Positions 1 to 57,766 are shown, counted from the stretch's first letter. The stretch: DNA of 57,766 nucleotides from a virus (IMGVR_UViG_3300043399_000632:1-57766); one strand, 5' to 3'. Numbers and translations: made by a program. The notes: generated by a model not told the origin, from the letters alone.

Positions 1-139
1 ATCCTTTTAATTCTCGAACGCGACTATCGGTGTCTATGCAGACTAAGAGATAATCACCTAGAGATTTAGCGTAATTTAGTAGCTCAATGTGGCCTCGATG
101 GACCACATCAAATGTACCGTTAACTACTACTCGAATCAT
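1..139 (-). CDS. Cytidylyltransferase-like protein (HldE C-domain type), partial
   Basis: An ORF starts with ATG at 137-139 and runs leftward off the window, so only about 46 N-terminal residues are seen. It begins MIRVVVNGTFDVVHRGH, the GxFDxxHxGH nucleotide-binding signature of the cytidylyltransferase superfamily, which includes the ADP-heptose synthase domain of HldE, glycerol-3-phosphate cytidylyltransferase and TagD. The start lies 20 bases inside the end of the upstream HldD-like epimerase gene, so the two are probably translationally coupled. Next to an HldD-like epimerase, an HldE-type adenylyl/cytidylyltransferase for a heptose phosphate is the most likely role. The substrate cannot be fixed from this fragment. 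Confidence 0.8.
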   Translation of the reverse strand, partial: MIRVVVNGTFDVVHRGHIELLNYAKSLGDYLLVCIDTDSRVRELKG

Positions 140-905
140 TTAGTGTTTTAGTTAGCTTGGTCAAGTCTGCACAAGTGTATTTTTGGTACTGCGACTTAAT
201 ATGGTCGGGCATAGGAATATACTCGATAGTTGCATTATACTGCTTTGCGACTCGTTTCGCAACCTCTTCAAAGCTTTCTGGTTTCCCGGTACCGATGTTC
301 CAAACACCTGACTCTTTTACACTAAAGAACTTTTTATGATAATCAACCACAGTCTCAACTGGCACAAAGTCACGCAGGTATTGATCGGAGTTTTCAAACA
401 GCTTAATCACACCAGTCTCTTTCGCTTGGCGAGCAAATGTACTATGTGGGCTAGCTTGTCCAACTTTGTGATCTTCGTGAGGGCCGTACACGTTAAAATA
501 CCTAAAACCCTGAACTCTGATATTTTCAAACTTTTGACTTAGCACATGCCTGTCAAACAAATACTTGGACCATGCATACGGACTTTGTGGGCATTTTGGA
601 GCATCTTCTCTAAAATCTGTAGTTAACCCATACACACTAGCCGAACTTGCGTATTGTAAGTTAACACCGTTTAGTTGACATGCCATAAGCACCACACAGC
701 TAAAATCATGATTCTGCCTCATGATTGCGTCAGCATCACGCGCAGTGGTTGAGCTGTTTGCTCCCAAATGAATACACCAGTCTAGTCCTTCAAAATCGGG
801 AGGTTCTTCTCCCCATTCGTATAAACTCAGTTCGTGATCGTCCTTAAGAGCGTTGACCATGTTTTGGCCAATAAACCCTTTATATCCTGTGATTAGAATC
901 TTCAT
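120..905 (-). CDS. NAD-dependent sugar epimerase, HldD-like
   Basis: A 261-residue short-chain dehydrogenase/reductase-type sugar-nucleotide epimerase. It has an N-terminal Rossmann GYKGFIG motif (residues 7-13), an ANSSTT segment, a YASSASVYG segment with the catalytic Ser/Thr region (about 86-93), and the catalytic Y110-x3-K114 pair (YAWSK). The SSTT and YASSA segments resemble ADP-L-glycero-D-manno-heptose 6-epimerase (HldD), although it is shorter than HldD (about 310 residues) at the C-terminal substrate domain. Its start overlaps the cupin stop by 4 bases (ATGA), and its end overlaps the HldE-like start. Together these suggest phage-made or phage-diverted ADP-heptose or a related nucleotide sugar. 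GDP- or dTDP-sugar epimerases are alternatives. Confidence 0.8.
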   Translation of the reverse strand: MKILITGYKGFIGQNMVNALKDDHELSLYEWGEEPPDFEGLDWCIHLGANSSTTARDADAIMRQNHDFSCVVLMACQLNGVNLQYASSASVYGLTTDFREDAPKCPQSPYAWSKYLFDRHVLSQKFENIRVQGFRYFNVYGPHEDHKVGQASPHSTFARQAKETGVIKLFENSDQYLRDFVPVETVVDYHKKFFSVKESGVWNIGTGKPESFEEVAKRVAKQYNATIEYIPMPDHIKSQYQKYTCADLTKLTKTLNDSSSS

Positions 906-1258
906 TTCTGGCTATCTCCCGGCATAACTCGGTAGTTGTCTTCAACTGAATCCGGAGTACTCACTTCAATTAGTGTACCTTCTTCGACGCATATCACTTG
1001 GTGTGGCATTAGGGGTTTGTTATGCCAAACATCGCCTGGATTCAATTCTGCCTCATGAATTGATGCATCGGTTGTGTCAATGTATCGAACACTAAATTTA
1101 CCACTCAGTACGTACCACGTTTCATCCTTTTCAGAATGAAAGTGCATACTAAATTTTGATCCAGTATTAAACTTTAGCAGCTTGCCACAATACTTGTCAG
1201 TGGTTGCCCAAATTAATTCGTGCCCCCAACCCTTTTTTACAAACCCTTCTAGTCTCAT
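902..1258 (-). CDS. Cupin-domain sugar-modifying protein
   Basis: A 118-residue single-domain cupin. Cupin motif 1 is visible around HFHSEKDETWYVLSG (G/H-x-H-x(3-4)-E pattern), and motif 2 around NPGDVWHNKPLMPHQV. The family resembles the C-terminal cupin of mannose-6-phosphate isomerase/GDP-mannose pyrophosphorylase and other sugar-phosphate cupins. The role is likely metal-dependent isomerisation or binding of a sugar phosphate or nucleotide sugar. It sits in a tightly overlapping set with the epimerase and cytidylyltransferase downstream, which supports one sugar pathway. The exact reaction is not determinable. Confidence 0.7.
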   Translation of the reverse strand: MRLEGFVKKGWGHELIWATTDKYCGKLLKFNTGSKFSMHFHSEKDETWYVLSGKFSVRYIDTTDASIHEAELNPGDVWHNKPLMPHQVICVEEGTLIEVSTPDSVEDNYRVMPGDSQK

Positions 1259-1443
1259 TGCAAATTCTCCGTAAAACGATCGGTGAAAGCGTCTACGTAA
1301 CAGTTATATGTGTTGTCGGTCCCCAACTTGGTATAATGGACCCACAGTTTACTGTCTACAAATTCTACAGTAATTACTTGAAATTCTGAACCTTTTCCGT
1401 CGGTCCATTTACTTTTTATTTTTGGTATATTCTTCATATTCAT
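1255..1443 (-). CDS. Hypothetical small protein
   Basis: A 62-residue protein with no family I recognise. It is lysine-rich at the N-terminus and then has alternating beta-type segments (EFQVITVEFV, KLWVHYTKL). Two in-frame Met codons (1443 and 1437) could be the start. It overlaps the cupin start by 4 bases and the end of the preceding gene by 35 bases, consistent with a compact phage operon and coupled translation. Confidence 0.55.
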   Translation of the reverse strand: MNMKNIPKIKSKWTDGKGSEFQVITVEFVDSKLWVHYTKLGTDNTYNCYVDAFTDRFTENLQ

Positions 1444-1741
1444 ATCTCGTTAAATTTAGCAACATCTGGTAGTGCTCATATGCTTTGGCAACAGCGGGAT
1501 TCATTCTCCTAAGGTTTCGTTCAATTGCGAACTCTTTGGTAATCTCAATTATACTAGTCAAGTGATGTTCAGGCAACTTCATAGTATACAGCCGTTCTTC
1601 CTTGGCTTCAATATAGGCATCTAGTGCGTCGTTACTATAATGGAGGTAGTCTGCATAGTGCTGACGTCTTCGAGTATCGTAGGTTAGATCCGTAATGCCG
1701 TACGACCAAACAAAATCGTGTATATCTTTAGAGTCAATCAA
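1409..1741 (-). CDS. Hypothetical protein
   Basis: A protein of about 110 residues, mostly helical and charged, with no recognised domain. The longest open frame begins with TTG at 1747, immediately next to an AAAGGAG ribosome site. A second TTG at 1741 has a normal spacing of about 6 bases and is the better start (LIDSKDIHDF). There is no upstream ATG. It overlaps the zinc-finger gene upstream and the 62-residue gene downstream, so it belongs to the same leftward operon. Confidence 0.5.
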   Translation of the reverse strand: MIDSKDIHDFVWSYGITDLTYDTRRRQHYADYLHYSNDALDAYIEAKEERLYTMKLPEHHLTSIIEITKEFAIERNLRRMNPAVAKAYEHYQMLLNLTRYEYEEYTKNKK

Positions 1742-2429
1742 TTTCAACTCCTTTGAGGATTTCTTTGACTAGAGCAACATCAGCCGGCAGTTCTTTAAAC
1801 CGTTTAAGCCAATAGGGTAAATCAAATGCTGGAGCGATTAGATTTAGTTGTTCATCATTCATGTTCTGTATCATTGTTTTACCGGAAGTACTGTTTAATA
1901 CAACCCACAATGAAATTCGTCCGTTGAGTATGTCGTGTACTGCCCTATTTGGACTTACGTATTTAAAATAGTGAGCGAACGGTGCAGAATTATCGTCTGC
2001 CCATTCCATCATTGTTGCTAGCGTTCTCTGTACAGCAGCTTCAACTGGTTCAGTTTTTAGCATCTCATAGAGATACTTTTCGTATAGCGCATCTCTACAC
2101 CAATGATCGAGCTTTACTCCACTTTTGATCACGTAGTCAACAAATTTATCAGGATAGATGGGTTTGGCGTTGTTAATAAAACTACCAAATTTCACAAACG
2201 CATTGTAATAGCTGCTATTCGCAAAATCGTCGTAGGTCTTGGGTTTGTTGGAGTTTTGTGTCAATTGCCAAAAACGGTTGAATGCAAGAAACCCTGCCTG
2301 TACACGTTTTTCGTCTTTTTGTAAGGCACGGCGCTTGCGTTCACACATGTGACTCACGAGTGTCTTCTGCTTCATGAAGCTTTTGCCGCAATGAACACAT
2401 TTATGCGGTTGTTCAACTAGAGCAATCAT
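1734..2429 (-). CDS. Protein with N-terminal C2H2-type zinc finger
   Basis: A 231-residue protein. Residues about 10-29 form CVHCGKSFMKQKTLVSHMC, a C-x2-C...H-x-C finger of C2H2/C2HC type that probably binds nucleic acid. The rest is helical and unfamiliar. Its start overlaps the 73-residue gene by 4 bases. A phage regulator or a DNA-replication accessory is plausible from the finger and from its place in an early-type operon beside a possible clamp-loader gene, but function is inference only. Confidence 0.55.
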   Translation of the reverse strand: MIALVEQPHKCVHCGKSFMKQKTLVSHMCERKRRALQKDEKRVQAGFLAFNRFWQLTQNSNKPKTYDDFANSSYYNAFVKFGSFINNAKPIYPDKFVDYVIKSGVKLDHWCRDALYEKYLYEMLKTEPVEAAVQRTLATMMEWADDNSAPFAHYFKYVSPNRAVHDILNGRISLWVVLNSTSGKTMIQNMNDEQLNLIAPAFDLPYWLKRFKELPADVALVKEILKGVEID

Positions 2430-2647
2430 TTGTTATCTTCGTATGTTTTAACCATGGTATACAGTGGATCGCTTTTAATAATCAACAACCGCTTGGGGTA
2501 ACGAATTGCAATCTTGCTTGTATCTAAGTAGAGTTTTCCATTTTCGATCCTAGTTACGGTATGAAATGACAAATATCCATCCCCAGCAGCTCTAACAATT
2601 TCGCACCCCACATGAAACACATTTCCTCGGATATCTCTAATGCTCAC
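2426..2647 (-). CDS. Hypothetical small beta-rich protein
   Basis: A 73-residue protein beginning with GTG at 2645-2647, four bases into the end of the upstream gene (GTGA overlap). It has a basic beta-strand pattern (GNVFHVGCEIVRA, KLYLDTSKIAIRY) like small SH3-like or OB-like nucleic-acid-binding proteins, but no family is recognised. Overlaps on both sides imply coupled expression. Confidence 0.5.
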   Translation of the reverse strand: MSIRDIRGNVFHVGCEIVRAAGDGYLSFHTVTRIENGKLYLDTSKIAIRYPKRLLIIKSDPLYTMVKTYEDNK

Positions 2648-3108
2648 AAGTATTCCTTTCGTTGCGTCTTATCAAATCCCATGTCGTCAAGTAGTTCATT
2701 GATCTCGGCTTTAGTCATTAGATTTGCTAGGAGCCTGATATCTTCGGCCTTGTAAGACGGGTGAAGTTCTTCAAGTAGCTTTGCTATCTTTGGTGCTTTG
2801 CTTTCCTTATTTTCAAACTTTAAGTAGGAGTGAAAGCAGTTCACTCCTACTCCCGTTGCTGCTAGCAATTTCCACAGCAATGCTTTATGATTTTTACTCA
2901 AATCCCAATGATTTTTATTAACTAACTCATTGGTCATTTCGATAAACCACTCAGTTGTGTCACGATCGCCTTTAACATTACTGGCAAATTTCATAAGAAC
3001 AAAAGGTGCTAGAGCCTTTTGTTCTTCAGGAGTTAGTTTGTCATAAAAATCGTACTGCTTCTTATCAATTGCGTTTAACGCTCGTTTTAAATCAACTTGT
3101 ACAGCCAT
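2644..3108 (-). CDS. Possible clamp-loader small subunit (gp62-like)
   Basis: A 154-residue helical protein. Its layout resembles the gp62 small subunit of the T4-type sliding-clamp loader in other marine T4-like phages: a central segment around TNELVNKNHWDLSK, then HSYLKFENKESKAPK, then a C-terminal helical pair (AEDIRLLANLMTKAEINELL). Gp62 pairs with the gp44 ATPase to load gp45. Neither partner is in the window. This is the first gene of the leftward operon, just downstream of a sigma70-like promoter at 3126-3154. The call is tentative; a profile comparison with gp62 would settle it. Confidence 0.4.
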   Translation of the reverse strand: MAVQVDLKRALNAIDKKQYDFYDKLTPEEQKALAPFVLMKFASNVKGDRDTTEWFIEMTNELVNKNHWDLSKNHKALLWKLLAATGVGVNCFHSYLKFENKESKAPKIAKLLEELHPSYKAEDIRLLANLMTKAEINELLDDMGFDKTQRKEYL

Positions 3109-3125
3109 AATATTCCTATAGTATA

Positions 3126-3154
3126 ATTATAACACAACTGTGAATTTATCACAA
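3126..3154 (-). promoter_or_regulatory. sigma70-type promoter for the leftward operon 1-3108
   Basis: On the minus strand there is TTGTGA (3149-3154), a spacer of exactly 17 bases, and TATAAT (3126-3131), ending 17 bases before the start codon of the possible gp62 gene. The -10 is a perfect consensus and the -35 matches at 4 of 6. A perfect TGTGA-N5-TCACA palindrome (3139-3153) spans the spacer and part of the -35, so repressor binding is possible. Confidence 0.7.
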
Positions 3155-3161
3155 ATAGACA

Positions 3162-3665
3162 TTACCAACAACGAGTGTAATCAACCGTTTCGCATTGCCT
3201 ACTCACTTCTTTAACAAAGTATGCGCACTGGGGTTTTGGGCCAGCATGTAATGGCGTACAAAGCAATCTGCCCGGACGCAATTTCGGGAAATACCATTTA
3301 ACGTCTTGATACACATCAATAATATCAATGTCTAAGAAATCAGGTCTGAAACTAGAAAGCGGGTTAAAACAGAATGTTTTAAACCCTCGATCATTTAGAC
3401 TAGTCAATGGAAGTACCTCCATATCTGCCGCAGTCGGGTCACCTACAATAGCGCACCAATCCAGAGGCATAGTTAGCTCGTGTGGTCCAATTTTTAGAAC
3501 AACTGCGGGCGCAGTGAAGCTTTCTAAAAAAATCAGCGGGATGAAAAAATGATCTGGATTTTGGTTATCGCTGTTATCTAACACAGCAAATCTCAAATCA
3601 TCGTCAATTATTTCCGGAAGTTCGTTTAGGTAAATTGTTTTATTTTCTAATGATAATATCTGCAT
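3162..3665 (-). CDS. Conserved hypothetical protein downstream of uvsW
   Basis: A 167-residue acidic protein with no catalytic motif I recognise. It has several Cys residues near the end (RQCETVDYTRCW) and aromatic and proline-rich strands. It starts 2 bases after the UvsW stop, so it is the last gene of the gp32-UvsW operon. No terminator separates it from the promoter at 3126-3154. Proteins like this accompany uvsW in other marine T4-like phages as far as I recall; the function is unknown. Confidence 0.55.
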   Translation of the reverse strand: MQILSLENKTIYLNELPEIIDDDLRFAVLDNSDNQNPDHFFIPLIFLESFTAPAVVLKIGPHELTMPLDWCAIVGDPTAADMEVLPLTSLNDRGFKTFCFNPLSSFRPDFLDIDIIDVYQDVKWYFPKLRPGRLLCTPLHAGPKPQCAYFVKEVSRQCETVDYTRCW

Positions 3666-3667
3666 TT

Positions 3668-5134
3668 TTAATATTTGACCTTTTGAACTTCAAATGGGTA
3701 TTTGGCATCCTTATAGTATCGCTTTCTTTCAGTGAGATGCCGCTTGGCATACTTGGTGCTTGCGGTAACGTCCCATACTTGCACAAAGTCTTTGTCATCT
3801 GCTTTACGAATACCACGACCGATACTTTGTATCACTCGAACAAAACTCTTTCCCGGCTCAATTAGAACGAGGTTAAAAATTCTAGGGATGTTAATGCCCA
3901 CTGCTGCTACACCGTATGTTGCGACAATAATCTTATTGGTTGCTGTTCGAACTTCGTCATACTCTTCTTTACGATCTTTGGTTTTTACAGCACCTGAAAT
4001 AAACGCAACTTCTTCGTCAAGTTGCTCATTTAGAAAATTCTGAATAAAATTTCCACTCTCAATTCTATCTACCAATACCAAAGTATTTCCACTTTCAGAA
4101 ATAGTCTTAATTAGATTGGAGATATATGTCATACGTGTGCTATCAGTAACCAAATACTTGAGTTCTTCAGCGTAGCCTTTGAATTCTTTCCATTCCGCCG
4201 TTTGGATAACATTTACATGGCAAGCACTTAACACGCCCTTCTCTTGTAGCTCATGAGCAGCGACTCGGTGAACAACTTCACCCAAGCTTGCTTTTAGGCT
4301 TTGGAATTCGTGATCTGCTTTGGGCACGGTGCCAGTCAATCCCCAACGAATGGGTGCGTTGGCCAAATTCTGTGTAAGCAGTTTCTTGAGAACATCGGCT
4401 TTGGCCATGTGAACTTCGTCAACCATCACACATTGAACATCATCTAGCAACTCTGCCAAAGACAGTACCTCTTCATCGTTTTTAGACTTCTTATCTAAAA
4501 TGTTCAGGCTTTGCCAAGTACAGATAGTATGTGTTTTGCCAATATCCTTTCGGTCGCCGTAGTAAACTCCGACATCAAGGCCGCAGTTAATAAAATCCTC
4601 CTCTGTTTGTTCGACAAGACTTTTATTCGGGACAATAGTGACTGTTCTACCATATTTTTCACAAATTTTTGCTAAGGTTGCTGTTGTAATTGTTTTGCCA
4701 AAGCCAGTGGCAATCTCTTGAATACATTGCGGGTTTTCTAAAAACTTGTTAACTACTTCGACTTGGTCGTCACGCAGCCTAATTGGATGACCGGCAAATC
4801 TATGACCAGATGGCCAACATTTTTCACCCCAGAACTCTTCAGTAATAGAGGCAAATGACAAGTCTGTTGGGTTGCGATTATCCTCTAGTTCAATGTAATA
4901 GTTTTGAGCCTCAAGGTACTCCAGGACTTGCGGCAGCATACTTAGATATGTGGTTCCGCCAAGTCCGAAAAAGCTAATGGTGCCGTCCCAACGGCCTAGC
5001 TTGTATGCTGGCTTATATCTTGCTGACGGATCCTCGTACTTAAACTTCTTAACAAGGGCTTTTCTAGTGTCCAAGTCTAGACCGGATATTTTTACATTCA
5101 CTTCGTCTTGAATAATAACTTTACAAGTTGTCAA
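3668..5134 (-). CDS. uvsW: UvsW RNA-DNA and DNA-DNA helicase
   Basis: A 488-residue superfamily 2 helicase. It has Walker A ATGFGKT (residues 142-148), a DEVH box (239-242), motif III-like LTGT (267-270) and motif VI QSIGRGIRK (436-444), with an N-terminal domain of about 115 residues before the helicase core. In T4, UvsW unwinds R-loops and remodels forks, switching off origin-dependent replication late in infection. Length and motif order fit the family (T4 protein about 500 residues). The start is TTG, forming a TTGA overlap with the stop of the upstream gene. No later Met preserves the N-terminal domain, so this unusual start is probably real and may lower expression. Confidence 0.93.
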   Translation of the reverse strand: MTTCKVIIQDEVNVKISGLDLDTRKALVKKFKYEDPSARYKPAYKLGRWDGTISFFGLGGTTYLSMLPQVLEYLEAQNYYIELEDNRNPTDLSFASITEEFWGEKCWPSGHRFAGHPIRLRDDQVEVVNKFLENPQCIQEIATGFGKTITTATLAKICEKYGRTVTIVPNKSLVEQTEEDFINCGLDVGVYYGDRKDIGKTHTICTWQSLNILDKKSKNDEEVLSLAELLDDVQCVMVDEVHMAKADVLKKLLTQNLANAPIRWGLTGTVPKADHEFQSLKASLGEVVHRVAAHELQEKGVLSACHVNVIQTAEWKEFKGYAEELKYLVTDSTRMTYISNLIKTISESGNTLVLVDRIESGNFIQNFLNEQLDEEVAFISGAVKTKDRKEEYDEVRTATNKIIVATYGVAAVGINIPRIFNLVLIEPGKSFVRVIQSIGRGIRKADDKDFVQVWDVTASTKYAKRHLTERKRYYKDAKYPFEVQKVKY

Positions 5135-6327
5135 AACATTTGTCCTTTCGGGTAATAATAGATTACATTTCTATGATTGTTTACAAAATTCCTAGTCACA
5201 TAGTGTGTTGGGTTTCTACCAAATGATATGACTACTTTAAAATCTATTTTAGATTTAATCAGAGGTTTCGGTAAAGTAACACTAATAATAACTGCTCGCG
5301 TGTTACTTGTAACTGGCGAGTTTAATTGATTCTCTCTCACATACTCATTAAAATCTGCTCCAGATGCTTTTGGCAACCTAAATTGAACTGAAATTTCTGA
5401 AGACTCGACTCCGGACTCTAATAAGAATGCATGGATCTGTTTTAGAGTTTTTAACTCAGATCCTCCCGGAATTATAAACAATGCTGGTTGCAAATATTGT
5501 ACTATATGTGTTAAACATTGTACAGGATTTTCTAAACTGTTAATGTGAAAGTGATCTTCTGATGATTCAAGCATCATTCGAGTAATCGGATCAGCCTGGG
5601 ATTTTTTAAGTTGAGAACTGACGATATCATCCCACACAGTGATTCCACGCTCTCTTGCTTCAAATAGCGCTGGCAACAGCTGATCACTACTCAAAGGAGG
5701 AACTGATGGGTGGGCATTTTTATAAATGTAGTGCCCATTTTCATATGCCACAATGGGCACTATTTCCGAAATTGAATCTGAGTTTTTACAAATTGAATCA
5801 ACATAAGTTGCGTACTCGCTAAACTCAGCGTCGGCTTCAAATCCAGAACGTTTTTGCAGCGTTGATAAGAACAGTATCGACTGTTCTGTTAAAGCAAACA
5901 TCCAAGATGTTGATTCTGGATCCCATACTGGATTGCCGATTGTTTTTCTGTTAAGTCTAATCTCATCAACTAGTGCTTGATCAAACGGGAATTGGGCGCG
6001 AATTGATCTAGGAACACCTAACGCATGTGGAACATCTACTACTGAAATTTGTTTGTTCACTACTGATTTCCTAATAGGTAATTTGTAGTCAGGAGTTTCG
6101 GTAATATCCTTAATACTTTGAAGATTATAGTGCTCTACCAGTCTCGTAGCATATCGATTTACAATCTTCAAAGCTAGATCGCACTGTTTTTCAGTGTACC
6201 CAACACCCCGAAACGTTTGCTCTGCAAGGCTGTCCACAATCTTTAAATCAAAACTGTGAACTTTGCAGACTCGGTTAGTTGAACTGAAGATGGATAGGGA
6301 AATAATTACGTCTTCAATGTAGATCAT
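5131..6327 (-). CDS. UvsW-adjacent protein with HARP-like domain
   Basis: A 398-residue protein. Residues about 108-160 (with QFPFDQALVDEIR and WDPESTSWMFAL) resemble the HARP domain that precedes SMARCAL1-type annealing helicases and is structurally related to the UvsW N-domain. The C-terminal part, about 270-398, has an alternating strand/helix pattern like a helicase second RecA lobe (LFIIPGGSELKTL, RAVIISV, DFKVVISFGR). No Walker A or DExH box is visible. It could therefore be a helicase-derived, non-catalytic DNA-binding partner of UvsW. It overlaps uvsW by 4 bases. Function is inference. Confidence 0.6.
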   Translation of the reverse strand: MIYIEDVIISLSIFSSTNRVCKVHSFDLKIVDSLAEQTFRGVGYTEKQCDLALKIVNRYATRLVEHYNLQSIKDITETPDYKLPIRKSVVNKQISVVDVPHALGVPRSIRAQFPFDQALVDEIRLNRKTIGNPVWDPESTSWMFALTEQSILFLSTLQKRSGFEADAEFSEYATYVDSICKNSDSISEIVPIVAYENGHYIYKNAHPSVPPLSSDQLLPALFEARERGITVWDDIVSSQLKKSQADPITRMMLESSEDHFHINSLENPVQCLTHIVQYLQPALFIIPGGSELKTLKQIHAFLLESGVESSEISVQFRLPKASGADFNEYVRENQLNSPVTSNTRAVIISVTLPKPLIKSKIDFKVVISFGRNPTHYVTRNFVNNHRNVIYYYPKGQMF

Positions 6328-6330
6328 ATC

Positions 6331-6786
6331 TTATAATGTAACATCATCCATACCGGCAACCCTAAGTTTAATAATGTTATTAATCTGGTAGCCTTTGATA
6401 TCTAAACTCTTAATAATGCCCAACCATTGATTGCGCAGCATTGCGAACTCGTTGATAATTTTTTCCATGTCAACAACGTCTGCTTCGCCGTCCACATATT
6501 TTTCAACGTCTCGACTACTTAACGCTCTCTGATAGTTTTCCAAATACTTCTTAAAAGCCTTACTCCGGATGCGCCTAAGTTCAATATTCAAGTATTCAAG
6601 AATTGCTTCAATTTCTTGAAGTTGATTAAACCTGTGTTCTACGATTCCAGGCAAAGAAGCCGAAGCCTTTTCAATGTTACCATATATTTTAGCTTCGGCT
6701 TTTGCTAAGTCTAGCTCTTTATAAAAGTATTCTATACAGTCTGGCAAATGAACAATATCTTTGCTAACTTTAGAATACCATGACAT
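6331..6786 (-). CDS. uvsY: UvsY recombination mediator
   Basis: A 151-residue helical protein whose pattern matches T4 UvsY (137 residues): a helical N-terminus, a basic middle (ELRRIRSKAFKKYL), an acidic turn, and a C-terminal helix pair ending near GYQINNIIKLRVAG. UvsY displaces gp32 and loads UvsX on single-stranded DNA. The gene lies between uvsX and uvsW and next to gp32, exactly the set of partners it acts with. It starts 1 base after the acidic-protein gene ends. Confidence 0.75.
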   Translation of the reverse strand: MSWYSKVSKDIVHLPDCIEYFYKELDLAKAEAKIYGNIEKASASLPGIVEHRFNQLQEIEAILEYLNIELRRIRSKAFKKYLENYQRALSSRDVEKYVDGEADVVDMEKIINEFAMLRNQWLGIIKSLDIKGYQINNIIKLRVAGMDDVTL

Positions 6787-7038
6787 TTAGTAGTCCTCGT
6801 CGTCGTCTAGATCTTCTTCTTCCTCGTCTTGTTCTGCTTCATCGTTGTATTCATCCAATACAATACCAATTGCTTCATCCAAGTGTGGATCATATCCAAG
6901 AAGACCTTCTAGCACCGGAGCGTCAACATCGTTACTTACTAAAAAGTCAACGTACTGTGTAGCAGCAGCGTCTCGATTTTTTTCGGGAATGTAGTCTTTA
7001 AACGTATCCCAAATTTCAATAATTAGACTTTCATCCAT
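6787..7038 (-). CDS. Acidic-tailed hypothetical protein between uvsX and uvsY
   Basis: An 83-residue protein with a helical N-terminus (MDESLIIEIWDTFKDYIP) and an extremely acidic C-terminal tail of about 17 residues made mostly of Asp and Glu. An AGGAG ribosome site precedes the ATG. It sits between uvsX and uvsY with gaps of 1-5 bases. The acidic tail recalls the C-terminus of single-strand-binding proteins and DNA mimics, so a role in modulating recombination proteins is possible, but there is no direct evidence. Confidence 0.65.
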   Translation of the reverse strand: MDESLIIEIWDTFKDYIPEKNRDAAATQYVDFLVSNDVDAPVLEGLLGYDPHLDEAIGIVLDEYNDEAEQDEEEEDLDDDEDY

Positions 7039-7043
7039 TTAAT

Positions 7044-8120
7044 TTACTCCTGGTTAACACTAGCGTCTTCAGTGCTATCGTGCAGTGGAGTTGAACTGGC
7101 AATTTTGTTATGGAATTCTGACATAACTAAATCTAAAATACCGTTGATGTTTTTATTCCATTCTTTTCTAAAATACTTGTGAATTTCACCATTTAAATCA
7201 GTGTATGCGTATCGGTTACCTTCTTTAATTAAAATTTTGTGTTTTTCAAAAAGCTCAAACAGACCAGAATACGGGTTTAGGCCGGAATCGTACGGGATAT
7301 AAAGTTCAATGTCTTCAAAGGGTTTAGAGTAACGTGTTTTCAACACTTTACACCCACTTCTAATACCCAAAACTGAAGAAACTTTATTACCGTCCTCGTC
7401 TTCCTTTAGCTTTAATTTTTTCATCCCAATTAAAATGCTACTAGCATAAATGAATCCAGCGCCTCCGCTAACAATCGGGTCTGGGTTATACGGGTCCTGT
7501 GACGCATATGAATGATTCGTTGCCACTAGACCGATATTTAAATTGCCAAACATGTTAACACAATTGGTGACGAGTGCTTTCAATGCCTTCGGTTTTCTGC
7601 CAAAATCGCCTTTTGATACATCGCCAGAATTAAATTGGTCAGTTTGAGTAGGGACCATGGCCATTCCCAAACTGTCAATTACAAACAGTACTTTTGGGCG
7701 TTCATCGTCTGGGAGCAGCTTATACTCACTAACGAACTCAGAAATAACTTTCCCAATGTCATCAATCATTGCCATGCTTAATTTTAGCAATTTTTCAGGA
7801 GAAGTGTCAACACCTAGTGCTTTAAGCCACGATTCATCCAACGCATTTTCAGTGTCTATGAGTACTACAAAAATACCCATGCCTTGTGCGTGTTTTACTA
7901 TATTCCCCGATGATAAGTAAGATTTGCCGCTGCCACTCTCACCTGAAAACACAGTAACTTTGCCTAACGGCACCCCTTTAAAAAAATCACCAGAAATTAG
8001 AAAATTTAGTCCGTATGATCCTGTCGAAACCCAGTCGACAGGATCATTAAAACCAATGCCCAGTCCCTCGATTGATTTTGTAATTGATTTTCTGAATTTG
8101 CTCAAATCAAATGGTTTCAC
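7044..8120 (-). CDS. uvsX: UvsX RecA-like recombinase
   Basis: A 358-residue RecA/Rad51-family strand-exchange protein. Walker A is GESGSGKS (residues 60-67) and Walker B is VLFVIDS (144-150). A loop-like GDVSKGDFGRKPKALK segment and NHSYASQDPYNPDP follow. It catalyses homologous pairing on gp32-coated DNA with UvsY. Length is close to T4 UvsX (about 390). The start is GTG, with an AAAGGAAT ribosome site that lies inside the last codons of the upstream homing-endonuclease gene, so the two genes are only 2 bases apart. Confidence 0.95.
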   Translation of the reverse strand: MKPFDLSKFRKSITKSIEGLGIGFNDPVDWVSTGSYGLNFLISGDFFKGVPLGKVTVFSGESGSGKSYLSSGNIVKHAQGMGIFVVLIDTENALDESWLKALGVDTSPEKLLKLSMAMIDDIGKVISEFVSEYKLLPDDERPKVLFVIDSLGMAMVPTQTDQFNSGDVSKGDFGRKPKALKALVTNCVNMFGNLNIGLVATNHSYASQDPYNPDPIVSGGAGFIYASSILIGMKKLKLKEDEDGNKVSSVLGIRSGCKVLKTRYSKPFEDIELYIPYDSGLNPYSGLFELFEKHKILIKEGNRYAYTDLNGEIHKYFRKEWNKNINGILDLVMSEFHNKIASSTPLHDSTEDASVNQE

Positions 8121-8122
8121 GT

Positions 8123-8884
8123 TTATTCCTTTATATAAAAATAGTCTACAAATTTTGGATATGGAGATTTAATCCGATTCCGTATAGTCTCTTCAGACAC
8201 ACGTAACGCGTCTGCTGCGGCCTTAACCATTGAAAATTCCCCAAATGGCGTATGCACTGCCCTGGCCCTAGGGTGCTTGTCCCCAATACCGAACATATGG
8301 TTTTGCGCTCCGTATCTTTTTGAAGTTTCACGATGGTGTTTTCCAAAAAAAGGATTCATGTCTCCATTTTGGTCGCGTCTGTTCTCACTCATTAGTTTTT
8401 TAGAACTGTCTTTGTGATGTTTCCCATACATTCCGTTTTTGCTGCCGGCATTTTTCATTTTTTGGCGCTGTTCAGGAGTATGTCGATGACCAAAAGCAGA
8501 TGCCATTGGCCCTGTTTTTCCGTAATTTGGGTTGTTAACGCCTTGTTTTTGTGATCGTAACAATTCAATAGTCTTAGAGGAATGTTTCATTCCCTTCGTA
8601 GAACATGAAAATTTCGCAGAAGTTTGGCGGGCCTTGTTGTAAAATTTTGGATTAGTGTCTACACTAAATATTGAATGTAATAAAATCTCATGTGATAATG
8701 CGTCAGATCTAGTAGGCCACACTGCCAATACCGTTTTAGTAAACGATTCGCCAGTAAGTATTGCCTGGTTAACTGCCTTGCTTGAACTCATATAACAATC
8801 ATCACTGATAGCTAAATCGGTCGACCGTACACCGATATATGACTTCCCAGTAGTATCCTCGAGCCAATAAGTGTAATGATACAT
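8123..8884 (-). CDS. GIY-YIG homing endonuclease (Seg-like)
   Basis: A 253-residue freestanding endonuclease. An N-terminal GIY-YIG module is indicated by YTYWLEDTTGKSYIGVRS. A run of NUMOD3-type DNA-binding repeats follows (GMKHSSKTIELL, FGHRHTPEQRQKMK, MYGKHHKDSSKKL, FFGKHHRETSKRYG), and a C-terminal helix-turn-helix like IENR1 (ALRVSEETIRNRI). Such genes cut cognate alleles lacking them and spread their flanks. It is inserted between the 61-residue gene and uvsX, and its 3' end carries the uvsX ribosome site. It is intact, with no frameshift. Confidence 0.85.
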   Translation of the reverse strand: MYHYTYWLEDTTGKSYIGVRSTDLAISDDCYMSSSKAVNQAILTGESFTKTVLAVWPTRSDALSHEILLHSIFSVDTNPKFYNKARQTSAKFSCSTKGMKHSSKTIELLRSQKQGVNNPNYGKTGPMASAFGHRHTPEQRQKMKNAGSKNGMYGKHHKDSSKKLMSENRRDQNGDMNPFFGKHHRETSKRYGAQNHMFGIGDKHPRARAVHTPFGEFSMVKAAADALRVSEETIRNRIKSPYPKFVDYFYIKE

Positions 8885-8892
8885 TTTACGGG

Positions 8893-9078
8893 TTAAATCA
8901 CGTCAGAGCAAGTCCGCCCAATTGCCCGCAGCCAAGTGTTCAGACGGTGGATAATGATAGAATCGTCTTTTGGATTATCAAATTCAATAGCGCAATCCAT
9001 AACAGTATCACCTGTCTGATCTTCGCGGGCACTATAGCGTAACGAGAAATTCTCGTTAGTTTTTAGTGCCTTTGCCAT
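8893..9078 (-). CDS. Hypothetical small protein between gp32 and uvsX
   Basis: A 61-residue protein with beta-type charged strands (ENFSLRYSAREDQ, VMDCAIEFDN) and a short C-terminal helix (RLNTWLRAIGR). No family recognised. It starts 6 bases after the gp32 stop, so it is cotranscribed with gp32 and may assist single-strand DNA metabolism. Confidence 0.55.
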   Translation of the reverse strand: MAKALKTNENFSLRYSAREDQTGDTVMDCAIEFDNPKDDSIIIHRLNTWLRAIGRTCSDVI

Positions 9079-9084
9079 AGTTTA

Positions 9085-10089
9085 TTACTTTTGACGGTTA
9101 CGAATCATTGCGATAATGTCCGCTGCACGGTTGCTTGCGTCCGAGCCAGCAGAGGGAGCAGGTTGGGCTGCTGGAGCAGCAGGAGCCGACGCCCATGGGC
9201 GGTCGCCGTCGTCATCTTCTGCAACTGCTGGAGCAGCTACTGGTGTCGGGCGAGTCACTGCCGGAGCAGCTGCTTGAGTTGTGCTGGTATTGCTGCCAGT
9301 AGCGCCATTGTATCCACTGGGTTTAAAATACTGACCCCAACGTTCAGGATCGTATGCTTCGCCATCAACTGATGCTTCGAACATCTCTTTGATGACCTTG
9401 AGTTCAACCTCTGTGGGCTTCTTTGGGAGGAAGTCGCTCAGTTTGAACAGACCGTATTGGTCAATAGCTGCGCGTTCTTCATCGCTGAGCGCACGTTCAC
9501 GTCGTGCCCAATTGGAAGTAGAGTAGTCAGCGTAACCGCCTTTTGCGGCCTTTACAACTTTGAAGTCCAAGCCGCGAACATAATCAGTCGGCAGTTCTTC
9601 AATTTCGCTATCCATCAGCGCGTTCTTAACAATGTTAAAGATTTGGCTGCTGATAATAAACCGACGAATTGGATTCTCAGGAACTTTGTCTTCTTGAAGT
9701 TTGCTGTCTACCACGAAACCTTGGAAGAGGTACGACTTTTTCTTCCAATACTTACGGCCCATTTCTTCAAGACTCTTGTCCTTGAACCAAGGGCGAACTT
9801 CAGTAAGAACAGGACACGGTTCGTTCCACATCTCCATACAAGGGACTTGTACAGTTACAGGCTTGCTGTTAGTTTCACCTTTAATGCCAGCAAATGGCAG
9901 ACGGATCATTGCACGTTCGATCCAGAAGAAGGTGTTGTTAGGATCCCCGTCAGGCAGGAAACGAATAGTTGCTGTTTGTCCTTCAGCAATGTTCCAGTGC
10001 GGGAAAATTTGATTGTCGCCAGAACCGGCGGATTGTTGTTGCTGTGAAGAAGCTTGGAGCTTCGCGCGAATTTCTGCAAGAGTTGCCAT
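9085..10089 (-). CDS. 32: gp32 single-stranded DNA-binding protein
   Basis: A 334-residue protein with the three-part gp32 plan: a short basic N-terminus (LAEIRAKLQAS) for cooperativity, an OB-fold core (about 30-250), and a long Ala/Pro/Asp C-terminal tail (EDDDGDRPW onward) for partner contacts. The T4 zinc site is incomplete: C84 and C92 are present, but the CPxC motif reads CPVL here, so the zinc is probably lost. A strong ribosome site (AAGGAAAAA) precedes the ATG. It heads the recombination operon and has both an early and a late promoter upstream. Confidence 0.9.
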   Translation of the reverse strand: MATLAEIRAKLQASSQQQQSAGSGDNQIFPHWNIAEGQTATIRFLPDGDPNNTFFWIERAMIRLPFAGIKGETNSKPVTVQVPCMEMWNEPCPVLTEVRPWFKDKSLEEMGRKYWKKKSYLFQGFVVDSKLQEDKVPENPIRRFIISSQIFNIVKNALMDSEIEELPTDYVRGLDFKVVKAAKGGYADYSTSNWARRERALSDEERAAIDQYGLFKLSDFLPKKPTEVELKVIKEMFEASVDGEAYDPERWGQYFKPSGYNGATGSNTSTTQAAAPAVTRPTPVAAPAVAEDDDGDRPWASAPAAPAAQPAPSAGSDASNRAADIIAMIRNRQK

Positions 10090-10176
10090 AATGATTTTTC
10101 CTTAAATTGAGTTAAAAATAATGCCACTTCTATATAGCCCACTGACTGTATAGAAATAATTTGTGCGCATATGTTT

Positions 10177-10205
10177 ATTATGCGCGAAGTATTTATGCCT
10201 GTCAA
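10177..10205 (-). promoter_or_regulatory. sigma70-type promoter of gp32
   Basis: On the minus strand there is a perfect TTGACA (10200-10205), a 17-base spacer, and CATAAT (10177-10182). The predicted start is near 10170, giving a leader of about 80 bases. An inverted repeat (10165-10171 with 10179-10185, GCGCATA/TATGCGC) covers the -10 and the start, and could be an operator. Confidence 0.8.
10190..10197 (-). promoter_or_regulatory. T4-late-type octamer CATAAATA upstream of gp32
   Basis: CATAAATA on the minus strand lies inside the spacer of the gp32 early promoter, so the same 30 bases appear to serve early and late transcription. Transcripts from the two would start a few bases apart. Confidence 0.55.
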
Positions 10206-10230
10206 CAGACTTTTTTGATTTTCTTGCCAT

Positions 10231-10257
10231 AAAAAAAGCTCCTTTCGGAGCTTTTTT
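10231..10257 (-). terminator. Rho-independent terminator after the 655-residue protein gene
   Basis: A perfect stem (AAAGCTCC / GGAGCTTT, extended by A/T pairs) with a TTTC loop on the plus strand, flanked by A-runs and T-runs on the two sides. It overlaps the TAA stop of the gene at 10256-12223 and separates the late assembly genes from the gp32 promoter region. Confidence 0.9.
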
Positions 10258-12223
10258 ATCGTTTCAATCCGGACAATTTTCTTATTACGGCCAAATCATC
10301 TAGTGATTCTGAAACATCTTCGGCTGGCATGATGTTTTTATTAAAATCTTTACCACCTTCACCTTGATCTCCGATACCTTCGACTTTCTGTTTGATGTTT
10401 CCAACTAGCTCTTTTAATCTAGCTAATCCATCGTCAGCAACCCCTGCTGACTTTCCATGGCGAGATTCCCACTCACTTGTGAGTTTTTCCATGAAACTCT
10501 GTGCCAGTTGTCTTGCGGATTGTCCAGCTTGATCTCCGAACTTCTCGCTAATTTGCTTCTCAACATCTAGAGCAATGCCCTCCTCGCCACGGAATGGCCC
10601 AACTGTTGGATTATCTTTGTTGTAGAAACTTTTGACAATCTTAGCAACTTCTTTTACTAGCTGAGACTTGACCGATTCCTTTGGCATCATCGTATTTGGG
10701 GGGATCATATCAGTATTCTCTGCAGCTGGTTGCGGAACTTCAGCAGGTGATTGATCAGTAGGTGCTTCAGGCTCCGGAGCAGATTCTGGTTCTTCTTCAT
10801 TGCTCATGCCTAACGCAACTGCCAATTCTGGGTAATGCTGAGATGCCCAAGTTTGAAAAACATCCAAACCATTGGTTTCTGGATCAATCTCAGCGGCATT
10901 TGCCAAGGTAGATTTTAGATCATTGCTAAATTCAGGACTGCTATCGTCCAGCGCCACAGCGCCTGAGAAAAATTCCCATGATGTCTGACCATCGTCACCA
11001 AGTTCTAACTTGCCATCAGGTAATTCAGTTTCAATTGCTGTTTTTAGTGCTTCGATCTGATCATCGGTCAACTTACCTTGTTCAACTGATTCGGCCCACT
11101 GTTCGAAGGCAGCAAATGCTCCTTCTTTTACGTCATTGCACACACACTTGTCTACTGGTTTATCGCAACTATCACAGTGTTCGTCATCTCCTTCACTTAC
11201 GTAATCTTCCAGATTAATAGAGTTTGCTTCTCGCATGATGCTGTGAATCAGCGGGAAGTAAGCAGCAAGTTCTTCTTTGAAATTAGTTTCCGTAAACTTG
11301 CTTTTATAATCTTCCAGTGTAACAGCGTCTAATTCACTTAGCTCGTTGTCTAATGAATTCGATTGATCAAACTCGTTAATCCAAGACTCGTAGTGATGTC
11401 GCTTGCTTAGTAACTCGACTTGATTCTTTAGTTCCTGTAATCTACTAACAGCGCGATCAGTGATTCCAACAGCATCGTCGTGCAGTTGGCTATGTTGAAT
11501 CTTTCTTTGAAACTCTTGTAGTTGAGCAATTTGCTCGCTCATACGCATAATAGCTTTACCAGCTGGATCGTGAGGGACACCGCCATGATCCACATGCTGT
11601 GCCATAGCAAATGCTCCAGCTGGATGGATAAATGGATATTTAAATCTCTCACCATCTCTATTTTGAATAAAAATTGCTTTAATATTTTTACGTTGGCTTC
11701 TGCTACCTGGGTACATCTCGTCAACAGGTTTGTGATGCCTAACAATAACTTCAGTTGCTCCACGCACCGCGCGGCTAGTCTTTCTAGAACTCTTTTGATT
11801 CCAGCGTGATTCATTCATTGTTGTCATAGATTCTTCGTCCTTGGGAGCCTGTTTATTTGCTAGATATTGAAAATCATTGCGATCTAAGTTATTTTTAGCA
11901 ATATCTCGAGTATCAAACCTCAGCAATCTACGCATGGCAAACAACCGCATTTCTCTGAGGAAATTATACCAATACTTTTTGATCGCCTTGTCTTGATCTT
12001 CGGTAATACCTTGACTGTAATAGAGTTTTAGGCTGCCAGGATCATTTACGCTGATGCTGACTCTGCCCAATTTTACACCCTCGTGTACAAAGTCAAAATC
12101 AAAAAACTTGGCTTCTGCAGGGTCGATAGTAACAGCACCAGTCTCGTCACCCATTTCTAGATTTGAGAATCTACTGCGAACTTTATCAAAAATATCTTGG
12201 CTAATTATTTGTATAGGCTTCAT
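10256..12223 (-). CDS. Conserved large T4-like phage protein, putative virion or assembly protein
   Basis: A 655-residue protein of unknown exact role. Residues 1-115 form a compact mixed domain ending in a basic helix (YWYNFLREMRLFAMRRLLRF). The middle is helical and charged, with a CDSC...CVC zinc-knuckle-like motif near residue 350. A long acidic Pro/Glu/Ala linker and a helical C-terminus follow. It has its own late octamer 7 bases before the start and a terminator at the stop, so it is a monocistronic late unit beside the terminase. I looked for portal (gp20) features and did not find them. Confidence 0.6.
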   Translation of the reverse strand: MKPIQIISQDIFDKVRSRFSNLEMGDETGAVTIDPAEAKFFDFDFVHEGVKLGRVSISVNDPGSLKLYYSQGITEDQDKAIKKYWYNFLREMRLFAMRRLLRFDTRDIAKNNLDRNDFQYLANKQAPKDEESMTTMNESRWNQKSSRKTSRAVRGATEVIVRHHKPVDEMYPGSRSQRKNIKAIFIQNRDGERFKYPFIHPAGAFAMAQHVDHGGVPHDPAGKAIMRMSEQIAQLQEFQRKIQHSQLHDDAVGITDRAVSRLQELKNQVELLSKRHHYESWINEFDQSNSLDNELSELDAVTLEDYKSKFTETNFKEELAAYFPLIHSIMREANSINLEDYVSEGDDEHCDSCDKPVDKCVCNDVKEGAFAAFEQWAESVEQGKLTDDQIEALKTAIETELPDGKLELGDDGQTSWEFFSGAVALDDSSPEFSNDLKSTLANAAEIDPETNGLDVFQTWASQHYPELAVALGMSNEEEPESAPEPEAPTDQSPAEVPQPAAENTDMIPPNTMMPKESVKSQLVKEVAKIVKSFYNKDNPTVGPFRGEEGIALDVEKQISEKFGDQAGQSARQLAQSFMEKLTSEWESRHGKSAGVADDGLARLKELVGNIKQKVEGIGDQGEGGKDFNKNIMPAEDVSESLDDLAVIRKLSGLKR

Positions 12224-12230
12224 AATTAAA

Positions 12231-12238
12231 TATTTATC
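12231..12238 (-). promoter_or_regulatory. T4-late-type promoter GATAAATA
   Basis: GATAAATA ends 7 bases before the ATG of the 655-residue gene. If transcription starts about 6 bases beyond the octamer, as in T4 late promoters, the mRNA has essentially no leader. No Shine-Dalgarno sequence is present. Confidence 0.65.
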
Positions 12239-13337
12239 AATAATTTTGAATATAAATCGGCATGGGCATCAGCCATTCATCTTCATGCTCTTCTCGCATT
12301 TTATCATAAATTGCAGGATCCCAATCCTGCAACACCACTGTCATTCTAAGAGCGAGTAGAAGACTAGACACTAGATCATCGTGTTGTCCGCCTTTGGCTT
12401 CAAAACTAATACCTTTGGCCACAAATGTTTTTAGTTCAGAGATAAGTGGTTTTGAATTTATCTTTAGACGCTTACTTTCTATGAGGTGTTTGAGTTTAGC
12501 GCATATAGATATTTTAGACGAGTGAGTTGTATTAAACCCCTTTCTAAATCTGCGAACGTGACCCTTTCTAATAGGTTCACTTAAGAACAAACCGGGTATA
12601 GTCTCCTCTCCAATTTCGTTTATACACACTAGCGCCGCTTCGCCTACAGCATTGTTTTCTACACTGAAATAAATGCTGGGTTGGACGTGTTTAGCAGCGC
12701 ATTGATCGCTGATAAATTTACACAAATCTCGCAATATTCGGACTTGTCCCTGAACTGGTGTTAGATTATGGTGCCATTCTGCTACCTGATTAAACGTGGG
12801 TAGCTCGATAATTTGTATTGCTGCGTAGTCTCCGCCAGTTCCCAAACTAGGATCTAATGCCACTACGTATGTGTTATTAGGATTGATTTTCTTAAACCAC
12901 CGAGCTTGTCCCATTTTCATTATGGGTTCGGACCCGACTAGCTCAGACAGTCTGATACTGTTAATTAGTGTTTCGTCGAATACTAGGAATTCACAGTTTG
13001 AACTAACAACGTTATTAGTGTAATATCGATGGCCGTCTTCAACTTCTATTAGGTCGTACACCGGCGCCGATTGCCCTAACAATCTATTAGACACTACTCG
13101 CACTGAACCGGCCGAACTCATTACGAGATCGCCGGGCTTTAGTGATTTTGCTAGTCGATACTCTCTAGGTGAAACAAACAACTTGTGATCTAGTGTACAC
13201 TCTAGCCAGTTGTTGTTTTCAAATTCCAGGTACAGTAGGGGTTTTACACCCATTTCGCTCACACCAGCAAACGGTTTAAATCCCGAGGGTGTTAGAACTT
13301 CGTAGCCTGAATTATTTGGCTTAAAAATCTGTGTCAT
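12237..13337 (-). CDS. 17: Large terminase gp17 C-terminal half preceded by split-intein C-fragment
   Basis: A 366-residue protein. Residues 1-114 are an intein C-fragment: block B-like T48-L-D-H51, block F-like VYDLIEVEDGHRYY (93-106) and terminal VSSN (111-114). Residues 115-366 start with Cys+1 (CEFLVFDETL) and are the gp17 RNase H-like nuclease that cuts concatemers in packaging. Acidic residues are D162 in VVALDPSLGTGGDYAA, E227 in YFSVENN and D320-D321 in GGQHDDL. Alone it lacks the ATPase. With the upstream half, trans-splicing would give REHE-CEFL, the normal continuous sequence, and about 530 residues in all. The penultimate intein residue is Ser rather than the usual His. No strong ribosome site is seen. 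Confidence 0.93.
   Translation of the reverse strand: MTQIFKPNNSGYEVLTPSGFKPFAGVSEMGVKPLLYLEFENNNWLECTLDHKLFVSPREYRLAKSLKPGDLVMSSAGSVRVVSNRLLGQSAPVYDLIEVEDGHRYYTNNVVSSNCEFLVFDETLINSIRLSELVGSEPIMKMGQARWFKKINPNNTYVVALDPSLGTGGDYAAIQIIELPTFNQVAEWHHNLTPVQGQVRILRDLCKFISDQCAAKHVQPSIYFSVENNAVGEAALVCINEIGEETIPGLFLSEPIRKGHVRRFRKGFNTTHSSKISICAKLKHLIESKRLKINSKPLISELKTFVAKGISFEAKGGQHDDLVSSLLLALRMTVVLQDWDPAIYDKMREEHEDEWLMPMPIYIQNY
12996..13337 (-). other. Split-intein C-fragment (114 residues)
   Basis: The coding segment for the intein C-fragment at the start of the terminase C-terminal half. Codon 114 (Asn, 12996-12998) is followed by the Cys+1 codon (12993-12995). The fragment has the block B, F and G features of Hint-fold inteins and no endonuclease domain. 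Confidence 0.9.
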
Positions 13338-14325
13338 ATTCTAATATTTTGTAGTTGTTTTTATCTTCGAATAACCATAGCTCGTAGTTGTAACCTTTAG
13401 CAATTACAGATCGGCGTTTTCGCAAATTGTTTTCCAACCTAGAAGCGTATTTAACATCGCCATTTCCATCCCACCACCAACGACTTTTTACTTCGATAAT
13501 TCTATTTTCTGATGGGATGTATATGTCGGGGTAATACTTTAAATGATGACGCCGTGTGTCTACATATGCGAATATAGGTAATTGATACGCGGAATCGAAA
13601 TCATGTATTAGTAAATCGGACTCCGTGTATATAGTTAACAGTTTATCAATTACCAGATTTTCAAATCCTTTAATATGTAAAACTTTACCAGAAGGTAACG
13701 TGTATTCTCGACCTTTGGCATTTCCTTGACGACTGCGTTTTATAACATCCGGCTGAAGAAATGTGTTTTCTACTCCAAATCTTTCTAAATTTGTAGTCCG
13801 GCGTTTTTCATTGATCACGTTTTGCTCTTCGGCAGTTTTTGATCTGTTTTTCTCAGCAGATTTTTTGCTGTTGTTGTAATATTCGTTGCCGTACTTGTCA
13901 ATTTTAGTTTTCCTGGCAATGTCCTTATATTGGGCAGATTGTGTAACCCATTCAACACCGTACTTTTTCAAAAAAGTCTGTTTGGTAAGCTCGGTTTGTT
14001 TATCAATTTGTTCCTGTGTTTTTAACGAGGCTGCTAGTTTTTTTGCCCGCGAGTCGTTGGCTTTCTGTTCATCAGTCCAATTGGCTTTAGTGTTACTCAC
14101 AGTTTTACCTACACATTTGGGATTCCCGCAACTATTAGCATACGACTCTGATTTTTGATAAAAAGTTAAAGGCTTTCCGCAATCGCACAGAGGGGCGTAT
14201 CCAGTTACATATGTTTCGTAGTAACTTTGGTATGTCAAATTATTTTGCCTCAGGTGTCTAGAAAACTGTCCGTTGGTTTTACAGTACTTGGCATTATCGA
14301 TCTTTGATGTTATATATGTAGTCAT
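13321..14325 (-). CDS. Freestanding homing endonuclease inside the fractured terminase gene
   Basis: A 334-residue protein. Near the N-terminus are four Cys (C47, C49, C66, C71) that could bind zinc. Two tandem DNA-binding-type repeats follow (FLKKYGVEWVTQSAQ at 118-132 and NLERFGVENTFLQPD at 179-193). The C-terminal nuclease has E222, Y253-x-D, H260-H261, YYPD (264-267) and E278-V-K280, a PD-(D/E)xK or Vsr-like/EDxHD-type pattern. It lies exactly between the two terminase halves and overlaps the start of the second by 17 bases. It probably cuts uninterrupted terminase genes and drives spread of the whole split locus. Confidence 0.8.
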   Translation of the reverse strand: MTTYITSKIDNAKYCKTNGQFSRHLRQNNLTYQSYYETYVTGYAPLCDCGKPLTFYQKSESYANSCGNPKCVGKTVSNTKANWTDEQKANDSRAKKLAASLKTQEQIDKQTELTKQTFLKKYGVEWVTQSAQYKDIARKTKIDKYGNEYYNNSKKSAEKNRSKTAEEQNVINEKRRTTNLERFGVENTFLQPDVIKRSRQGNAKGREYTLPSGKVLHIKGFENLVIDKLLTIYTESDLLIHDFDSAYQLPIFAYVDTRRHHLKYYPDIYIPSENRIIEVKSRWWWDGNGDVKYASRLENNLRKRRSVIAKGYNYELWLFEDKNNYKILEYDTDF

Positions 14326-14337
14326 AATACTGGTATA

Positions 14338-15255
14338 TTAACACATCTTGAAAAACTCGCCTATCGAAATATCAAATATTCTACCATTGACATCGCGTAA
14401 TGTTATAACCGTTGTTTGCGCGCAACATTCATGCTCCCTTCGAAATCTTTCTTCCCCAATTCTGCTTCGCTCAGTATTTGCCCACTCTTCATCACGTTCC
14501 GGGTGTTCACTCCAATGCGCCTTAAAAGGAAAGAATCCGTTTCGCCCAACATCTTGTTCATTTCCAAATTCGTCAAACCTGTGATTTGCTTCTTTCCAAA
14601 TTTGAGCAAACTGGTCTTCGTCGCTATTCGGCGTACTGGTGATAATTGCTTTACCACCAGTTGCTAGTGTTGGCGAAATTGAGGTCCAGAATTCACTCGC
14701 TATATTGGGCGGTACGAACGCAAATTCGTCGGCATATAATAACGACAGACTCATACCACGACCAGTAGTTTCTGTGGTAGTTTGTGCTACAATTCTAGAA
14801 CCATTTTCAAACTCTAAACTCTGCTTGTTGTAGCTAACTACCCCAGCACGAATATGATTCGGGCATGATTCATAGGCATATCTAATTCTGCTCATAATTT
14901 CCTGAGCACCAGTGTGCTTGTGCGCAGCAACAAGGATAGTGCTATCTGGAACAAACATTGCGTACCAGAGCAAGTATCCAGCAGCAGTTGTAGTCTTGCC
15001 AGTCTGTCGAGGCAACAAATTTATGTTGAAACGATGAAAGTGATAGCTGTCTACTAACCGTTTTTGATAATCAAACGGTTGGTATCTCAATCTACCGCGA
15101 ACTGGATGTTGTATATAGAAAAAGTTGTCTAAAAAATAATGAGGGCCTGTGTTTGGATCACTACATGCCAGTAGTTCTTGTATGTCTTGTTCAGTATACT
15201 TCTGTGTGCTGTGAGCAACTTTTACAAGTTTATTGTCGATATTTTTGCTTCCCAT
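14338..15255 (-). CDS. 17: Large terminase gp17 N-terminal ATPase half ending in split-intein N-fragment
   Basis: Numbered from the first ATG (15270): the packaging ATPase has Walker A LPRQTGKTT (86-94), Walker B LSLLYADE (175-182) and coupling motif TSTP (211-214). It ends ...RREHE at residue 281. Residues 282-310 (CCAQTTVITL...FFKMC) are a 29-residue intein N-fragment with nucleophile Cys1, then TAA. Two starts are possible. The ATG at 15270 lies inside a late octamer, so the ATG at 15255 (MGSKNIDN), 5 bases after it, is preferred. Gp17 powers DNA translocation into the head. The missing nuclease is encoded at 12237-12995. Confidence 0.93.
   Translation of the reverse strand: MGSKNIDNKLVKVAHSTQKYTEQDIQELLACSDPNTGPHYFLDNFFYIQHPVRGRLRYQPFDYQKRLVDSYHFHRFNINLLPRQTGKTTTAAGYLLWYAMFVPDSTILVAAHKHTGAQEIMSRIRYAYESCPNHIRAGVVSYNKQSLEFENGSRIVAQTTTETTGRGMSLSLLYADEFAFVPPNIASEFWTSISPTLATGGKAIITSTPNSDEDQFAQIWKEANHRFDEFGNEQDVGRNGFFPFKAHWSEHPERDEEWANTERSRIGEERFRREHECCAQTTVITLRDVNGRIFDISIGEFFKMC
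14341..14427 (-). other. Split-intein N-fragment (29 residues)
   Basis: The coding segment from the Cys1 codon (14425-14427) to the last codon before TAA (14338-14340). Block A is recognisable (C-C-A-Q-T-T-V-I-T). At 29 residues it is far shorter than the roughly 90-100 of canonical split inteins, and close to the 25-residue N-fragment of the AceL-TerL intein. Confidence 0.88.
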
Positions 15256-15260
15256 ATGAA

Positions 15261-15268
15261 TATTTATC
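15261..15268 (-). promoter_or_regulatory. T4-late-type promoter GATAAATA of terminase
   Basis: GATAAATA ends 5 bases before the ATG at 15255. An upstream in-frame ATG (15268-15270) overlaps the octamer and is probably not translated. It sits right after the terminator at 15271-15296. Confidence 0.65.
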
Positions 15269-15270
15269 AT

Positions 15271-15296
15271 AAAAAATGGCCCATGCGGGCCATTTT
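15271..15296 (-). terminator. Rho-independent terminator between the 342-residue gene and terminase
   Basis: A 10-base-pair stem AAAATGGCCC / GGGCCATTTT with a 4-base loop, followed on the minus strand by six T. It ends the gp48/54-like to 342-residue gene operon, immediately upstream of the terminase late promoter. Confidence 0.9.
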
Positions 15297-15315
15297 AGAA
15301 GTCACTTAGACTGGC

Positions 15316-16344
15316 TTATTTTTTGGGGGGTTTCCCGACATAGTACGTGCCGTCTTTGTCCTGCCAAGTGCGTTTCTTTTCAGCAGCATTGCGCGCTTTC
15401 CTAGCAGCACTCGAGTGTTGAGCATCTCGAGACTTTGCTCGTTCTGCCGCGCTAGGGGCTTTGGCTGCTGCGGCTTTGTTGTCTTCGTAACCTTCCTCTA
15501 CGCTAGACTCGCTCACATAAGTGTCTTGAACAGACACATGCTTATCTGGGTACTTTTTGGAAACTGCTGCTGCTACGCGCTGGGCTTCGGCTTTGTCGCT
15601 AAAAGTTTTCCATTTTTTACCGTCAATAAACACAGCTGGGGTCCACTTACCTACTGGTTTTTTGTAGCCTGATCCCCAATGTTCGTCATCTTCGCGATCT
15701 CGGCGTCCGCCTACTCCGCGAAAGCCGCGAGTTTCGTCCATTTCATTGTCAACACTTTCAACTACAAAATTTTGATAATCAGCATATAACTGTTGTTCCA
15801 TCTGCTCCATTGTGGGGACGGCTATTGGATGATTCTGTAGCCCTCTACCTTTTGCAGCACCTGGAGAATTTGGGTGATAAGCTAGCTTCTCGGAATCATA
15901 CGCTGGAATATCTGATGAATCCTCCGGTGAATTATCATAGCACTCTTCGGTTTCCTCTTCATCATCTCCCGAAATATCCAATCCGTCATCATCGCTATGA
16001 AGTTTATCAATCACCGCTCTCATACTGTCAGCGGGGGTGCTGTCGATATCAGGAACGCTCACTACGGGTTCTGTTGATAGAACTTCAGAATCATCACTGG
16101 TGGAAGAATTCATGCCGGCTAGCTGCATGATATCCTTTAGCATTCCGCTCAATTCTTCGCCATCATTAGCAGTGATGTGAATACTGGCTGGACTATGTGC
16201 TTGCGGGGCTGATTCAGGCATACCCATCATCCCGCATTCCTCAACTGGTGCGCTTTCTGAGATGGTTGCGGGTTTTGATTGTTGTACGTTTGGATTTGCG
16301 GCATCTAGCTCTGCCAAGCGTTTCATAACGTCGATCATCTGCAT
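15316..16344 (-). CDS. Hypothetical acidic late protein
   Basis: A 342-residue low-complexity protein. The N-terminal half is acidic with Ser/Asp/Glu runs. Residues about 230-275 form a small mixed domain (WTPAVFIDGKKWKTFSDKAEAQ). The C-terminus is Ala/Lys-rich and basic and ends GTYYVGKPPKK. No family recognised. A good ribosome site (AAGGAAAT) precedes the ATG. Cotranscription with gp16 and gp4 suggests a head-assembly or packaging accessory, but nothing in the sequence proves it. Confidence 0.5.
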   Translation of the reverse strand: MQMIDVMKRLAELDAANPNVQQSKPATISESAPVEECGMMGMPESAPQAHSPASIHITANDGEELSGMLKDIMQLAGMNSSTSDDSEVLSTEPVVSVPDIDSTPADSMRAVIDKLHSDDDGLDISGDDEEETEECYDNSPEDSSDIPAYDSEKLAYHPNSPGAAKGRGLQNHPIAVPTMEQMEQQLYADYQNFVVESVDNEMDETRGFRGVGGRRDREDDEHWGSGYKKPVGKWTPAVFIDGKKWKTFSDKAEAQRVAAAVSKKYPDKHVSVQDTYVSESSVEEGYEDNKAAAAKAPSAAERAKSRDAQHSSAARKARNAAEKKRTWQDKDGTYYVGKPPKK

Positions 16345-16345
16345 G

Positions 16346-16963
16346 TTATTTCCTTGTTTCTTGTGCCTGCTTAACAGGGCTTACTGTATTTTGAGGGAAA
16401 TCGTTTGTTGTTTTTCCCGGTTCACGCAGGATGTCGTCAGATTTGGCTTCTGGAATCACTTCGCCACGTGCTGCTCTCTGCATCTTTAGCAGATCATTAA
16501 GTTCTTTAACAAAACCAGTGTTATACTTGTCACCATAATAGTCTTCAAATTTAGCGTTTCCAGCTTCTTTGTATTCGGGATCATTCAATAGTGCTCCTTC
16601 TCTGGATTCTTGAGGAGTTTGATATTCCTCACCAGGTTCACCGGGTCTACGAATTACTAAATGGCTTTTATTCACTTTTAGTTCGGTAGACAAATACTCA
16701 GTTAGTTCAAACGTCGTTGTTGGGTAATCCAACGTCACTTCATAAATATGGACTTCGCAGTTTTTGACTTGTGGGAAATCTAATGGTAGAGCTTGGATTG
16801 GCGTCTTATGTTTTTTAAAATTAGCTGTAGAATTGTCAGTGAGGAATTTTCCAAGAGCACATTTTAACGCAGACTCTTGTTCATTGGTGACATCACCAGC
16901 AATTTTAATTTTAAAATCGTATTGCTTTTTGCTTTCTGAAAGGTACTCTTTGTAGTTCTTCAT
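16346..16963 (-). CDS. Conserved hypothetical late protein
   Basis: A 205-residue protein that starts MKNYKEYLSESKKQYDFKIKIAG, a basic N-terminus seen in other T4-like phage assembly proteins as far as I recall. It has a mixed alpha/beta first half (VHIYEVTLDYPTTTFELTEYL) and a disordered Pro/Glu-rich second half. It lies between gp16 and the acidic 342-residue gene with gaps of 1-6 bases. Role unknown; virion assembly is likely from context. Confidence 0.5.
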   Translation of the reverse strand: MKNYKEYLSESKKQYDFKIKIAGDVTNEQESALKCALGKFLTDNSTANFKKHKTPIQALPLDFPQVKNCEVHIYEVTLDYPTTTFELTEYLSTELKVNKSHLVIRRPGEPGEEYQTPQESREGALLNDPEYKEAGNAKFEDYYGDKYNTGFVKELNDLLKMQRAARGEVIPEAKSDDILREPGKTTNDFPQNTVSPVKQAQETRK

Positions 16964-16969
16964 GATGTA

Positions 16970-17452
16970 TTATTTATTCATATTTCTGAGTTTTTCCAGG
17001 ATGCTGTTTCTATCAGTAAGAATGAACCCCTCACCATCTACCGGAGCATCAGCTTGTGGGGCTGATTTCTTTTCTATTGCCAGCTTTTTTAGCTGAAGAT
17101 CGACCATTTTTAGTTTTTTATCAATCTTATTAGTCTTTGCTGTAATTGCCGCAGTTAGCATCTGTGCCGCAACTTCAAACATCCTTGCTCCGTATCTGGG
17201 ATCTACATTCATACCAAGATCCAACAAATCATCATAGGCCTTTTCTGCCTTATTGGCTAGAGAATCTAATTCCGCATCGCTCATATCACCCAAGCCCTTT
17301 ACTCTGGGCAGTGCGGCAGATATTTTATCAAATTCTTCTAGTCGGTCTTCTAAGTCAATTACTGGGACAATGGGTGTTGTTTGTGCAGCCGGATCTAGGT
17401 ATGGTTCGTTATTTTCAGGCAGGTTTAGTAGTTCTTCAAGTTTTCGAGTCAT
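16970..17452 (-). CDS. 16: gp16-like small terminase subunit
   Basis: A 160-residue protein matching T4 gp16 in size (164) and plan: a flexible N-terminus, a central coiled coil (PRYGARMFEVAAQMLTA then LKMVDLQLKKLAIEKK) and a variable C-terminus. Gp16 forms a ring that recognises DNA and stimulates the gp17 ATPase. A strong AAGGAGAC ribosome site precedes the ATG. It lies in the same region as gp17 but is separated from it by two unknown genes and a terminator. Confidence 0.7.
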   Translation of the reverse strand: MTRKLEELLNLPENNEPYLDPAAQTTPIVPVIDLEDRLEEFDKISAALPRVKGLGDMSDAELDSLANKAEKAYDDLLDLGMNVDPRYGARMFEVAAQMLTAAITAKTNKIDKKLKMVDLQLKKLAIEKKSAPQADAPVDGEGFILTDRNSILEKLRNMNK

Positions 17453-17473
17453 TGTTCAGTCTCCTTATTATAC

Positions 17474-17917
17474 TTATTTTCTAGATGATCCACTTGTAAA
17501 GATATCGCTTTCATTAATTACTCGAAACCTCATTCCTCGATTTTTACAAAATTCATTTGCAGCAGCCCACTTGGCTTGATTCTTGACATACTGTGCTTGG
17601 TCGTAGGGATTTTTTCCAACTTTCTCTAAAATTTGCTGCTTTGCTGGCTTAATTTCAATAATCTCAACATGCGTTCTCTGATTGCGATCCACATACTTGA
17701 TTAAGAAATCCGGTACATAAACTGTTTGTTTGCCTGTCAAGGGATCTCTATAAGGTATTCTTAATGGTTCGCTAGCCCATTCTTGAATACTGGGGTTGTT
17801 ATCACAAAATCTCATAAACACCTCTTCCCAACCACTACGGTATATAGGCTGCTTCGCGCTTATGTATTTTTCGGGATTTCGTATCTTATACGCTCCTTTA
17901 GAGAACTTCAAGCTCAT
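17474..17917 (-). CDS. 4: gp4-like head completion nuclease
   Basis: A 147-residue protein of the T4 gp4 (gp50/gp4) head-completion family. It keeps the YRSGWEEVFMRFCD and EWASEPLRIPY blocks and a PD-(D/E)xK nuclease core: E31 or E32, D70 (VPDFLIKY) and E88-x-K90 (EIIEIKP). The family acts after packaging to finish the head before neck proteins bind. The ATG overlaps the stop of the upstream gene (ATGA). Confidence 0.85.
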   Translation of the reverse strand: MSLKFSKGAYKIRNPEKYISAKQPIYRSGWEEVFMRFCDNNPSIQEWASEPLRIPYRDPLTGKQTVYVPDFLIKYVDRNQRTHVEIIEIKPAKQQILEKVGKNPYDQAQYVKNQAKWAAANEFCKNRGMRFRVINESDIFTSGSSRK

Positions 17918-18285
17918 GCTAGTATATTCCTGTTGACCTCGCTAGCTGGATTAAACTGCCTAGCGTACCCCAAAAAACTACTTTTAAATCTGTTGTAGTT
18001 TAGTATTTCAGACACTAGGGCAGATATTTCCAAATTATCCATACCTTTTAGAGTATCTAAAATGGTCATAGGATTGTAACCGTCCTGTTTGGCTTGTTTT
18101 ATGATAATAACAGCTATGGATTCTGCGGAGGTAGGCTGAAAGTCTCTACTTTCAAAAAACCCCTTCATTGCGTTTAGTACATTTACTTCTAGTTCTAAAG
18201 GTTTTGTATATAACGAATCATATGCTTGTACAATTTCGTTAGTAACCCGTGAACTTGGTAAATTGCTTAGTTGTTGTTTTGCCAT
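17914..18285 (-). CDS. Small baseplate/tail-assembly-like hypothetical protein
   Basis: A 123-residue helical protein beginning MAKQQLSNLPSSRV, with a helical repeat-like middle (AVIIIKQAKQDGYNPMTILD). It lies between the tube cap/initiator gene and gp4 with tight overlaps. By position a tail or baseplate component is possible (for example a gp53 equivalent), but I cannot align it with any named family from memory. Confidence 0.5.
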   Translation of the reverse strand: MAKQQLSNLPSSRVTNEIVQAYDSLYTKPLELEVNVLNAMKGFFESRDFQPTSAESIAVIIIKQAKQDGYNPMTILDTLKGMDNLEISALVSEILNYNRFKSSFLGYARQFNPASEVNRNILA

Positions 18286-18290
18286 AATTA

Positions 18291-19424
18291 TTATTTGATT
18301 GTCTTAACTTGCGTTGCTTGAGTTGTTCCATTTACACTAGTGTTGCTGCCTGAAAACAAGTTTACACCTATACCTCGCTGATTAATTCCAGATTGAACTG
18401 CTGCTCCGACTCCTCCAGGTTGATTCGCATTGGCTTGAACGTCACCTAACACTCCTGTTAGTATGCTATACCCTTCTTGTTTGAGCCCCGCTTTACTTAT
18501 CTGTCTTGCGTTCCTTGCAACATTTGCTCCAAGTATAGCGGCTCCTAAAATGTTCCCCTGTCCAAGAGCACCTAAGACTGCATTCGCACCGGATATCACA
18601 CCACCTGGACCAAGTACCGTATTTGTCCCATTGCCGGCAACACTTAAGGGACTTGGACTAGCATCATAATAAGTCGCAGCGAACCCTTCAGGACTCGCTT
18701 TGGTAATTTGCCCCTCCCGATAACGTACCGTCTCGTATTGGAATGTCATTTTATTTGTAAGAATTTTGCCGCCGTCTGCTTGATCTAAACTATCATGATT
18801 CCAATCGGTAATTAACGGATTAACTAGTGTGTACTGTGTAAATCTCTGTTGATGTAACACATAGATATCTACAGATTCGAGAAAAGGTGCTGTCTGTGAT
18901 GAATTTAGTCCATACGCATAGTTATTGGTGCTATATTTTGTATTTGTAAATTCAACTGGCTGGGCATTACGAGCTCTTCCATTTGGCGCTATACCGTGGG
19001 TACTATCGGCATAGTAGTATTGAAAATATGCCTTCCAAAAGTCTCGAGTTATATTGCTATTATCGTCATGTAGCTCTAGAGAAATGGGATTATATTTTAT
19101 ACTGTTTTGAACAATCGATTTCCTATTATATTGATTAATCGTGTCTGCACTAATCGAAAATCTAGGTAAATCAATTCTTTTTACTAAAAATCCTATATCT
19201 CTTTTCCCAGATTCCACCCATTGTGGATTGCTGTTGTAAATAGCAGGTAGCGCATTATCGTTAATATTGAAAGCAACAAAATACAAAAACCCCAGCTTTG
19301 GTGCTCTTGCGTAGTTATTTTGAACGTATACGCGATTGGCGTGCTGAAAATCTTTCATAATCGGACCAGTTCCGAAAACACCGGATACTACACCACCTAA
19401 GAAATTTGTAAAAGCGTTAGACAT
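18291..19424 (-). CDS. Tail-tube cap/initiator-like protein (gp48/gp54 family)
   Basis: A 377-residue protein. The core, about residues 35-240, has a tube-protein-like fold pattern: a strand set containing VKRIDLPRFSISADTINQYNRK, then YNPISLELHDDNSN and FWKAYFQYYY. These are shared by the gp19-like baseplate-proximal tube cap and initiator proteins gp48 and gp54. The C-terminal 130 residues are Gly/Ala/Asn-rich and repetitive. It lies just downstream of gp19, has its own late octamer and no leader, and is likely the platform on which the tail tube grows. Which of gp48 or gp54 is undecided. Confidence 0.6.
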   Translation of the reverse strand: MSNAFTNFLGGVVSGVFGTGPIMKDFQHANRVYVQNNYARAPKLGFLYFVAFNINDNALPAIYNSNPQWVESGKRDIGFLVKRIDLPRFSISADTINQYNRKSIVQNSIKYNPISLELHDDNSNITRDFWKAYFQYYYADSTHGIAPNGRARNAQPVEFTNTKYSTNNYAYGLNSSQTAPFLESVDIYVLHQQRFTQYTLVNPLITDWNHDSLDQADGGKILTNKMTFQYETVRYREGQITKASPEGFAATYYDASPSPLSVAGNGTNTVLGPGGVISGANAVLGALGQGNILGAAILGANVARNARQISKAGLKQEGYSILTGVLGDVQANANQPGGVGAAVQSGINQRGIGVNLFSGSNTSVNGTTQATQVKTIK

Positions 19425-19429
19425 ACAAA

Positions 19430-19437
19430 TATTTATG
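19430..19437 (-). promoter_or_regulatory. T4-late-type promoter CATAAATA
   Basis: CATAAATA ends 5 bases before the ATG of the tube cap/initiator gene, between that start and the terminator at 19443-19468. The predicted mRNA begins at or next to the AUG. Confidence 0.65.
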
Positions 19438-19442
19438 CATAA

Positions 19443-19468
19443 AAAAACCCGGCAGTTGCCGGGTTTTT
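19443..19468 (-). terminator. Rho-independent terminator after gp19
   Basis: A near-perfect hairpin AAAAACCCGGCA / TGCCGGGTTTTT with a very tight loop and flanking A/T runs, 15 bases beyond the gp19 stop. The symmetry would allow function in both directions. Confidence 0.9.
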
Positions 19469-19482
19469 AAACAGTAATGATA

Positions 19483-20118
19483 TCAGCCACCGATTGCTAA
19501 AGTGCGTACAGTTCTTCCAACTTGCTCGCCAATGCCTGTTGGTGCGCCGCCAGCTCCGTATTGTAGAGCGTTGTCATAGGCAATAGTAAGCGTGACGTCC
19601 ATCGCTTCAGTTGCGCTGCCATAATCTCCGCCTTGATAAGCTGCTTTTTGTACATAGCAGCCTAGCAAATCAAATGCTTCCAACACCGTAGGTGTATTAG
19701 CACCGTTGCCGCCATCTAGCAGTTCAATTCTCATGGTAAATTTGTAATCAATACCACTTGCTGCTGAACTCTGTTCAAAAAAGTCGAACTGCTTTTGAAC
19801 TTGTTGACCCACTAACTTAGTCACCGAGTTGCTAACGTCATCACGAAGTTTTAATTCAACGTTGTCCCAAGTATGTTTTCCAGCAAGTTTCACGGTGCTA
19901 TTATACACTGGTAACTTGATTTCTTCAAAGCTCAACGATGGGCGACCTACGTTAATCACTTGCTTAGTTATCTCTGTCGTTGGAGTGCCAGGCACTCCAA
20001 AGTTCTGTAATACAACCCTGAATCGATACTTCAACTTAGGCATCAGCAGACCTTGCGATGCGCTACTTTGATCGGTCGATAGAGGAACTGTAAATCTATT
20101 TAAACTTGATACTGGCAT
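19483..20118 (-). CDS. 19: gp19 tail tube protein
   Basis: A 211-residue tail tube subunit. Size and order directly after gp18 fit the family (T4 gp19 163 residues). Recognisable pieces are KLKYRFRVVLQNFG near the N-terminus, RPSLSFEEIKLPVYN with the following AGKHTWDNVELKLRDD, and DVTLTIAYDNALQY near the C-terminus. It polymerises as hexamer rings inside the sheath. The ribosome site AAGGAG is 9 bases before the ATG, and a late octamer lies further upstream, overlapping the end of gp18. Confidence 0.88.
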   Translation of the reverse strand: MPVSSLNRFTVPLSTDQSSASQGLLMPKLKYRFRVVLQNFGVPGTPTTEITKQVINVGRPSLSFEEIKLPVYNSTVKLAGKHTWDNVELKLRDDVSNSVTKLVGQQVQKQFDFFEQSSAASGIDYKFTMRIELLDGGNGANTPTVLEAFDLLGCYVQKAAYQGGDYGSATEAMDVTLTIAYDNALQYGAGGAPTGIGEQVGRTVRTLAIGG

Positions 20119-20142
20119 TATAAATGCTCCTTATTCTATTAA

Positions 20143-20150
20143 TATTTACC
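20143..20150 (-). promoter_or_regulatory. T4-late-type octamer GGTAAATA of gp19
   Basis: GGTAAATA lies directly before the gp18 stop codon and 24 bases before the gp19 ATG, leaving room for a leader with AAGGAG. It would allow extra tube transcript beyond gp18 read-through. Confidence 0.5.
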
Positions 20151-23144
20151 TCATACCCCTGATGCAATAGAACCGGTCTTCTTAATTCTCAGAGGAATGT
20201 AGATAAATTCCACTGCCTTAACCGGTTCGACGGCAACATCTAACCATAGTTCCGATCTATCAATACGGGCATTTGTATTATTAGTCGTATCACATACAGT
20301 TACAAAGTCGTAGATTGCGCGTTGTCCAACTAGTTCTAACAACACACTATCAACAGCTGCTTTTAGTTCTCTGCGAGTCTGCTCGTCGTTTGGCTCAAAC
20401 AAGTACGGACGAGCTACAACACCTAACTGTCTACGTAGATAAGCAATTAATCTAGCAACGTTCATGCGGTCTAGTGCGCTTGTTCCACGATAGCGAGTCT
20501 TTTGTCCATAGTTAACCATACCAATACCCGGCATTGTAGCAATTGGGTTAATATTAACTGTAGACTGCTGTAGTACATCACGCAGGCTTTCGTGCAGAGA
20601 TGCTGTCTTAAACTCACCACTTGCCGAATCAATATAGCCCACACTAGTTGCGTTGTCAATGCCGCCTCTGCGAATGCCCGCAGGAGCAAACCATTGATAA
20701 CTCTTAGCGTCGCTGTTAACAATTGTGCGTAGCATCATGTGGCTTGGTGGAACAACAATATTGTTCCCTGCGTTATCAGTTGTGTATCCGCTAGGATAGA
20801 ACACTGACAGAAGTCCATAATCATCGGCACTAACTAATCCGTCATCACCGTTATCCAGTGCTGCTGCGGTGTTGGACCCCCAGGCAGCCAACGCGGTGCC
20901 ATTTGCTGGCAACCGGAATGGTGTATCGCCAACTACCATAGCAGTATATCCGCGATCAGCGTTGAATGCTAACATATTCTGAATTGCTTCAGGATATCCA
21001 GGAGCCGCCATTAGGTTGAACACAAGTGTGTCGGTATCTCTAATTGCTTGGTTACTGTCAATTAATGCTTTGAATGCGCTAGTAATAACACCACGTTGAG
21101 CAAATCTACCAAATCTTCCAGATCCGTCTTCATTTCTGTTTTCCTGGCTAACCCAACGAGCCTTTGCGTACCCGCTCATATCTTCAGAATTATAGCGAAT
21201 ATTAACGCCATTGTTAGCATCTAAGTTCAAGTAATTAGAAATGTACTTTTTAACATTATTACCAGACCTACGAGTATTCCACAACTTTGTTCCTTTGGGA
21301 TACAGCGCTGGATCTGGAGCGTCTGGGTCTAAGTAGTTGCTAGATAGCAGTTCAACGATAGTGCTAGGGGTTGTACTTGCGCCACTAGTTGCCCAACGAG
21401 CATCAGCAAACACCCAACCGTCTGGTGTTTCTTGATCCGTCACATCTTGTAACACCCATCCAGTATCAGTGCTATAAACGTACACATCTCTACCGTATCT
21501 TTCCATATCTGCAGTGCTTACCCAGATATCACCGTTAACCAGCGCGTTGCCTAAGCTGTTTACAGTTGGAGCTAGCGCGGCTACAATAGGACCTGCTGGG
21601 TCTGTTCCCGGAACTCCGTTTTTGTATCCAACCCATGTGGTACCGTTGTGGATCATAATATCCACATCAGTTACGGAATTATTGAACCACAATCTACCTT
21701 CAGCTGGAGCACCAACTGGGGCTTCGTCAGTTGCGACAAAGCTCAGTGGCTTCCAATTCGAAGAAATGTGACTAAAAGTAATAGTTGTTGCTGTGTTTAG
21801 CGGGTTAACAGCTGTATCTCCAGTAGGCGCGACAGATAGATTTGAAGTATTCGAACTTAAGAATCCACTCGATGCTAATGGCGTATTTGTGCCATCTAGA
21901 AATTCGATATCTCCACCTAGTGCGTGTTTAAACGACAGAGTGTTTGTTGTAGAGTTATATGTGGCAACTACGTTATTCAACTGACCACTACCGATATAAC
22001 CGTTGATCGCTGCCGGTATTTGCGCCGCAACACGCGAGTTCGGACTTGCCATGAAGCTCACAACAACTGGATTACCCCAATCAGTTGCTGAATTTGAACG
22101 AGTTTCTCTGATAAAGAATGACACCCCGCCGTCTACGGTTGCAGTTGTAACAACCGCTGTGGATACTGTCTCGCCTCCGTTGCTGCGTGTCCACAGTTTA
22201 AAATCCGCAGTAGTATACGTTCCGTGATCGTTATTTGTTTCAACGAATGTAGTGCCGACTGGAATATTTTTCCCGCCACCGGAATAGTCTAAGCTACGAA
22301 TCGCAGCTTGTCTACTTGTAGCAAATGTAGGCGTTGCGCTGACCCACGATTTAGTGCTTCCATTAAAGTATTTGAGAACCCAGTTCGCACCTTTTGCTGC
22401 GCTAGTCGTCTTGATCCAAACGCTTCCAGTTAGGGCGCCGGTTGTATTCGGATATGATGTGTGCGGAGAAACCCATACTTTTTTAGTTTCAAACCCGTCC
22501 TCAACAACAGTCCATGTATTTCCTGCGTTTTTGTACCACAACACAGCAACTGAGTTGCTTTTAATTACAATTGCGTAATCGCCGATTTTACCCAATGAAA
22601 CAGACGGAGTCCACCCATCGTCGGTGTCGGTCAAGTAATTGGTATCATCAATCACTAGCGGGACTTTATTAGTAAACTTGCTAGTAGTTGCATTCCACTC
22701 ATATACGCCGTAGAGCGAGTTATCAGTGTCTAACCAGTATCTACCAGCAACTGGGTTACCAGTCGGAATAGTAGTCGTTGGTTCTAATTGCGCAAGATCA
22801 ATATCAGCACGAACCACATACGCTTTAGAACTTGCTCCCAAGAGGCTGTAAGCAGCCTGTAGACCATATTCGTTTAGCTCATTTCCGTGTAAGCTGTTTC
22901 CGCTTGCGTCAGTATAGAATAAAGGGGTGCCAAAAGTATCTGTCAAATCTCTTTGACTAGTGATTGCCCATACTTTTCCAGCATTTGCGGCAGTTGTACC
23001 TTGCGCAGTGCCAGTCGCAGATGCATTGCTCTTGTCTTGAGCAGATGCGACAAATATCATAGGCACAGTTCCTGGTGCTGCTGGAGAATAAAAACTCTCG
23101 TCAATAACTGGAACTTGAACGCCTGGTGAACCTAGTGTAGCCAT
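20151..23144 (-). CDS. 18: gp18 contractile tail sheath with large inserted modules
   Basis: A 997-residue sheath subunit, much longer than T4 gp18 (659). Conserved parts are the N-terminus (MATLGSPGVQVPVIDES) and the C-terminal core, including ESLRDVLQQSTVNINPIATMPG, YGQKTRYRGTSALDRMNVARL and a final VEPVKAVEFIYIPLRI. Residues about 125-590 are an insertion with at least four copies of a G-x-W-x(n)-Y-x-x-x-G-x-x-W-like module (GRYWLDTD, GSVWIKTT, GRLWFNNS, GDIWVSTA), probably facing outward. The sheath contracts to drive the tube. AAGGAG precedes the start. Confidence 0.9.
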   Translation of the reverse strand: MATLGSPGVQVPVIDESFYSPAAPGTVPMIFVASAQDKSNASATGTAQGTTAANAGKVWAITSQRDLTDTFGTPLFYTDASGNSLHGNELNEYGLQAAYSLLGASSKAYVVRADIDLAQLEPTTTIPTGNPVAGRYWLDTDNSLYGVYEWNATTSKFTNKVPLVIDDTNYLTDTDDGWTPSVSLGKIGDYAIVIKSNSVAVLWYKNAGNTWTVVEDGFETKKVWVSPHTSYPNTTGALTGSVWIKTTSAAKGANWVLKYFNGSTKSWVSATPTFATSRQAAIRSLDYSGGGKNIPVGTTFVETNNDHGTYTTADFKLWTRSNGGETVSTAVVTTATVDGGVSFFIRETRSNSATDWGNPVVVSFMASPNSRVAAQIPAAINGYIGSGQLNNVVATYNSTTNTLSFKHALGGDIEFLDGTNTPLASSGFLSSNTSNLSVAPTGDTAVNPLNTATTITFSHISSNWKPLSFVATDEAPVGAPAEGRLWFNNSVTDVDIMIHNGTTWVGYKNGVPGTDPAGPIVAALAPTVNSLGNALVNGDIWVSTADMERYGRDVYVYSTDTGWVLQDVTDQETPDGWVFADARWATSGASTTPSTIVELLSSNYLDPDAPDPALYPKGTKLWNTRRSGNNVKKYISNYLNLDANNGVNIRYNSEDMSGYAKARWVSQENRNEDGSGRFGRFAQRGVITSAFKALIDSNQAIRDTDTLVFNLMAAPGYPEAIQNMLAFNADRGYTAMVVGDTPFRLPANGTALAAWGSNTAAALDNGDDGLVSADDYGLLSVFYPSGYTTDNAGNNIVVPPSHMMLRTIVNSDAKSYQWFAPAGIRRGGIDNATSVGYIDSASGEFKTASLHESLRDVLQQSTVNINPIATMPGIGMVNYGQKTRYRGTSALDRMNVARLIAYLRRQLGVVARPYLFEPNDEQTRRELKAAVDSVLLELVGQRAIYDFVTVCDTTNNTNARIDRSELWLDVAVEPVKAVEFIYIPLRIKKTGSIASGV

Positions 23145-23176
23145 TTCATCAATCTCCTTAATGGATTACTTGTTTA

Positions 23177-23184
23177 TATTTAGC
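23177..23184 (-). promoter_or_regulatory. T4-late-type octamer GCTAAATA of gp18
   Basis: GCTAAATA on the minus strand lies 32 bases upstream of the gp18 ATG, with AAGGAG between. It pairs divergently with a plus-strand octamer at 23206-23213. Confidence 0.5.
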
Positions 23185-23205
23185 AGTAAAACCCAAAAGT
23201 TGCTT

Positions 23206-23213
23206 GATAAATA
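23206..23213 (+). promoter_or_regulatory. T4-late-type promoter GATAAATA for the HNH-like ORF
   Basis: GATAAATA on the plus strand lies 31 bases before the ATG at 23245. It is the nearest promoter for the only plus-strand gene in this part of the window. Confidence 0.55.
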
Positions 23214-23244
23214 CCCAGTCAAAGGGCACTAAAAAGGGCGTAAA

Positions 23245-23580
23245 ATGAGGCAGTTGTGTAAAACATGTGAAAAAAGACCAGTAGCTATCAACTATTATAA
23301 AAACGGGAAAGCGTTTTTTCGGTCAACGTGCGACCACTGTGCTAGACAAAGTCGTAAAGAAAGACCCTTATGGGCCAGGTACGGATATGTGAAGAAAACC
23401 ACATGTGACCGATGTGGTTTTTCAAGCAAATACTCAGAGCAATTTGATGTGTTTTATGTTGACGGAAGTCCATCAAACTGCAAATTTAGCAATTTAAAAA
23501 CGCTTTGCGCTAACTGCCAACGGCTAGTTCACACCCTTAAGCTGCCTTGGAAAAGGGGTGACTTGACTCCAGACTTTTAA
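23245..23580 (+). CDS. HNH-like zinc-binding protein
   Basis: A 111-residue protein with three Cys pairs (CKTCEKRP near the N-terminus, CDHC at about 29-32, CDRCGF at about 54-59) and a last C-A-N-C-Q-R-L-V-H. The layout resembles small HNH/recombination endonuclease VII-type proteins: a treble-clef zinc site with NLKTLCANCQRLVH as the HNH-like end. It is the reverse orientation of gp18 and overlaps the convergent dNMP kinase by 44 bases. A freestanding homing endonuclease is plausible, but the catalytic His pair is not certain. Confidence 0.65.
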   Translation: MRQLCKTCEKRPVAINYYKNGKAFFRSTCDHCARQSRKERPLWARYGYVKKTTCDRCGFSSKYSEQFDVFYVDGSPSNCKFSNLKTLCANCQRLVHTLKLPWKRGDLTPDF

Positions 23581-24205
23581 CCAAATGGTCTATTTGACTA
23601 TGAAGGTCATTAACTGTTGAATTGTTTGTGATTGTAAAATCTATATCTCCACCAATCCACGCCATCTCGCTTTCGTGAATGCCCAATGATTGGAGGTGTC
23701 GCTTGCTTGTACTCCAGCTCATGTTTCCAGTTGACCCTCGATTAACTGATTCAGCTGCGTCAAACCATTCAGGGTCTGGTCCTCTTTTTACTCGGACTAC
23801 TATGCCTCCAGCAGCATGAATGGCGGCAATTTCATTAGCAAATCTGACGTCAGTAATCACAACATTATCAGTGGTTTGGCGTAATCTGTTTTCTAGACTA
23901 GCGACCCATAGATCGTTGTGCAAGTGATGTCTACAGATATTTGTTGCGTAGTGCTGCATCATCAACCTGGGAGTGAGATTTTCAATCCCTAGCCTTTCGG
24001 ACCACCAAGCATCGACGGTATTTCTCCAATTTCGACTTTCCTCAGTAATACCTTCTAATAACTCGCGATCCCAACCAAAAATGGAAGACAACGAATCTTT
24101 CACTGAAGCTGCGAAACTATCTCGCCTAAAACCGCAATTATCAACCAAAAATGAAGCAGCGGTGTTTTTGCCGCTGCCAATCAATCCAACAAATCCAACA
24201 ATCAT
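23537..24205 (-). CDS. 1: Deoxynucleoside monophosphate kinase (gp1-like)
   Basis: A 222-residue P-loop kinase with GLIGSGKNTAA (residues 6-16), an AAS-V-KDSLSSIFGW substrate segment, QHYATNICR, and the VVITDVRFANEIAAI block typical of T4 gp1-type dNMP kinases (241 residues). It makes dNDPs from dGMP, dTMP and hydroxymethyl-dCMP for phage DNA synthesis. The start region forms a hairpin with the ribosome site in the loop. A sigma70-type promoter lies upstream, so it can be expressed early although its neighbours are late genes. Confidence 0.85.
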   Translation of the reverse strand: MIVGFVGLIGSGKNTAASFLVDNCGFRRDSFAASVKDSLSSIFGWDRELLEGITEESRNWRNTVDAWWSERLGIENLTPRLMMQHYATNICRHHLHNDLWVASLENRLRQTTDNVVITDVRFANEIAAIHAAGGIVVRVKRGPDPEWFDAAESVNRGSTGNMSWSTSKRHLQSLGIHESEMAWIGGDIDFTITNNSTVNDLHSQIDHLVKSLESSHPFSKAA

Positions 24206-24206
24206 A

Positions 24207-24228
24207 GAAACCTTTCTTGTTTCTATAT
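24207..24228 (-). promoter_or_regulatory. Hairpin around the dNMP kinase ribosome site
   Basis: On the minus strand ATAGAAAC and GTTTCTAT pair as an 8-base stem. The AAGAAAG ribosome site lies in the loop, and the stem reaches the AT of the start codon. It may tune initiation. Confidence 0.4.
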
Positions 24229-24255
24229 GTTATGACATTATTACATTCATGTCAA
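24227..24255 (-). promoter_or_regulatory. sigma70-type promoter of the dNMP kinase
   Basis: Perfect TTGACA (24250-24255), a 17-base spacer, and TAACAT (24227-24232), with the ATG 22 bases further on. The -10 matches 4 of 6. The spacing and the perfect -35 equal those of the other early promoters in the window. Confidence 0.5.
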
Positions 24256-24260
24256 CAGTG

Positions 24261-25019
24261 TTAGCCAACAACGAAGGAAAACGGTGTTCCACCATCTTTG
24301 TAGTTGATGATGTCCTGGTCTAATGTCTCGATTTCAGCTTTACCTTCAGCCTTTAAAGCAGTGCCATTGAGAGCAGTCCCACCTTGCGGGCCAGCAATTT
24401 GAGCAAACTTTTCACGAGCCTCACCTAACATGATTTTACAAGTTGCTAGGGCATAATCACGAAGCCAAGAACCCGCAAATGTATCTTGGATCAAGTTGAA
24501 ATCTGGACGATGATTGTCGACTAGAAGTAGGACTTCTTCTTCAGTCCTAGGTCGTTGATCGATTGTTAGTAGTTTTGTAGTTCGATTAAAATTGAAATTT
24601 ATTTCACTGCCGAACATTTTACCTACTAGTTTTTGGTAGCTAGCAAAGGCATAATAGGTAGCAAGACCGCCCATGTTAGTGCTTGTCAGCAAGTATGTGT
24701 TACTATAAGCCAAATTAAACGGTTCGAATAAACTTCCGCCATCTCCTCCGCCAGTGCGACTGCCAATACTTCTTCGATAGATTCTACGAACGTTTTCAAT
24801 TTCCGGAGCTAATACGTAGTTATTCTGGTCAGTCTGTAGATGTAAAAACGCAAAGCTCTGTTCAACACTATTTGAACTTCGTTGCCTAAACTTGCGCAAC
24901 GCTCTATCAATTGCAGTGTTATAGTGAGCAGGGTCTAGTTCAACATCAATCAGGCCGTCGCCTAACATTAGTTTAATATAATCTACTACTTGTTGTCGTT
25001 GATTTTCTGAGTCAGTCAT
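24261..25019 (-). CDS. Neck protein, gp13-like
   Basis: A protein of about 252 residues. The pattern fits the head-tail neck protein family of marine T4-like phages: YIKLMLGDGLIDVELDPAHY near the N-terminus, AIDRALRKFRQRSS, an RIYRRSIGSRTGGG loop, YYAFASYQKLVGKMFG, and a C-terminal helix after WLRDYALATCKIMLGEAR. It sits divergently from gp14, its usual partner in closing the filled head. Two Met codons exist. The first (25034) falls inside a late octamer, so 25019 (MTDSENQ) is preferred. Confidence 0.6.
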   Translation of the reverse strand: MTDSENQRQQVVDYIKLMLGDGLIDVELDPAHYNTAIDRALRKFRQRSSNSVEQSFAFLHLQTDQNNYVLAPEIENVRRIYRRSIGSRTGGGDGGSLFEPFNLAYSNTYLLTSTNMGGLATYYAFASYQKLVGKMFGSEINFNFNRTTKLLTIDQRPRTEEEVLLLVDNHRPDFNLIQDTFAGSWLRDYALATCKIMLGEAREKFAQIAGPQGGTALNGTALKAEGKAEIETLDQDIINYKDGGTPFSFVVG

Positions 25020-25024
25020 GCTTT

Positions 25025-25032
25025 TATTTATC
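25025..25032 (-). promoter_or_regulatory. T4-late-type promoter GATAAATA (gp13 side)
   Basis: GATAAATA ends 5 bases before the ATG at 25019. Together with the octamer at 25046-25053 on the other strand it forms a compact divergent late promoter pair only about 40 bases wide. Confidence 0.65.
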
Positions 25033-25045
25033 ATGTGTTTTGGCT

Positions 25046-25053
25046 AATAAATA
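25046..25053 (+). promoter_or_regulatory. T4-late-type promoter AATAAATA (gp14 side)
   Basis: AATAAATA on the plus strand ends 7 bases before the ATG at 25061. A TTG-started longer frame at 25040 would include the promoter itself and is therefore unlikely. Confidence 0.65.
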
Positions 25054-25060
25054 CACTACT

Positions 25061-26254
25061 ATGCCAAAATTGTCACTATATCGTCCAGAAAAGGGGAATG
25101 ACTTTAAGTTTCTCGATAGAAACATCGAAGAGCAGTTCCAAGTCGGAGGAGTTGATTGCTTTATTCACAAATATCTTGGGCCTACGAACCCGGCTGATGG
25201 CGAATCAACACCTAGCATCCCTACACAGACCAACGATATTCCTGAATTGGGAATTCAAGATATCCTTTTTGGAGAAAACAGGGATCGAAGATATGATCCC
25301 GATGTATACGTTCTTCGAGGAATTTATAGTATGCAAGATGTAGAATTTAACCTGAGTCAGTTTGGGTTATTCCTACAGAATGATGTTGTACTAATGCATT
25401 TCCACCTAAGATCTAGCGTTGAGAATTTTGGCAGAAAACTTATGGCTGGAGATGTTATTGAGCTGCCACATCTAAAAGACGAATACGCATTAGACACTGC
25501 CGCCGTTGCTCTAAAAAGATTCTATGTTATACAAGATGTCACTCGACCGGCGAACGGGTTTAGTCAAACTTGGTACCCGCATCTAATCAGGGCTAAGTGT
25601 GTTCCCCTAGTTGATAGTCAAGAATTTAGTGAAATTTTAGATGCAGATCTAAAAGACGCTGATGGAAATGACACCGGTAGCAGCTTACGAGACCTAATTT
25701 CTCAATATAATACTAACATAGAGATAAACGATCAAATACTAGCACAAGCCGACGCAGATGCTGCTATGAGCGGGTACGATACAACTCACATGTACGCAAT
25801 ACCACTGCGGCCTGATGGCACCATCGACGTAGCGGATGCGTCAATTGACGACATTGATGTTAGTTTAGAAAACATAGCAATGGATGCTAGCATTGTGCTG
25901 CAGAGTCCAACTAGAAATGTGTATATTGGTTATTTGACAGGTGATGGTATCCCCCCAAATGGCGCTCCGTTTGCTTCAGGGGTGTCATTTCCAAGCAATC
26001 CCGTTAAGGGTCAATTCCATTTAAGAACTGATCATATGCCAAACAGGCTTTATAGGTTCGATGGCTCCAACTGGATCAACTACGAAAACAATGTCCGAAT
26101 GACGCTCAACAACTCGGGCACTGATAACACAAAGCCGAGATATACCCAAAAGGCCGGATTCATTAATAACAACAACACTGCAACTATTGCCGGCGAAGTT
26201 GTTCAAGAACGCCAGGCACTCAGCAAAGCACTTCGCCCTAAGGCGGATATTTAA
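25061..26254 (+). CDS. 14: Neck protein gp14-like with C-terminal surface module
   Basis: A protein of 397 residues from the preferred ATG (MPKLSLYRPEKGNDF). The gp14 core has FLDRNIEEQFQVGGVD, DVEFNLSQFGLFLQNDVVL and KLMAGDVIELPHLKDEY, in line with T4 gp14 (256 residues), which joins gp13 to seal the head. After about residue 290 an extra module is added (VYIGYL..., GQFHLRTD, LYRFDGSNW), of the same type as those inserted in gp18 and at the end of gp15. The gene is on the plus strand and heads a short island with gp15 and Nudix. Confidence 0.75.
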   Translation: MPKLSLYRPEKGNDFKFLDRNIEEQFQVGGVDCFIHKYLGPTNPADGESTPSIPTQTNDIPELGIQDILFGENRDRRYDPDVYVLRGIYSMQDVEFNLSQFGLFLQNDVVLMHFHLRSSVENFGRKLMAGDVIELPHLKDEYALDTAAVALKRFYVIQDVTRPANGFSQTWYPHLIRAKCVPLVDSQEFSEILDADLKDADGNDTGSSLRDLISQYNTNIEINDQILAQADADAAMSGYDTTHMYAIPLRPDGTIDVADASIDDIDVSLENIAMDASIVLQSPTRNVYIGYLTGDGIPPNGAPFASGVSFPSNPVKGQFHLRTDHMPNRLYRFDGSNWINYENNVRMTLNNSGTDNTKPRYTQKAGFINNNNTATIAGEVVQERQALSKALRPKADI

Positions 26255-26333
26255 GGAGGCTCCAGGTTAACACTGGTGTATAATCATAGATTATTGGTAT
26301 GATGGACAAATACGGCGTTACTTAACGCAATTC

Positions 26334-27668
26334 ATGAGAGTTATGAGCAACTTTGGTTACAAAGATGCCAAAGGCAAGGTAACCAGAGTCCCTGTTCGAT
26401 ACGGCGACGTGAATCGTCAAGTTGCTTCTATCTTAAGAAAGAACAGCGAAAACTCGATGCCTACAGCACCTCTTATTTCTTGTTACATCAAAGATTTACA
26501 ATTTGATATTACTAGACTTCAGGATCCTACGTTTGTTAGTAAAGTACATATTCGGGAGCGAGAATTTGATAGTGAAAACAATGTTTATCTAAATACTCAA
26601 GGGAAGAATTATACAGTCGAACGCATAATGCCAAGCCCTTATCAGATCACCTTTCAAGCCGATATGTGGTTTACGAACACTGAGCAAAAGTTACAAATTT
26701 TCGAACAAATTGCAGTGTTGTTCAATCCTAGTTTAGAAATTCAAACAACTGATAACTATATCGACTGGACAAGCCTGAGTGTGCTGACACTGGACAACAT
26801 TACATTCTCTAGTCGATCAATTCCCCAAGGAGTTGAGCAGGACATCGATGTGCTAACTATGATGTTTAAGGCTCCAATTTGGATTACACCACCAGCTAAA
26901 GTAAAAAAGCTTGGCATTGTTACCAAGATAATCACAGATGTTTTTGCCTTGAATCAGGACGAACTACAAAATAACTACAGTACTCCGGAATCCGTGTTAG
27001 ATTTCGGTGAAAAAGATAGTCGCATTGTAGTCACTCCGGGAAACTTTGATTTACTTGTTCTAGACAACGCAGCCACATTAGTAAAGTCGTCAACTCTGAT
27101 GGATAGTCTGACATCACACCCGTCTGGAGCAACACCGTGGTTTAGGTTACTTGATTTATATCCTGGAAAATTTAGAGCCGGGTTAAGCCAACTTAGACTT
27201 AGAAAATCTGATGGTAATGAAATTGTGGCATACATTAGTTTAGATCCTATGGACGATCAAAAAATGCTACTAAATTTTGATCAAGACACTATTCCCACAG
27301 ATACATATATTCAAGGTAGAGGAACAATTGATGCTATTATTGATCCTCAAACATACAACCCCAGGGTCTTGAATCCAGGTACCAGGTTCCTAATTCTAGA
27401 AAATATCAATCATAATATTGATTACGAAAACTACGACGGTCCGGACGCATGGAAGAATTCTGATGGATCTGAGTTTCAAGCCAATGCCAACGATATTATC
27501 GAATGGGATGGCGGGTCCTGGAACGTTGTATTCAATTCTTTAGAGTCTTCAGATCTGGTTTACATAACTAATACATACACTGGTATACAATACAAATGGG
27601 ATAGTAACCAGTGGACTAAAAGCTTCGAAGGGGTATACGATCAAGAATTATGGAGACTGATCCTATAA
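26334..27668 (+). CDS. 15: gp15 tail sheath stabilizer/completion protein with C-terminal module
   Basis: A 444-residue protein. Residues about 1-200 follow the T4 gp15 pattern (272 residues): VPVRYGDVNRQVASIL, LPLISC-like APLISCYIKDLQFDIT, the PSPYQITFQADMWF strand, EQKLQIFEQIAVLFNP and MMFKAPIWITPPAKV. Gp15 caps the tube and sheath at the head-proximal end. The last about 60 residues add G-x-W / YKW-type segments (GGSWNVVFN, YKWDSNQWT) like those in gp14 and gp18. The start is uncertain between 26334 and 26343 (MSNFGYKD); neither has a strong ribosome site. Confidence 0.78.
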   Translation: MRVMSNFGYKDAKGKVTRVPVRYGDVNRQVASILRKNSENSMPTAPLISCYIKDLQFDITRLQDPTFVSKVHIREREFDSENNVYLNTQGKNYTVERIMPSPYQITFQADMWFTNTEQKLQIFEQIAVLFNPSLEIQTTDNYIDWTSLSVLTLDNITFSSRSIPQGVEQDIDVLTMMFKAPIWITPPAKVKKLGIVTKIITDVFALNQDELQNNYSTPESVLDFGEKDSRIVVTPGNFDLLVLDNAATLVKSSTLMDSLTSHPSGATPWFRLLDLYPGKFRAGLSQLRLRKSDGNEIVAYISLDPMDDQKMLLNFDQDTIPTDTYIQGRGTIDAIIDPQTYNPRVLNPGTRFLILENINHNIDYENYDGPDAWKNSDGSEFQANANDIIEWDGGSWNVVFNSLESSDLVYITNTYTGIQYKWDSNQWTKSFEGVYDQELWRLIL

Positions 27669-28090
27669 ATCACATCATTTGTAGTGGCGGTATGTTCATC
27701 GCCCGTGATACAAAACGGTTCTTATTTTTGTTGAGAACTCAGGGAAGAACTGCCGGTATGTGGGGATTTGCAGGTGGGAAAAAAGAACCCAACGATTATA
27801 CTCCGATTGATACTCTTAAAAGAGAAATCCTTGAAGAAGTCGGGGACACACCACCTATAGAAAAAGTTGTACCTTTGGAATTATTCACTAGCAATGATCA
27901 AAGGTTTCACTACCATACCTACGCCATCATTGTCAATAATGAGTTTATACCAACGCTCAACAGTGAACATTCTGGATACGCATGGTGTGCTTATGATTTT
28001 TGGCCAAAGCCATTACATCAAGGTGTAAAAAATAGCCTTAGTGACCGCATCACTAAGGCTAAACTTGAATTACTTTTAGAACTAATTTAA
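27650..28090 (+). CDS. Nudix hydrolase
   Basis: A 146-residue Nudix-fold protein. The box is GGKKEP...REILEEVGD, with an insertion of about 4 residues compared with the classic GX5EX7REUXEEXGU spacing; the REILEEVG helix with its metal-binding glutamates is intact. Likely substrates are nucleoside diphosphates linked to another group (for example nucleotide sugars, oxidised dNTPs or NADH), not definable here. It overlaps the end of gp15 by 19 bases, and the stop of the convergent glycosyltransferase gene by 4. Its 3' end also encodes a minus-strand terminator. Confidence 0.82.
   Translation: METDPINHIICSGGMFIARDTKRFLFLLRTQGRTAGMWGFAGGKKEPNDYTPIDTLKREILEEVGDTPPIEKVVPLELFTSNDQRFHYHTYAIIVNNEFIPTLNSEHSGYAWCAYDFWPKPLHQGVKNSLSDRITKAKLELLLELI
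28027..28061 (-). terminator. Terminator of the glycan operon, inside the Nudix coding end
   Basis: A perfect 12-base-pair inverted repeat (28033-28044 with 28050-28061) with a 5-base loop. On the minus strand it is followed at once by six T, about 25 bases beyond the stop of the last minus-strand gene. It lies wholly within the plus-strand Nudix coding sequence. Confidence 0.85.
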
Positions 28091-28542
28091 CTAAAATTAT
28101 CGGTCACAGCTGCGACTACCACATCTGGAGACACAAACGAGTCTTCATTAAATTCTGCTTGCTCCCATAACCAAAATTGTTTATCTCTGAGGTAGTCTCT
28201 AGACTTTAATAAGTTGATGTTTTCTTTGTGCCCAAAAATGTTTGGATCGCTTTGACCGAATATAGCAATTCCCCGAACACCGAGATCCCAACAAAAGTGC
28301 TGACCAAAACTATCAACACCAATCCATGTATCGCATGATTGAATCAACTCTGCCAGTTGATCTAAAGATAGTCCCACTCTAAAATCCTCAGCAAGCTTTG
28401 GTTCTCCAGCAGTTCCGACTTGAATTACAGTATGACCTAGTTCAGTAAGTTTGGAGATAACTTCAGGCCACCATGGATAATTCTTTGGATGCTGCTTTTC
28501 TTCCCGCATTGTTTTAGCAAATGGGAAAATTACAATGTTCAT
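28087..28542 (-). CDS. GT9-like heptosyltransferase-type domain protein
   Basis: A 151-residue protein matching only the C-terminal half of GT9 (ADP-heptose:LPS heptosyltransferase) proteins: an IVIFPFAKTMREEKQHPKNYP start, WWPEVISKLTELGHTVIQVG, and the SCDTWIGVDSFGQHFCWDLG block with the nucleotide-sugar site. The N-terminal Rossmann half is missing, but a related domain is fused at the end of the neighbouring GT2 protein, which overlaps it by 4 bases. The two could together form one GT9 enzyme. It is last in the 35238-28087 operon. Confidence 0.7.
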   Translation of the reverse strand: MNIVIFPFAKTMREEKQHPKNYPWWPEVISKLTELGHTVIQVGTAGEPKLAEDFRVGLSLDQLAELIQSCDTWIGVDSFGQHFCWDLGVRGIAIFGQSDPNIFGHKENINLLKSRDYLRDKQFWLWEQAEFNEDSFVSPDVVVAAVTDNFS

Positions 28543-29510
28543 AGCCTATCTCCTACATAAAATTTTCTAAATGCGTTTTCCAAGCTGTCAGTCCATTTCC
28601 ATTGATCCATTTTTCCGTATATATTGAACCCGTCTAGATTTCCAAATCGATCATAGGCTTCCTGAATACTGCGACCTGGTATAATATCGGGGTAGCAGCT
28701 GAATATCACTGGATTTTTCACATCGGGCAACACATGTTTCATTACAATATGATCTCCCATCCCACAATCTAATACAACGATTGTATTATCTTTAAACTCC
28801 ATGTAATTATGGAAAATATAATCATCCCTTCTAAACATTTCAGCGTCTTCACTTCGGACGCCCCCAGTTTTATTCTTTAAATGCCAAGTCACCGCATCAG
28901 GAACCACATATATTTCGTAGCCGCGCTGCTTTAGTCCGTATGTAAATAGCGTTTCTTCTCTAAAAGCAGCTCTGCTTAGTGCCAAATTGTAATCATGTAT
29001 ACCCGCCCTATACAAAAAAGAACAGTGCAAATGATCAACCGATCGTTTTTCTTTAATGTAATCCCACTGGATACTGGGTTCCCAGATATCTTCAATTCTC
29101 CCTGTTGAATTTTCAACAGGGGCGAATGGCGGAGTTAGTACAGAGCCACCGACCGCACCTACGGTAGGTGTGACATGGCTCCAAAGGGTCTCTAACACGT
29201 TTGGTTCCGGAATAGTATCATCATCGACTCGCCATACCCAGTCAAACCCCCGGGTGTTTGCAACCTGATGGTTGTGATGCTGCCCTTTTCTTTTACCGAA
29301 AATCACTTCCCAGCCAATACCTTTCAAGTCTAGCATGGAGAATAGGTACTGATAACACTGGATTTCTCTCAAATCTTTGGCATCGTCATTGTCATCAAAA
29401 ATGATCAAATGATCTGGTTTCTTTGTCTGGCAGAGAACTGCCTGAATAGCCATCGGCAGTGACGTTTCATATCTCCCCCGAGTTGAGATCGAACATAAAA
29501 TTTTACTCAT
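28539..29510 (-). CDS. GT2 glycosyltransferase fused to a GT9-like N-domain
   Basis: A 323-residue protein. Residues 1-235 are a GT-A fold: CSISTRGRYETSLPMAI near the start, RVDDDTIPEPN as the DxD metal site, and a later VPDAVTWHLKN. From about 240, VVLDCGMGDHIVMKHVLPDV...PVIFSCYPDI resembles the GxGD start of GT9 glycosyltransferases. The next gene down encodes a GT9 second half, so a split GT9 enzyme is possible. It likely adds a sugar to phage or host glycan. Confidence 0.72.
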   Translation of the reverse strand: MSKILCSISTRGRYETSLPMAIQAVLCQTKKPDHLIIFDDNDDAKDLREIQCYQYLFSMLDLKGIGWEVIFGKRKGQHHNHQVANTRGFDWVWRVDDDTIPEPNVLETLWSHVTPTVGAVGGSVLTPPFAPVENSTGRIEDIWEPSIQWDYIKEKRSVDHLHCSFLYRAGIHDYNLALSRAAFREETLFTYGLKQRGYEIYVVPDAVTWHLKNKTGGVRSEDAEMFRRDDYIFHNYMEFKDNTIVVLDCGMGDHIVMKHVLPDVKNPVIFSCYPDIIPGRSIQEAYDRFGNLDGFNIYGKMDQWKWTDSLENAFRKFYVGDRL

Positions 29511-30124
29511 AGTTTTTTAGCAACAACAGTTAAAATATTTTGAGGCTCTTTGCCTTGTCTTATCACATCTTCAATGTATGAATGTGTAATCACCCTATAC
29601 CCCTGAGACTCGACAAATGCTGTTAGGGACTCTTTGTTAAAATGATGCAAGTGTTCGTTGGGTTTTCTGTGTTTCCAGTTAGTAAACCACTCATCGTCGT
29701 CTGGGTATTTGCAATTTGGAACTGAAATCACAATGTAATTACAGTCTAATCGATTTAGAAAATCAATAGATTCAAAATGCTCTAAAGAATCATAAAATGT
29801 GATAATGTCATAATGACCATCAAACATCGTTTCAGATTTTACACAATTTTCAGGTAAGTGATTCCAAATTAAATCATAACCTGAGCATATGTTAAATTGT
29901 CTCTGGCAGGCTCTTAAAAAATCTCCGTTACCAAACCCTACATCCAAAACCGTTGTTAATTTATTAATATCCGGAATCGCCCCGTTAATATATCCCAATC
30001 TTAAATAAGACAGCCAATGGGATAAATCCCGAATCCTATTGTATTCTATTCCATAATCTTTTATAAATGGATCATGTAATTGCTGGTGTAAAACTCCATA
30101 CGCATCTTTAAAATAATTATTCAT
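29507..30124 (-). CDS. Class I SAM-dependent methyltransferase
   Basis: A 205-residue methyltransferase. SAM motif I is LDVGFGNGDFLRAC (about residues 61-74), and motif IV-like DIITFYDSLEHFESIDFLN follows, then YIVISVPNCKYPDD and HLHHFNKESLTAFVESQGY. This layout is shared with Methyltransf_23-type sugar or lipid methyltransferases. It overlaps neighbours on both sides by 4 bases within the glycosyltransferase operon, so a sugar O-methyltransferase is likely. Confidence 0.75.
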   Translation of the reverse strand: MNNYFKDAYGVLHQQLHDPFIKDYGIEYNRIRDLSHWLSYLRLGYINGAIPDINKLTTVLDVGFGNGDFLRACQRQFNICSGYDLIWNHLPENCVKSETMFDGHYDIITFYDSLEHFESIDFLNRLDCNYIVISVPNCKYPDDDEWFTNWKHRKPNEHLHHFNKESLTAFVESQGYRVITHSYIEDVIRQGKEPQNILTVVAKKL

Positions 30125-32172
30125 TTTGGTTTCCGTTCTCCATGATAGCCAATAATCTTATCAGTATACTTCAATTTAGTAGTTGCTAACACTGCGGAGA
30201 TAAAATCAAAATCATGGGTGATTCTTGCGCCGGGAGTGTGTATCCATTTCTCTACTTGCGGTTTTGCTAGATCTACTCGAATCATAACATTTAGCGTGTC
30301 TATGCATGTAAATTTGACTTCAGTTTCCGAAATATCCCACGGATCGGGCAAAAATACATCAAATTTATCCATATAAATTTTTCCGACCGATATCCCATGT
30401 GTGTCTTTTACAGGTTCGATATTTCGAATATGTGTTTCGAGGTAGTCTTGATTAAATGTGTTGTCGTCATCCAAGAAACACACGTATTCGTTATCAGTAG
30501 ATCGGATTGCGTTTAATGCCGACATCCGCGGCAGGCCACCTAACTGCCCCTCGTGTTCAACACAGCTATAACGAATTCTAGAATCTCCTAAATGTTTGAT
30601 GTAATAGTATACATCCTCATCATGCCCGTCAGCAACCACGTGGTGAATATAATTTTGATAGGTTTGTGATCTCACAGAATCTATGGCTTTCTTAAGTTTA
30701 TCAAATCTCTTGTGAGTCGCTGTGACTATGTGGACTAATGGGTTAAACTGATTATATGTATTCGCCAATTCGGGAACATTTATTACACTATCCTCAAATT
30801 TATCAAAAGCAATATAGTTCACGTTATCATAATGGTAGCAATATCCACCTTTTATCAGCACATCGGTAACCCAGTGGCTTGGCATATAGCACTCAACGTT
30901 TCTTTTGTTAATCGCAGCGGCTAATGGCATACTTCCTGAATAAGTACAAAGAAACTTTTTACAAGAATTGATAATATCTATGTACTCAAATAGGTCCTTA
31001 GGTGTATAATCAACTCGAGTTATAACACAATTGGTATTATGTGCTAACGCAAATTTTAAATAGTCATCTTTAGGCCATTTTACGCTTTCTGAATTAAAAT
31101 CTATGAAAGTTTTATCCTGCCATTCTGGTAAGAACTTAGGCGTATAATAAATCTTAGGATATTGATTGTAAATTTCATGCCATAATGAATACTCAACTCT
31201 AGCCGTATAATTTTTGTTAGGATGGGTAATTGGATATGTAGAATTCAACCGCTCATCGACATTTAGGGTTGGCTCATAATTTGAGTACCCCTTAATGAAC
31301 GGGTTCATGTCTATTAGCTGTTTCACTTCATCATTACGATACCCTTGCTGATTAGAAATGTAAACATCGTACCCTTTATTTGTAAATATTTCAGGAAGCG
31401 TAGAATGAACAAGATTATCTCCAAGACCGGGATATGTATGTTTTAAAATAATTTTATTTTTAAGAGGAGTTCTAGTTTTACTGTGTAAAAGTCTATAATT
31501 GTTTTTGGAATCCTCTTCCAAATCAATAGTCACTAGTGTTTTATCGTGTGCTGTGCCTTCTCCCACATGCCAAATTGGAAAATCGTTCACATAATGTGTT
31601 CCGCTTTCAGATAATGTCGATATTGATGTTACGTTCTTTAACTTGTATTCTGCGTATTCAGTTCGATAGCAGAATTCAACGTCTTCTTGTCCGCCAGTTT
31701 TGAAATCTTCATCCAAAAGACCTAACTCATCAAATAGTGATCTGCGAATCATTACACAGAAAAATATAAGGAAAGTACGTTCAGTAATCGGAGAATGCTG
31801 ACTTAGAACACCAGTGATTCCCATTTTGGGATCTTCAAACGGCGCAACTAGTCTTTCTAGCCATGAGTTCATCGGTTGATCTAAGATCACAGTATCATTG
31901 TTTAACAAAACAATAAACTCACCACTAGCAAGTTCAATGCCGCGATTAGTTGATCTAGCAAACCCCAAAGGCTCGTCAGACCAAGCAACTTTAACATTAT
32001 TGTGTACTCTTTGCAAATCTCGAAGGTACTGTGCTGTATTATCTGTGCAGCCATTTGCAGAAACTACAACTTCAAATTCTCCAGGATTTGAGAATTTATA
32101 TATAGATTCAATACACGGTTTTAAAAAATCATCACAATGATTATAAGTGGGGATTACTATACTGTATTTCAT
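30121..32172 (-). CDS. Three-module glycosyltransferase (GT2 - GT9-like - GT2)
   Basis: A 683-residue protein. Module 1 (1-205) is GT2: VIPTYNHCDDFLKPCIES, ANGCTDNT and LLNNDTVIL. Module 2 (about 240-465) starts IILKHTYPGLGDNLVHS and runs to KKFLCTYSGSMPLAAAINK, like GT9. Module 3 (about 470-683) is again GT2: VHIVTATHKRFDKLKKAIDS and FLDDDNTFNQDYL with the DxD site. One polypeptide thus carries two or three sugar-transfer activities. A weak late octamer lies 9 bases upstream of the ATG, allowing late expression besides operon read-through. Confidence 0.75.
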   Translation of the reverse strand: MKYSIVIPTYNHCDDFLKPCIESIYKFSNPGEFEVVVSANGCTDNTAQYLRDLQRVHNNVKVAWSDEPLGFARSTNRGIELASGEFIVLLNNDTVILDQPMNSWLERLVAPFEDPKMGITGVLSQHSPITERTFLIFFCVMIRRSLFDELGLLDEDFKTGGQEDVEFCYRTEYAEYKLKNVTSISTLSESGTHYVNDFPIWHVGEGTAHDKTLVTIDLEEDSKNNYRLLHSKTRTPLKNKIILKHTYPGLGDNLVHSTLPEIFTNKGYDVYISNQQGYRNDEVKQLIDMNPFIKGYSNYEPTLNVDERLNSTYPITHPNKNYTARVEYSLWHEIYNQYPKIYYTPKFLPEWQDKTFIDFNSESVKWPKDDYLKFALAHNTNCVITRVDYTPKDLFEYIDIINSCKKFLCTYSGSMPLAAAINKRNVECYMPSHWVTDVLIKGGYCYHYDNVNYIAFDKFEDSVINVPELANTYNQFNPLVHIVTATHKRFDKLKKAIDSVRSQTYQNYIHHVVADGHDEDVYYYIKHLGDSRIRYSCVEHEGQLGGLPRMSALNAIRSTDNEYVCFLDDDNTFNQDYLETHIRNIEPVKDTHGISVGKIYMDKFDVFLPDPWDISETEVKFTCIDTLNVMIRVDLAKPQVEKWIHTPGARITHDFDFISAVLATTKLKYTDKIIGYHGERKPK

Positions 32173-32181
32173 AAGTGTGTA

Positions 32182-32189
32182 TATTTACT
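32182..32189 (-). promoter_or_regulatory. Weak T4-late-type octamer AGTAAATA
   Basis: AGTAAATA ends 9 bases before the ATG of the three-module glycosyltransferase, in the only untranslated gap (36 bases) of this operon. Confidence 0.35.
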
Positions 32190-32207
32190 ACGCAGATAAT
32201 CTTCGAT

Positions 32208-32618
32208 TCATTTTGTTAGTGTATATTTTATGATCTCTGACCATTTTTTTGAATCCAGTTCTGTTATACGAAGATCGTAATACTTGGGAGGATTAAAAAG
32301 AGAGTTGGTATCTTCATACCTACCTCGATCTATGGTATCCATCCATATCAAATAGTCTGGATCAAATACGGCACGCATTTCATCAATGGGAGCAACGAAA
32401 TCGCATATCACATACTGTTGAGTAGATTTATCAGCAAGCTCGCGCATTCTGTAGCTCTGTCTTAATCGGCCTTCAACAGAGAAATCCCAATCATTGTACA
32501 TGCTTCGGACTTCATCTGCGTTGAACCATTCAACATGTGGAAAGAGTAGTATTGCTAATTCACTTGCAAGGGTTGTTTTTCCAGACCCAGGCAATCCCAT
32601 GATTAAAATTCGTGTCAT
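32208..32618 (-). CDS. P-loop kinase resembling APS kinase (CysC-like)
   Basis: A 136-residue P-loop protein. Walker A is GLPGSGKTTLA (residues 8-18), followed by WFNADEVRSMYNDWDFS, which resembles the D-x-D-N-x-R / D-L-G-F-S segment of adenylyl-sulfate kinase, then RMRELAD and YVICDFVAP. APS kinase makes PAPS, the sulfate donor used by sulfotransferases, two of which lie about 3 kb upstream in this region. It is shorter than CysC (about 200) and could phosphorylate another small molecule. It overlaps the carbamoyltransferase start by 4 bases. Confidence 0.62.
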   Translation of the reverse strand: MTRILIMGLPGSGKTTLASELAILLFPHVEWFNADEVRSMYNDWDFSVEGRLRQSYRMRELADKSTQQYVICDFVAPIDEMRAVFDPDYLIWMDTIDRGRYEDTNSLFNPPKYYDLRITELDSKKWSEIIKYTLTK

Positions 32619-34309
32619 ACAGTTTTCCTAATTAATTTTCCAACATCTGGCAAATACAAATAGTGTATATCACTTCTAATAAGTGTAGATACTGCGTCAA
32701 AAATTGTTTCCACTAAGGGCTCGCCTGCTAGATTAAAACTGGTATTAAACAGAATAGGCACACCCGTTTTTGTATAGAACGCTGATATCAGATCGTAGTA
32801 GTGTTTATTGTCTGAAGAACTAACTGTTTGAATTCTACAAGTCCCATCAATATGCGTGATTGCGGGTATATGATGAATCTTCTCAGAACGGACGTCAACT
32901 GCGTACATCATGTACGGGCTTTTTTCTAGTCCAGCTAAATCAAACCAATCATGCGAGTGTTCCTCAAGTACTGATCCGGCAAAAGGTCTAAACCATTCTC
33001 GATGTTTCACTTGATTAACAAAATCTTTACCGTCCGATCTCCTCGGATCAAATAGTATGCTACGATTGCCCAATGCTCGAGGGCCAGCTTCCGAAAGACC
33101 TTGGAACAGAGAAACTATTGCGCCATCGACTAATAATGATGCGACCTGATCATGCGTTGAATCAATAATTTCAATATTTTCAACGGTATTCTCAATATAT
33201 GTTAAGTGAGAATAATCTGGTGTTGTGCCAAGATAGGCAGTTGTCAATGGGTGCGGAATTTCATCGTTTGAATGAACATGCCACGCAAGTTTTGCCAACC
33301 CAATTGCAGTCCCGCCATCGTGGCTCACGGGGTCTATGTAGAACTGTATTCCTGGAAAATGTTTTGCGAGCTTGAAGTTTGCTACACAATTTAGACCAAA
33401 CCCCCCGGATATAACTACATTAGTCTCACCGCTTATCTCAATGGCTCTCTTGACTAAGTCGATTAGTTGAGACTCAGCCTCTCTCTGCACACTAAACGCA
33501 ATATTCTTCTCAACAGAAGTAATTGCCGATGGATCCGTATGCCATACAGTTGCGGAGGACTCTCGCTTCAAATAAGAAAACCTATCGGAATCGATGAATG
33601 CACCTGCCGGATAATGTGGTTTTAGGAAATTTTTATTCCCCTTGCCTTCAATGAAGAACTTGGGAATATTCGGATCGTTCTCGCCATACGGCGATAATCC
33701 CATAGTCTTTCCAGCCTCAATAAATCCAAAACCCAAATAATCGCTGACTGCTTCGTATGCCTTAGTGAGGGTTACTGAATCGTCATATTCGTGTACGCCG
33801 TCTGTATAGTAAGAACTCGAACTACCCGAATATCGTTTATAAAGTGTCTCGAATGCGTTTGGATAAGAGCATTTGTAAATAGACTCAGTTTCAAATCCGC
33901 CTACTTCAATTTCCCCAACAGACTTTTTTACATAAGATCCTGCTCCGTCGATGACGACTGCTACAGCGGTATCGAAACCAGATCCATAAAACGCACTTGC
34001 CGCATGTCCCAAATGGTGGACATGTCCCATTTTTGTAACTTTAATTTGTGGGTTGAATTTCCTTGCTAACGCACTGTATGGATCTTCTAGTGTCCATGGC
34101 AACACTGGCAACTCGTTACTAGTTCCACCGATCACTAGTTCATCAATGTTAAAATTAAGTAAGACCTGAAGCATTCCCCGAAACGGATTCCCATCATACT
34201 TGAGTCTGCTAAGTCGCTCTTCCTCAATGTAGAATTTTAATTCCCCGTCAACAGTTAGAGCAACTGAACCATTATGCCCAGGGTTTATTGCCATTACTGA
34301 ATAAGACAT
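32615..34309 (-). CDS. Carbamoyltransferase (NodU/TobZ family)
   Basis: A 564-residue two-domain protein. The N-terminal Kae1/YrdC-associated-like domain starts NPGHNGSVAL and has the H-x2-H-L-G-H-A-A-S-A metal/ATP motif (about 98-106), DGAGSY, and ISGGFGLN. The C-terminal domain has GPRALGNRSIL and FNTSFN. The family uses carbamoyl phosphate and ATP to carbamoylate hydroxyls on sugars or antibiotics. Length is close to NodU (about 560-570). Here it probably decorates the same glycan as the glycosyltransferases, methyltransferases and sulfotransferases. Carbamoylation of modified DNA bases is an alternative. Confidence 0.88.
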   Translation of the reverse strand: MSYSVMAINPGHNGSVALTVDGELKFYIEEERLSRLKYDGNPFRGMLQVLLNFNIDELVIGGTSNELPVLPWTLEDPYSALARKFNPQIKVTKMGHVHHLGHAASAFYGSGFDTAVAVVIDGAGSYVKKSVGEIEVGGFETESIYKCSYPNAFETLYKRYSGSSSSYYTDGVHEYDDSVTLTKAYEAVSDYLGFGFIEAGKTMGLSPYGENDPNIPKFFIEGKGNKNFLKPHYPAGAFIDSDRFSYLKRESSATVWHTDPSAITSVEKNIAFSVQREAESQLIDLVKRAIEISGETNVVISGGFGLNCVANFKLAKHFPGIQFYIDPVSHDGGTAIGLAKLAWHVHSNDEIPHPLTTAYLGTTPDYSHLTYIENTVENIEIIDSTHDQVASLLVDGAIVSLFQGLSEAGPRALGNRSILFDPRRSDGKDFVNQVKHREWFRPFAGSVLEEHSHDWFDLAGLEKSPYMMYAVDVRSEKIHHIPAITHIDGTCRIQTVSSSDNKHYYDLISAFYTKTGVPILFNTSFNLAGEPLVETIFDAVSTLIRSDIHYLYLPDVGKLIRKTV

Positions 34310-35238
34310 TATTTTACCTTCCTATCAATATCAGCAACAATTTTATTGTACAATTCGTTTAGCTCTTGATTTGTAAATTTCATGGTACCTTCATTTAGTC
34401 GATTCGATAGTGTCACATCTAATCCAGCAATCCTAATTGGGCTGTATTTTTTATGTTTGCCGTTTTCTAATATTTGAAAATATCCTGGATATGAAGTGTT
34501 CACTGCGTAAGTAGATCCTAGAATCACAGTCCCAGGAGTGCCAACCGCTCGAGCAATGTGTTGACCTACACTATCGCACCCTATAAAGTAGTCAGCCTCG
34601 GCAATTAGAGCAGCCCATTGTCTAAGATCGCAGGTATATTTTGCCGCCCATGTGTCCTGTTCAAGTTGAAACTCAGGTTCACCAAAAAATATCATGTTGT
34701 ATTTGTTCGATAGTCGCTTTACTAACTCCAAGTAATCATGTTGACTAAGGCTGCGACTTTCGTCATCAACAATACGATCCCTGTCCTTCTTTGCGCCTCT
34801 GCCAAACGGCTGAATTACCACAGTCTTTAGCTTTTTCTGTATGCCTTTTAGATCAAAAATAGTATTCGACGCAATTAGTTGTTCAGATTTATTGAATACT
34901 AGCTGCGGGTATTGTAAATCGCTATGATCAGTAGTCTCATTAATTTCACGATCAAACGCTTGACTTAAACTGATTTCTTGCCTAAAGTACGCCGGATTCC
35001 TATACGGTTCTGGAGTTATCACACGTTCGGCGTGCCTGACTATGTTATCAAACACACCCTTGTTGTCTATGCTATACGTGCGATCTTGTAATTCGGGAAT
35101 CCCCCAATACAGAGAATCCCATGCGGCAACTAGCACTGCCCAATCATCGCCCGGATGTGTTTTTGCGTATTTTAACAAAGCAGGCATTGCACACAATGCT
35201 CGGCCTGCACCCCCATCAATCCAAAATATTGTTTTCAT
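34309..35238 (-). CDS. GT9-like glycosyltransferase
   Basis: A protein of about 309 residues with both GT9 halves. The N-domain begins TIFWIDGGAGRALCAMPAL, a variant of the G-x-G-D-x-L-L-x-x-P start. The C-domain has VVIQPFGRGAKKDRD, FFGEPE, and ALIAEADYFIGCDSVGQHIARAVG, the nucleotide-sugar block of heptosyltransferases. The longest frame uses TTG; the ATG at 35236-35238 (MKTIFW) is the better start. It is the first gene after the strong promoter at 35258-35286. ADP-heptose is a plausible donor given the HldD/HldE-like genes at the left edge. Confidence 0.78.
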   Translation of the reverse strand: MKTIFWIDGGAGRALCAMPALLKYAKTHPGDDWAVLVAAWDSLYWGIPELQDRTYSIDNKGVFDNIVRHAERVITPEPYRNPAYFRQEISLSQAFDREINETTDHSDLQYPQLVFNKSEQLIASNTIFDLKGIQKKLKTVVIQPFGRGAKKDRDRIVDDESRSLSQHDYLELVKRLSNKYNMIFFGEPEFQLEQDTWAAKYTCDLRQWAALIAEADYFIGCDSVGQHIARAVGTPGTVILGSTYAVNTSYPGYFQILENGKHKKYSPIRIAGLDVTLSNRLNEGTMKFTNQELNELYNKIVADIDRKVK

Positions 35239-35257
35239 TATTGTCAAACTTTATGTT

Positions 35258-35286
35258 ACTATATAGTATTCAACACTGATTGTCAA
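35258..35286 (-). promoter_or_regulatory. Strong sigma70-type promoter of the glycan operon
   Basis: Perfect TTGACA (35281-35286), a 17-base spacer, and TATAGT (35258-35263, 5 of 6), with the start codon 19 bases later. It should drive 35238-28087 early in infection, using unmodified host RNA polymerase. Confidence 0.85.
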
Positions 35287-36075
35287 TTATTGATATTGCT
35301 TTTCTAGTTCAACAAATCTATAATACAGCTCATCGCCCAGCACTTCGTGAGCAGATTTTGAAGTTTTAGCTAGCGACGACCTAATTGAGTGCATGTTAGA
35401 AATACCCCAAGCAGCCGCGTCATCGTCAACTGTGTCGCTAGAGATGTTGTTAAAGTCGTAATCCCACTCGGGGAGATTTAAAAACTGTTCGATTTTTGTC
35501 AGTTGCTCGAGTGGATTAGTAATCAGCTCATCGTAGTCAATTAACAGCAGACGATCAGCAGCATCCTGTTTAAGTTGCCGCAGCCCTTCCATACAATCCT
35601 GTACCATGTTAAACCACATCTCGGCCATAATGTTTTCGTCAGTCGGCTCGAATCCTCTGCTACGAATTACACGGCTAATGTGATTTGGGTGCTGCTTAAT
35701 TAGCGTAAGCCAAGATGCCATTATGCTAGGTAAGTCTCGAACTGTTGCGATAACTGGGATGTCTTTACCAAATAAGATCGAGGAGGCAGGCATGTTTTTG
35801 CCCCAGCCTCGATTTTTGTCTATAATAATGCTTTCCGGTCTATGCGCCCACATGGCATTAATCATTTCCCTAGTTATGTTTGTTAGTTGATCGGGAACTG
35901 GATTTGCTTTAACTGTTTGTAGACCGTGCCAAATGTTTTGATTCTCAATTAGCTGATCCAGCATGGGGCTAGTGGGCGTTACATATACAGCAGGATTTTG
36001 ATTTAGAATTGCTGCTAACACAGTTGAGCCAGATCGAGGCAGGCCCGACAAAAAGTAGTAGGTTTTCTTAATCAT
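35287..36075 (-). CDS. Sulfotransferase family protein (paralogue 2)
   Basis: A protein of about 262 residues that starts at the ATG of 36073-36075 in an ATGA overlap with the upstream paralogue; a longer TTG frame at 36081 is less likely. It has SGLPRSGSTVLAAIL at the N-terminus, the PAPS 5'-phosphosulfate loop, then VTPTSPMLDQL, IIDKNRGWGKN, VIATVRDLPSIMASW (3'-phosphate region) and LLLIDYDELITNP. The paralogue upstream shares this plan throughout. It would transfer sulfate to a hydroxyl of a glycan or protein. Confidence 0.78.
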   Translation of the reverse strand: MIKKTYYFLSGLPRSGSTVLAAILNQNPAVYVTPTSPMLDQLIENQNIWHGLQTVKANPVPDQLTNITREMINAMWAHRPESIIIDKNRGWGKNMPASSILFGKDIPVIATVRDLPSIMASWLTLIKQHPNHISRVIRSRGFEPTDENIMAEMWFNMVQDCMEGLRQLKQDAADRLLLIDYDELITNPLEQLTKIEQFLNLPEWDYDFNNISSDTVDDDAAAWGISNMHSIRSSLAKTSKSAHEVLGDELYYRFVELEKQYQ

Positions 36076-36866
36076 TTCCAAAACTCCAACCCCATGTTTG
36101 CGTATTTTTCATATATCTGATCACCTAACACTTCTCGAGGACTGAGGGCAGTTTTGGCCAGTTTAGGGCGAATTGTGTGTAAATTTTCCAACCCCCATGC
36201 TAGCAAGTCATCGTCGCTGTGTGGGTTATCAATGTGGTCATAGTCGTGCTCGTAGTAGGGCAACTCCAAAAAGTTGTAAACACTGCGAATTACTGACTCT
36301 CGGTTGGCAATTAAATTGTCGTAGTCTACTAGATGTAGTACGCTTCTGTCTCGCTCCCACGCTGTTTTAAAACTGTCCCACGGATCTTGAACAAAATCGT
36401 GCCAAAGCACATCTACTCGATTAGCATCGTTTACAGGAATATTTCGTTCAATTAATATGCGATCAATGTAGGTAACACGCTGTTTCGATTCGCGCAGTAG
36501 ACGCATAAAGGAAGCTAGGACACTGGGAATGTCTCGAACAGTTACTAGAAGTTTAGGTTCAATTCCAAAAATAGCTCGAATTGTTTGCGTGTTTCTACCC
36601 CAAGCACGATGTTTGTCTATAATATGTGTTTGAGGAACATGCTCCCAGCAGCCACTAATAATTGCTTGAGAAATAGCAGGTAGTTGTTCTTGAATGGGAT
36701 TAGCAATTACGCTAGGCAACTTGCGCCAAGCTTGCTCGTTTAGATAAAGCAAATCCAACATAGGACTTGTGGGTGTTGTGTACAGCTCGGGATTTTGATT
36801 TAGAATAGATGCTAGCACAGTCGATCCCGACCGGGGTATGCCTGCTAAAAAATAATACTGCTTCAT
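36072..36866 (-). CDS. Sulfotransferase family protein (paralogue 1)
   Basis: A 264-residue PAPS-dependent sulfotransferase-like protein. AGIPRSGSTVLASIL (8-22) is the 5'-PSB loop, IIDKHRAWGRN follows, and LVTVRDIPSVLASF is the 3'-PB region, with HLVDYDNLIAN and a YNFLELPYYEHDYDHI end. It is clearly a duplicate of the gene downstream, yet diverged, suggesting two sites or substrates. It is transcribed from the promoter at 40439-40467 with the TPR glycosyltransferase group. Confidence 0.78.
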   Translation of the reverse strand: MKQYYFLAGIPRSGSTVLASILNQNPELYTTPTSPMLDLLYLNEQAWRKLPSVIANPIQEQLPAISQAIISGCWEHVPQTHIIDKHRAWGRNTQTIRAIFGIEPKLLVTVRDIPSVLASFMRLLRESKQRVTYIDRILIERNIPVNDANRVDVLWHDFVQDPWDSFKTAWERDRSVLHLVDYDNLIANRESVIRSVYNFLELPYYEHDYDHIDNPHSDDDLLAWGLENLHTIRPKLAKTALSPREVLGDQIYEKYANMGLEFWK

Positions 36867-37600
36867 TACTCTGTTAAAGTTACTAGGTTTTCTGCTTGTA
36901 CACCCATTACACCGATAACCGGCACTTCATGTATTAGATTAGTATCTAGCACTCTATACATCGAATGCTCAATATCAATAAAGCCGTGATTTATATAAGA
37001 TCCTACCATGGTTTGAAATAGTTTTTGATAGTTTTCTGTAGCAGTAGGCAGCAGAGATCCGCAAAATGAGTAAAGTCTAGTTTTGTATTGATACTCTGTG
37101 TAGTAGTCTGCTATGTTTTGTAGTTGACTGCCCGGATTGTTTTTATCATCGTGGTAGTACCTAACACCAGCTTCACGAGTTTTTAGTACATACTTTCCGG
37201 GAACATTGTGCACAGATTGATCAAATTGATCTGAAATTTCATATCTACCACTTAATTTATAAACACGACTTACATCAGTTGGCAGTAGTTTACACGCCTC
37301 ATGTAACATTAGTGACTCGCACGGTCCTTTAATGTACATTACATTAACATTTTGATTGTGCGCAAATTGCACAGTGGGGTGATAGGTAAAATCCATAACA
37401 TCATCATACACTGCCATTAGTGCCCGGCGTTGCGCAAGTGTTAGGGGATACTTTCCACCGTCTAGAAGTATAACATAAGCACCGGGAATATGCCGCTTAA
37501 TGCTAGCAGCAGAGTCTAGTGTTTGTTGAAATCTAGTTTGCGGATCTACAAGTCCGGATTCTACATTCAATCCCGAAGTAACTAAAGCAATATTACTCAC
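36866..37600 (-). CDS. Putative glycosyltransferase-like protein (WavE/HtrL-like)
   Basis: A 244-residue protein that starts with GTG (37598-37600) inside the end of the upstream gene. It begins NIALVTSGLNVESGLVDPQTRF, then AYVILLDGGKYPLT and VSRVYKLSGRYEISDQFD, and ends with HGFIDIEHSMYRVLD. The order recalls GT-A type enzymes such as WavE or HtrL-like proteins, but no clean DxD motif is seen. Its position among sulfotransferase and TPR glycosyltransferase genes supports glycan work. Function is tentative. Confidence 0.5.
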   Translation of the reverse strand: MSNIALVTSGLNVESGLVDPQTRFQQTLDSAASIKRHIPGAYVILLDGGKYPLTLAQRRALMAVYDDVMDFTYHPTVQFAHNQNVNVMYIKGPCESLMLHEACKLLPTDVSRVYKLSGRYEISDQFDQSVHNVPGKYVLKTREAGVRYYHDDKNNPGSQLQNIADYYTEYQYKTRLYSFCGSLLPTATENYQKLFQTMVGSYINHGFIDIEHSMYRVLDTNLIHEVPVIGVMGVQAENLVTLTE

Positions 37601-37961
37601 TTTGATCCTTTAGCATGTTAGGAATTCGCGGGTGGTGCTGCTTTCTACAGTCAAATTGACGGCAAGCTAGTGGGCGAAAGTCGTATATTGAGCAAGCACC
37701 GTCAACAAACAGCCCACAACCTCCAGACTTATTTCTAAAGATTGTAACGATTGGGCCTACTTGGGGATTTTCCGCTAGCTGTTCAGGCGAGGGTTGAGTT
37801 AGACTAATAGGGTAAACGCCACTCGACACCTCAGCAGGTGTTAGATAAGGTGCTAGCTGCTCGCAGCATAGCACACAATTGCCACACGGTACATCAGCAA
37901 TAGGTTCGTCGTTAGTAACCGATGTTAGATTAATGTTAATAATTTGATACTGTGCTCGCAT
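37593..37961 (-). CDS. CxxCxxCC metal-binding protein (YkgJ/UPF0153-like)
   Basis: A 122-residue protein with the YkgJ-family zinc/iron-chelating pattern: PCGNCVLCCEQL (C-x2-C-x2-CC), then GGCGLFVDGACSIYDFRPLACRQFDCR with four more Cys. This domain is also found in FliB-type lysine methylases and Fe-S oxidoreductase-like proteins. Its stop overlaps the GTG of the downstream gene and its start overlaps the oxygenase stop by 1 base. Likely it binds an Fe-S or Zn site and helps a modification enzyme; the substrate is unknown. Confidence 0.75.
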   Translation of the reverse strand: MRAQYQIININLTSVTNDEPIADVPCGNCVLCCEQLAPYLTPAEVSSGVYPISLTQPSPEQLAENPQVGPIVTIFRNKSGGCGLFVDGACSIYDFRPLACRQFDCRKQHHPRIPNMLKDQSE

Positions 37962-38578
37962 TACTCGCCTTTAATAAAAAACACCTGCGTTAGGCGACCG
38001 TCAGCTAGAGTGTTACCAAAGTATTTGTTGGATTTGTGATAGGCAATGCCCGGGTACATAATTAGTCGATTGTAAACATTGCCCACAACATCAACTGGAG
38101 TAAACAGGCGATTGTACAAGTCAGTTCTCTCAACAGTGTTAATAGTTTTTAGTGTGTTATAGCCTTCTTGATCACTCATGTAACTGGTCCACTCGTCCGG
38201 ATCATTACACCTGTAAAGAGTAGTGCCAGACTCTACAGGCGCATTAGGAGTTAGATACAACACTGCTGCTAGGTCAGTATCATTGTCTTGATGTACCCAA
38301 CTGTCGCCATCTGCTTGCGTAGACAGTTGAAAGTAGGATCGAATCGACGCATTAGTTACTCTAAAGTACTGTGAGGCAATGTTGGCGATCTGTGTAAGCA
38401 CGGTGTCTGCGTAGGATTTATCTAAGTCTGCCACATGTAGTGTGCGCCTGCCTGGCCAATCAGTGTGGGCGTTATACATTTCAGTAAACTCTTGCGCAGT
38501 GTAGTAGGGGTGTGAGAGTGCCCATGTACGCACAATGTCCGCGTAGGGTAAAAAGTTATCTAGTATTAGTGCGCTCAT
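37961..38578 (-). CDS. 2OG-Fe(II) oxygenase-like protein
   Basis: A 205-residue double-stranded beta-helix protein. The iron-binding facial triad is visible as WVHQDND (H-x-D) and, about 85 residues on, YHKSN, with a 2-oxoglutarate-binding Arg in GRLTQVFF near the end. This matches prolyl-hydroxylase-like or DUF6445-type oxygenases. It likely hydroxylates a protein or sugar. It is coupled by a 4-base overlap to the TPR glycosyltransferase upstream, suggesting hydroxylation followed by glycosylation of the same target, as in collagen-like proteins. That link is inference. Confidence 0.72.
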   Translation of the reverse strand: MSALILDNFLPYADIVRTWALSHPYYTAQEFTEMYNAHTDWPGRRTLHVADLDKSYADTVLTQIANIASQYFRVTNASIRSYFQLSTQADGDSWVHQDNDTDLAAVLYLTPNAPVESGTTLYRCNDPDEWTSYMSDQEGYNTLKTINTVERTDLYNRLFTPVDVVGNVYNRLIMYPGIAYHKSNKYFGNTLADGRLTQVFFIKGE

Positions 38579-39876
38579 AGTAGTGTTCGTAATTCAGCTA
38601 AGGGAGCGCGCCAATTGTCGTACTCTCGTTGTCTCAGCACTGTTAGATTATTTCCATACCAAGCAGTGTTTCTAGCGGGCTTTGCCCAGGTGTAGTAGGT
38701 TAGAATTGGGATAATCACAATCGCGTCTTTGCCAATTGCGCCAGCTGCGTGAATTAGCGAGGTACAACTGGAAATAACTAGATCCATTTGATCTAAATAG
38801 TCCAATGTATCGTCCCAACTAGTTATTCGATCTTTTAGGGGGGTTACACGAGGGTGGGCAAAATCCTCATCCACATGGAATGAGTAAATCTCGTAGCCCT
38901 CGGGGATACTCGCAATTAGTTCATCAAATGGAATCGTCCTGTGTAGGTCTTGATCGTACTTGGGATTGCCCATTGTTTTAATACCGATGCGTTTTTTACC
39001 GTTGTTAGGCAGTCGGGGCGCACGCCTTAAGGGTTCGAGATATGGTCCGTGCCACAAGTCTTTTTCCTCTAGGTCTAGATAAGTAGGGGCGGGCATGGAA
39101 TATGTCCAGAGCCAATCACGAGGAATTGTTTTGAGATTACTAATAGTTTCAAACCCGCAGCGTTCAAATATGCTAGCAATATCCTTGCGATCTGTGTACC
39201 AAATAGGTTTCATTCCCACATCGCGGAAGTGCCTCATAAAGCGAACAGAAATAATTTCATCCCCGATGCCGCCTTCTGCACACAGCACAATAGTTTTACC
39301 CGGGATCGGATTGCCTTCCCACAATTGATATTTGGGATACTTAAACTCGTGCCAAATATTCAACTTACGCCCGTCAAGTAGCACATGACGCAGTCCTTCC
39401 TTAAACTTGCCATTGCGTAGATCATATGTGCCTAAATTAAATTTAACCCTAAAGTCAATGTCTTCAGTATGGGGTTCACTTAGGATTTTTCGTAGTATTG
39501 CTTCTCCCTCGTCCTTACGGTCCAGCAAGAAATAACTCATTGCCTTGTCCATTTGATTAGGGTGATCGCCCGGTCGTTCCTGCTCGTTAATAGCAATGTA
39601 CTCAAGTGCTTCGAGGGGTTTATTCAAATTGAGACAAGCTCGAATTATGTTAACCCGTGCGTCAAATTTAGCTTGAGGGTTAGTTACTTGTTCGTAAATT
39701 CTCTGTGCCAGATCAAGCGTGTCCGTAAACTCCCGAATTTCAGCATAGAGTTTACCCAATTGATCTAATTCTTCTATGCGGCAGGCGAGGGGTTTAAGTA
39801 GGTCTAGTACTATTTTAGCTTTGTCAAACTGTTTAATATGTATAAAAAATTCCGCAGTTGCTAAGGGATTATTCAT
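38575..39876 (-). CDS. TPR-glycosyltransferase
   Basis: A 433-residue protein. Residues 1-170 are TPR-like helical repeats (ATAEFFIHIKQFDKAKIVL, EFTDTLDLAQRIYEQV, LEALEYIAINEQ). Residues about 195-433 are a GT-B fold: LCAEGGIGDEIISVRFM (GxGD nucleotide site of the GT9/TPR-GT type), RIGIKTMGNPKYDQDLHRTI and VISSCTSLIHAAGAIGKD. Such enzymes use the TPR part to hold a protein substrate and glycosylate Ser/Thr or Asn. The gene overlaps its neighbours on both sides, within the operon from the promoter at 40439-40467. Confidence 0.78.
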   Translation of the reverse strand: MNNPLATAEFFIHIKQFDKAKIVLDLLKPLACRIEELDQLGKLYAEIREFTDTLDLAQRIYEQVTNPQAKFDARVNIIRACLNLNKPLEALEYIAINEQERPGDHPNQMDKAMSYFLLDRKDEGEAILRKILSEPHTEDIDFRVKFNLGTYDLRNGKFKEGLRHVLLDGRKLNIWHEFKYPKYQLWEGNPIPGKTIVLCAEGGIGDEIISVRFMRHFRDVGMKPIWYTDRKDIASIFERCGFETISNLKTIPRDWLWTYSMPAPTYLDLEEKDLWHGPYLEPLRRAPRLPNNGKKRIGIKTMGNPKYDQDLHRTIPFDELIASIPEGYEIYSFHVDEDFAHPRVTPLKDRITSWDDTLDYLDQMDLVISSCTSLIHAAGAIGKDAIVIIPILTYYTWAKPARNTAWYGNNLTVLRQREYDNWRAPLAELRTLL

Positions 39877-40417
39877 CTTTTACCACCTGCCATTTAATAT
39901 CGATTGCTAAAATTACATTGTTAAATGTGCGGGCTGCGTGTTCACATTGCTCTTCGCTAAACTGTTGAAACTGTGCGCGCCAGTAATCGTCTAGAGTAAA
40001 ACGGTGATCGAGCACGCGCATGTCTACATTGTGTATAAAACCAAGAGGAGTTTCGCAGCCGCCTGCCGCCATGTCGCGTCGGTTTCGCTCTTTAGAAAAC
40101 ATATCCAGCGTGTGAGGATAGATGGGGCGACAGTGTGTAGGGTCGATTAGAAAAGTATCGTGCCTAGGGTGAGGTACTTGTACATCTACAATCGCACCAG
40201 GTTTACATACTCTATAGATTTCTCGAACGCAGTGAAAGAAGCCCGAGCCTAGATGTTCGAAAATGTGATGCGCCAGTACTTCGTCAACTGTGTTGTCCGC
40301 AAATGGTAGTCGATCTTGCTCTAAATTGATCACATGATCAGGATTCGACCCTTCATCACTGTCAATGTTTATATACCCCGGATAGCGTTTAGTTCCAGAT
40401 CCTAAATTTATTTTCAT
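39869..40417 (-). CDS. SAM-dependent methyltransferase
   Basis: A 182-residue Methyltransf_11-type enzyme. INLGSGTKRYPGYINIDSD is SAM motif I with the acidic loop (residues 3-21), DEVLAHHIFEHLG follows, then REIYRVCKPGAIVDVQVPHP. It heads the operon, 24 bases downstream of the -10 element. In a glycan locus a sugar or glycan-protein methyltransferase is most likely. A conserved HIFEHL segment fits related LPS-sugar methyltransferases. Confidence 0.8.
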   Translation of the reverse strand: MKINLGSGTKRYPGYINIDSDEGSNPDHVINLEQDRLPFADNTVDEVLAHHIFEHLGSGFFHCVREIYRVCKPGAIVDVQVPHPRHDTFLIDPTHCRPIYPHTLDMFSKERNRRDMAAGGCETPLGFIHNVDMRVLDHRFTLDDYWRAQFQQFSEEQCEHAARTFNNVILAIDIKWQVVKDE

Positions 40418-40438
40418 TATATACTGCTTTTACTTTAC

Positions 40439-40467
40439 AGTATATTTAAGTTTTAGCGTTTTGTCAA
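40439..40467 (-). promoter_or_regulatory. Strong sigma70-type promoter of the TPR-GT/sulfotransferase operon
   Basis: Perfect TTGACA (40462-40467), a 17-base spacer, and TATACT (40439-40444, 5 of 6). It starts right at the stop of the RCC1 gene and drives 40417 leftward to the sulfotransferases. No terminator is seen between it and the RCC1 gene. Confidence 0.85.
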
Positions 40468-41637
40468 TTAGAAAATGTCAGTTATTCCTACAGCGTGATA
40501 ATTGCTGGCGACAACTAGTCGCCAGTAAGTGCCATCAGCTATGATAGTTTGTCCCGGTGTGCTCCGATTGATGGTGTCGTCAGTACCCAGCTGGCCATAA
40601 TTGTTATATCCCCAAGTCCACAAAGTGCCGTCAGTTTTCGTAGCTGCTGTATAATAGAATCCCGACGAAACCAGCTTCCAATTTGTGCCCCCACTCACTG
40701 TCTGGACTGGGCTACTTTTAGATAAAGTATTGTTAGTACCTAGTTGGCCGTAAGTATTTCCACCCCAGGTCCACAAAGTCCCGTCAGTTTTTATGGCTTG
40801 CATATGATTGTAGCCGCACGCTACTACTTTCCAATTTGTGCCTGCAGAAATTGTTTGCACTGGGCTTGACTGATTAATCGCTGTACTGCCTTGATTACCT
40901 AGCTGGCCGTATGCGTTACCTCCCCAAACCCATAGTGTGCCATCAGTTTTGATAGCTGCGGTATTTGTCGAACCACAGTTAACCTGACTCCAGTTGGTTC
41001 CTGCGGCAATTGTTTGTATCGGACTACTAACCGACTGGGCGACGTTTTGTCCTAACTGTCCGTCGAATCCATAACCCCACAACCACAGAGTACCGTCAGT
41101 TTTTATCGCAGCCATATGATTGCTACCACAAGAAAGTGTTTTCCAGTTTGTGCCGCTAGCAATTGTCTGAACTGGGCTACTTCGATTAGTAGTGTCGCTT
41201 GTACCGAGCCTTCCATTAGCATTAAAACCCCAAGTCCACAAAGTCCCGTCAGTTTTTATCGCAGCTGAATAATATAATCCCGCCGAGACTAGCTTCCAAT
41301 TGGTACCTACAGCAATTGTCTGAACTGGGCTACTTCTTGTAGTTACAGTGTTGTCGCCGAGTTGGCCGTAGTTGTTTCGCCCCCAATTCCACAAAGTTCC
41401 ATCAGTTTTTATAGCTGCAGTACTCGATCGTCCGCCTTCGACTACTGTCCAATTAGCACCCCCGCTTATAGTTTGTACTGGACTACTTTTATTGGTTGAG
41501 GTATTATCACCTAAATGACCGAAGTTGTTTTGGCCCCACCCCCACAACCCGCCCGAACTAAACAAGTTTCTAGGTACGAATAGGTCGCCAAAGTCACTCT
41601 CCAGACCGCCATTAGTTACTGAGTAATTAGTTTTCAT
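40468..41637 (-). CDS. RCC1-type beta-propeller tail adhesin (paralogue 3)
   Basis: A 389-residue protein. After about 30 N-terminal residues come seven repeats of about 50 residues, each with WGxNxxGxLG, SSPVQT, GTNWK and AAIKTDGTLW motifs, the right number for a seven-bladed RCC1-like propeller. The N-terminal FGDLFVPRNLF probably docks to the virion. Two longer relatives lie upstream at 42139 and 44028. Proteins like this in tail-fibre loci probably bind host receptors. A 67-base stretch is identical to the 44028-45212 gene, implying recent exchange. The gene overlaps the upstream DSBH-like gene by 11 bases. Confidence 0.85.
   Translation of the reverse strand: MKTNYSVTNGGLESDFGDLFVPRNLFSSGGLWGWGQNNFGHLGDNTSTNKSSPVQTISGGANWTVVEGGRSSTAAIKTDGTLWNWGRNNYGQLGDNTVTTRSSPVQTIAVGTNWKLVSAGLYYSAAIKTDGTLWTWGFNANGRLGTSDTTNRSSPVQTIASGTNWKTLSCGSNHMAAIKTDGTLWLWGYGFDGQLGQNVAQSVSSPIQTIAAGTNWSQVNCGSTNTAAIKTDGTLWVWGGNAYGQLGNQGSTAINQSSPVQTISAGTNWKVVACGYNHMQAIKTDGTLWTWGGNTYGQLGTNNTLSKSSPVQTVSGGTNWKLVSSGFYYTAATKTDGTLWTWGYNNYGQLGTDDTINRSTPGQTIIADGTYWRLVVASNYHAVGITDIF
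40685..40751 (-). repeat. 67-base segment identical to 44722-44788
   Basis: This stretch of a propeller repeat is base-for-base the same as 44722-44788 in the paralogous gene at 44028-45212, while flanking codons differ. It encodes the GQLGTNNTLSKSSPVQ region. It suggests gene conversion or recombination. Confidence 0.9.
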
Positions 41638-42130
41638 ATTCTGTCAACCTAAAAATTTGTATTTGTCCCGTGTCGAACGAGTGAAAAAGCCAGGGTCTAA
41701 ACAGCACGCCTTGACCAGGTTTTAGCACATAATTAACCTGTAGATCCCATTCAAACATGTTTCTATAGTTAAATCTATAATCAGTTAGCGCATTTGCTAC
41801 ACCTGTCGTGTGCTCATACACATTAAAGGTGGAAGTCTGTAGTGCTACAGCAAACAACCACTCGTCCGTTCCTGCAAAGGATTCAAAGTGTATGAGGTTG
41901 TCGGGTATGCGGAATACGCCTGATCGATCAGGATCTACTCTAATACCAGTGTTTAGCATCCGAGCGAACATTGTGTCCGCATCTTCTGGCACCATGTTAA
42001 AGTTCTCAATCTCTTTGCCAAACTCCTTCTGCACATACTGTAGCGTGTAGGTTATGTTACTAATGTTGCGAGCTTGTTCTTCAGTGTAGTAGCCGTCAAC
42101 TGTAATAATTTTAACTAGGGGATGTATCAT
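41627..42130 (-). CDS. Double-stranded beta-helix protein, putative oxygenase or fibre accessory
   Basis: A 167-residue protein. The central part has beta-helix strands: NLIHFESFAGTDEWLFAVALQ, then NYVLKPGQGVLFRPWLFHSFD and IQIFRLTEY. The P-G-x-G-V-L-F-R-x-W-L-F-H-S-F end is like phytanoyl/2OG-Fe(II) or cupin proteins, but a full H-x-D...H triad is not clear. It sits between two propeller genes, overlapping the downstream one by 11 bases. It could modify the fibre or act as a structural adaptor; uncertain. Confidence 0.5.
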   Translation of the reverse strand: MIHPLVKIITVDGYYTEEQARNISNITYTLQYVQKEFGKEIENFNMVPEDADTMFARMLNTGIRVDPDRSGVFRIPDNLIHFESFAGTDEWLFAVALQTSTFNVYEHTTGVANALTDYRFNYRNMFEWDLQVNYVLKPGQGVLFRPWLFHSFDTGQIQIFRLTEYEN

Positions 42131-42138
42131 AGTTTAGA

Positions 42139-43341
42139 TTAGATTGGATCGGCAGAATCATCACGGATGGCTGTGTGGTGGTACAATCCTCCAGAAACCA
42201 ACTTCCAATTAGTTCCACCCGATACTGTCTGTACTGGGCTACTTCTTGTAGTTATAGTACTATCACCTAATGCACCTTGATAATTGCGCCCCCAAAGCCA
42301 TAAGGTACCGTCAGTTTTTATAGCTGAAGTGGTATTCAGTCCTCCAGAAACTCTTTTCCAGTTAGTGCCACCACTCACAGTCTGTACCGGACTGCTTTTA
42401 TTAGCAGTAGAGTTATCGCCTAGATGACCGTATAGGTTGTAGCCCCAAAGCCACAATGTGCCATCTGTTTTTATAGCTGCAGTGTGATTGCCACCAGCAA
42501 ATACTGTCTTCCAGTTAGTAGCCACACTCATAGTTTGCGCCGGACTGCTTCTATTAGTAATGGAATTATCGCCTAATTGTCCGTAAAAGTTTTGTCCCCA
42601 AGTCCAGAGAGTACCGTCCGTTTTTATTGCTGCAGTATGTCCTCCGCCGGAACTAACTGACTTCCAGTTTGTACCACCACTCACAGTCTGTACCGGACTG
42701 CTTTTGCGAGTAGTCGTGTTATCACCTAATTGGCCAGTAGCGTTCTGACCCCAAAGCCACAGTGTGCCGTCTGTTTTGATAGCTGCGGTATGATAAAACC
42801 CTCCAGAAACTAACTTCCAGTTAGTGCCCTGGCTTATTGTCTGAACTGGGCTACTCTTAATAACCGTAGAGTTATCACCTAATTGGCCTAGGGCATTACT
42901 TCCCCAAAGCCATAACGTGCCATCAGTTTTTAATGCTGCTGTGTAGTATCGCCCGCAAGTAATATCCTTCCAGTTAGTTCCAGCCGCTATAGTTTGCGCA
43001 GGACTGCTTCGGTCAGTAGCCGTATTAGTACCTAATTGTCCGGAATAGTTTCTTCCCCAAGTCCATAGTGTTCCATCTGTTTTAACTGCTGCTGTGTGGT
43101 ATTGACCTCCAGAAACTAACTGCCAGTTAGTCCCCGCGGCTATTGTTTGTATTGGACTACTTCTCGAAGTGTTTGCGTTATTACCTAGCTGACCGTACTG
43201 GCTACGCCCCCAAATCCACAATCCGGCCTGTTTAAATGTATCGGCTAGTTCGGGATAACGGTCGATTAGATAGCTTCGCTCCACTAAGGGAGTGCCAATG
43301 TCCGCACCGTCAGGTCTCACAAAACCAGTTGAGATACCCAT
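42139..43341 (-). CDS. RCC1-type beta-propeller tail adhesin (paralogue 2)
   Basis: A 400-residue protein with N-terminal FVRPDGADIGTPLVERSYLIDRYPEL (a docking-type segment, residues 7-32) and seven propeller repeats, each with WGxNxxGxLG (GQLG five times, then GHLG and GALG) and AxKTDGTLW. Compared with its paralogues the frame and repeat count are conserved, while the surface loop residues between GLG and SSPVQT vary. It shares a stop/start base with the DUF4376-like gene upstream. The role is likely host attachment, by context. Confidence 0.85.
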   Translation of the reverse strand: MGISTGFVRPDGADIGTPLVERSYLIDRYPELADTFKQAGLWIWGRSQYGQLGNNANTSRSSPIQTIAAGTNWQLVSGGQYHTAAVKTDGTLWTWGRNYSGQLGTNTATDRSSPAQTIAAGTNWKDITCGRYYTAALKTDGTLWLWGSNALGQLGDNSTVIKSSPVQTISQGTNWKLVSGGFYHTAAIKTDGTLWLWGQNATGQLGDNTTTRKSSPVQTVSGGTNWKSVSSGGGHTAAIKTDGTLWTWGQNFYGQLGDNSITNRSSPAQTMSVATNWKTVFAGGNHTAAIKTDGTLWLWGYNLYGHLGDNSTANKSSPVQTVSGGTNWKRVSGGLNTTSAIKTDGTLWLWGRNYQGALGDSTITTRSSPVQTVSGGTNWKLVSGGLYHHTAIRDDSADPI

Positions 43342-44000
43342 TATAACACTCCAGGACCAGGATTATCAACCGGCTCCCTTAAGACTACCGCCGCCAATTC
43401 TTCTAGAGTTACGCAAGCGTCGATTTCGGCAATTTTCGCCACTTCCCAAGCAAACGCACTATTAACATGAGCAGTTACGCTGGCGGCAATTGTGCCTAAT
43501 TCTGCTTTTGTCAGTGTCAGCCAGCAGCTGGGGAACTTCCAGTAGACAGTTTCACCCTCTGCCAGCAGCATATACTGCTGTGCGTACACATCACGAGCGC
43601 CTCGGGCTGTGTCAATTCGCACAGTTTGATCTTGTAAGGCTAAATCAAATCCCCCAACTTCTCTGCGCCAGCGTTCTTCTGCTGCTGCTGCTTTTAATTG
43701 ATTTTTTACAGCGTCAATTGGCAGCTTCATAACTTCATAACTGCTTATAGCATGCGTGTCAGTAAACTGCCAGAACGGTCCATGTAGTGTTTCGATTGTG
43801 GGATTGTAGGCGGGATTTTCTGTACCTTGAATAGGTAGAATTCTAATGTTTTCTGCTACGGTAATAGCTTCAAATGTGTCATTGCGGTTAGGCAGGGTAG
43901 CTGTGACTTCGCATTCTTCAGCAATTTCATTTTCAAACCTGAAACGATTCCAGCGCATTGGGCCTAGTATTACATGATCATTATATACAATTACAAACAT
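43341..44000 (-). CDS. Tail-fibre accessory protein, DUF4376-like
   Basis: A 219-residue protein. The C-terminal half (about 110-205) starts AVKNQLKAAAAEERWRREVGG and continues as a helix-rich DUF4376-like domain, frequent at the ends of phage fibre or fibre-assembly proteins. The N-terminal half is beta-rich (FVIVYNDHVILGPMRWNRF). It has its own perfect late octamer and AGAGGAA ribosome site, and precedes the propeller gene at 42139. Fibre assembly or connection is likely; no direct proof. Confidence 0.6.
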   Translation of the reverse strand: MFVIVYNDHVILGPMRWNRFRFENEIAEECEVTATLPNRNDTFEAITVAENIRILPIQGTENPAYNPTIETLHGPFWQFTDTHAISSYEVMKLPIDAVKNQLKAAAAEERWRREVGGFDLALQDQTVRIDTARGARDVYAQQYMLLAEGETVYWKFPSCWLTLTKAELGTIAASVTAHVNSAFAWEVAKIAEIDACVTLEELAAVVLREPVDNPGPGVL

Positions 44001-44017
44001 TGTTATTCCTCTGTTGT

Positions 44018-44025
44018 TATTTATA
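44018..44025 (-). promoter_or_regulatory. T4-late promoter TATAAATA
   Basis: Exact TATAAATA, 17 bases before the ATG of the DUF4376-like gene, between that start and the stop of the 44028-45212 gene. A short leader carries AGAGGAAT. Confidence 0.8.
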
Positions 44026-44027
44026 GG

Positions 44028-45212
44028 TTAAGCACTGGGGTATAAGTTTCCAGCATCGTAAAAGTGGATTGCGGCGGTGTGTTCGTGATAGTTACTACAG
44101 TTCTTCCAGTTAGTTCCGCCATTCACGGTTTGTACTGGACTGCTTCGATTGATAGTGGTGTTATTGCCTAGCTGACCGTAGTTGTTGCGACCCCAAGTCC
44201 AAAGTGTACCATCTGTTTTGATAGCCACAGTGCCGAAGCTGCAACTAACACTCTTCCAGTTAGTACCCCCACTCACAGTCTGTACTGGGCTGCTTCTATA
44301 TAAAGTAGTATTATCACCTAGTTGGCCGTAACTGTTGAGGCCCCAAGTCCAAAGTGTACCATCTGTTTTGATAGCTGCAGTTATATGAAGGCCGCCAGAC
44401 ACATTCTTCCAGTTAGTGCCTCCTGCTACAGTTTGTACTGGACTACTTAAACGAGTAGTTGTGTTGTTACCTAACTGCCCATAGTTATTGTAACCCCAGA
44501 GCCACAGTGTGCCATCAGTTTTTATAGCAGCAGTAAAGTCGGCGCCGCAGCTGACACTCTTCCAGTTAGTCCCGCCGCTCACAGTCTGTACTGGACTGCT
44601 ACGGCCGATAGCAGTATTATTGCCTAACTGGCCTTGGGCATTTGCTCCCCATAACCACAGTGTTCCGTCGGTTTTTACTGCTGCTGTGTAGGCGAGGCCG
44701 CAACTAACACTCTTCCAGTTAGTGCCCCCACTCACTGTCTGGACTGGGCTACTTTTAGATAAAGTATTGTTAGTACCTAGTTGGCCGTGTGCGTTACCTC
44801 CCCACGTCCACAGTGTGCCGTCTGTCTTTATGGCGGCTGTAGCATAGCGTCCGCAGGAAACCAACTGCCAGTTAGTGCCTTGAACGGATGTTTGTACTGG
44901 GCTACTCTGAGCAGTAGCGTTGTTGTTGCCCAGTTGGCCGTTGTAGTTCTGGCCCCAAAGCCACAGCGTGCCGTCTGTCTTGATGGCTGCGGTGTATTCA
45001 TAACCGCAGTTAATCAGTTTCCAGTTAGTGCCCCCAGAGATAGTTTGTACTGGCGAACTCTGAGCAGCAGCGTTGTTGTTGCCCAAACGACCGAGCGTGC
45101 CACGGCCCCAACTCCACAAACTACCAGTCTTAGCATACTGGTCGATCATGGCATAGTCATCAACAAATATCTGTTCTAAATCACCTTCTGGACTGGTAAA
45201 ATAACCTGGCAT
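44028..45212 (-). CDS. RCC1-type beta-propeller tail adhesin (paralogue 1)
   Basis: A 394-residue protein. An N-terminal docking-type segment (FTSPEGDLEQIFVDDYAMIDQYA) is followed by seven WGxNxxGxLG/SSPVQT/GTNWK/AxKTDGTLW repeats. It is followed 2 bases later by the promoter for the next gene and starts 1 base after the S74 fibre gene ends, so it is probably co-expressed with that spike. Long, nearly identical DNA tracts between blades of this and the other two paralogues make slippage or recombination likely. Confidence 0.85.
   Translation of the reverse strand: MPGYFTSPEGDLEQIFVDDYAMIDQYAKTGSLWSWGRGTLGRLGNNNAAAQSSPVQTISGGTNWKLINCGYEYTAAIKTDGTLWLWGQNYNGQLGNNNATAQSSPVQTSVQGTNWQLVSCGRYATAAIKTDGTLWTWGGNAHGQLGTNNTLSKSSPVQTVSGGTNWKSVSCGLAYTAAVKTDGTLWLWGANAQGQLGNNTAIGRSSPVQTVSGGTNWKSVSCGADFTAAIKTDGTLWLWGYNNYGQLGNNTTTRLSSPVQTVAGGTNWKNVSGGLHITAAIKTDGTLWTWGLNSYGQLGDNTTLYRSSPVQTVSGGTNWKSVSCSFGTVAIKTDGTLWTWGRNNYGQLGNNTTINRSSPVQTVNGGTNWKNCSNYHEHTAAIHFYDAGNLYPSA
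44722..44788 (-). repeat. 67-base segment identical to 40685-40751
   Basis: The partner copy of the exchange tract in the 40468-41637 propeller gene; the orientation is the same and no mismatch is seen over 67 bases. Confidence 0.9.
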
Positions 45213-45213
45213 A

Positions 45214-46479
45214 TTAGCGACCCTCCAACGCGCTAACGCGAGCAGCTAGCTCTTTGTTGGACTCAATTAAGAACGCAATAATCATATTGTAGTTAACACT
45301 CTTAACACCCGCATTTTCCACAACTGCTTCGGGAACTATCTTCTCCAACTCTTGAGCAATTACACCATAAGCGTGAGCTCCGGTGTCCAACCAATCAAAC
45401 GACACACCGCGCATTTGATTTACAGTGTCGGCAGCATTAGCTATAGTAGCCACATTGGTCTTTTTGCTAGCATCTGACAGGGATGTAAACTGTGTGGCGT
45501 ACAGTGTACCAGTACTGGGGTTAAAGTAGAGTTTGGTGCTAGAAACACCCACACTAGTTGCTGAACCACTAGTTACATCATCAAATAATATATATCGAGT
45601 AGCGTCAGTAGTAGTGTCATCAGTTATGGTAGCTCCGGCACTTACACCGCTTAGTTGCGAACCGTCACCATAAAATCTAGTAGCGTACAGGTACCCGTCA
45701 TAGTTTAGTCTAGTAGTGTTGGTGGGATCAGTAGTACCGCCATCCATTTGACCAGCCGTCTTAGTAGTACCGTTGTAGTTAATATAACCAACCGACGCAG
45801 ATCCAGCAGTTAGGCCGACACCGGCTAGTCCACTATAACCACTGGTCCCCGAGTATCCACTAGTTCCGCTCCCGCTGGATCCACTAAAGCCACTATAACC
45901 GCTGGCTCCACTAGTACCTGAATAGCCACTTAGACCAGTTGCTCCACTTGTACCTGAAGTACCACTTAGACCAGTTGCCCCACTTGTGCCACTTGTACCT
46001 GAAGTACCACTTAGACCAGTTGCTCCACTTGTACCTGAAGTACCACTTAGACCAGTTGCTCCACTAGTACCACTTGTTCCCGAGTAACCACTCAAGCCCT
46101 GCGAACCAGTAGCACCACTTGTGCCACTTAGACCAGTTGCTCCGCTAGTACCACTTAGTCCTTGACTTCCACTAGTACCTGAAGTACCACTTAGTCCTTG
46201 ACTTCCAGTTGCTCCACTAGTACCACTTAGACCAGTTGCTCCACTTGTACCTGAATAGCCACTTTTTCCAACAAGCCCAGAATAACCGCTGATACCACTT
46301 TCACCCGGGGCGCTTCCGCTACCTCCGCTTATTGCTCCGTTACCGACCCAATAGCCTGCAGAGTCTATAACACGAGTAGTGCCGACCCAATAACCACTGA
46401 CTGCGTTTACGGTTGCCGCAGTTGCTGTCGAAACAACCTGTAACCCGTTTCTTACCTTAAAATCTTTTGAAATCGCCAT
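45214..46479 (-). CDS. Collagen-like tail fibre/spike with C-terminal S74 chaperone-protease
   Basis: A 421-residue protein. Residues about 55-215 are a Gly-X-Y collagen-like tract (repeats of GTSGATGLS and GYSGTSG). Residues about 320-421 are a peptidase S74 intramolecular chaperone: [12 protein letters not shown] with the cleavage Ser and dyad Lys, [24 protein letters not shown], and a final coiled coil ([13 protein letters not shown]). S74 domains trimerise fibres and cut themselves off. The repetitive DNA (45830-46260) is prone to length change. It has a perfect late promoter upstream and a GGAGAGG ribosome site. Confidence 0.88.
45830..46260 (-). repeat. Short-period repeat encoding the collagen-like tract
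   Basis: Repeats of 9- to 18-base units (CCACTTGTACCTGAAGTA and variants) with interspersed variants encode Gly-X-Y triplets of the spike protein. It is coding, not a satellite or CRISPR. Confidence 0.85.
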
Positions 46480-46509
46480 TAGTTTCCCTCTCCACTATGG
46501 GCATAGCTA

Positions 46510-46517
46510 TATTTATA
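46510..46517 (-). promoter_or_regulatory. T4-late promoter TATAAATA of the S74 spike
   Basis: Exact TATAAATA, with the ATG 30 bases downstream and a GGAGAGG site in the leader. It serves the spike and propeller genes. Confidence 0.8.
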
Positions 46518-46555
46518 CGGCAGTGTATCGAAGGAACTATCCTCAATTTCAATCG

Positions 46556-48481
46556 TCAACTAGTCAGTCCCATGCGAACAACTTTTACAGTAGTAGTGCT
46601 TTCTGAATATGGACTGAAAGTTAGATTAATATTTGTACCATTTACTACGGCATCAAATACACCTAATTCACTAGTTGTATACACTATCCCATACTCCCCA
46701 ATATACACTTCAGTGCTATCGTGGAACACTGTGATTTCAGTCACATGAACATCTGGACCTTGAACTACCTGAGCAGTATACTTGGCAGTTCTATACTGAG
46801 CCATGGCAAATTCATCCACAATCACAGTATCAGTTGAAGTTAGCGCAGGACTAGTGTAACTTGCCAGTACTACGTTATTACTATATAAGGCCGACACAAC
46901 AGTTGCTGTGCTAGTCGTGCCTGCAGTAACACTGTTTGCAACAACTATGTTATCGCTAACACTAACACCACCAAACACTGCCAATCCACCAGTGTTACCG
47001 CCGGCAGCAGTCGACCCTAGACCAACAGCAGTATCTGCTGTTAACCTTAAATACCCGGCGCCGTCGTAATAGAAAATTGCCCCAATTGCAACCTGATTAT
47101 CTCGACCATCTATTAGGTTATCCCCCATGATCGACACGTTTCCGGAGCCGATTTTCATGCCGTTTCCAGCGTCATGGCCTATGAAAAAGTTATACGATCC
47201 TGTGGTTAAGTTTGTGGCAATGTTGTCGCCTAGGAAAAAGTTCCGTTCACCATCAATTAGACTCTTACCGGCATTAGATCCTATGGCAATATTGTCGTCT
47301 TGTTTTAGGACTCTATGTATTGTCCCACCACTTTGATACGAACTAAAATATGTGCCGTCAACACCCGCACCCACAATTGGATCTGTGTACAGCTGAATTG
47401 TCGAAGTATCTACTACATTAATATAATATACAATGTCATTCAGTGATACGGTATATTCAGGATCTCGTAAATCCTCGACACCAACAATTCCGCTCATCAG
47501 TACTGCGGTTCCAGTAGTATACCCGTGATTTGATACAGTAACTTCTATTGGATGGACGACTGTTCCGCTACTCTGGTATGAGGTCCAAGTTATATCGCCC
47601 AGACTAATAGAATTTACACTAGTAGCAGTAGTAAACACTGGATCAGTGTATAGACCGAAGGTGTCTGTGGTATAGACATCTACCCAATAGGAATGTCCAT
47701 TTAGTAAACTAGTAGTTCCAGTAGATAACCCAACAACACTGGCAATAGATATTCTCTGCCCGGTACTTAGACCGTGATCTACTGACGTAACAACTGCTGG
47801 ATTTGCGTTTGTTATTCCAGTAATTGGAGTAGATGAACTAGTTGTAATGTTAACAATGGGTTTGATATATTCTGTTGGTAGAATACCTATGTTCTTTAAC
47901 GAACTATCACCAATTGCAATGCTGTTTCTAAGTCCAGTTCCCGTGTTTAAGGCGTATCTTCCAATGGCGATACTTTTATAAGCAGTATCTAAGTTAGTTA
48001 GGCTGTCGTAACCTATGCTAATATTTTGTTGACCGTTACTAAAATCGTTAGGTGATTCGCTAGTTGAGGCAACACCACGTATAACTAAGTTATTCCATGC
48101 CGAGTCTACATCATTCCTATATCCCTGACCGATAGTTATCCCGTTAACGGTGATATCTTTTGTGGCAAAAATGTTACCATCAATGCCGATACCCCCGCGA
48201 ACAGCTAGTACACCAGTAGTAGTACTTGTGGATAGCACAAGAGATCCAGTTGATACAACTCTAATTTGCTGATCAGGCAATAAGCTACGCATTGTAGCCG
48301 TGGTAATATCTATAAATCCCAGTACGGAACTGTAAGAAGTCCTCAACAACTCATCTGTAATGAGAGTAAATCCAGTTCCGGCTGGTGATGTTGGTGGAAG
48401 CTGCGGTTGAGCGCCCTTAAGGTCAATGAACTCTCCGCTTCCGCCTGTTCTTAATGTTGATCCGCTAAGTAGTCTTGCCAT
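46556..48481 (-). CDS. Structural fibre-like protein with YadA-type head repeats
   Basis: A 641-residue beta-rich protein. It has trimeric-adhesin-like left-handed repeats (SIAIGRYALNTGTG, SIAIGDSSLKN, NIAIGSNAGKS, NFFIGHDAGNG, NVSIMGDNLID). Between them are two related beta domains, each with a G-L-S-T-G/G-Y-T-T-G and L-Y-T-D-P signature (about 230-320 and 320-395). A GVLAVRGGIGIDGN segment matches the GGVGIGG element in the giant protein upstream. It is probably a virion-surface fibre or baseplate-associated adhesin, with no catalytic motif. Confidence 0.7.
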   Translation of the reverse strand: MARLLSGSTLRTGGSGEFIDLKGAQPQLPPTSPAGTGFTLITDELLRTSYSSVLGFIDITTATMRSLLPDQQIRVVSTGSLVLSTSTTTGVLAVRGGIGIDGNIFATKDITVNGITIGQGYRNDVDSAWNNLVIRGVASTSESPNDFSNGQQNISIGYDSLTNLDTAYKSIAIGRYALNTGTGLRNSIAIGDSSLKNIGILPTEYIKPIVNITTSSSTPITGITNANPAVVTSVDHGLSTGQRISIASVVGLSTGTTSLLNGHSYWVDVYTTDTFGLYTDPVFTTATSVNSISLGDITWTSYQSSGTVVHPIEVTVSNHGYTTGTAVLMSGIVGVEDLRDPEYTVSLNDIVYYINVVDTSTIQLYTDPIVGAGVDGTYFSSYQSGGTIHRVLKQDDNIAIGSNAGKSLIDGERNFFLGDNIATNLTTGSYNFFIGHDAGNGMKIGSGNVSIMGDNLIDGRDNQVAIGAIFYYDGAGYLRLTADTAVGLGSTAAGGNTGGLAVFGGVSVSDNIVVANSVTAGTTSTATVVSALYSNNVVLASYTSPALTSTDTVIVDEFAMAQYRTAKYTAQVVQGPDVHVTEITVFHDSTEVYIGEYGIVYTTSELGVFDAVVNGTNINLTFSPYSESTTTVKVVRMGLTS

Positions 48482-48492
48482 GGTCTTCTCTA

Positions 48493-48888
48493 TTAGTTAT
48501 TCGCAGTCTCTAAGATACTTAGCGTCAGCTGGCAAGTACTGGTAGTATTTGCATAAATTTTCACACTGTCTAAACTCTCAACAATAAGTTTTCCAGATAA
48601 CAGTGACGCAGCATCGCCTGGCGGGATTGCGAAATCTTTTGCTAGATATGTTTCAGTTTTTCCAGCTTGGAAACCGTTTCCTTGAGCATCTGCAAGCACA
48701 GGGCGATTTCTATAGTGTATAAGCGTGACAGTTTCAGTCTGAGTACTAATATTTGCCACTTGGGCCATAAGCACAATTGACGTAACTCCAATAGGAGCTA
48801 CATATGCCGTCACCGTTGAGGTTGTTTCTGAAAAAGATGGAACAACTTTGGTTTTTGTTATAAACTTGTTTAATGGTATTAAAGCCAT
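48493..48888 (-). CDS. Small virion structural-like protein
   Basis: A 131-residue all-beta-type protein (TSIVLMAQVANIS, TVTLIHYRNRPVLAD, QLTLSILETANN) with no recognised family. It lies between two fibre genes with gaps of about 12 bases, so it is likely a fibre connector or baseplate accessory. The ATG follows a run of AAAGGAAAAAAT. Confidence 0.55.
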   Translation of the reverse strand: MALIPLNKFITKTKVVPSFSETTSTVTAYVAPIGVTSIVLMAQVANISTQTETVTLIHYRNRPVLADAQGNGFQAGKTETYLAKDFAIPPGDAASLLSGKLIVESLDSVKIYANTTSTCQLTLSILETANN

Positions 48889-48900
48889 GATTTTTTCCTT

Positions 48901-51900
48901 TTAACCTGCGCCTGTCTCAATAGCTAAGATGAACGGTGTCAAGTTAGCAAATAACGATCTTGTAAATGTTCTACCGCTTAGAACACCAGTTGCTTGACTA
49001 ATTACTAGACCCGGACCTATTCTAAAGTCACCGTTTTGATCTGTACTTGTAAAGAATACTTTACCGCTGTCGAGTTGAACGACTTCCTGACCTTGTTTAG
49101 GATCAGCCACCCCTCGTTGAGGCAATGCTCCGTAATCGACACCAGCACCTACGTATTCAAACACGTAACCAGACGCACTCATGTAGCTACGTTGATAGAA
49201 GTTAACCGTTGCGCCATCTGGGAACAAGTCTGTTCTAGTCACGTTTTCACCTAACTGAATTATATGATGTGTCCCCAATCTGTTCCAGTAGCTCAGCCCT
49301 GCCATTACACAGTTATAGTTCCCGCCACTTTCTAGGTCGTAGATTAATCTTTCTAAAATAATTTTAACATCTCTACGGCACTTAGATTCGTCATACACAA
49401 CATCAGGAGTAAAGCCAATAACAGTATTCACATACGCAGTTATTTCATCTGTCATAAACTTGATATTATCTCTGATTAGACTTATAGCATCACCCGCTCC
49501 TAGTGGAACAGTACCTTCTTGTTTTCTAAGACTCTGCGGCACTACTGATTCCGCACTTGATAAATTAGCAGCGTTAACAATACCAATTAGATCTGTAAAT
49601 CTGCTGATAATAAACTGTTCGGCTAGACCCCCGGTTGCCACTAAGGGTTTAAATATCTGATCAGTAGTGTTTCCAGATGTAACTGTTACTGATTCATTCT
49701 TGATAACTTTTACTACAACACTTTGTAACCTCTGTAAAGATGCCACATGAGCAGCACGCTGGTCAGTGTCTAAGCCAGTTGCTTCCACAGATAGTATGTT
49801 CACCCCTGCTGGGATTACTTCGCCCTTTCTGTTATACTTGGGGTTTTCACCAACTTCACTACTTAAAACAGTGTAATATGCGTTACCGCAGAAATATAGA
49901 TCAAAGTATTCAGTATTAGCAGGATCGCCTCCGCCGTTTGTTAGAGCTTTGTTTAGTGTAATCGACTGATATCCCAAATCTGTTACTACTGTCCCAGTAT
50001 CTGCGTATCTTACTAAGTAATTCGGGTTAACAGGAGCGTCTCCTATATCAACTACATTGCCTAACGCATCTACTGGATCGCCGTCTGCGTTGTGCAAGTA
50101 AGGGAAATTATCGTATTCAAGCCCAAACTGATCTCTAATATAAACTGCGTTTCCAATCGCAATACCAGTGGTATCAATCCCAGTTAAAGTAATAGTACCA
50201 GCAACTAAAGTAGATGTTGTTGGAGCAGCATTTAAGAAACCAGGGAACCCTTGTTCGTTTAGTTGTGGAACTTTCTCACCTGTGTAGTCTACAACTGTTT
50301 CTGGAGCCACTACTTCCATCACTAGAGAAATATGTGGTCTATCTTCTAAATCAGGTAAAAACACACGGACTCGCGCGTCATTTGGCCAGAATCCAGTAGG
50401 ATAGTACTGGTCAAAGTATTCACTTTCCGGGAAGCTTGTCGCAATTGCTGGATCTGGACTTTCGGGATATGATTTATAAACTGGATTATAAATGTGTCCG
50501 GTAAATTGGCGACGGCCATAGCCCTTTGCTAATAGACAGATATCACCAAAGTTAGCGTTACTGTTAACAATAGATGCGATTCCGCCGCTTTCAACTTGAA
50601 CACCCACTGAACAGAAGATAGTAAACACCGAGACTAACTGTGCGTATCCGTCATTTTTAATATGGACTCCGCGTCCACCTTGGTTAACTTGAGTAAATGC
50701 GTCATAAACGAAGGATTGAATCGGGCTTCGACTACTAATAACTGCTCCATCAACTAGACTCCCGCCCATGGACCCGATCGGATCCACTTTTCGCAAGTTC
50801 CAAGTACTGGTTGACCCGGTCAGTTCGTAGCTTAACTCGTCGACTTTAGCATCTCTATATGGGTAAACTAACGTATCCCCAAAATACAAAGTTGCGTTTA
50901 TGCCAAATCCAACTGTAGCCTTGCTTAGTCCTACTCTAAAAACATTACCATCAAACAGATCGTTAACTAAATCTATAGTATTATCGATTATAGTAGCCTT
51001 TGCGCCCACTAGCGAATCTGCTGAATTCTTAAGATCGACGTTAGATTCAGTCCATGTTACGCTTGGCAACACTAGCGCAGCTAAACCTGTTAAACTATTT
51101 GCCGTCAGCACACTAGTAATTACAGTTACCAAACTGTTAAGAGTAGTTGCTTCAGTCGCTGTTGCGTTATTACCAGACGTATCTTGAGTCAAATAGTTTC
51201 GCTGCGTAGGTGTTACGACAATTCCACGTATCACATTTTGAGCCACAGAAGACATGTGTTGGAAAGCCGCCACTGATTGAGCAGTCTCCCCTGCAATAGT
51301 CGATACACCGTCTTTGGTAAAATATGCTTGGGCGCACTGCCTTATGGCGCTATTTCCGCCATAAAGTATATCATAGCACAGCGCATCAACAATATACCCA
51401 GTGTCCCTAGAACATAGCTGTCTATCATATGTGAAGTTTGCAAAGGGCGAAACGTTATTTTCAATTTGCTCTTCGATCCATGACACAACTTCTAATTTAA
51501 TAAATTCTTTATTAGTTATTAGCTTGTCTTTTGCGGCCACACGAGATGACACTGACGGTGGGTTTGAAAATACCAAACTAGCTGGATCGTTTCCGTCTAA
51601 TATGTTTAATATGCTGTCATAGGAACGGTTGCCCCTTTCTAGAGCAGTACTACTTCCAGACAAATAAGTCTGCGATTGTGTCTTAATGTACTCAATAGCA
51701 GCTTTAGTTTGTGTTAGCTCGGTATTAATAACTGCGAGGGACGATGCGATGCCTCGACGGTAAGCATTTCCAGATGTGATGCCGTTATAGTTGGTGCCAA
51801 ATAACACATCGTAGTACGCACCATCAATAATATAACCGGAATCTCGTCTGCACAGAGTCTCATCATACGACGCATTAGAAACTGAGGTTACTACTGGCGA

Positions 51901-54900
51901 ACTCTTAACGTCATCCGGTGATAGACCAATGTTAGCAAACAGTCCACTACCACCGTATACCGGTGGCGCTGCTGTAGGGCCTCGTTCAATAATATCAGTA
52001 ATTATTTTAAAACAACGAGCCACGTTTTGCTGAGGCATATAATCCCCACCGTATTGGAAGAACGGATTAATAACTTGTGGCGTCTTAGTTTGCGGTTGTA
52101 CAGCAACTGGTTTGTTTGCTATAACTTGTAAGGCTAGGTCTTTAGCATAGTTTAGTGCTACAGTGGTTGTGCTCACTTGACCAGCAACATGATTATAGCC
52201 ACTTGTCCAATATGATAAACCTGCTTCGATACTTTTTGCATTACCTAACAAAACAACGTCTTGTGATACTGCATCAATAATTAGTCCAACATCTCTATAA
52301 CATTTCTCCTCATTATAACGGAATGAAGTGTTATTATAATTCCAATTTACGTAGTTGATGACTTCATCAGCGATGAACTCTTTGTTCGCAATTAACAAAT
52401 CAAATCCATAAAGCACACTAGTGAGAGTGCTAGCAGTCATTGCGATGTTTGATGGAGCGGCAGCAACACTAGTGCCACTGCTAATGATCGAAGTAATTGT
52501 CGAAATCGCAGTTCTAACCTTGGTAACTTCCGCTGACGTAGCAGAATCTTCAGTAAACACTTGCTTGGCTAGTGTACCTGTTGTGACAGTAATTGGTTGA
52601 TTTAATAAAATACCCCCAACTACATCATAGATTCTATTAAATGCAGCAACCGTTTGAGTAGACTGCCCGTGAATTGCGCTCGTGCTCGTAGTAAATTGAT
52701 AGTATGAGAAACCAGCTTGTATGGATTGTCTGTTTCCGCCGTGAACTAAATCAAATCCGATAGCATCAACAATTAATCCCACATCCCTTGCGCAGGTCGA
52801 TGTATTATATGTAAAATCCGGATGAGTGGCGTTTACATACGCAACGACTTCTGCCCCCATATAGGTTTTATTTGCTTGTAAGATGTCGAAAGCATTCAAT
52901 ACGTTGTCAAATGTCGAGGCAGCACCGTTAGTAATGATTCTGTCAGTCCACCCGGTAGTATTTCCACTTACGATCTCTGTAACTGTATCAAATAATGGGT
53001 ACAACTGCTCTGCTGTTGCTAAATCAGAGGGTTCTAAGCTCACATTTTGAGGAACAGCACTTTGATAGCGAGGGATCAAGTCGTCTTCGTATCTAATATT
53101 TCTAATGACTTTGCCGGACAACTCCTTCAAATATCGCATTGCATCTAATGTAGGTTGCAATTGCGCTTCAATATCGCCGGTATAGTTTCCTTGATTCCAA
53201 TATTGTATGCCGGCAAATGTACTTTGACTCATTCCCGGAGTGGGATATAACAAATCAAATGCTACAGAATCCACAATTAATTCTGTATCTCGACGGCATT
53301 TTATCTCGCTGTACGGGAATTCTTTAACTAAGTTGTTGATGTAGTTAACAGTGTCTTCTTGAATGAATGTTCGGTTAGCCTCTAACAGTGTTTCTGCAGA
53401 TACGTAAGCAGCATCCGGACCTGAACTAATAGTTAGTTCAGGTATAACATCTGGACCGTCAGCAATAATTCGAGTCACAACTTCAAATAGCTTGCTAATA
53501 GATTCGCTAGCGATTTCACCACCAGTAATAGAACTATTAACTACTTGTGAATACTTGGCAGTAGTAACAGGACCAATTGCGTAAACGTCAGGGCAAGTTT
53601 GATTTACTATGACTTTTTGGCAAAGATTGCTTAGATAATCGATAGCTGCAATAGTCTGAGCTTCCTGACCAGAAATTCTACTGATAACTCCATCGTAATA
53701 TGCTAGCCCGCTTTCGACGGCCTTTTGATTTCCGCCGAAACTAGCATCATAGGAAATGTTTTCTACTAAAATGCCAACATCTCTTGCGCACTTTTCCCTA
53801 GAATATGTAAAATTGTTAGAAGTAGCATCTATAAAAGCAATAACCTCTGCCGTGATAAAATCCGTATTGGCTGCCAGCATGACAAAGGCATTTTCTGCTT
53901 CTTCAGATGCTGACTTTTCCAAATTCATAGACGTTTTCTTTTTAGCAAAAGACGGTCCTTTTCTTATGATAGTTGTTATATAGTCGATTTTATCTTGTAA
54001 AAACTCAACTTCGTAATCACCGGCAACCTCCTGACCTGATATAACTTGACTTACATACGATGGAGAGTTTTGATCCTGGTATATGGTTGGGACGGCAGTA
54101 CCTTTAATAATACTTGGAAGAATATTCTTTAGATAATAATACGCAGCCGACACCTGTGGGATTTCATTCGGAACTTGCGTACTGTCAGAATTATAGCTGT
54201 AATAGTATATCCCAGACTTTATAGACTGTTTATTTCCGCCATTTAGCAAGTCAAACGCAATACTGTCAATCATATACCCAACATCACGCTTGCAAGTTGC
54301 TACGTTATAAGAGTAGTCTGGATAGTTAGACGATATCCATGAGATAACAGAATTTATGAGCGATGATCTGTTTGTTAAAATAGTTTGATATGCACTTACT
54401 ACGTCTGAATCTGTTGATGGTAATCCCCCGCCGACAATAGAATCAGTTATACCGTCTAAGTAACTCGATGATCCTAGAATGTTTTCTATTAGAGTGAACA
54501 ATGTAGTCACTGTGCTAACTGGACCTGAATTTCCAGCGATCAAGGCTAGAACTGCAGTTTTCAAATGCCCAACTGCTGCGGTCGTTACACCCAATTCCCC
54601 AGGGGTGGAGATATTACCTTGACTCCAGTATTGTAAGCCTGCGAACGTGGAATCACTATCACTGTTATACAGCAAATCAGTTGAAATCGAGTTTATAATT
54701 AGACCTAAATCTCTAGAGCATGCGGTTTTGTCATACGTGAACGAACCGCTGTTGAATGTTTTATCAACATAACCCACCACTTGTTCTTTGAGGAAATCTT
54801 TGTTTGCTAGCATCAGTGTTCTAGCATCAAAGAACCCCTTATTCTGCTTACCAGCGTTTACACTCATACCTCTGGCTATTGTTCCAGTAGTGACGGTTAC

Positions 54901-56295
54901 AATAATTGAAGAAGTATTTGCGTTCCAAGAACCCGTAGCAGTTGCTTTAGGAATTTGAACTGTTTGATTTGGAACAAATAGTGTTCCGTCTTTTAACCAA
55001 GGACCGCTTTGATTGGTACAGTTTTGTACATACGGCGACTGGAACAAGTCAATCCTTTCGTCACCAGTTAGTGGTGGGAACGCAGTTGCGTATGCTCCTC
55101 TATTAAATCCCTCTTCATAAGGACCGTCTAGCAAACCTGAGCGCCCATTTAAGAACGTCATATAGTTAAGATAGCATCCGCTGTTCATGTGGAACAAGTC
55201 TTGCGTCTTGTTAATTGGCTCTAAGAAGGTTGTTCTAATATCAGAACCCCTAACCGATGTGTACGGCTTCATCGGTAATGGGTTATCTTCGTAATAGTGG
55301 CCTGCGCTAACAAGAATCTGAGTGCCTACCTGGTAATAGGGACTCTGCATGGCCCCGCCAACTGTTCGGCAAGCTCGGCTTGGATCAAGAGCTCTTCCGT
55401 CATTTGTATCGTTACCATCCATTGTAACATACAGCGTGTTTCTAACAACGGGAGCAGTACCTATGGGTTTATCGCCCCTGACTCGAATATTACCAATGAC
55501 TTCAGTTAAACCCAAATCCTGACCAGATTCTGGTTCCGGAGCAATTTGGATCTTACTTTGAATTGAGGACAACACTTTAGTAACAATGTCGTCTACGTGC
55601 AACTCTCCCCCAATACCCACGCCGCCGGCAACTTGAAGAGCACCTGTGGTGGTCGACGTTGAGGATGCGGTTGAAACTACTTTACCATTTTCAATAGTAA
55701 GAAGGCCGCGAGCTGGATTATATCTTAATCCACCTTGTATACCAACGTTGTCCCCATAAAACGTAGCAGCGTCCGATAAATCACCAGATAATCTATCAAC
55801 GAACACTGGGAAATAACTGGCATCGTCGTTGTTAGGGATAACCGTCAGGTTTGTAGAAGTAATAGCTTCAGAAATTCTACCGTAAATAAATCCACCGACG
55901 TTTAGGTCTTTTTGTATACCCAAACCGCCAGGTATATAAACTGCTCCGGCCTGTCGTTGTGCGTTTGCTGCTTCAATCGATCCCAAGATCGATTGACCAT
56001 ATACGTTTTCTGGATTGTAGGGGATTCCTGCTGGATTTTGAACGTTTGCGGTTTGATCAAACTTTATCGCAACATTAGTAAGTGTTGTGATTCCATCATT
56101 GCTGTTTACGTTTACAATCTGCTTCCCGCCGACAATTGAATTCCCGGCAATCAGAGAGTCTTGGGTCACAACCAATGACCCGCTGACTACTGTACTATCC
56201 GCATCTAATAAAATATCACCGTTCGGAGAAGAAATTTGAGTAGACCCAGTAGGTGTTACCTTTCGTGTACCAGAAACTCTTATTCTTGTTGCCAT
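48901..56295 (-). CDS. Giant repeat-containing virion fibre/baseplate protein
   Basis: A 2,464-residue protein, the longest gene of the window. Residues 1-260 are fibre-like with two G-G-x-G-I-x-x-x-L/H-V elements. Residues about 285-385 resemble a beta-helix (TMDGNDTNDGRALDPSRACR, ILVSAGHYYEDNPLPM). From about 525 to 2310 there are nine copies of a segment with C-x-RD-x-x-x-I-x-D/E-x-x-x-x-D followed by a G-rich turn and xGxxYW/YY, spaced 110-310 residues apart. The end, DFRIGPGLVISQATG, is typical of large marine T4-like fibre proteins. A late promoter and AAAGGAA precede it. Confidence 0.75.
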   Translation of the reverse strand: MATRIRVSGTRKVTPTGSTQISSPNGDILLDADSTVVSGSLVVTQDSLIAGNSIVGGKQIVNVNSNDGITTLTNVAIKFDQTANVQNPAGIPYNPENVYGQSILGSIEAANAQRQAGAVYIPGGLGIQKDLNVGGFIYGRISEAITSTNLTVIPNNDDASYFPVFVDRLSGDLSDAATFYGDNVGIQGGLRYNPARGLLTIENGKVVSTASSTSTTTGALQVAGGVGIGGELHVDDIVTKVLSSIQSKIQIAPEPESGQDLGLTEVIGNIRVRGDKPIGTAPVVRNTLYVTMDGNDTNDGRALDPSRACRTVGGAMQSPYYQVGTQILVSAGHYYEDNPLPMKPYTSVRGSDIRTTFLEPINKTQDLFHMNSGCYLNYMTFLNGRSGLLDGPYEEGFNRGAYATAFPPLTGDERIDLFQSPYVQNCTNQSGPWLKDGTLFVPNQTVQIPKATATGSWNANTSSIIVTVTTGTIARGMSVNAGKQNKGFFDARTLMLANKDFLKEQVVGYVDKTFNSGSFTYDKTACSRDLGLIINSISTDLLYNSDSDSTFAGLQYWSQGNISTPGELGVTTAAVGHLKTAVLALIAGNSGPVSTVTTLFTLIENILGSSSYLDGITDSIVGGGLPSTDSDVVSAYQTILTNRSSLINSVISWISSNYPDYSYNVATCKRDVGYMIDSIAFDLLNGGNKQSIKSGIYYYSYNSDSTQVPNEIPQVSAAYYYLKNILPSIIKGTAVPTIYQDQNSPSYVSQVISGQEVAGDYEVEFLQDKIDYITTIIRKGPSFAKKKTSMNLEKSASEEAENAFVMLAANTDFITAEVIAFIDATSNNFTYSREKCARDVGILVENISYDASFGGNQKAVESGLAYYDGVISRISGQEAQTIAAIDYLSNLCQKVIVNQTCPDVYAIGPVTTAKYSQVVNSSITGGEIASESISKLFEVVTRIIADGPDVIPELTISSGPDAAYVSAETLLEANRTFIQEDTVNYINNLVKEFPYSEIKCRRDTELIVDSVAFDLLYPTPGMSQSTFAGIQYWNQGNYTGDIEAQLQPTLDAMRYLKELSGKVIRNIRYEDDLIPRYQSAVPQNVSLEPSDLATAEQLYPLFDTVTEIVSGNTTGWTDRIITNGAASTFDNVLNAFDILQANKTYMGAEVVAYVNATHPDFTYNTSTCARDVGLIVDAIGFDLVHGGNRQSIQAGFSYYQFTTSTSAIHGQSTQTVAAFNRIYDVVGGILLNQPITVTTGTLAKQVFTEDSATSAEVTKVRTAISTITSIISSGTSVAAAPSNIAMTASTLTSVLYGFDLLIANKEFIADEVINYVNWNYNNTSFRYNEEKCYRDVGLIIDAVSQDVVLLGNAKSIEAGLSYWTSGYNHVAGQVSTTTVALNYAKDLALQVIANKPVAVQPQTKTPQVINPFFQYGGDYMPQQNVARCFKIITDIIERGPTAAPPVYGGSGLFANIGLSPDDVKSSPVVTSVSNASYDETLCRRDSGYIIDGAYYDVLFGTNYNGITSGNAYRRGIASSLAVINTELTQTKAAIEYIKTQSQTYLSGSSTALERGNRSYDSILNILDGNDPASLVFSNPPSVSSRVAAKDKLITNKEFIKLEVVSWIEEQIENNVSPFANFTYDRQLCSRDTGYIVDALCYDILYGGNSAIRQCAQAYFTKDGVSTIAGETAQSVAAFQHMSSVAQNVIRGIVVTPTQRNYLTQDTSGNNATATEATTLNSLVTVITSVLTANSLTGLAALVLPSVTWTESNVDLKNSADSLVGAKATIIDNTIDLVNDLFDGNVFRVGLSKATVGFGINATLYFGDTLVYPYRDAKVDELSYELTGSTSTWNLRKVDPIGSMGGSLVDGAVISSRSPIQSFVYDAFTQVNQGGRGVHIKNDGYAQLVSVFTIFCSVGVQVESGGIASIVNSNANFGDICLLAKGYGRRQFTGHIYNPVYKSYPESPDPAIATSFPESEYFDQYYPTGFWPNDARVRVFLPDLEDRPHISLVMEVVAPETVVDYTGEKVPQLNEQGFPGFLNAAPTTSTLVAGTITLTGIDTTGIAIGNAVYIRDQFGLEYDNFPYLHNADGDPVDALGNVVDIGDAPVNPNYLVRYADTGTVVTDLGYQSITLNKALTNGGGDPANTEYFDLYFCGNAYYTVLSSEVGENPKYNRKGEVIPAGVNILSVEATGLDTDQRAAHVASLQRLQSVVVKVIKNESVTVTSGNTTDQIFKPLVATGGLAEQFIISRFTDLIGIVNAANLSSAESVVPQSLRKQEGTVPLGAGDAISLIRDNIKFMTDEITAYVNTVIGFTPDVVYDESKCRRDVKIILERLIYDLESGGNYNCVMAGLSYWNRLGTHHIIQLGENVTRTDLFPDGATVNFYQRSYMSASGYVFEYVGAGVDYGALPQRGVADPKQGQEVVQLDSGKVFFTSTDQNGDFRIGPGLVISQATGVLSGRTFTRSLFANLTPFILAIETGAG
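49340..54740 (-). repeat. Nine intragenic repeats in the giant protein
   Basis: Each copy encodes C-x-RD, a helix, a D-x-x-x-G-G-N-like turn and a Y-W/Y-Y. DNA identity is modest, so these are protein-level domain duplications rather than recent DNA repeats. Confidence 0.75.
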
Positions 56296-56312
56296 CTTCT
56301 ATTCCTTTAGAG

Positions 56313-56320
56313 TATTTATT
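56313..56320 (-). promoter_or_regulatory. T4-late-type promoter AATAAATA of the giant protein
   Basis: AATAAATA ends 17 bases before the ATG, leaving a short leader that carries AAAGGAAT. It overlaps the stop-proximal gap of the upstream gene. Confidence 0.65.
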
Positions 56321-56323
56321 GTT

Positions 56324-56851
56324 TTAATAAATTCGCAGTTCTGCAGAGTCTATTTTTGCCGTAGTTTTATGAGGCCACTGTGGGTGAGACTTAAACCTCA
56401 GTAGAACTCCGAATGTGCCATTTTGTACATCTGAAGCTGTTAGAGGCTGTGTTGACCAAACTGGTAATTCACCACCGTATATTTTAATCTGATCTAGATT
56501 TCTATCTGCAACATTTTCACCAATAGCTGCGCCGTTTAGTACAAGCTGAACAGTGTCGTCGGTTATTCTACCACCTCGATCGCAAATTAACTGTAGTTCA
56601 ATTCCAGTAATTACCTCAGGTACATCAACAAAGTTGTAACCAGTAAGCTGCAAATAATAGGTTTTGTTTGTGATATCTGGTTTGGGGCTTCTTGCGATGT
56701 GTACTAGCGGATTAACTGTTTTTGTGTAAAATTGATTTTTTCTAGAAATCCCAGAAAAGTTGTCAGATTCATCCCAAGACACATGTATCTGTTCTGCTTG
56801 GGGATCTGCATACTGGATCACAGTTGTTGGAGTTGTCCATGAAGTTGCCAT
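56324..56851 (-). CDS. Virion structural protein, beta-rich
   Basis: A 175-residue protein: YLQLTGYNFVDVPEVITGIELQL and FGVLLRFKSHP give a jelly-roll-type strand pattern seen in collar or fibre decoration proteins. No catalytic motif. It is a monocistronic late gene with its own octamer 5 bases before the ATG and no visible ribosome site, lying between two structural genes. Capsid or fibre decoration is possible; family not named. Confidence 0.6.
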   Translation of the reverse strand: MATSWTTPTTVIQYADPQAEQIHVSWDESDNFSGISRKNQFYTKTVNPLVHIARSPKPDITNKTYYLQLTGYNFVDVPEVITGIELQLICDRGGRITDDTVQLVLNGAAIGENVADRNLDQIKIYGGELPVWSTQPLTASDVQNGTFGVLLRFKSHPQWPHKTTAKIDSAELRIY

Positions 56852-56856
56852 AAGTG

Positions 56857-56864
56857 TATTTACC
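56857..56864 (-). promoter_or_regulatory. T4-late-type octamer GGTAAATA
   Basis: GGTAAATA ends 5 bases before the ATG of the 175-residue gene, giving a predicted leaderless transcript. Confidence 0.55.
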
Positions 56865-56892
56865 TATTCGTATCAGGTAAGAAGTCATTAAA

Positions 56893-56914
56893 AAAGGGAC
56901 TTGGTAGTCCCTTT
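56893..56914 (-). terminator. Rho-independent terminator after the 230-residue gene
   Basis: Hairpin AAAGGGAC / GTCCCTTT with a 6-base loop. On the minus strand six T follow. It lies 17 bases beyond the stop of the gene at 56931-57623. Confidence 0.88.
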
Positions 56915-56930
56915 AGTAGAGCGGTGCTAA

Positions 56931-57623
56931 TTAGGCATTAGAAACACTAACAGTGCCAGTAGTAGCAGCTGCCATACTCCAACGAGTAACGGCACCGGTC
57001 GCATACTCGTAGCTGCCAACCATTGCTTTTCTGGTTAGATATGCCTTGCGGCTAGTTAGTTTAGTAACATAGTAACTACTACCATTCACATCAGTGGCCA
57101 GGATGTTCATTTCACCTTCAGCAGCAGGAGCAGCGGCAACTAAGCTACATGTGCCAACTCCGTCAGCATTCTGAACTAGATAGCGGGCAGTGCCTTCCTG
57201 CTTCATGATATCAGCAGATTTGGCAGCGAGACCGCCTGTGACCCAAGCACTTACACTAATACCCTCCTGACGAGTTGTGGTTAGTGCGATAGTGAAGGTT
57301 GCGGTAGTGCCAGTTGTTCCACCGTTAACGGTGGCGGTTGGAGTAGAAGTGTATCCGCTACCCGCTTTTAACAGTGTAACAGTAGCGATGTTACCACTTG
57401 CGTTAGTTGTTACACGACCAGTTGCGCGACCACTTGTGCCACCAATTTGCGGCGCACTAAATGTCAAGTTCAGCGTAGTACTAGTAGTATACAACGTACC
57501 AGAGTTCAGTACTGTGATACTAGCAACACCTTCACCACCAACACCAGTTGGTCCACCGGTGGCTTGATCTTGATACGGATCGTTTAAGTTAGCGAAAAAC
57601 GATTTTTTAATCGGACGTCCCAT
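56931..57623 (-). CDS. Virion structural protein with Gly/Thr repeat domains
   Basis: A 230-residue protein beginning MGRPIKKSFFANLNDPYQD. Residues about 33-112 have two strand-turn units ending in GSGYTSTPTATVNGG and LNSGTLYTTST, the repeat type of phage tail and decoration proteins. The C-terminal half (SADIMKQEGTARYLVQNADG) is a compact mixed domain. A perfect TATAAATA lies upstream with a strong GAGGAG ribosome site and a structured leader of about 70 bases, so very high late expression is expected. A major virion decoration protein is likely. Confidence 0.65.
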   Translation of the reverse strand: MGRPIKKSFFANLNDPYQDQATGGPTGVGGEGVASITVLNSGTLYTTSTTLNLTFSAPQIGGTSGRATGRVTTNASGNIATVTLLKAGSGYTSTPTATVNGGTTGTTATFTIALTTTRQEGISVSAWVTGGLAAKSADIMKQEGTARYLVQNADGVGTCSLVAAAPAAEGEMNILATDVNGSSYYVTKLTSRKAYLTRKAMVGSYEYATGAVTRWSMAAATTGTVSVSNA

Positions 57624-57699
57624 TTTGTTTCTCCTCAGTTAAGACAGTTCTATTGCCTACGCGGTGGGTGCCGCATAAACCCCTTGCGGGCGAACAATA
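57624..57699 (-). promoter_or_regulatory. Structured leader of the 230-residue structural gene
   Basis: About 76 bases between late promoter and ATG, with a GAGGAG ribosome site near the start codon and a small GC-rich hairpin (GCGG/CCGC, 57661-57674) in the middle. It is the longest late leader in the window. Confidence 0.5.
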
Positions 57700-57707
57700 T
57701 ATTTATA
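57700..57707 (-). promoter_or_regulatory. T4-late promoter TATAAATA (right edge)
   Basis: Exact TATAAATA about 76 bases before the ATG of the 230-residue gene. Beyond it, 57708-57766 holds no full gene. A short open minus-strand frame ending in TAG there could be the tail of a gene outside the window, but this is not provable. Confidence 0.8.
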
Positions 57708-57766
57708 GGAGATTATCATCTTTAAACTATTTCAACATAAAAACCCTATTTCCACAATCCCAATAC

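Follow-up and report, generated by a model that had tools for sequence, protein, structure and literature searches.

The large terminase gene (terL) of this phage is most probably interrupted by a mobile three-part element, in which the two fragments of a split intein would restore a 533 amino acid TerL by trans-splicing, and an endonuclease encoded between them would home to empty terL genes. We put the probability of this reading, which is drawn from sequence comparisons, at about 0.9. In the proposed mechanism, the phage would make TerL(1-281)-IntN and IntC-TerL(282-533) as two separate proteins; the 29 amino acid N-fragment (IntN) and the 114 amino acid C-fragment (IntC) would then associate to form a class 1 Hint domain, which would excise itself using Cys1, its C-terminal Asn, and Cys+1, with ligation of the two halves into one 533 amino acid terminase. 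Alleles of terL without the element are the predicted target of the endonuclease, and repair of the cut from the interrupted copy would insert the whole element (i.e., homing). We infer that trans-splicing takes place in the cell, that DNA is cut at the empty site, and that packaging depends on splicing.

Reading the ORFs of the window (the whole stretch of DNA analysed, 57,766 nt) gave a T4-type TerL encoded by two genes, both on the minus strand, with an endonuclease gene between them. Working in the direction of transcription, the features of the locus (12237-15270) are as follows:

14338-15270, minus strand: ORF 1, 310 amino acids, comprising TerL residues 1-281 (ending ...FRREHE) and the 29 amino acid intein N-fragment
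14428-15270, minus strand: TerL N-extein, the ATPase half, residues 1-281, ending ...FRREHE (Pfam Terminase_6N, 3.4e-13; phrog_36964, 2.8e-66)
14338-14427, minus strand: intein N-fragment (IntN), 29 amino acids, CCAQTTVITLRDVNGRIFDISIGEFFKMC, plus stop; it begins exactly at the insertion point of uninterrupted relatives
13321-14325, minus strand: free-standing putative endonuclease gene, 334 amino acids (Pfam DUF7487, 1.2e-30; PHROG homing endonuclease, 3.2e-5)
12237-13337, minus strand: ORF 3, 366 amino acids, comprising the 114 amino acid intein C-fragment and 252 amino acids of TerL
13321-13337, minus strand: 17-nt overlap, with the IntC start codon lying within the end of the endonuclease gene; read from the sequence, and the same in many relatives
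12996-13337, minus strand: intein C-fragment (IntC), 114 amino acids, ending VVSSN (CatC, 6dsl_B, E 2.2e-11; 39 distinct homologues)
12237-12995, minus strand: TerL C-extein, the nuclease half, TerL residues 282-533, starting from Cys+1 (CEFLVFDETL), 252 amino acids plus stop (Pfam Terminase_6C, 4.9e-8)

The element, IntN-endonuclease-IntC, thus separates terL codon 281 from codon 282, and the endonuclease ORF starts 12 nt past the stop codon of the TerL-N/IntN ORF. Joining the exteins gives 533 amino acids with the junction REHE-CEFL. The original prediction had described three ORFs, a complete 334-residue endonuclease in the gap, and a terminase of about 530 residues that reads normally across REHE-CEFL; the layout was reproduced to the residue and at the same coordinates, the gap ORF matches DUF7487, and most uninterrupted relatives have this junction or a close variant of it, with nothing missing. 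Translation of the first gene may in fact begin at an ATG five codons further in (MGSKNID), which is where it begins in the related locus L202. A scan of the locus for sigma-70 promoters and terminators gave no excess over shuffled sequences, and a search for near-identical phage records found none. A sequencing error, a frameshift, or a chance reading is ruled out because dozens of contigs have this gene order and these splice-point residues, and the gene is uninterrupted at this point in 157 other locus rows.

Both TerL halves match T4-type terminase families in Pfam and PHROGs. The closest TerL of a named phage is the uninterrupted protein of the Pseudomonas jumbo phages PA5oct and MIJ3 (61% identity for the N-extein and 51% for the C-extein); the C-extein is 75-81% identical to its nearest uninterrupted relatives in viral contigs. 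The 157 rows, which come from viral contigs searched with both TerL halves and are redundant, some contigs having been entered twice, have a TerL uninterrupted at the exact insertion point; the gap is 0 nt in almost every row, and the empty site mostly reads REH(E/D/N)-CEFL or a close variant. In a phylogeny of 161 distinct TerL C-halves, the sequence from the window groups within uninterrupted TerLs, and the presence of an intein changes 20 times, at least 10 of the changes being forced by well-supported branches. Proportions on this tree are not frequencies because sampling favoured TerLs near that of the window.

Judging from its residues and its homologues, a self-splicing split intein almost certainly reunites the two TerL proteins. 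The window intein has Cys1, the block-B sequence T-L-D-H (TxxH), a C-terminal Asn, and Cys+1, all of which are features of class 1 inteins. In relatives with an intein at this terL site, all 30 distinct IntN sequences have Cys1, and 39/39 distinct IntC sequences have the block-B His, the block-F Asp, the terminal Asn, and Cys+1. Ser precedes the terminal Asn in 36 of the 39, including the window, in place of the usual His; a penultimate His is common in inteins but not universal, and other residues can slow Asn cyclisation in other inteins. In the HMM libraries, IntC matches PT-HINT (6.6e-6) and Intein_splicing (6.9e-5), both below the curated cut-offs, and IntN alone has no match in Pfam or the other HMM libraries searched. 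Because these hits are sub-threshold, the case for an intein rests on homologues and on a solved structure: the best solved sequence relative of IntC is CatC, part of a consensus atypical split intein (6dsl_B, phmmer E 2.2e-11). Three loci (L021, L023, and L025) have the same intein at this terL position as one unsplit, in-frame unit. A model of the L021 cis homologue has the Hint fold (pLDDT 96, pTM 0.87), and its Foldseek matches include the Mtu RecA intein (1.3e-8), VidaL (TM 0.86), and Cat (9.6e-6). Where synonymous sites are unsaturated, IntC is under purifying selection, with dN/dS of 0.08-0.14 in three pairs and 0.30 in a fourth; between the window and the nearest relatives of its element (L002 and L046), synonymous sites are saturated and give no usable dN/dS. 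The CatC match, the invariant splice residues, and the L021 model bear out the split intein of the original prediction, and the fragment lengths of 29 and 114 amino acids, together with CatC, support a short N-fragment of the AceL/Cat/GOS class, AceL-TerL being the known case that the prediction had named.

The gap protein consists of an N-terminal Cys-rich/repeat region and a putative C-terminal PD-(D/E)XK-like nuclease domain (E222...P266-D267...E278-V-K280). Cys47, Cys49, Cys66, and Cys71, as well as E222...PD267...E278xK280, are common to five aligned homologues; the motif in the window, PDIYIP...IIEVKSRWWW, is of the ExK type, and the EDxHD motif is absent. The PHROG matches to homing endonucleases are weak (3.2e-5), and searches of PDB sequences, including a profile search, gave no match. 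A low-confidence structural model (pLDDT 65) led Foldseek to list PD-(D/E)XK nucleases (RecE, SSO0001, Vsr, PvuRts1I, and Hjc), none with E<=0.001. Close copies of the gene, with at least 47% identity, are found in this terL gap at 27/27 loci, whereas the more distant homologues are found there at 0/53. One related endonuclease (L019) has a homologous N-terminal domain (hhalign 99.8%) joined to a Vsr-like domain with an EDxHD-like motif (IECNGTYWH; 3r3p, which we take to be I-Bth0305I, E 0.012). Nuclease domains have therefore apparently been exchanged between endonucleases on a common N-terminal domain. Two loci with TerLs close to that of the window (L129 and L202) have another split intein and an endonuclease that was assigned by eye as HNH-like, at the same terL point. 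The literature searched contained no mention of DUF7487, and hence no link to fractured genes, and, to that extent, the nuclease family appears to be new to them.

Comparison of related loci indicates that the element is copied precisely between phages whose terL genes have diverged. The clearest pair, L004 and L005, share an insert that is essentially identical throughout (~100% over the compared columns) apart from an extra deletion in the endonuclease remnant of L005, whereas identity in the terL flanks is 82-85% on the N-extein side and 65-87% on the C-extein side. In either direction from the insertion point, the first mismatch in the flank is 11 nt away. Three other pairs agree with this, since the nucleotide identities of IntC and the C-extein are, respectively, 0.91 and 0.68 for L033/L035, 0.90 and 0.74 for L036/L057, and 0.84 and 0.66 for L044/L052. 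The endonuclease plus IntC tree and the TerL C-half tree reject each other (AU p 5e-6 and 1.4e-6). The scattered distribution, the L004/L005 transfer, and the conflict between trees all favour spread of the three-part locus, as was originally proposed; taken together, the exact empty site, an endonuclease whose close copies are confined to the gap, and an insert that is essentially identical between diverged flanks are the reasons for considering the locus a mobile fractured gene.

One could accept trans-splicing and still regard the endonuclease as a passenger on an element that spreads by ordinary phage recombination. Nuclease activity is a prediction, and in L004/L005, the endonuclease is already cut down to its nuclease domain, so that this transfer either may predate the truncation or may itself have been ordinary recombination. 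We nevertheless consider a passenger endonuclease unlikely: confinement of all 27 close copies to the terL gap would not be expected of one, boundaries of transfer within 11 nt of the insertion point are unlike long random tracts, and at the very same site another split intein comes with a different, HNH-like endonuclease.

Not all relatives have retained an intact endonuclease. Besides intact genes, there are loci with the nuclease domain only (L004-L006), with a 34-codon stub (L016/L017), and with ~20 relic codons (L007); in L020, IntN ends in a fused remnant (KKVLSDDSDL) that comes from the final codons of an endonuclease now lost. What tends to survive is the sequence immediately before the start of IntC, and it could contain the IntC translation start region. 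After loss of the endonuclease in L007 and L020, terL remains split, and the splice nucleophiles are kept. These eroded relatives, and the fact that the window is a fragment of a genome (a 57.8-kb linear IMG/VR virus record), might suggest that the element in the window is likewise dying or dead, with terL broken and an intact second terL elsewhere in the genome doing the work. This is very improbable because the reading frames of the two exteins, IntC, and the endonuclease are open here and conserved, the splice residues are intact, and IntC is under purifying selection in relatives. Furthermore, the search for an intact second gp17 gene, which would have counted against the original prediction, found a single terL in the 57.8-kb fragment.

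Isolated phages provide related inteins at other terL sites. In Campylobacter phage NCTC12673, TerL-N with its IntN (...FIDE-CVAGDTKITV..., the intein starting at the Cys) is at ~46 kb on the minus strand, and IntC-TerL-C is at 72.9 kb on the plus strand; with the halves 26 kb apart and on opposite strands, protein trans-splicing is the simplest route to joining them. In Salicola phage SCTP-2, three separate loci (near 430, 256, and 217 kb) encode TerL, and the breaks carry split-intein fragments. Ordinary RNA cis-splicing would be unable to join such scattered pieces. In the window itself, where the pieces are adjacent, the gap could in principle be all or part of a self-splicing group I or group II intron carrying an endonuclease gene, and splicing of terL RNA with endonuclease genes has been documented in ICP1 (PMC10448857) and Jug phages (PMC12363816). 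However, the interval 12200-15320 has no Rfam match at E<=1 (the sole match in the window is a freshwater-2 RNA), intein fragments with invariant splice residues stand at the end of one reading frame and the start of the other, and relatives unsplit at this site have an in-frame intein there; joining at the RNA level thus has only a few chances in a hundred of being correct. Equally hard to credit is a non-covalent two-subunit terminase for which the Hint halves are simply a docking device, along the lines of the genes-in-pieces ribonucleotide reductase of a T4-type phage (cited in PMC3322345), as docking would not need invariant Cys1, Asn, and Cys+1, nor nucleophiles kept even where the endonuclease has been lost (L007, L020).

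If the split-intein reading is true, an essential phage motor would exist only after two proteins are spliced together, and packaging would thus depend on a selfish element. The more surprising part, however, lies in the relatives: precise transfer, exchange of nuclease domains, and terminases in more pieces. Further split inteins occur at the Walker A and Walker B motifs (L016/L017, L031), and some relatives have terL broken in two or three places, leaving the terminase in three or four pieces. We would give even odds to the broader proposition that the element is a dedicated gene-fracturing unit, in which an endonuclease lineage tied to one terL codon boundary, with an exchangeable nuclease domain, splits an intact essential gene through precise transfer; with the additional inteins at Walker A and Walker B, a related phage would then build its terminase out of as many as four polypeptides, each translated separately, by up to three parallel trans-splicing reactions (L016/L017, L031), with the genes scattered in some isolates (SCTP-2). 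The relatives form a natural series, from the empty site through the unsplit intein to split inteins with an intact, truncated, or vanished endonuclease; with the precise transfer event, this allows direct tests of how split inteins arise and what becomes of them. Among the relatives there are also many new split inteins with a short IntN, some apparently working side by side in one protein, which may be of use in protein engineering.

Fractured genes and atypical TerL split inteins are already established, and the present locus is an additional member. In 2009, Dassa and colleagues reportedly described fractured genes in which a split intein is accompanied by an endonuclease gene in the gap, and half of the original loci are said to have had Vsr-like EDxHD nucleases. 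The window locus shares with them complementary intein fragments that break a conserved phage enzyme gene, a free-standing endonuclease between the halves, and uninterrupted homologues joined at the break; it differs in that the enzyme is TerL and the nuclease is a DUF7487 protein with a PD-(D/E)XK-like motif. Short IntN (25-37 amino acids) and long IntC (104-115 amino acids) fragments are common to AceL-TerL (25/104), Cat (30/104), and GOS-TerL (37/115) (PMC11766414), and the window intein (29/114) also has the Cys1/Cys+1 pair of AceL and Cat, but its sequence is new and has Ser before the terminal Asn. The AceL NrdHF gene, for which trans-splicing has been shown in vitro (PMC7891396), has the same fractured layout but a GIY-YIG gap endonuclease, and its class 3 intein is split at a typical site in nrdHF. 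Pseudomonas phage MIJ3, whose TerL is among the closest named relatives, also has a split intein with an HNH endonuclease, but in PolB (PMC6892783), and its terL is uninterrupted. In Salmonella phage Maynard, Acinetobacter phage TaPaz, Campylobacter phage IBB_35, and Klebsiella phage Rak2, terL is likewise interrupted by inteins, which were reported as inteins within terL.

The large terminase gene (terL) is carried in more than two genes at some related loci on other contigs, the L-numbers below being those of the loci and the coordinates their own.

Multi-piece terL loci among the relatives
L018, 2691-7083: terL divided among three genes, two split inteins, an endonuclease-like gene in each gap
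L046, 2-4397: three genes, two split inteins, an endonuclease-like gene in each gap
L048, 1685-6086: three genes, two split inteins, an endonuclease-like gene in each gap
L028, 1207-5458: three genes, two split inteins, an endonuclease-like gene in each gap
L016, 2298-5671: terL divided among four genes, three split inteins
L031, 375-6246: four genes, three split inteins

By eye, the first gap was assigned a Vsr-like EDxHD protein at both L018 and L046, and a GIY-YIG protein at L028. The break points of L016 lie at Walker A (RQLGK|), at Walker B (LLY|..CDE), and at REH|C, which is also where the window's terL is broken; the endonuclease has gone from the REH|C gap of L016, leaving a stub. Three endonuclease-like genes are retained in the four-piece terL of L031. 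When L004 and L005 are compared, the inserted element (IntN, endonuclease, and IntC, the outer two being the split-intein fragments) is essentially identical, with the endonuclease cut down to its nuclease domain. At the same terL site as in the window, a single ORF of L030 (602-2290) combines a GIY-YIG-like endonuclease with IntC and the nuclease half, TerL-C.

Three further features were recorded in the window.

Other features of the window
8123-8884, minus strand: second homing endonuclease gene, GIY-YIG-like (NUMOD3, 2.8e-10)
57621-57693, minus strand: freshwater-2 RNA (Rfam RF02980, 52.6 bits)
15255-15300, minus strand: hairpin and promoter-like motif before terL (by eye)

The second endonuclease gene is flanked by genes for a UvsX-like recombinase and a single-strand binding protein. 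Freshwater-2 RNAs are a cis-regulatory class, and this one, at the window edge, is immediately upstream of the gene at 56931-57623. Immediately preceding terL is the terminator-like hairpin AAATGGCCCGCATGGGCCATTTTTT, followed by the late-promoter-like motif ATAAATATT, which recurs, again by eye, ahead of the gene at 12223.

Among isolates, Salicola phage SCTP-2 has TerL pieces at three far-apart loci on both strands (L275, ~256 kb; L279, ~217 kb; L281, ~430 kb), with split-intein fragments at the piece ends and one cis intein in the last piece; a literature search found no report of this three-locus split. The terL halves of Campylobacter phage NCTC12673, with IntN and IntC, are 26 kb apart on opposite strands (L272, 72.9 kb, plus; L278, 46 kb, minus); its C-half is unannotated in the record. 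In Shigella phage JK32 (L270), one 583-amino acid ORF at 1257-3008 comprises the ATPase half (TerL-N), IntN, and an endonuclease-like stretch, and IntC-TerL-C comes next; this terL is a fractured gene with the endonuclease joined to the N-half.
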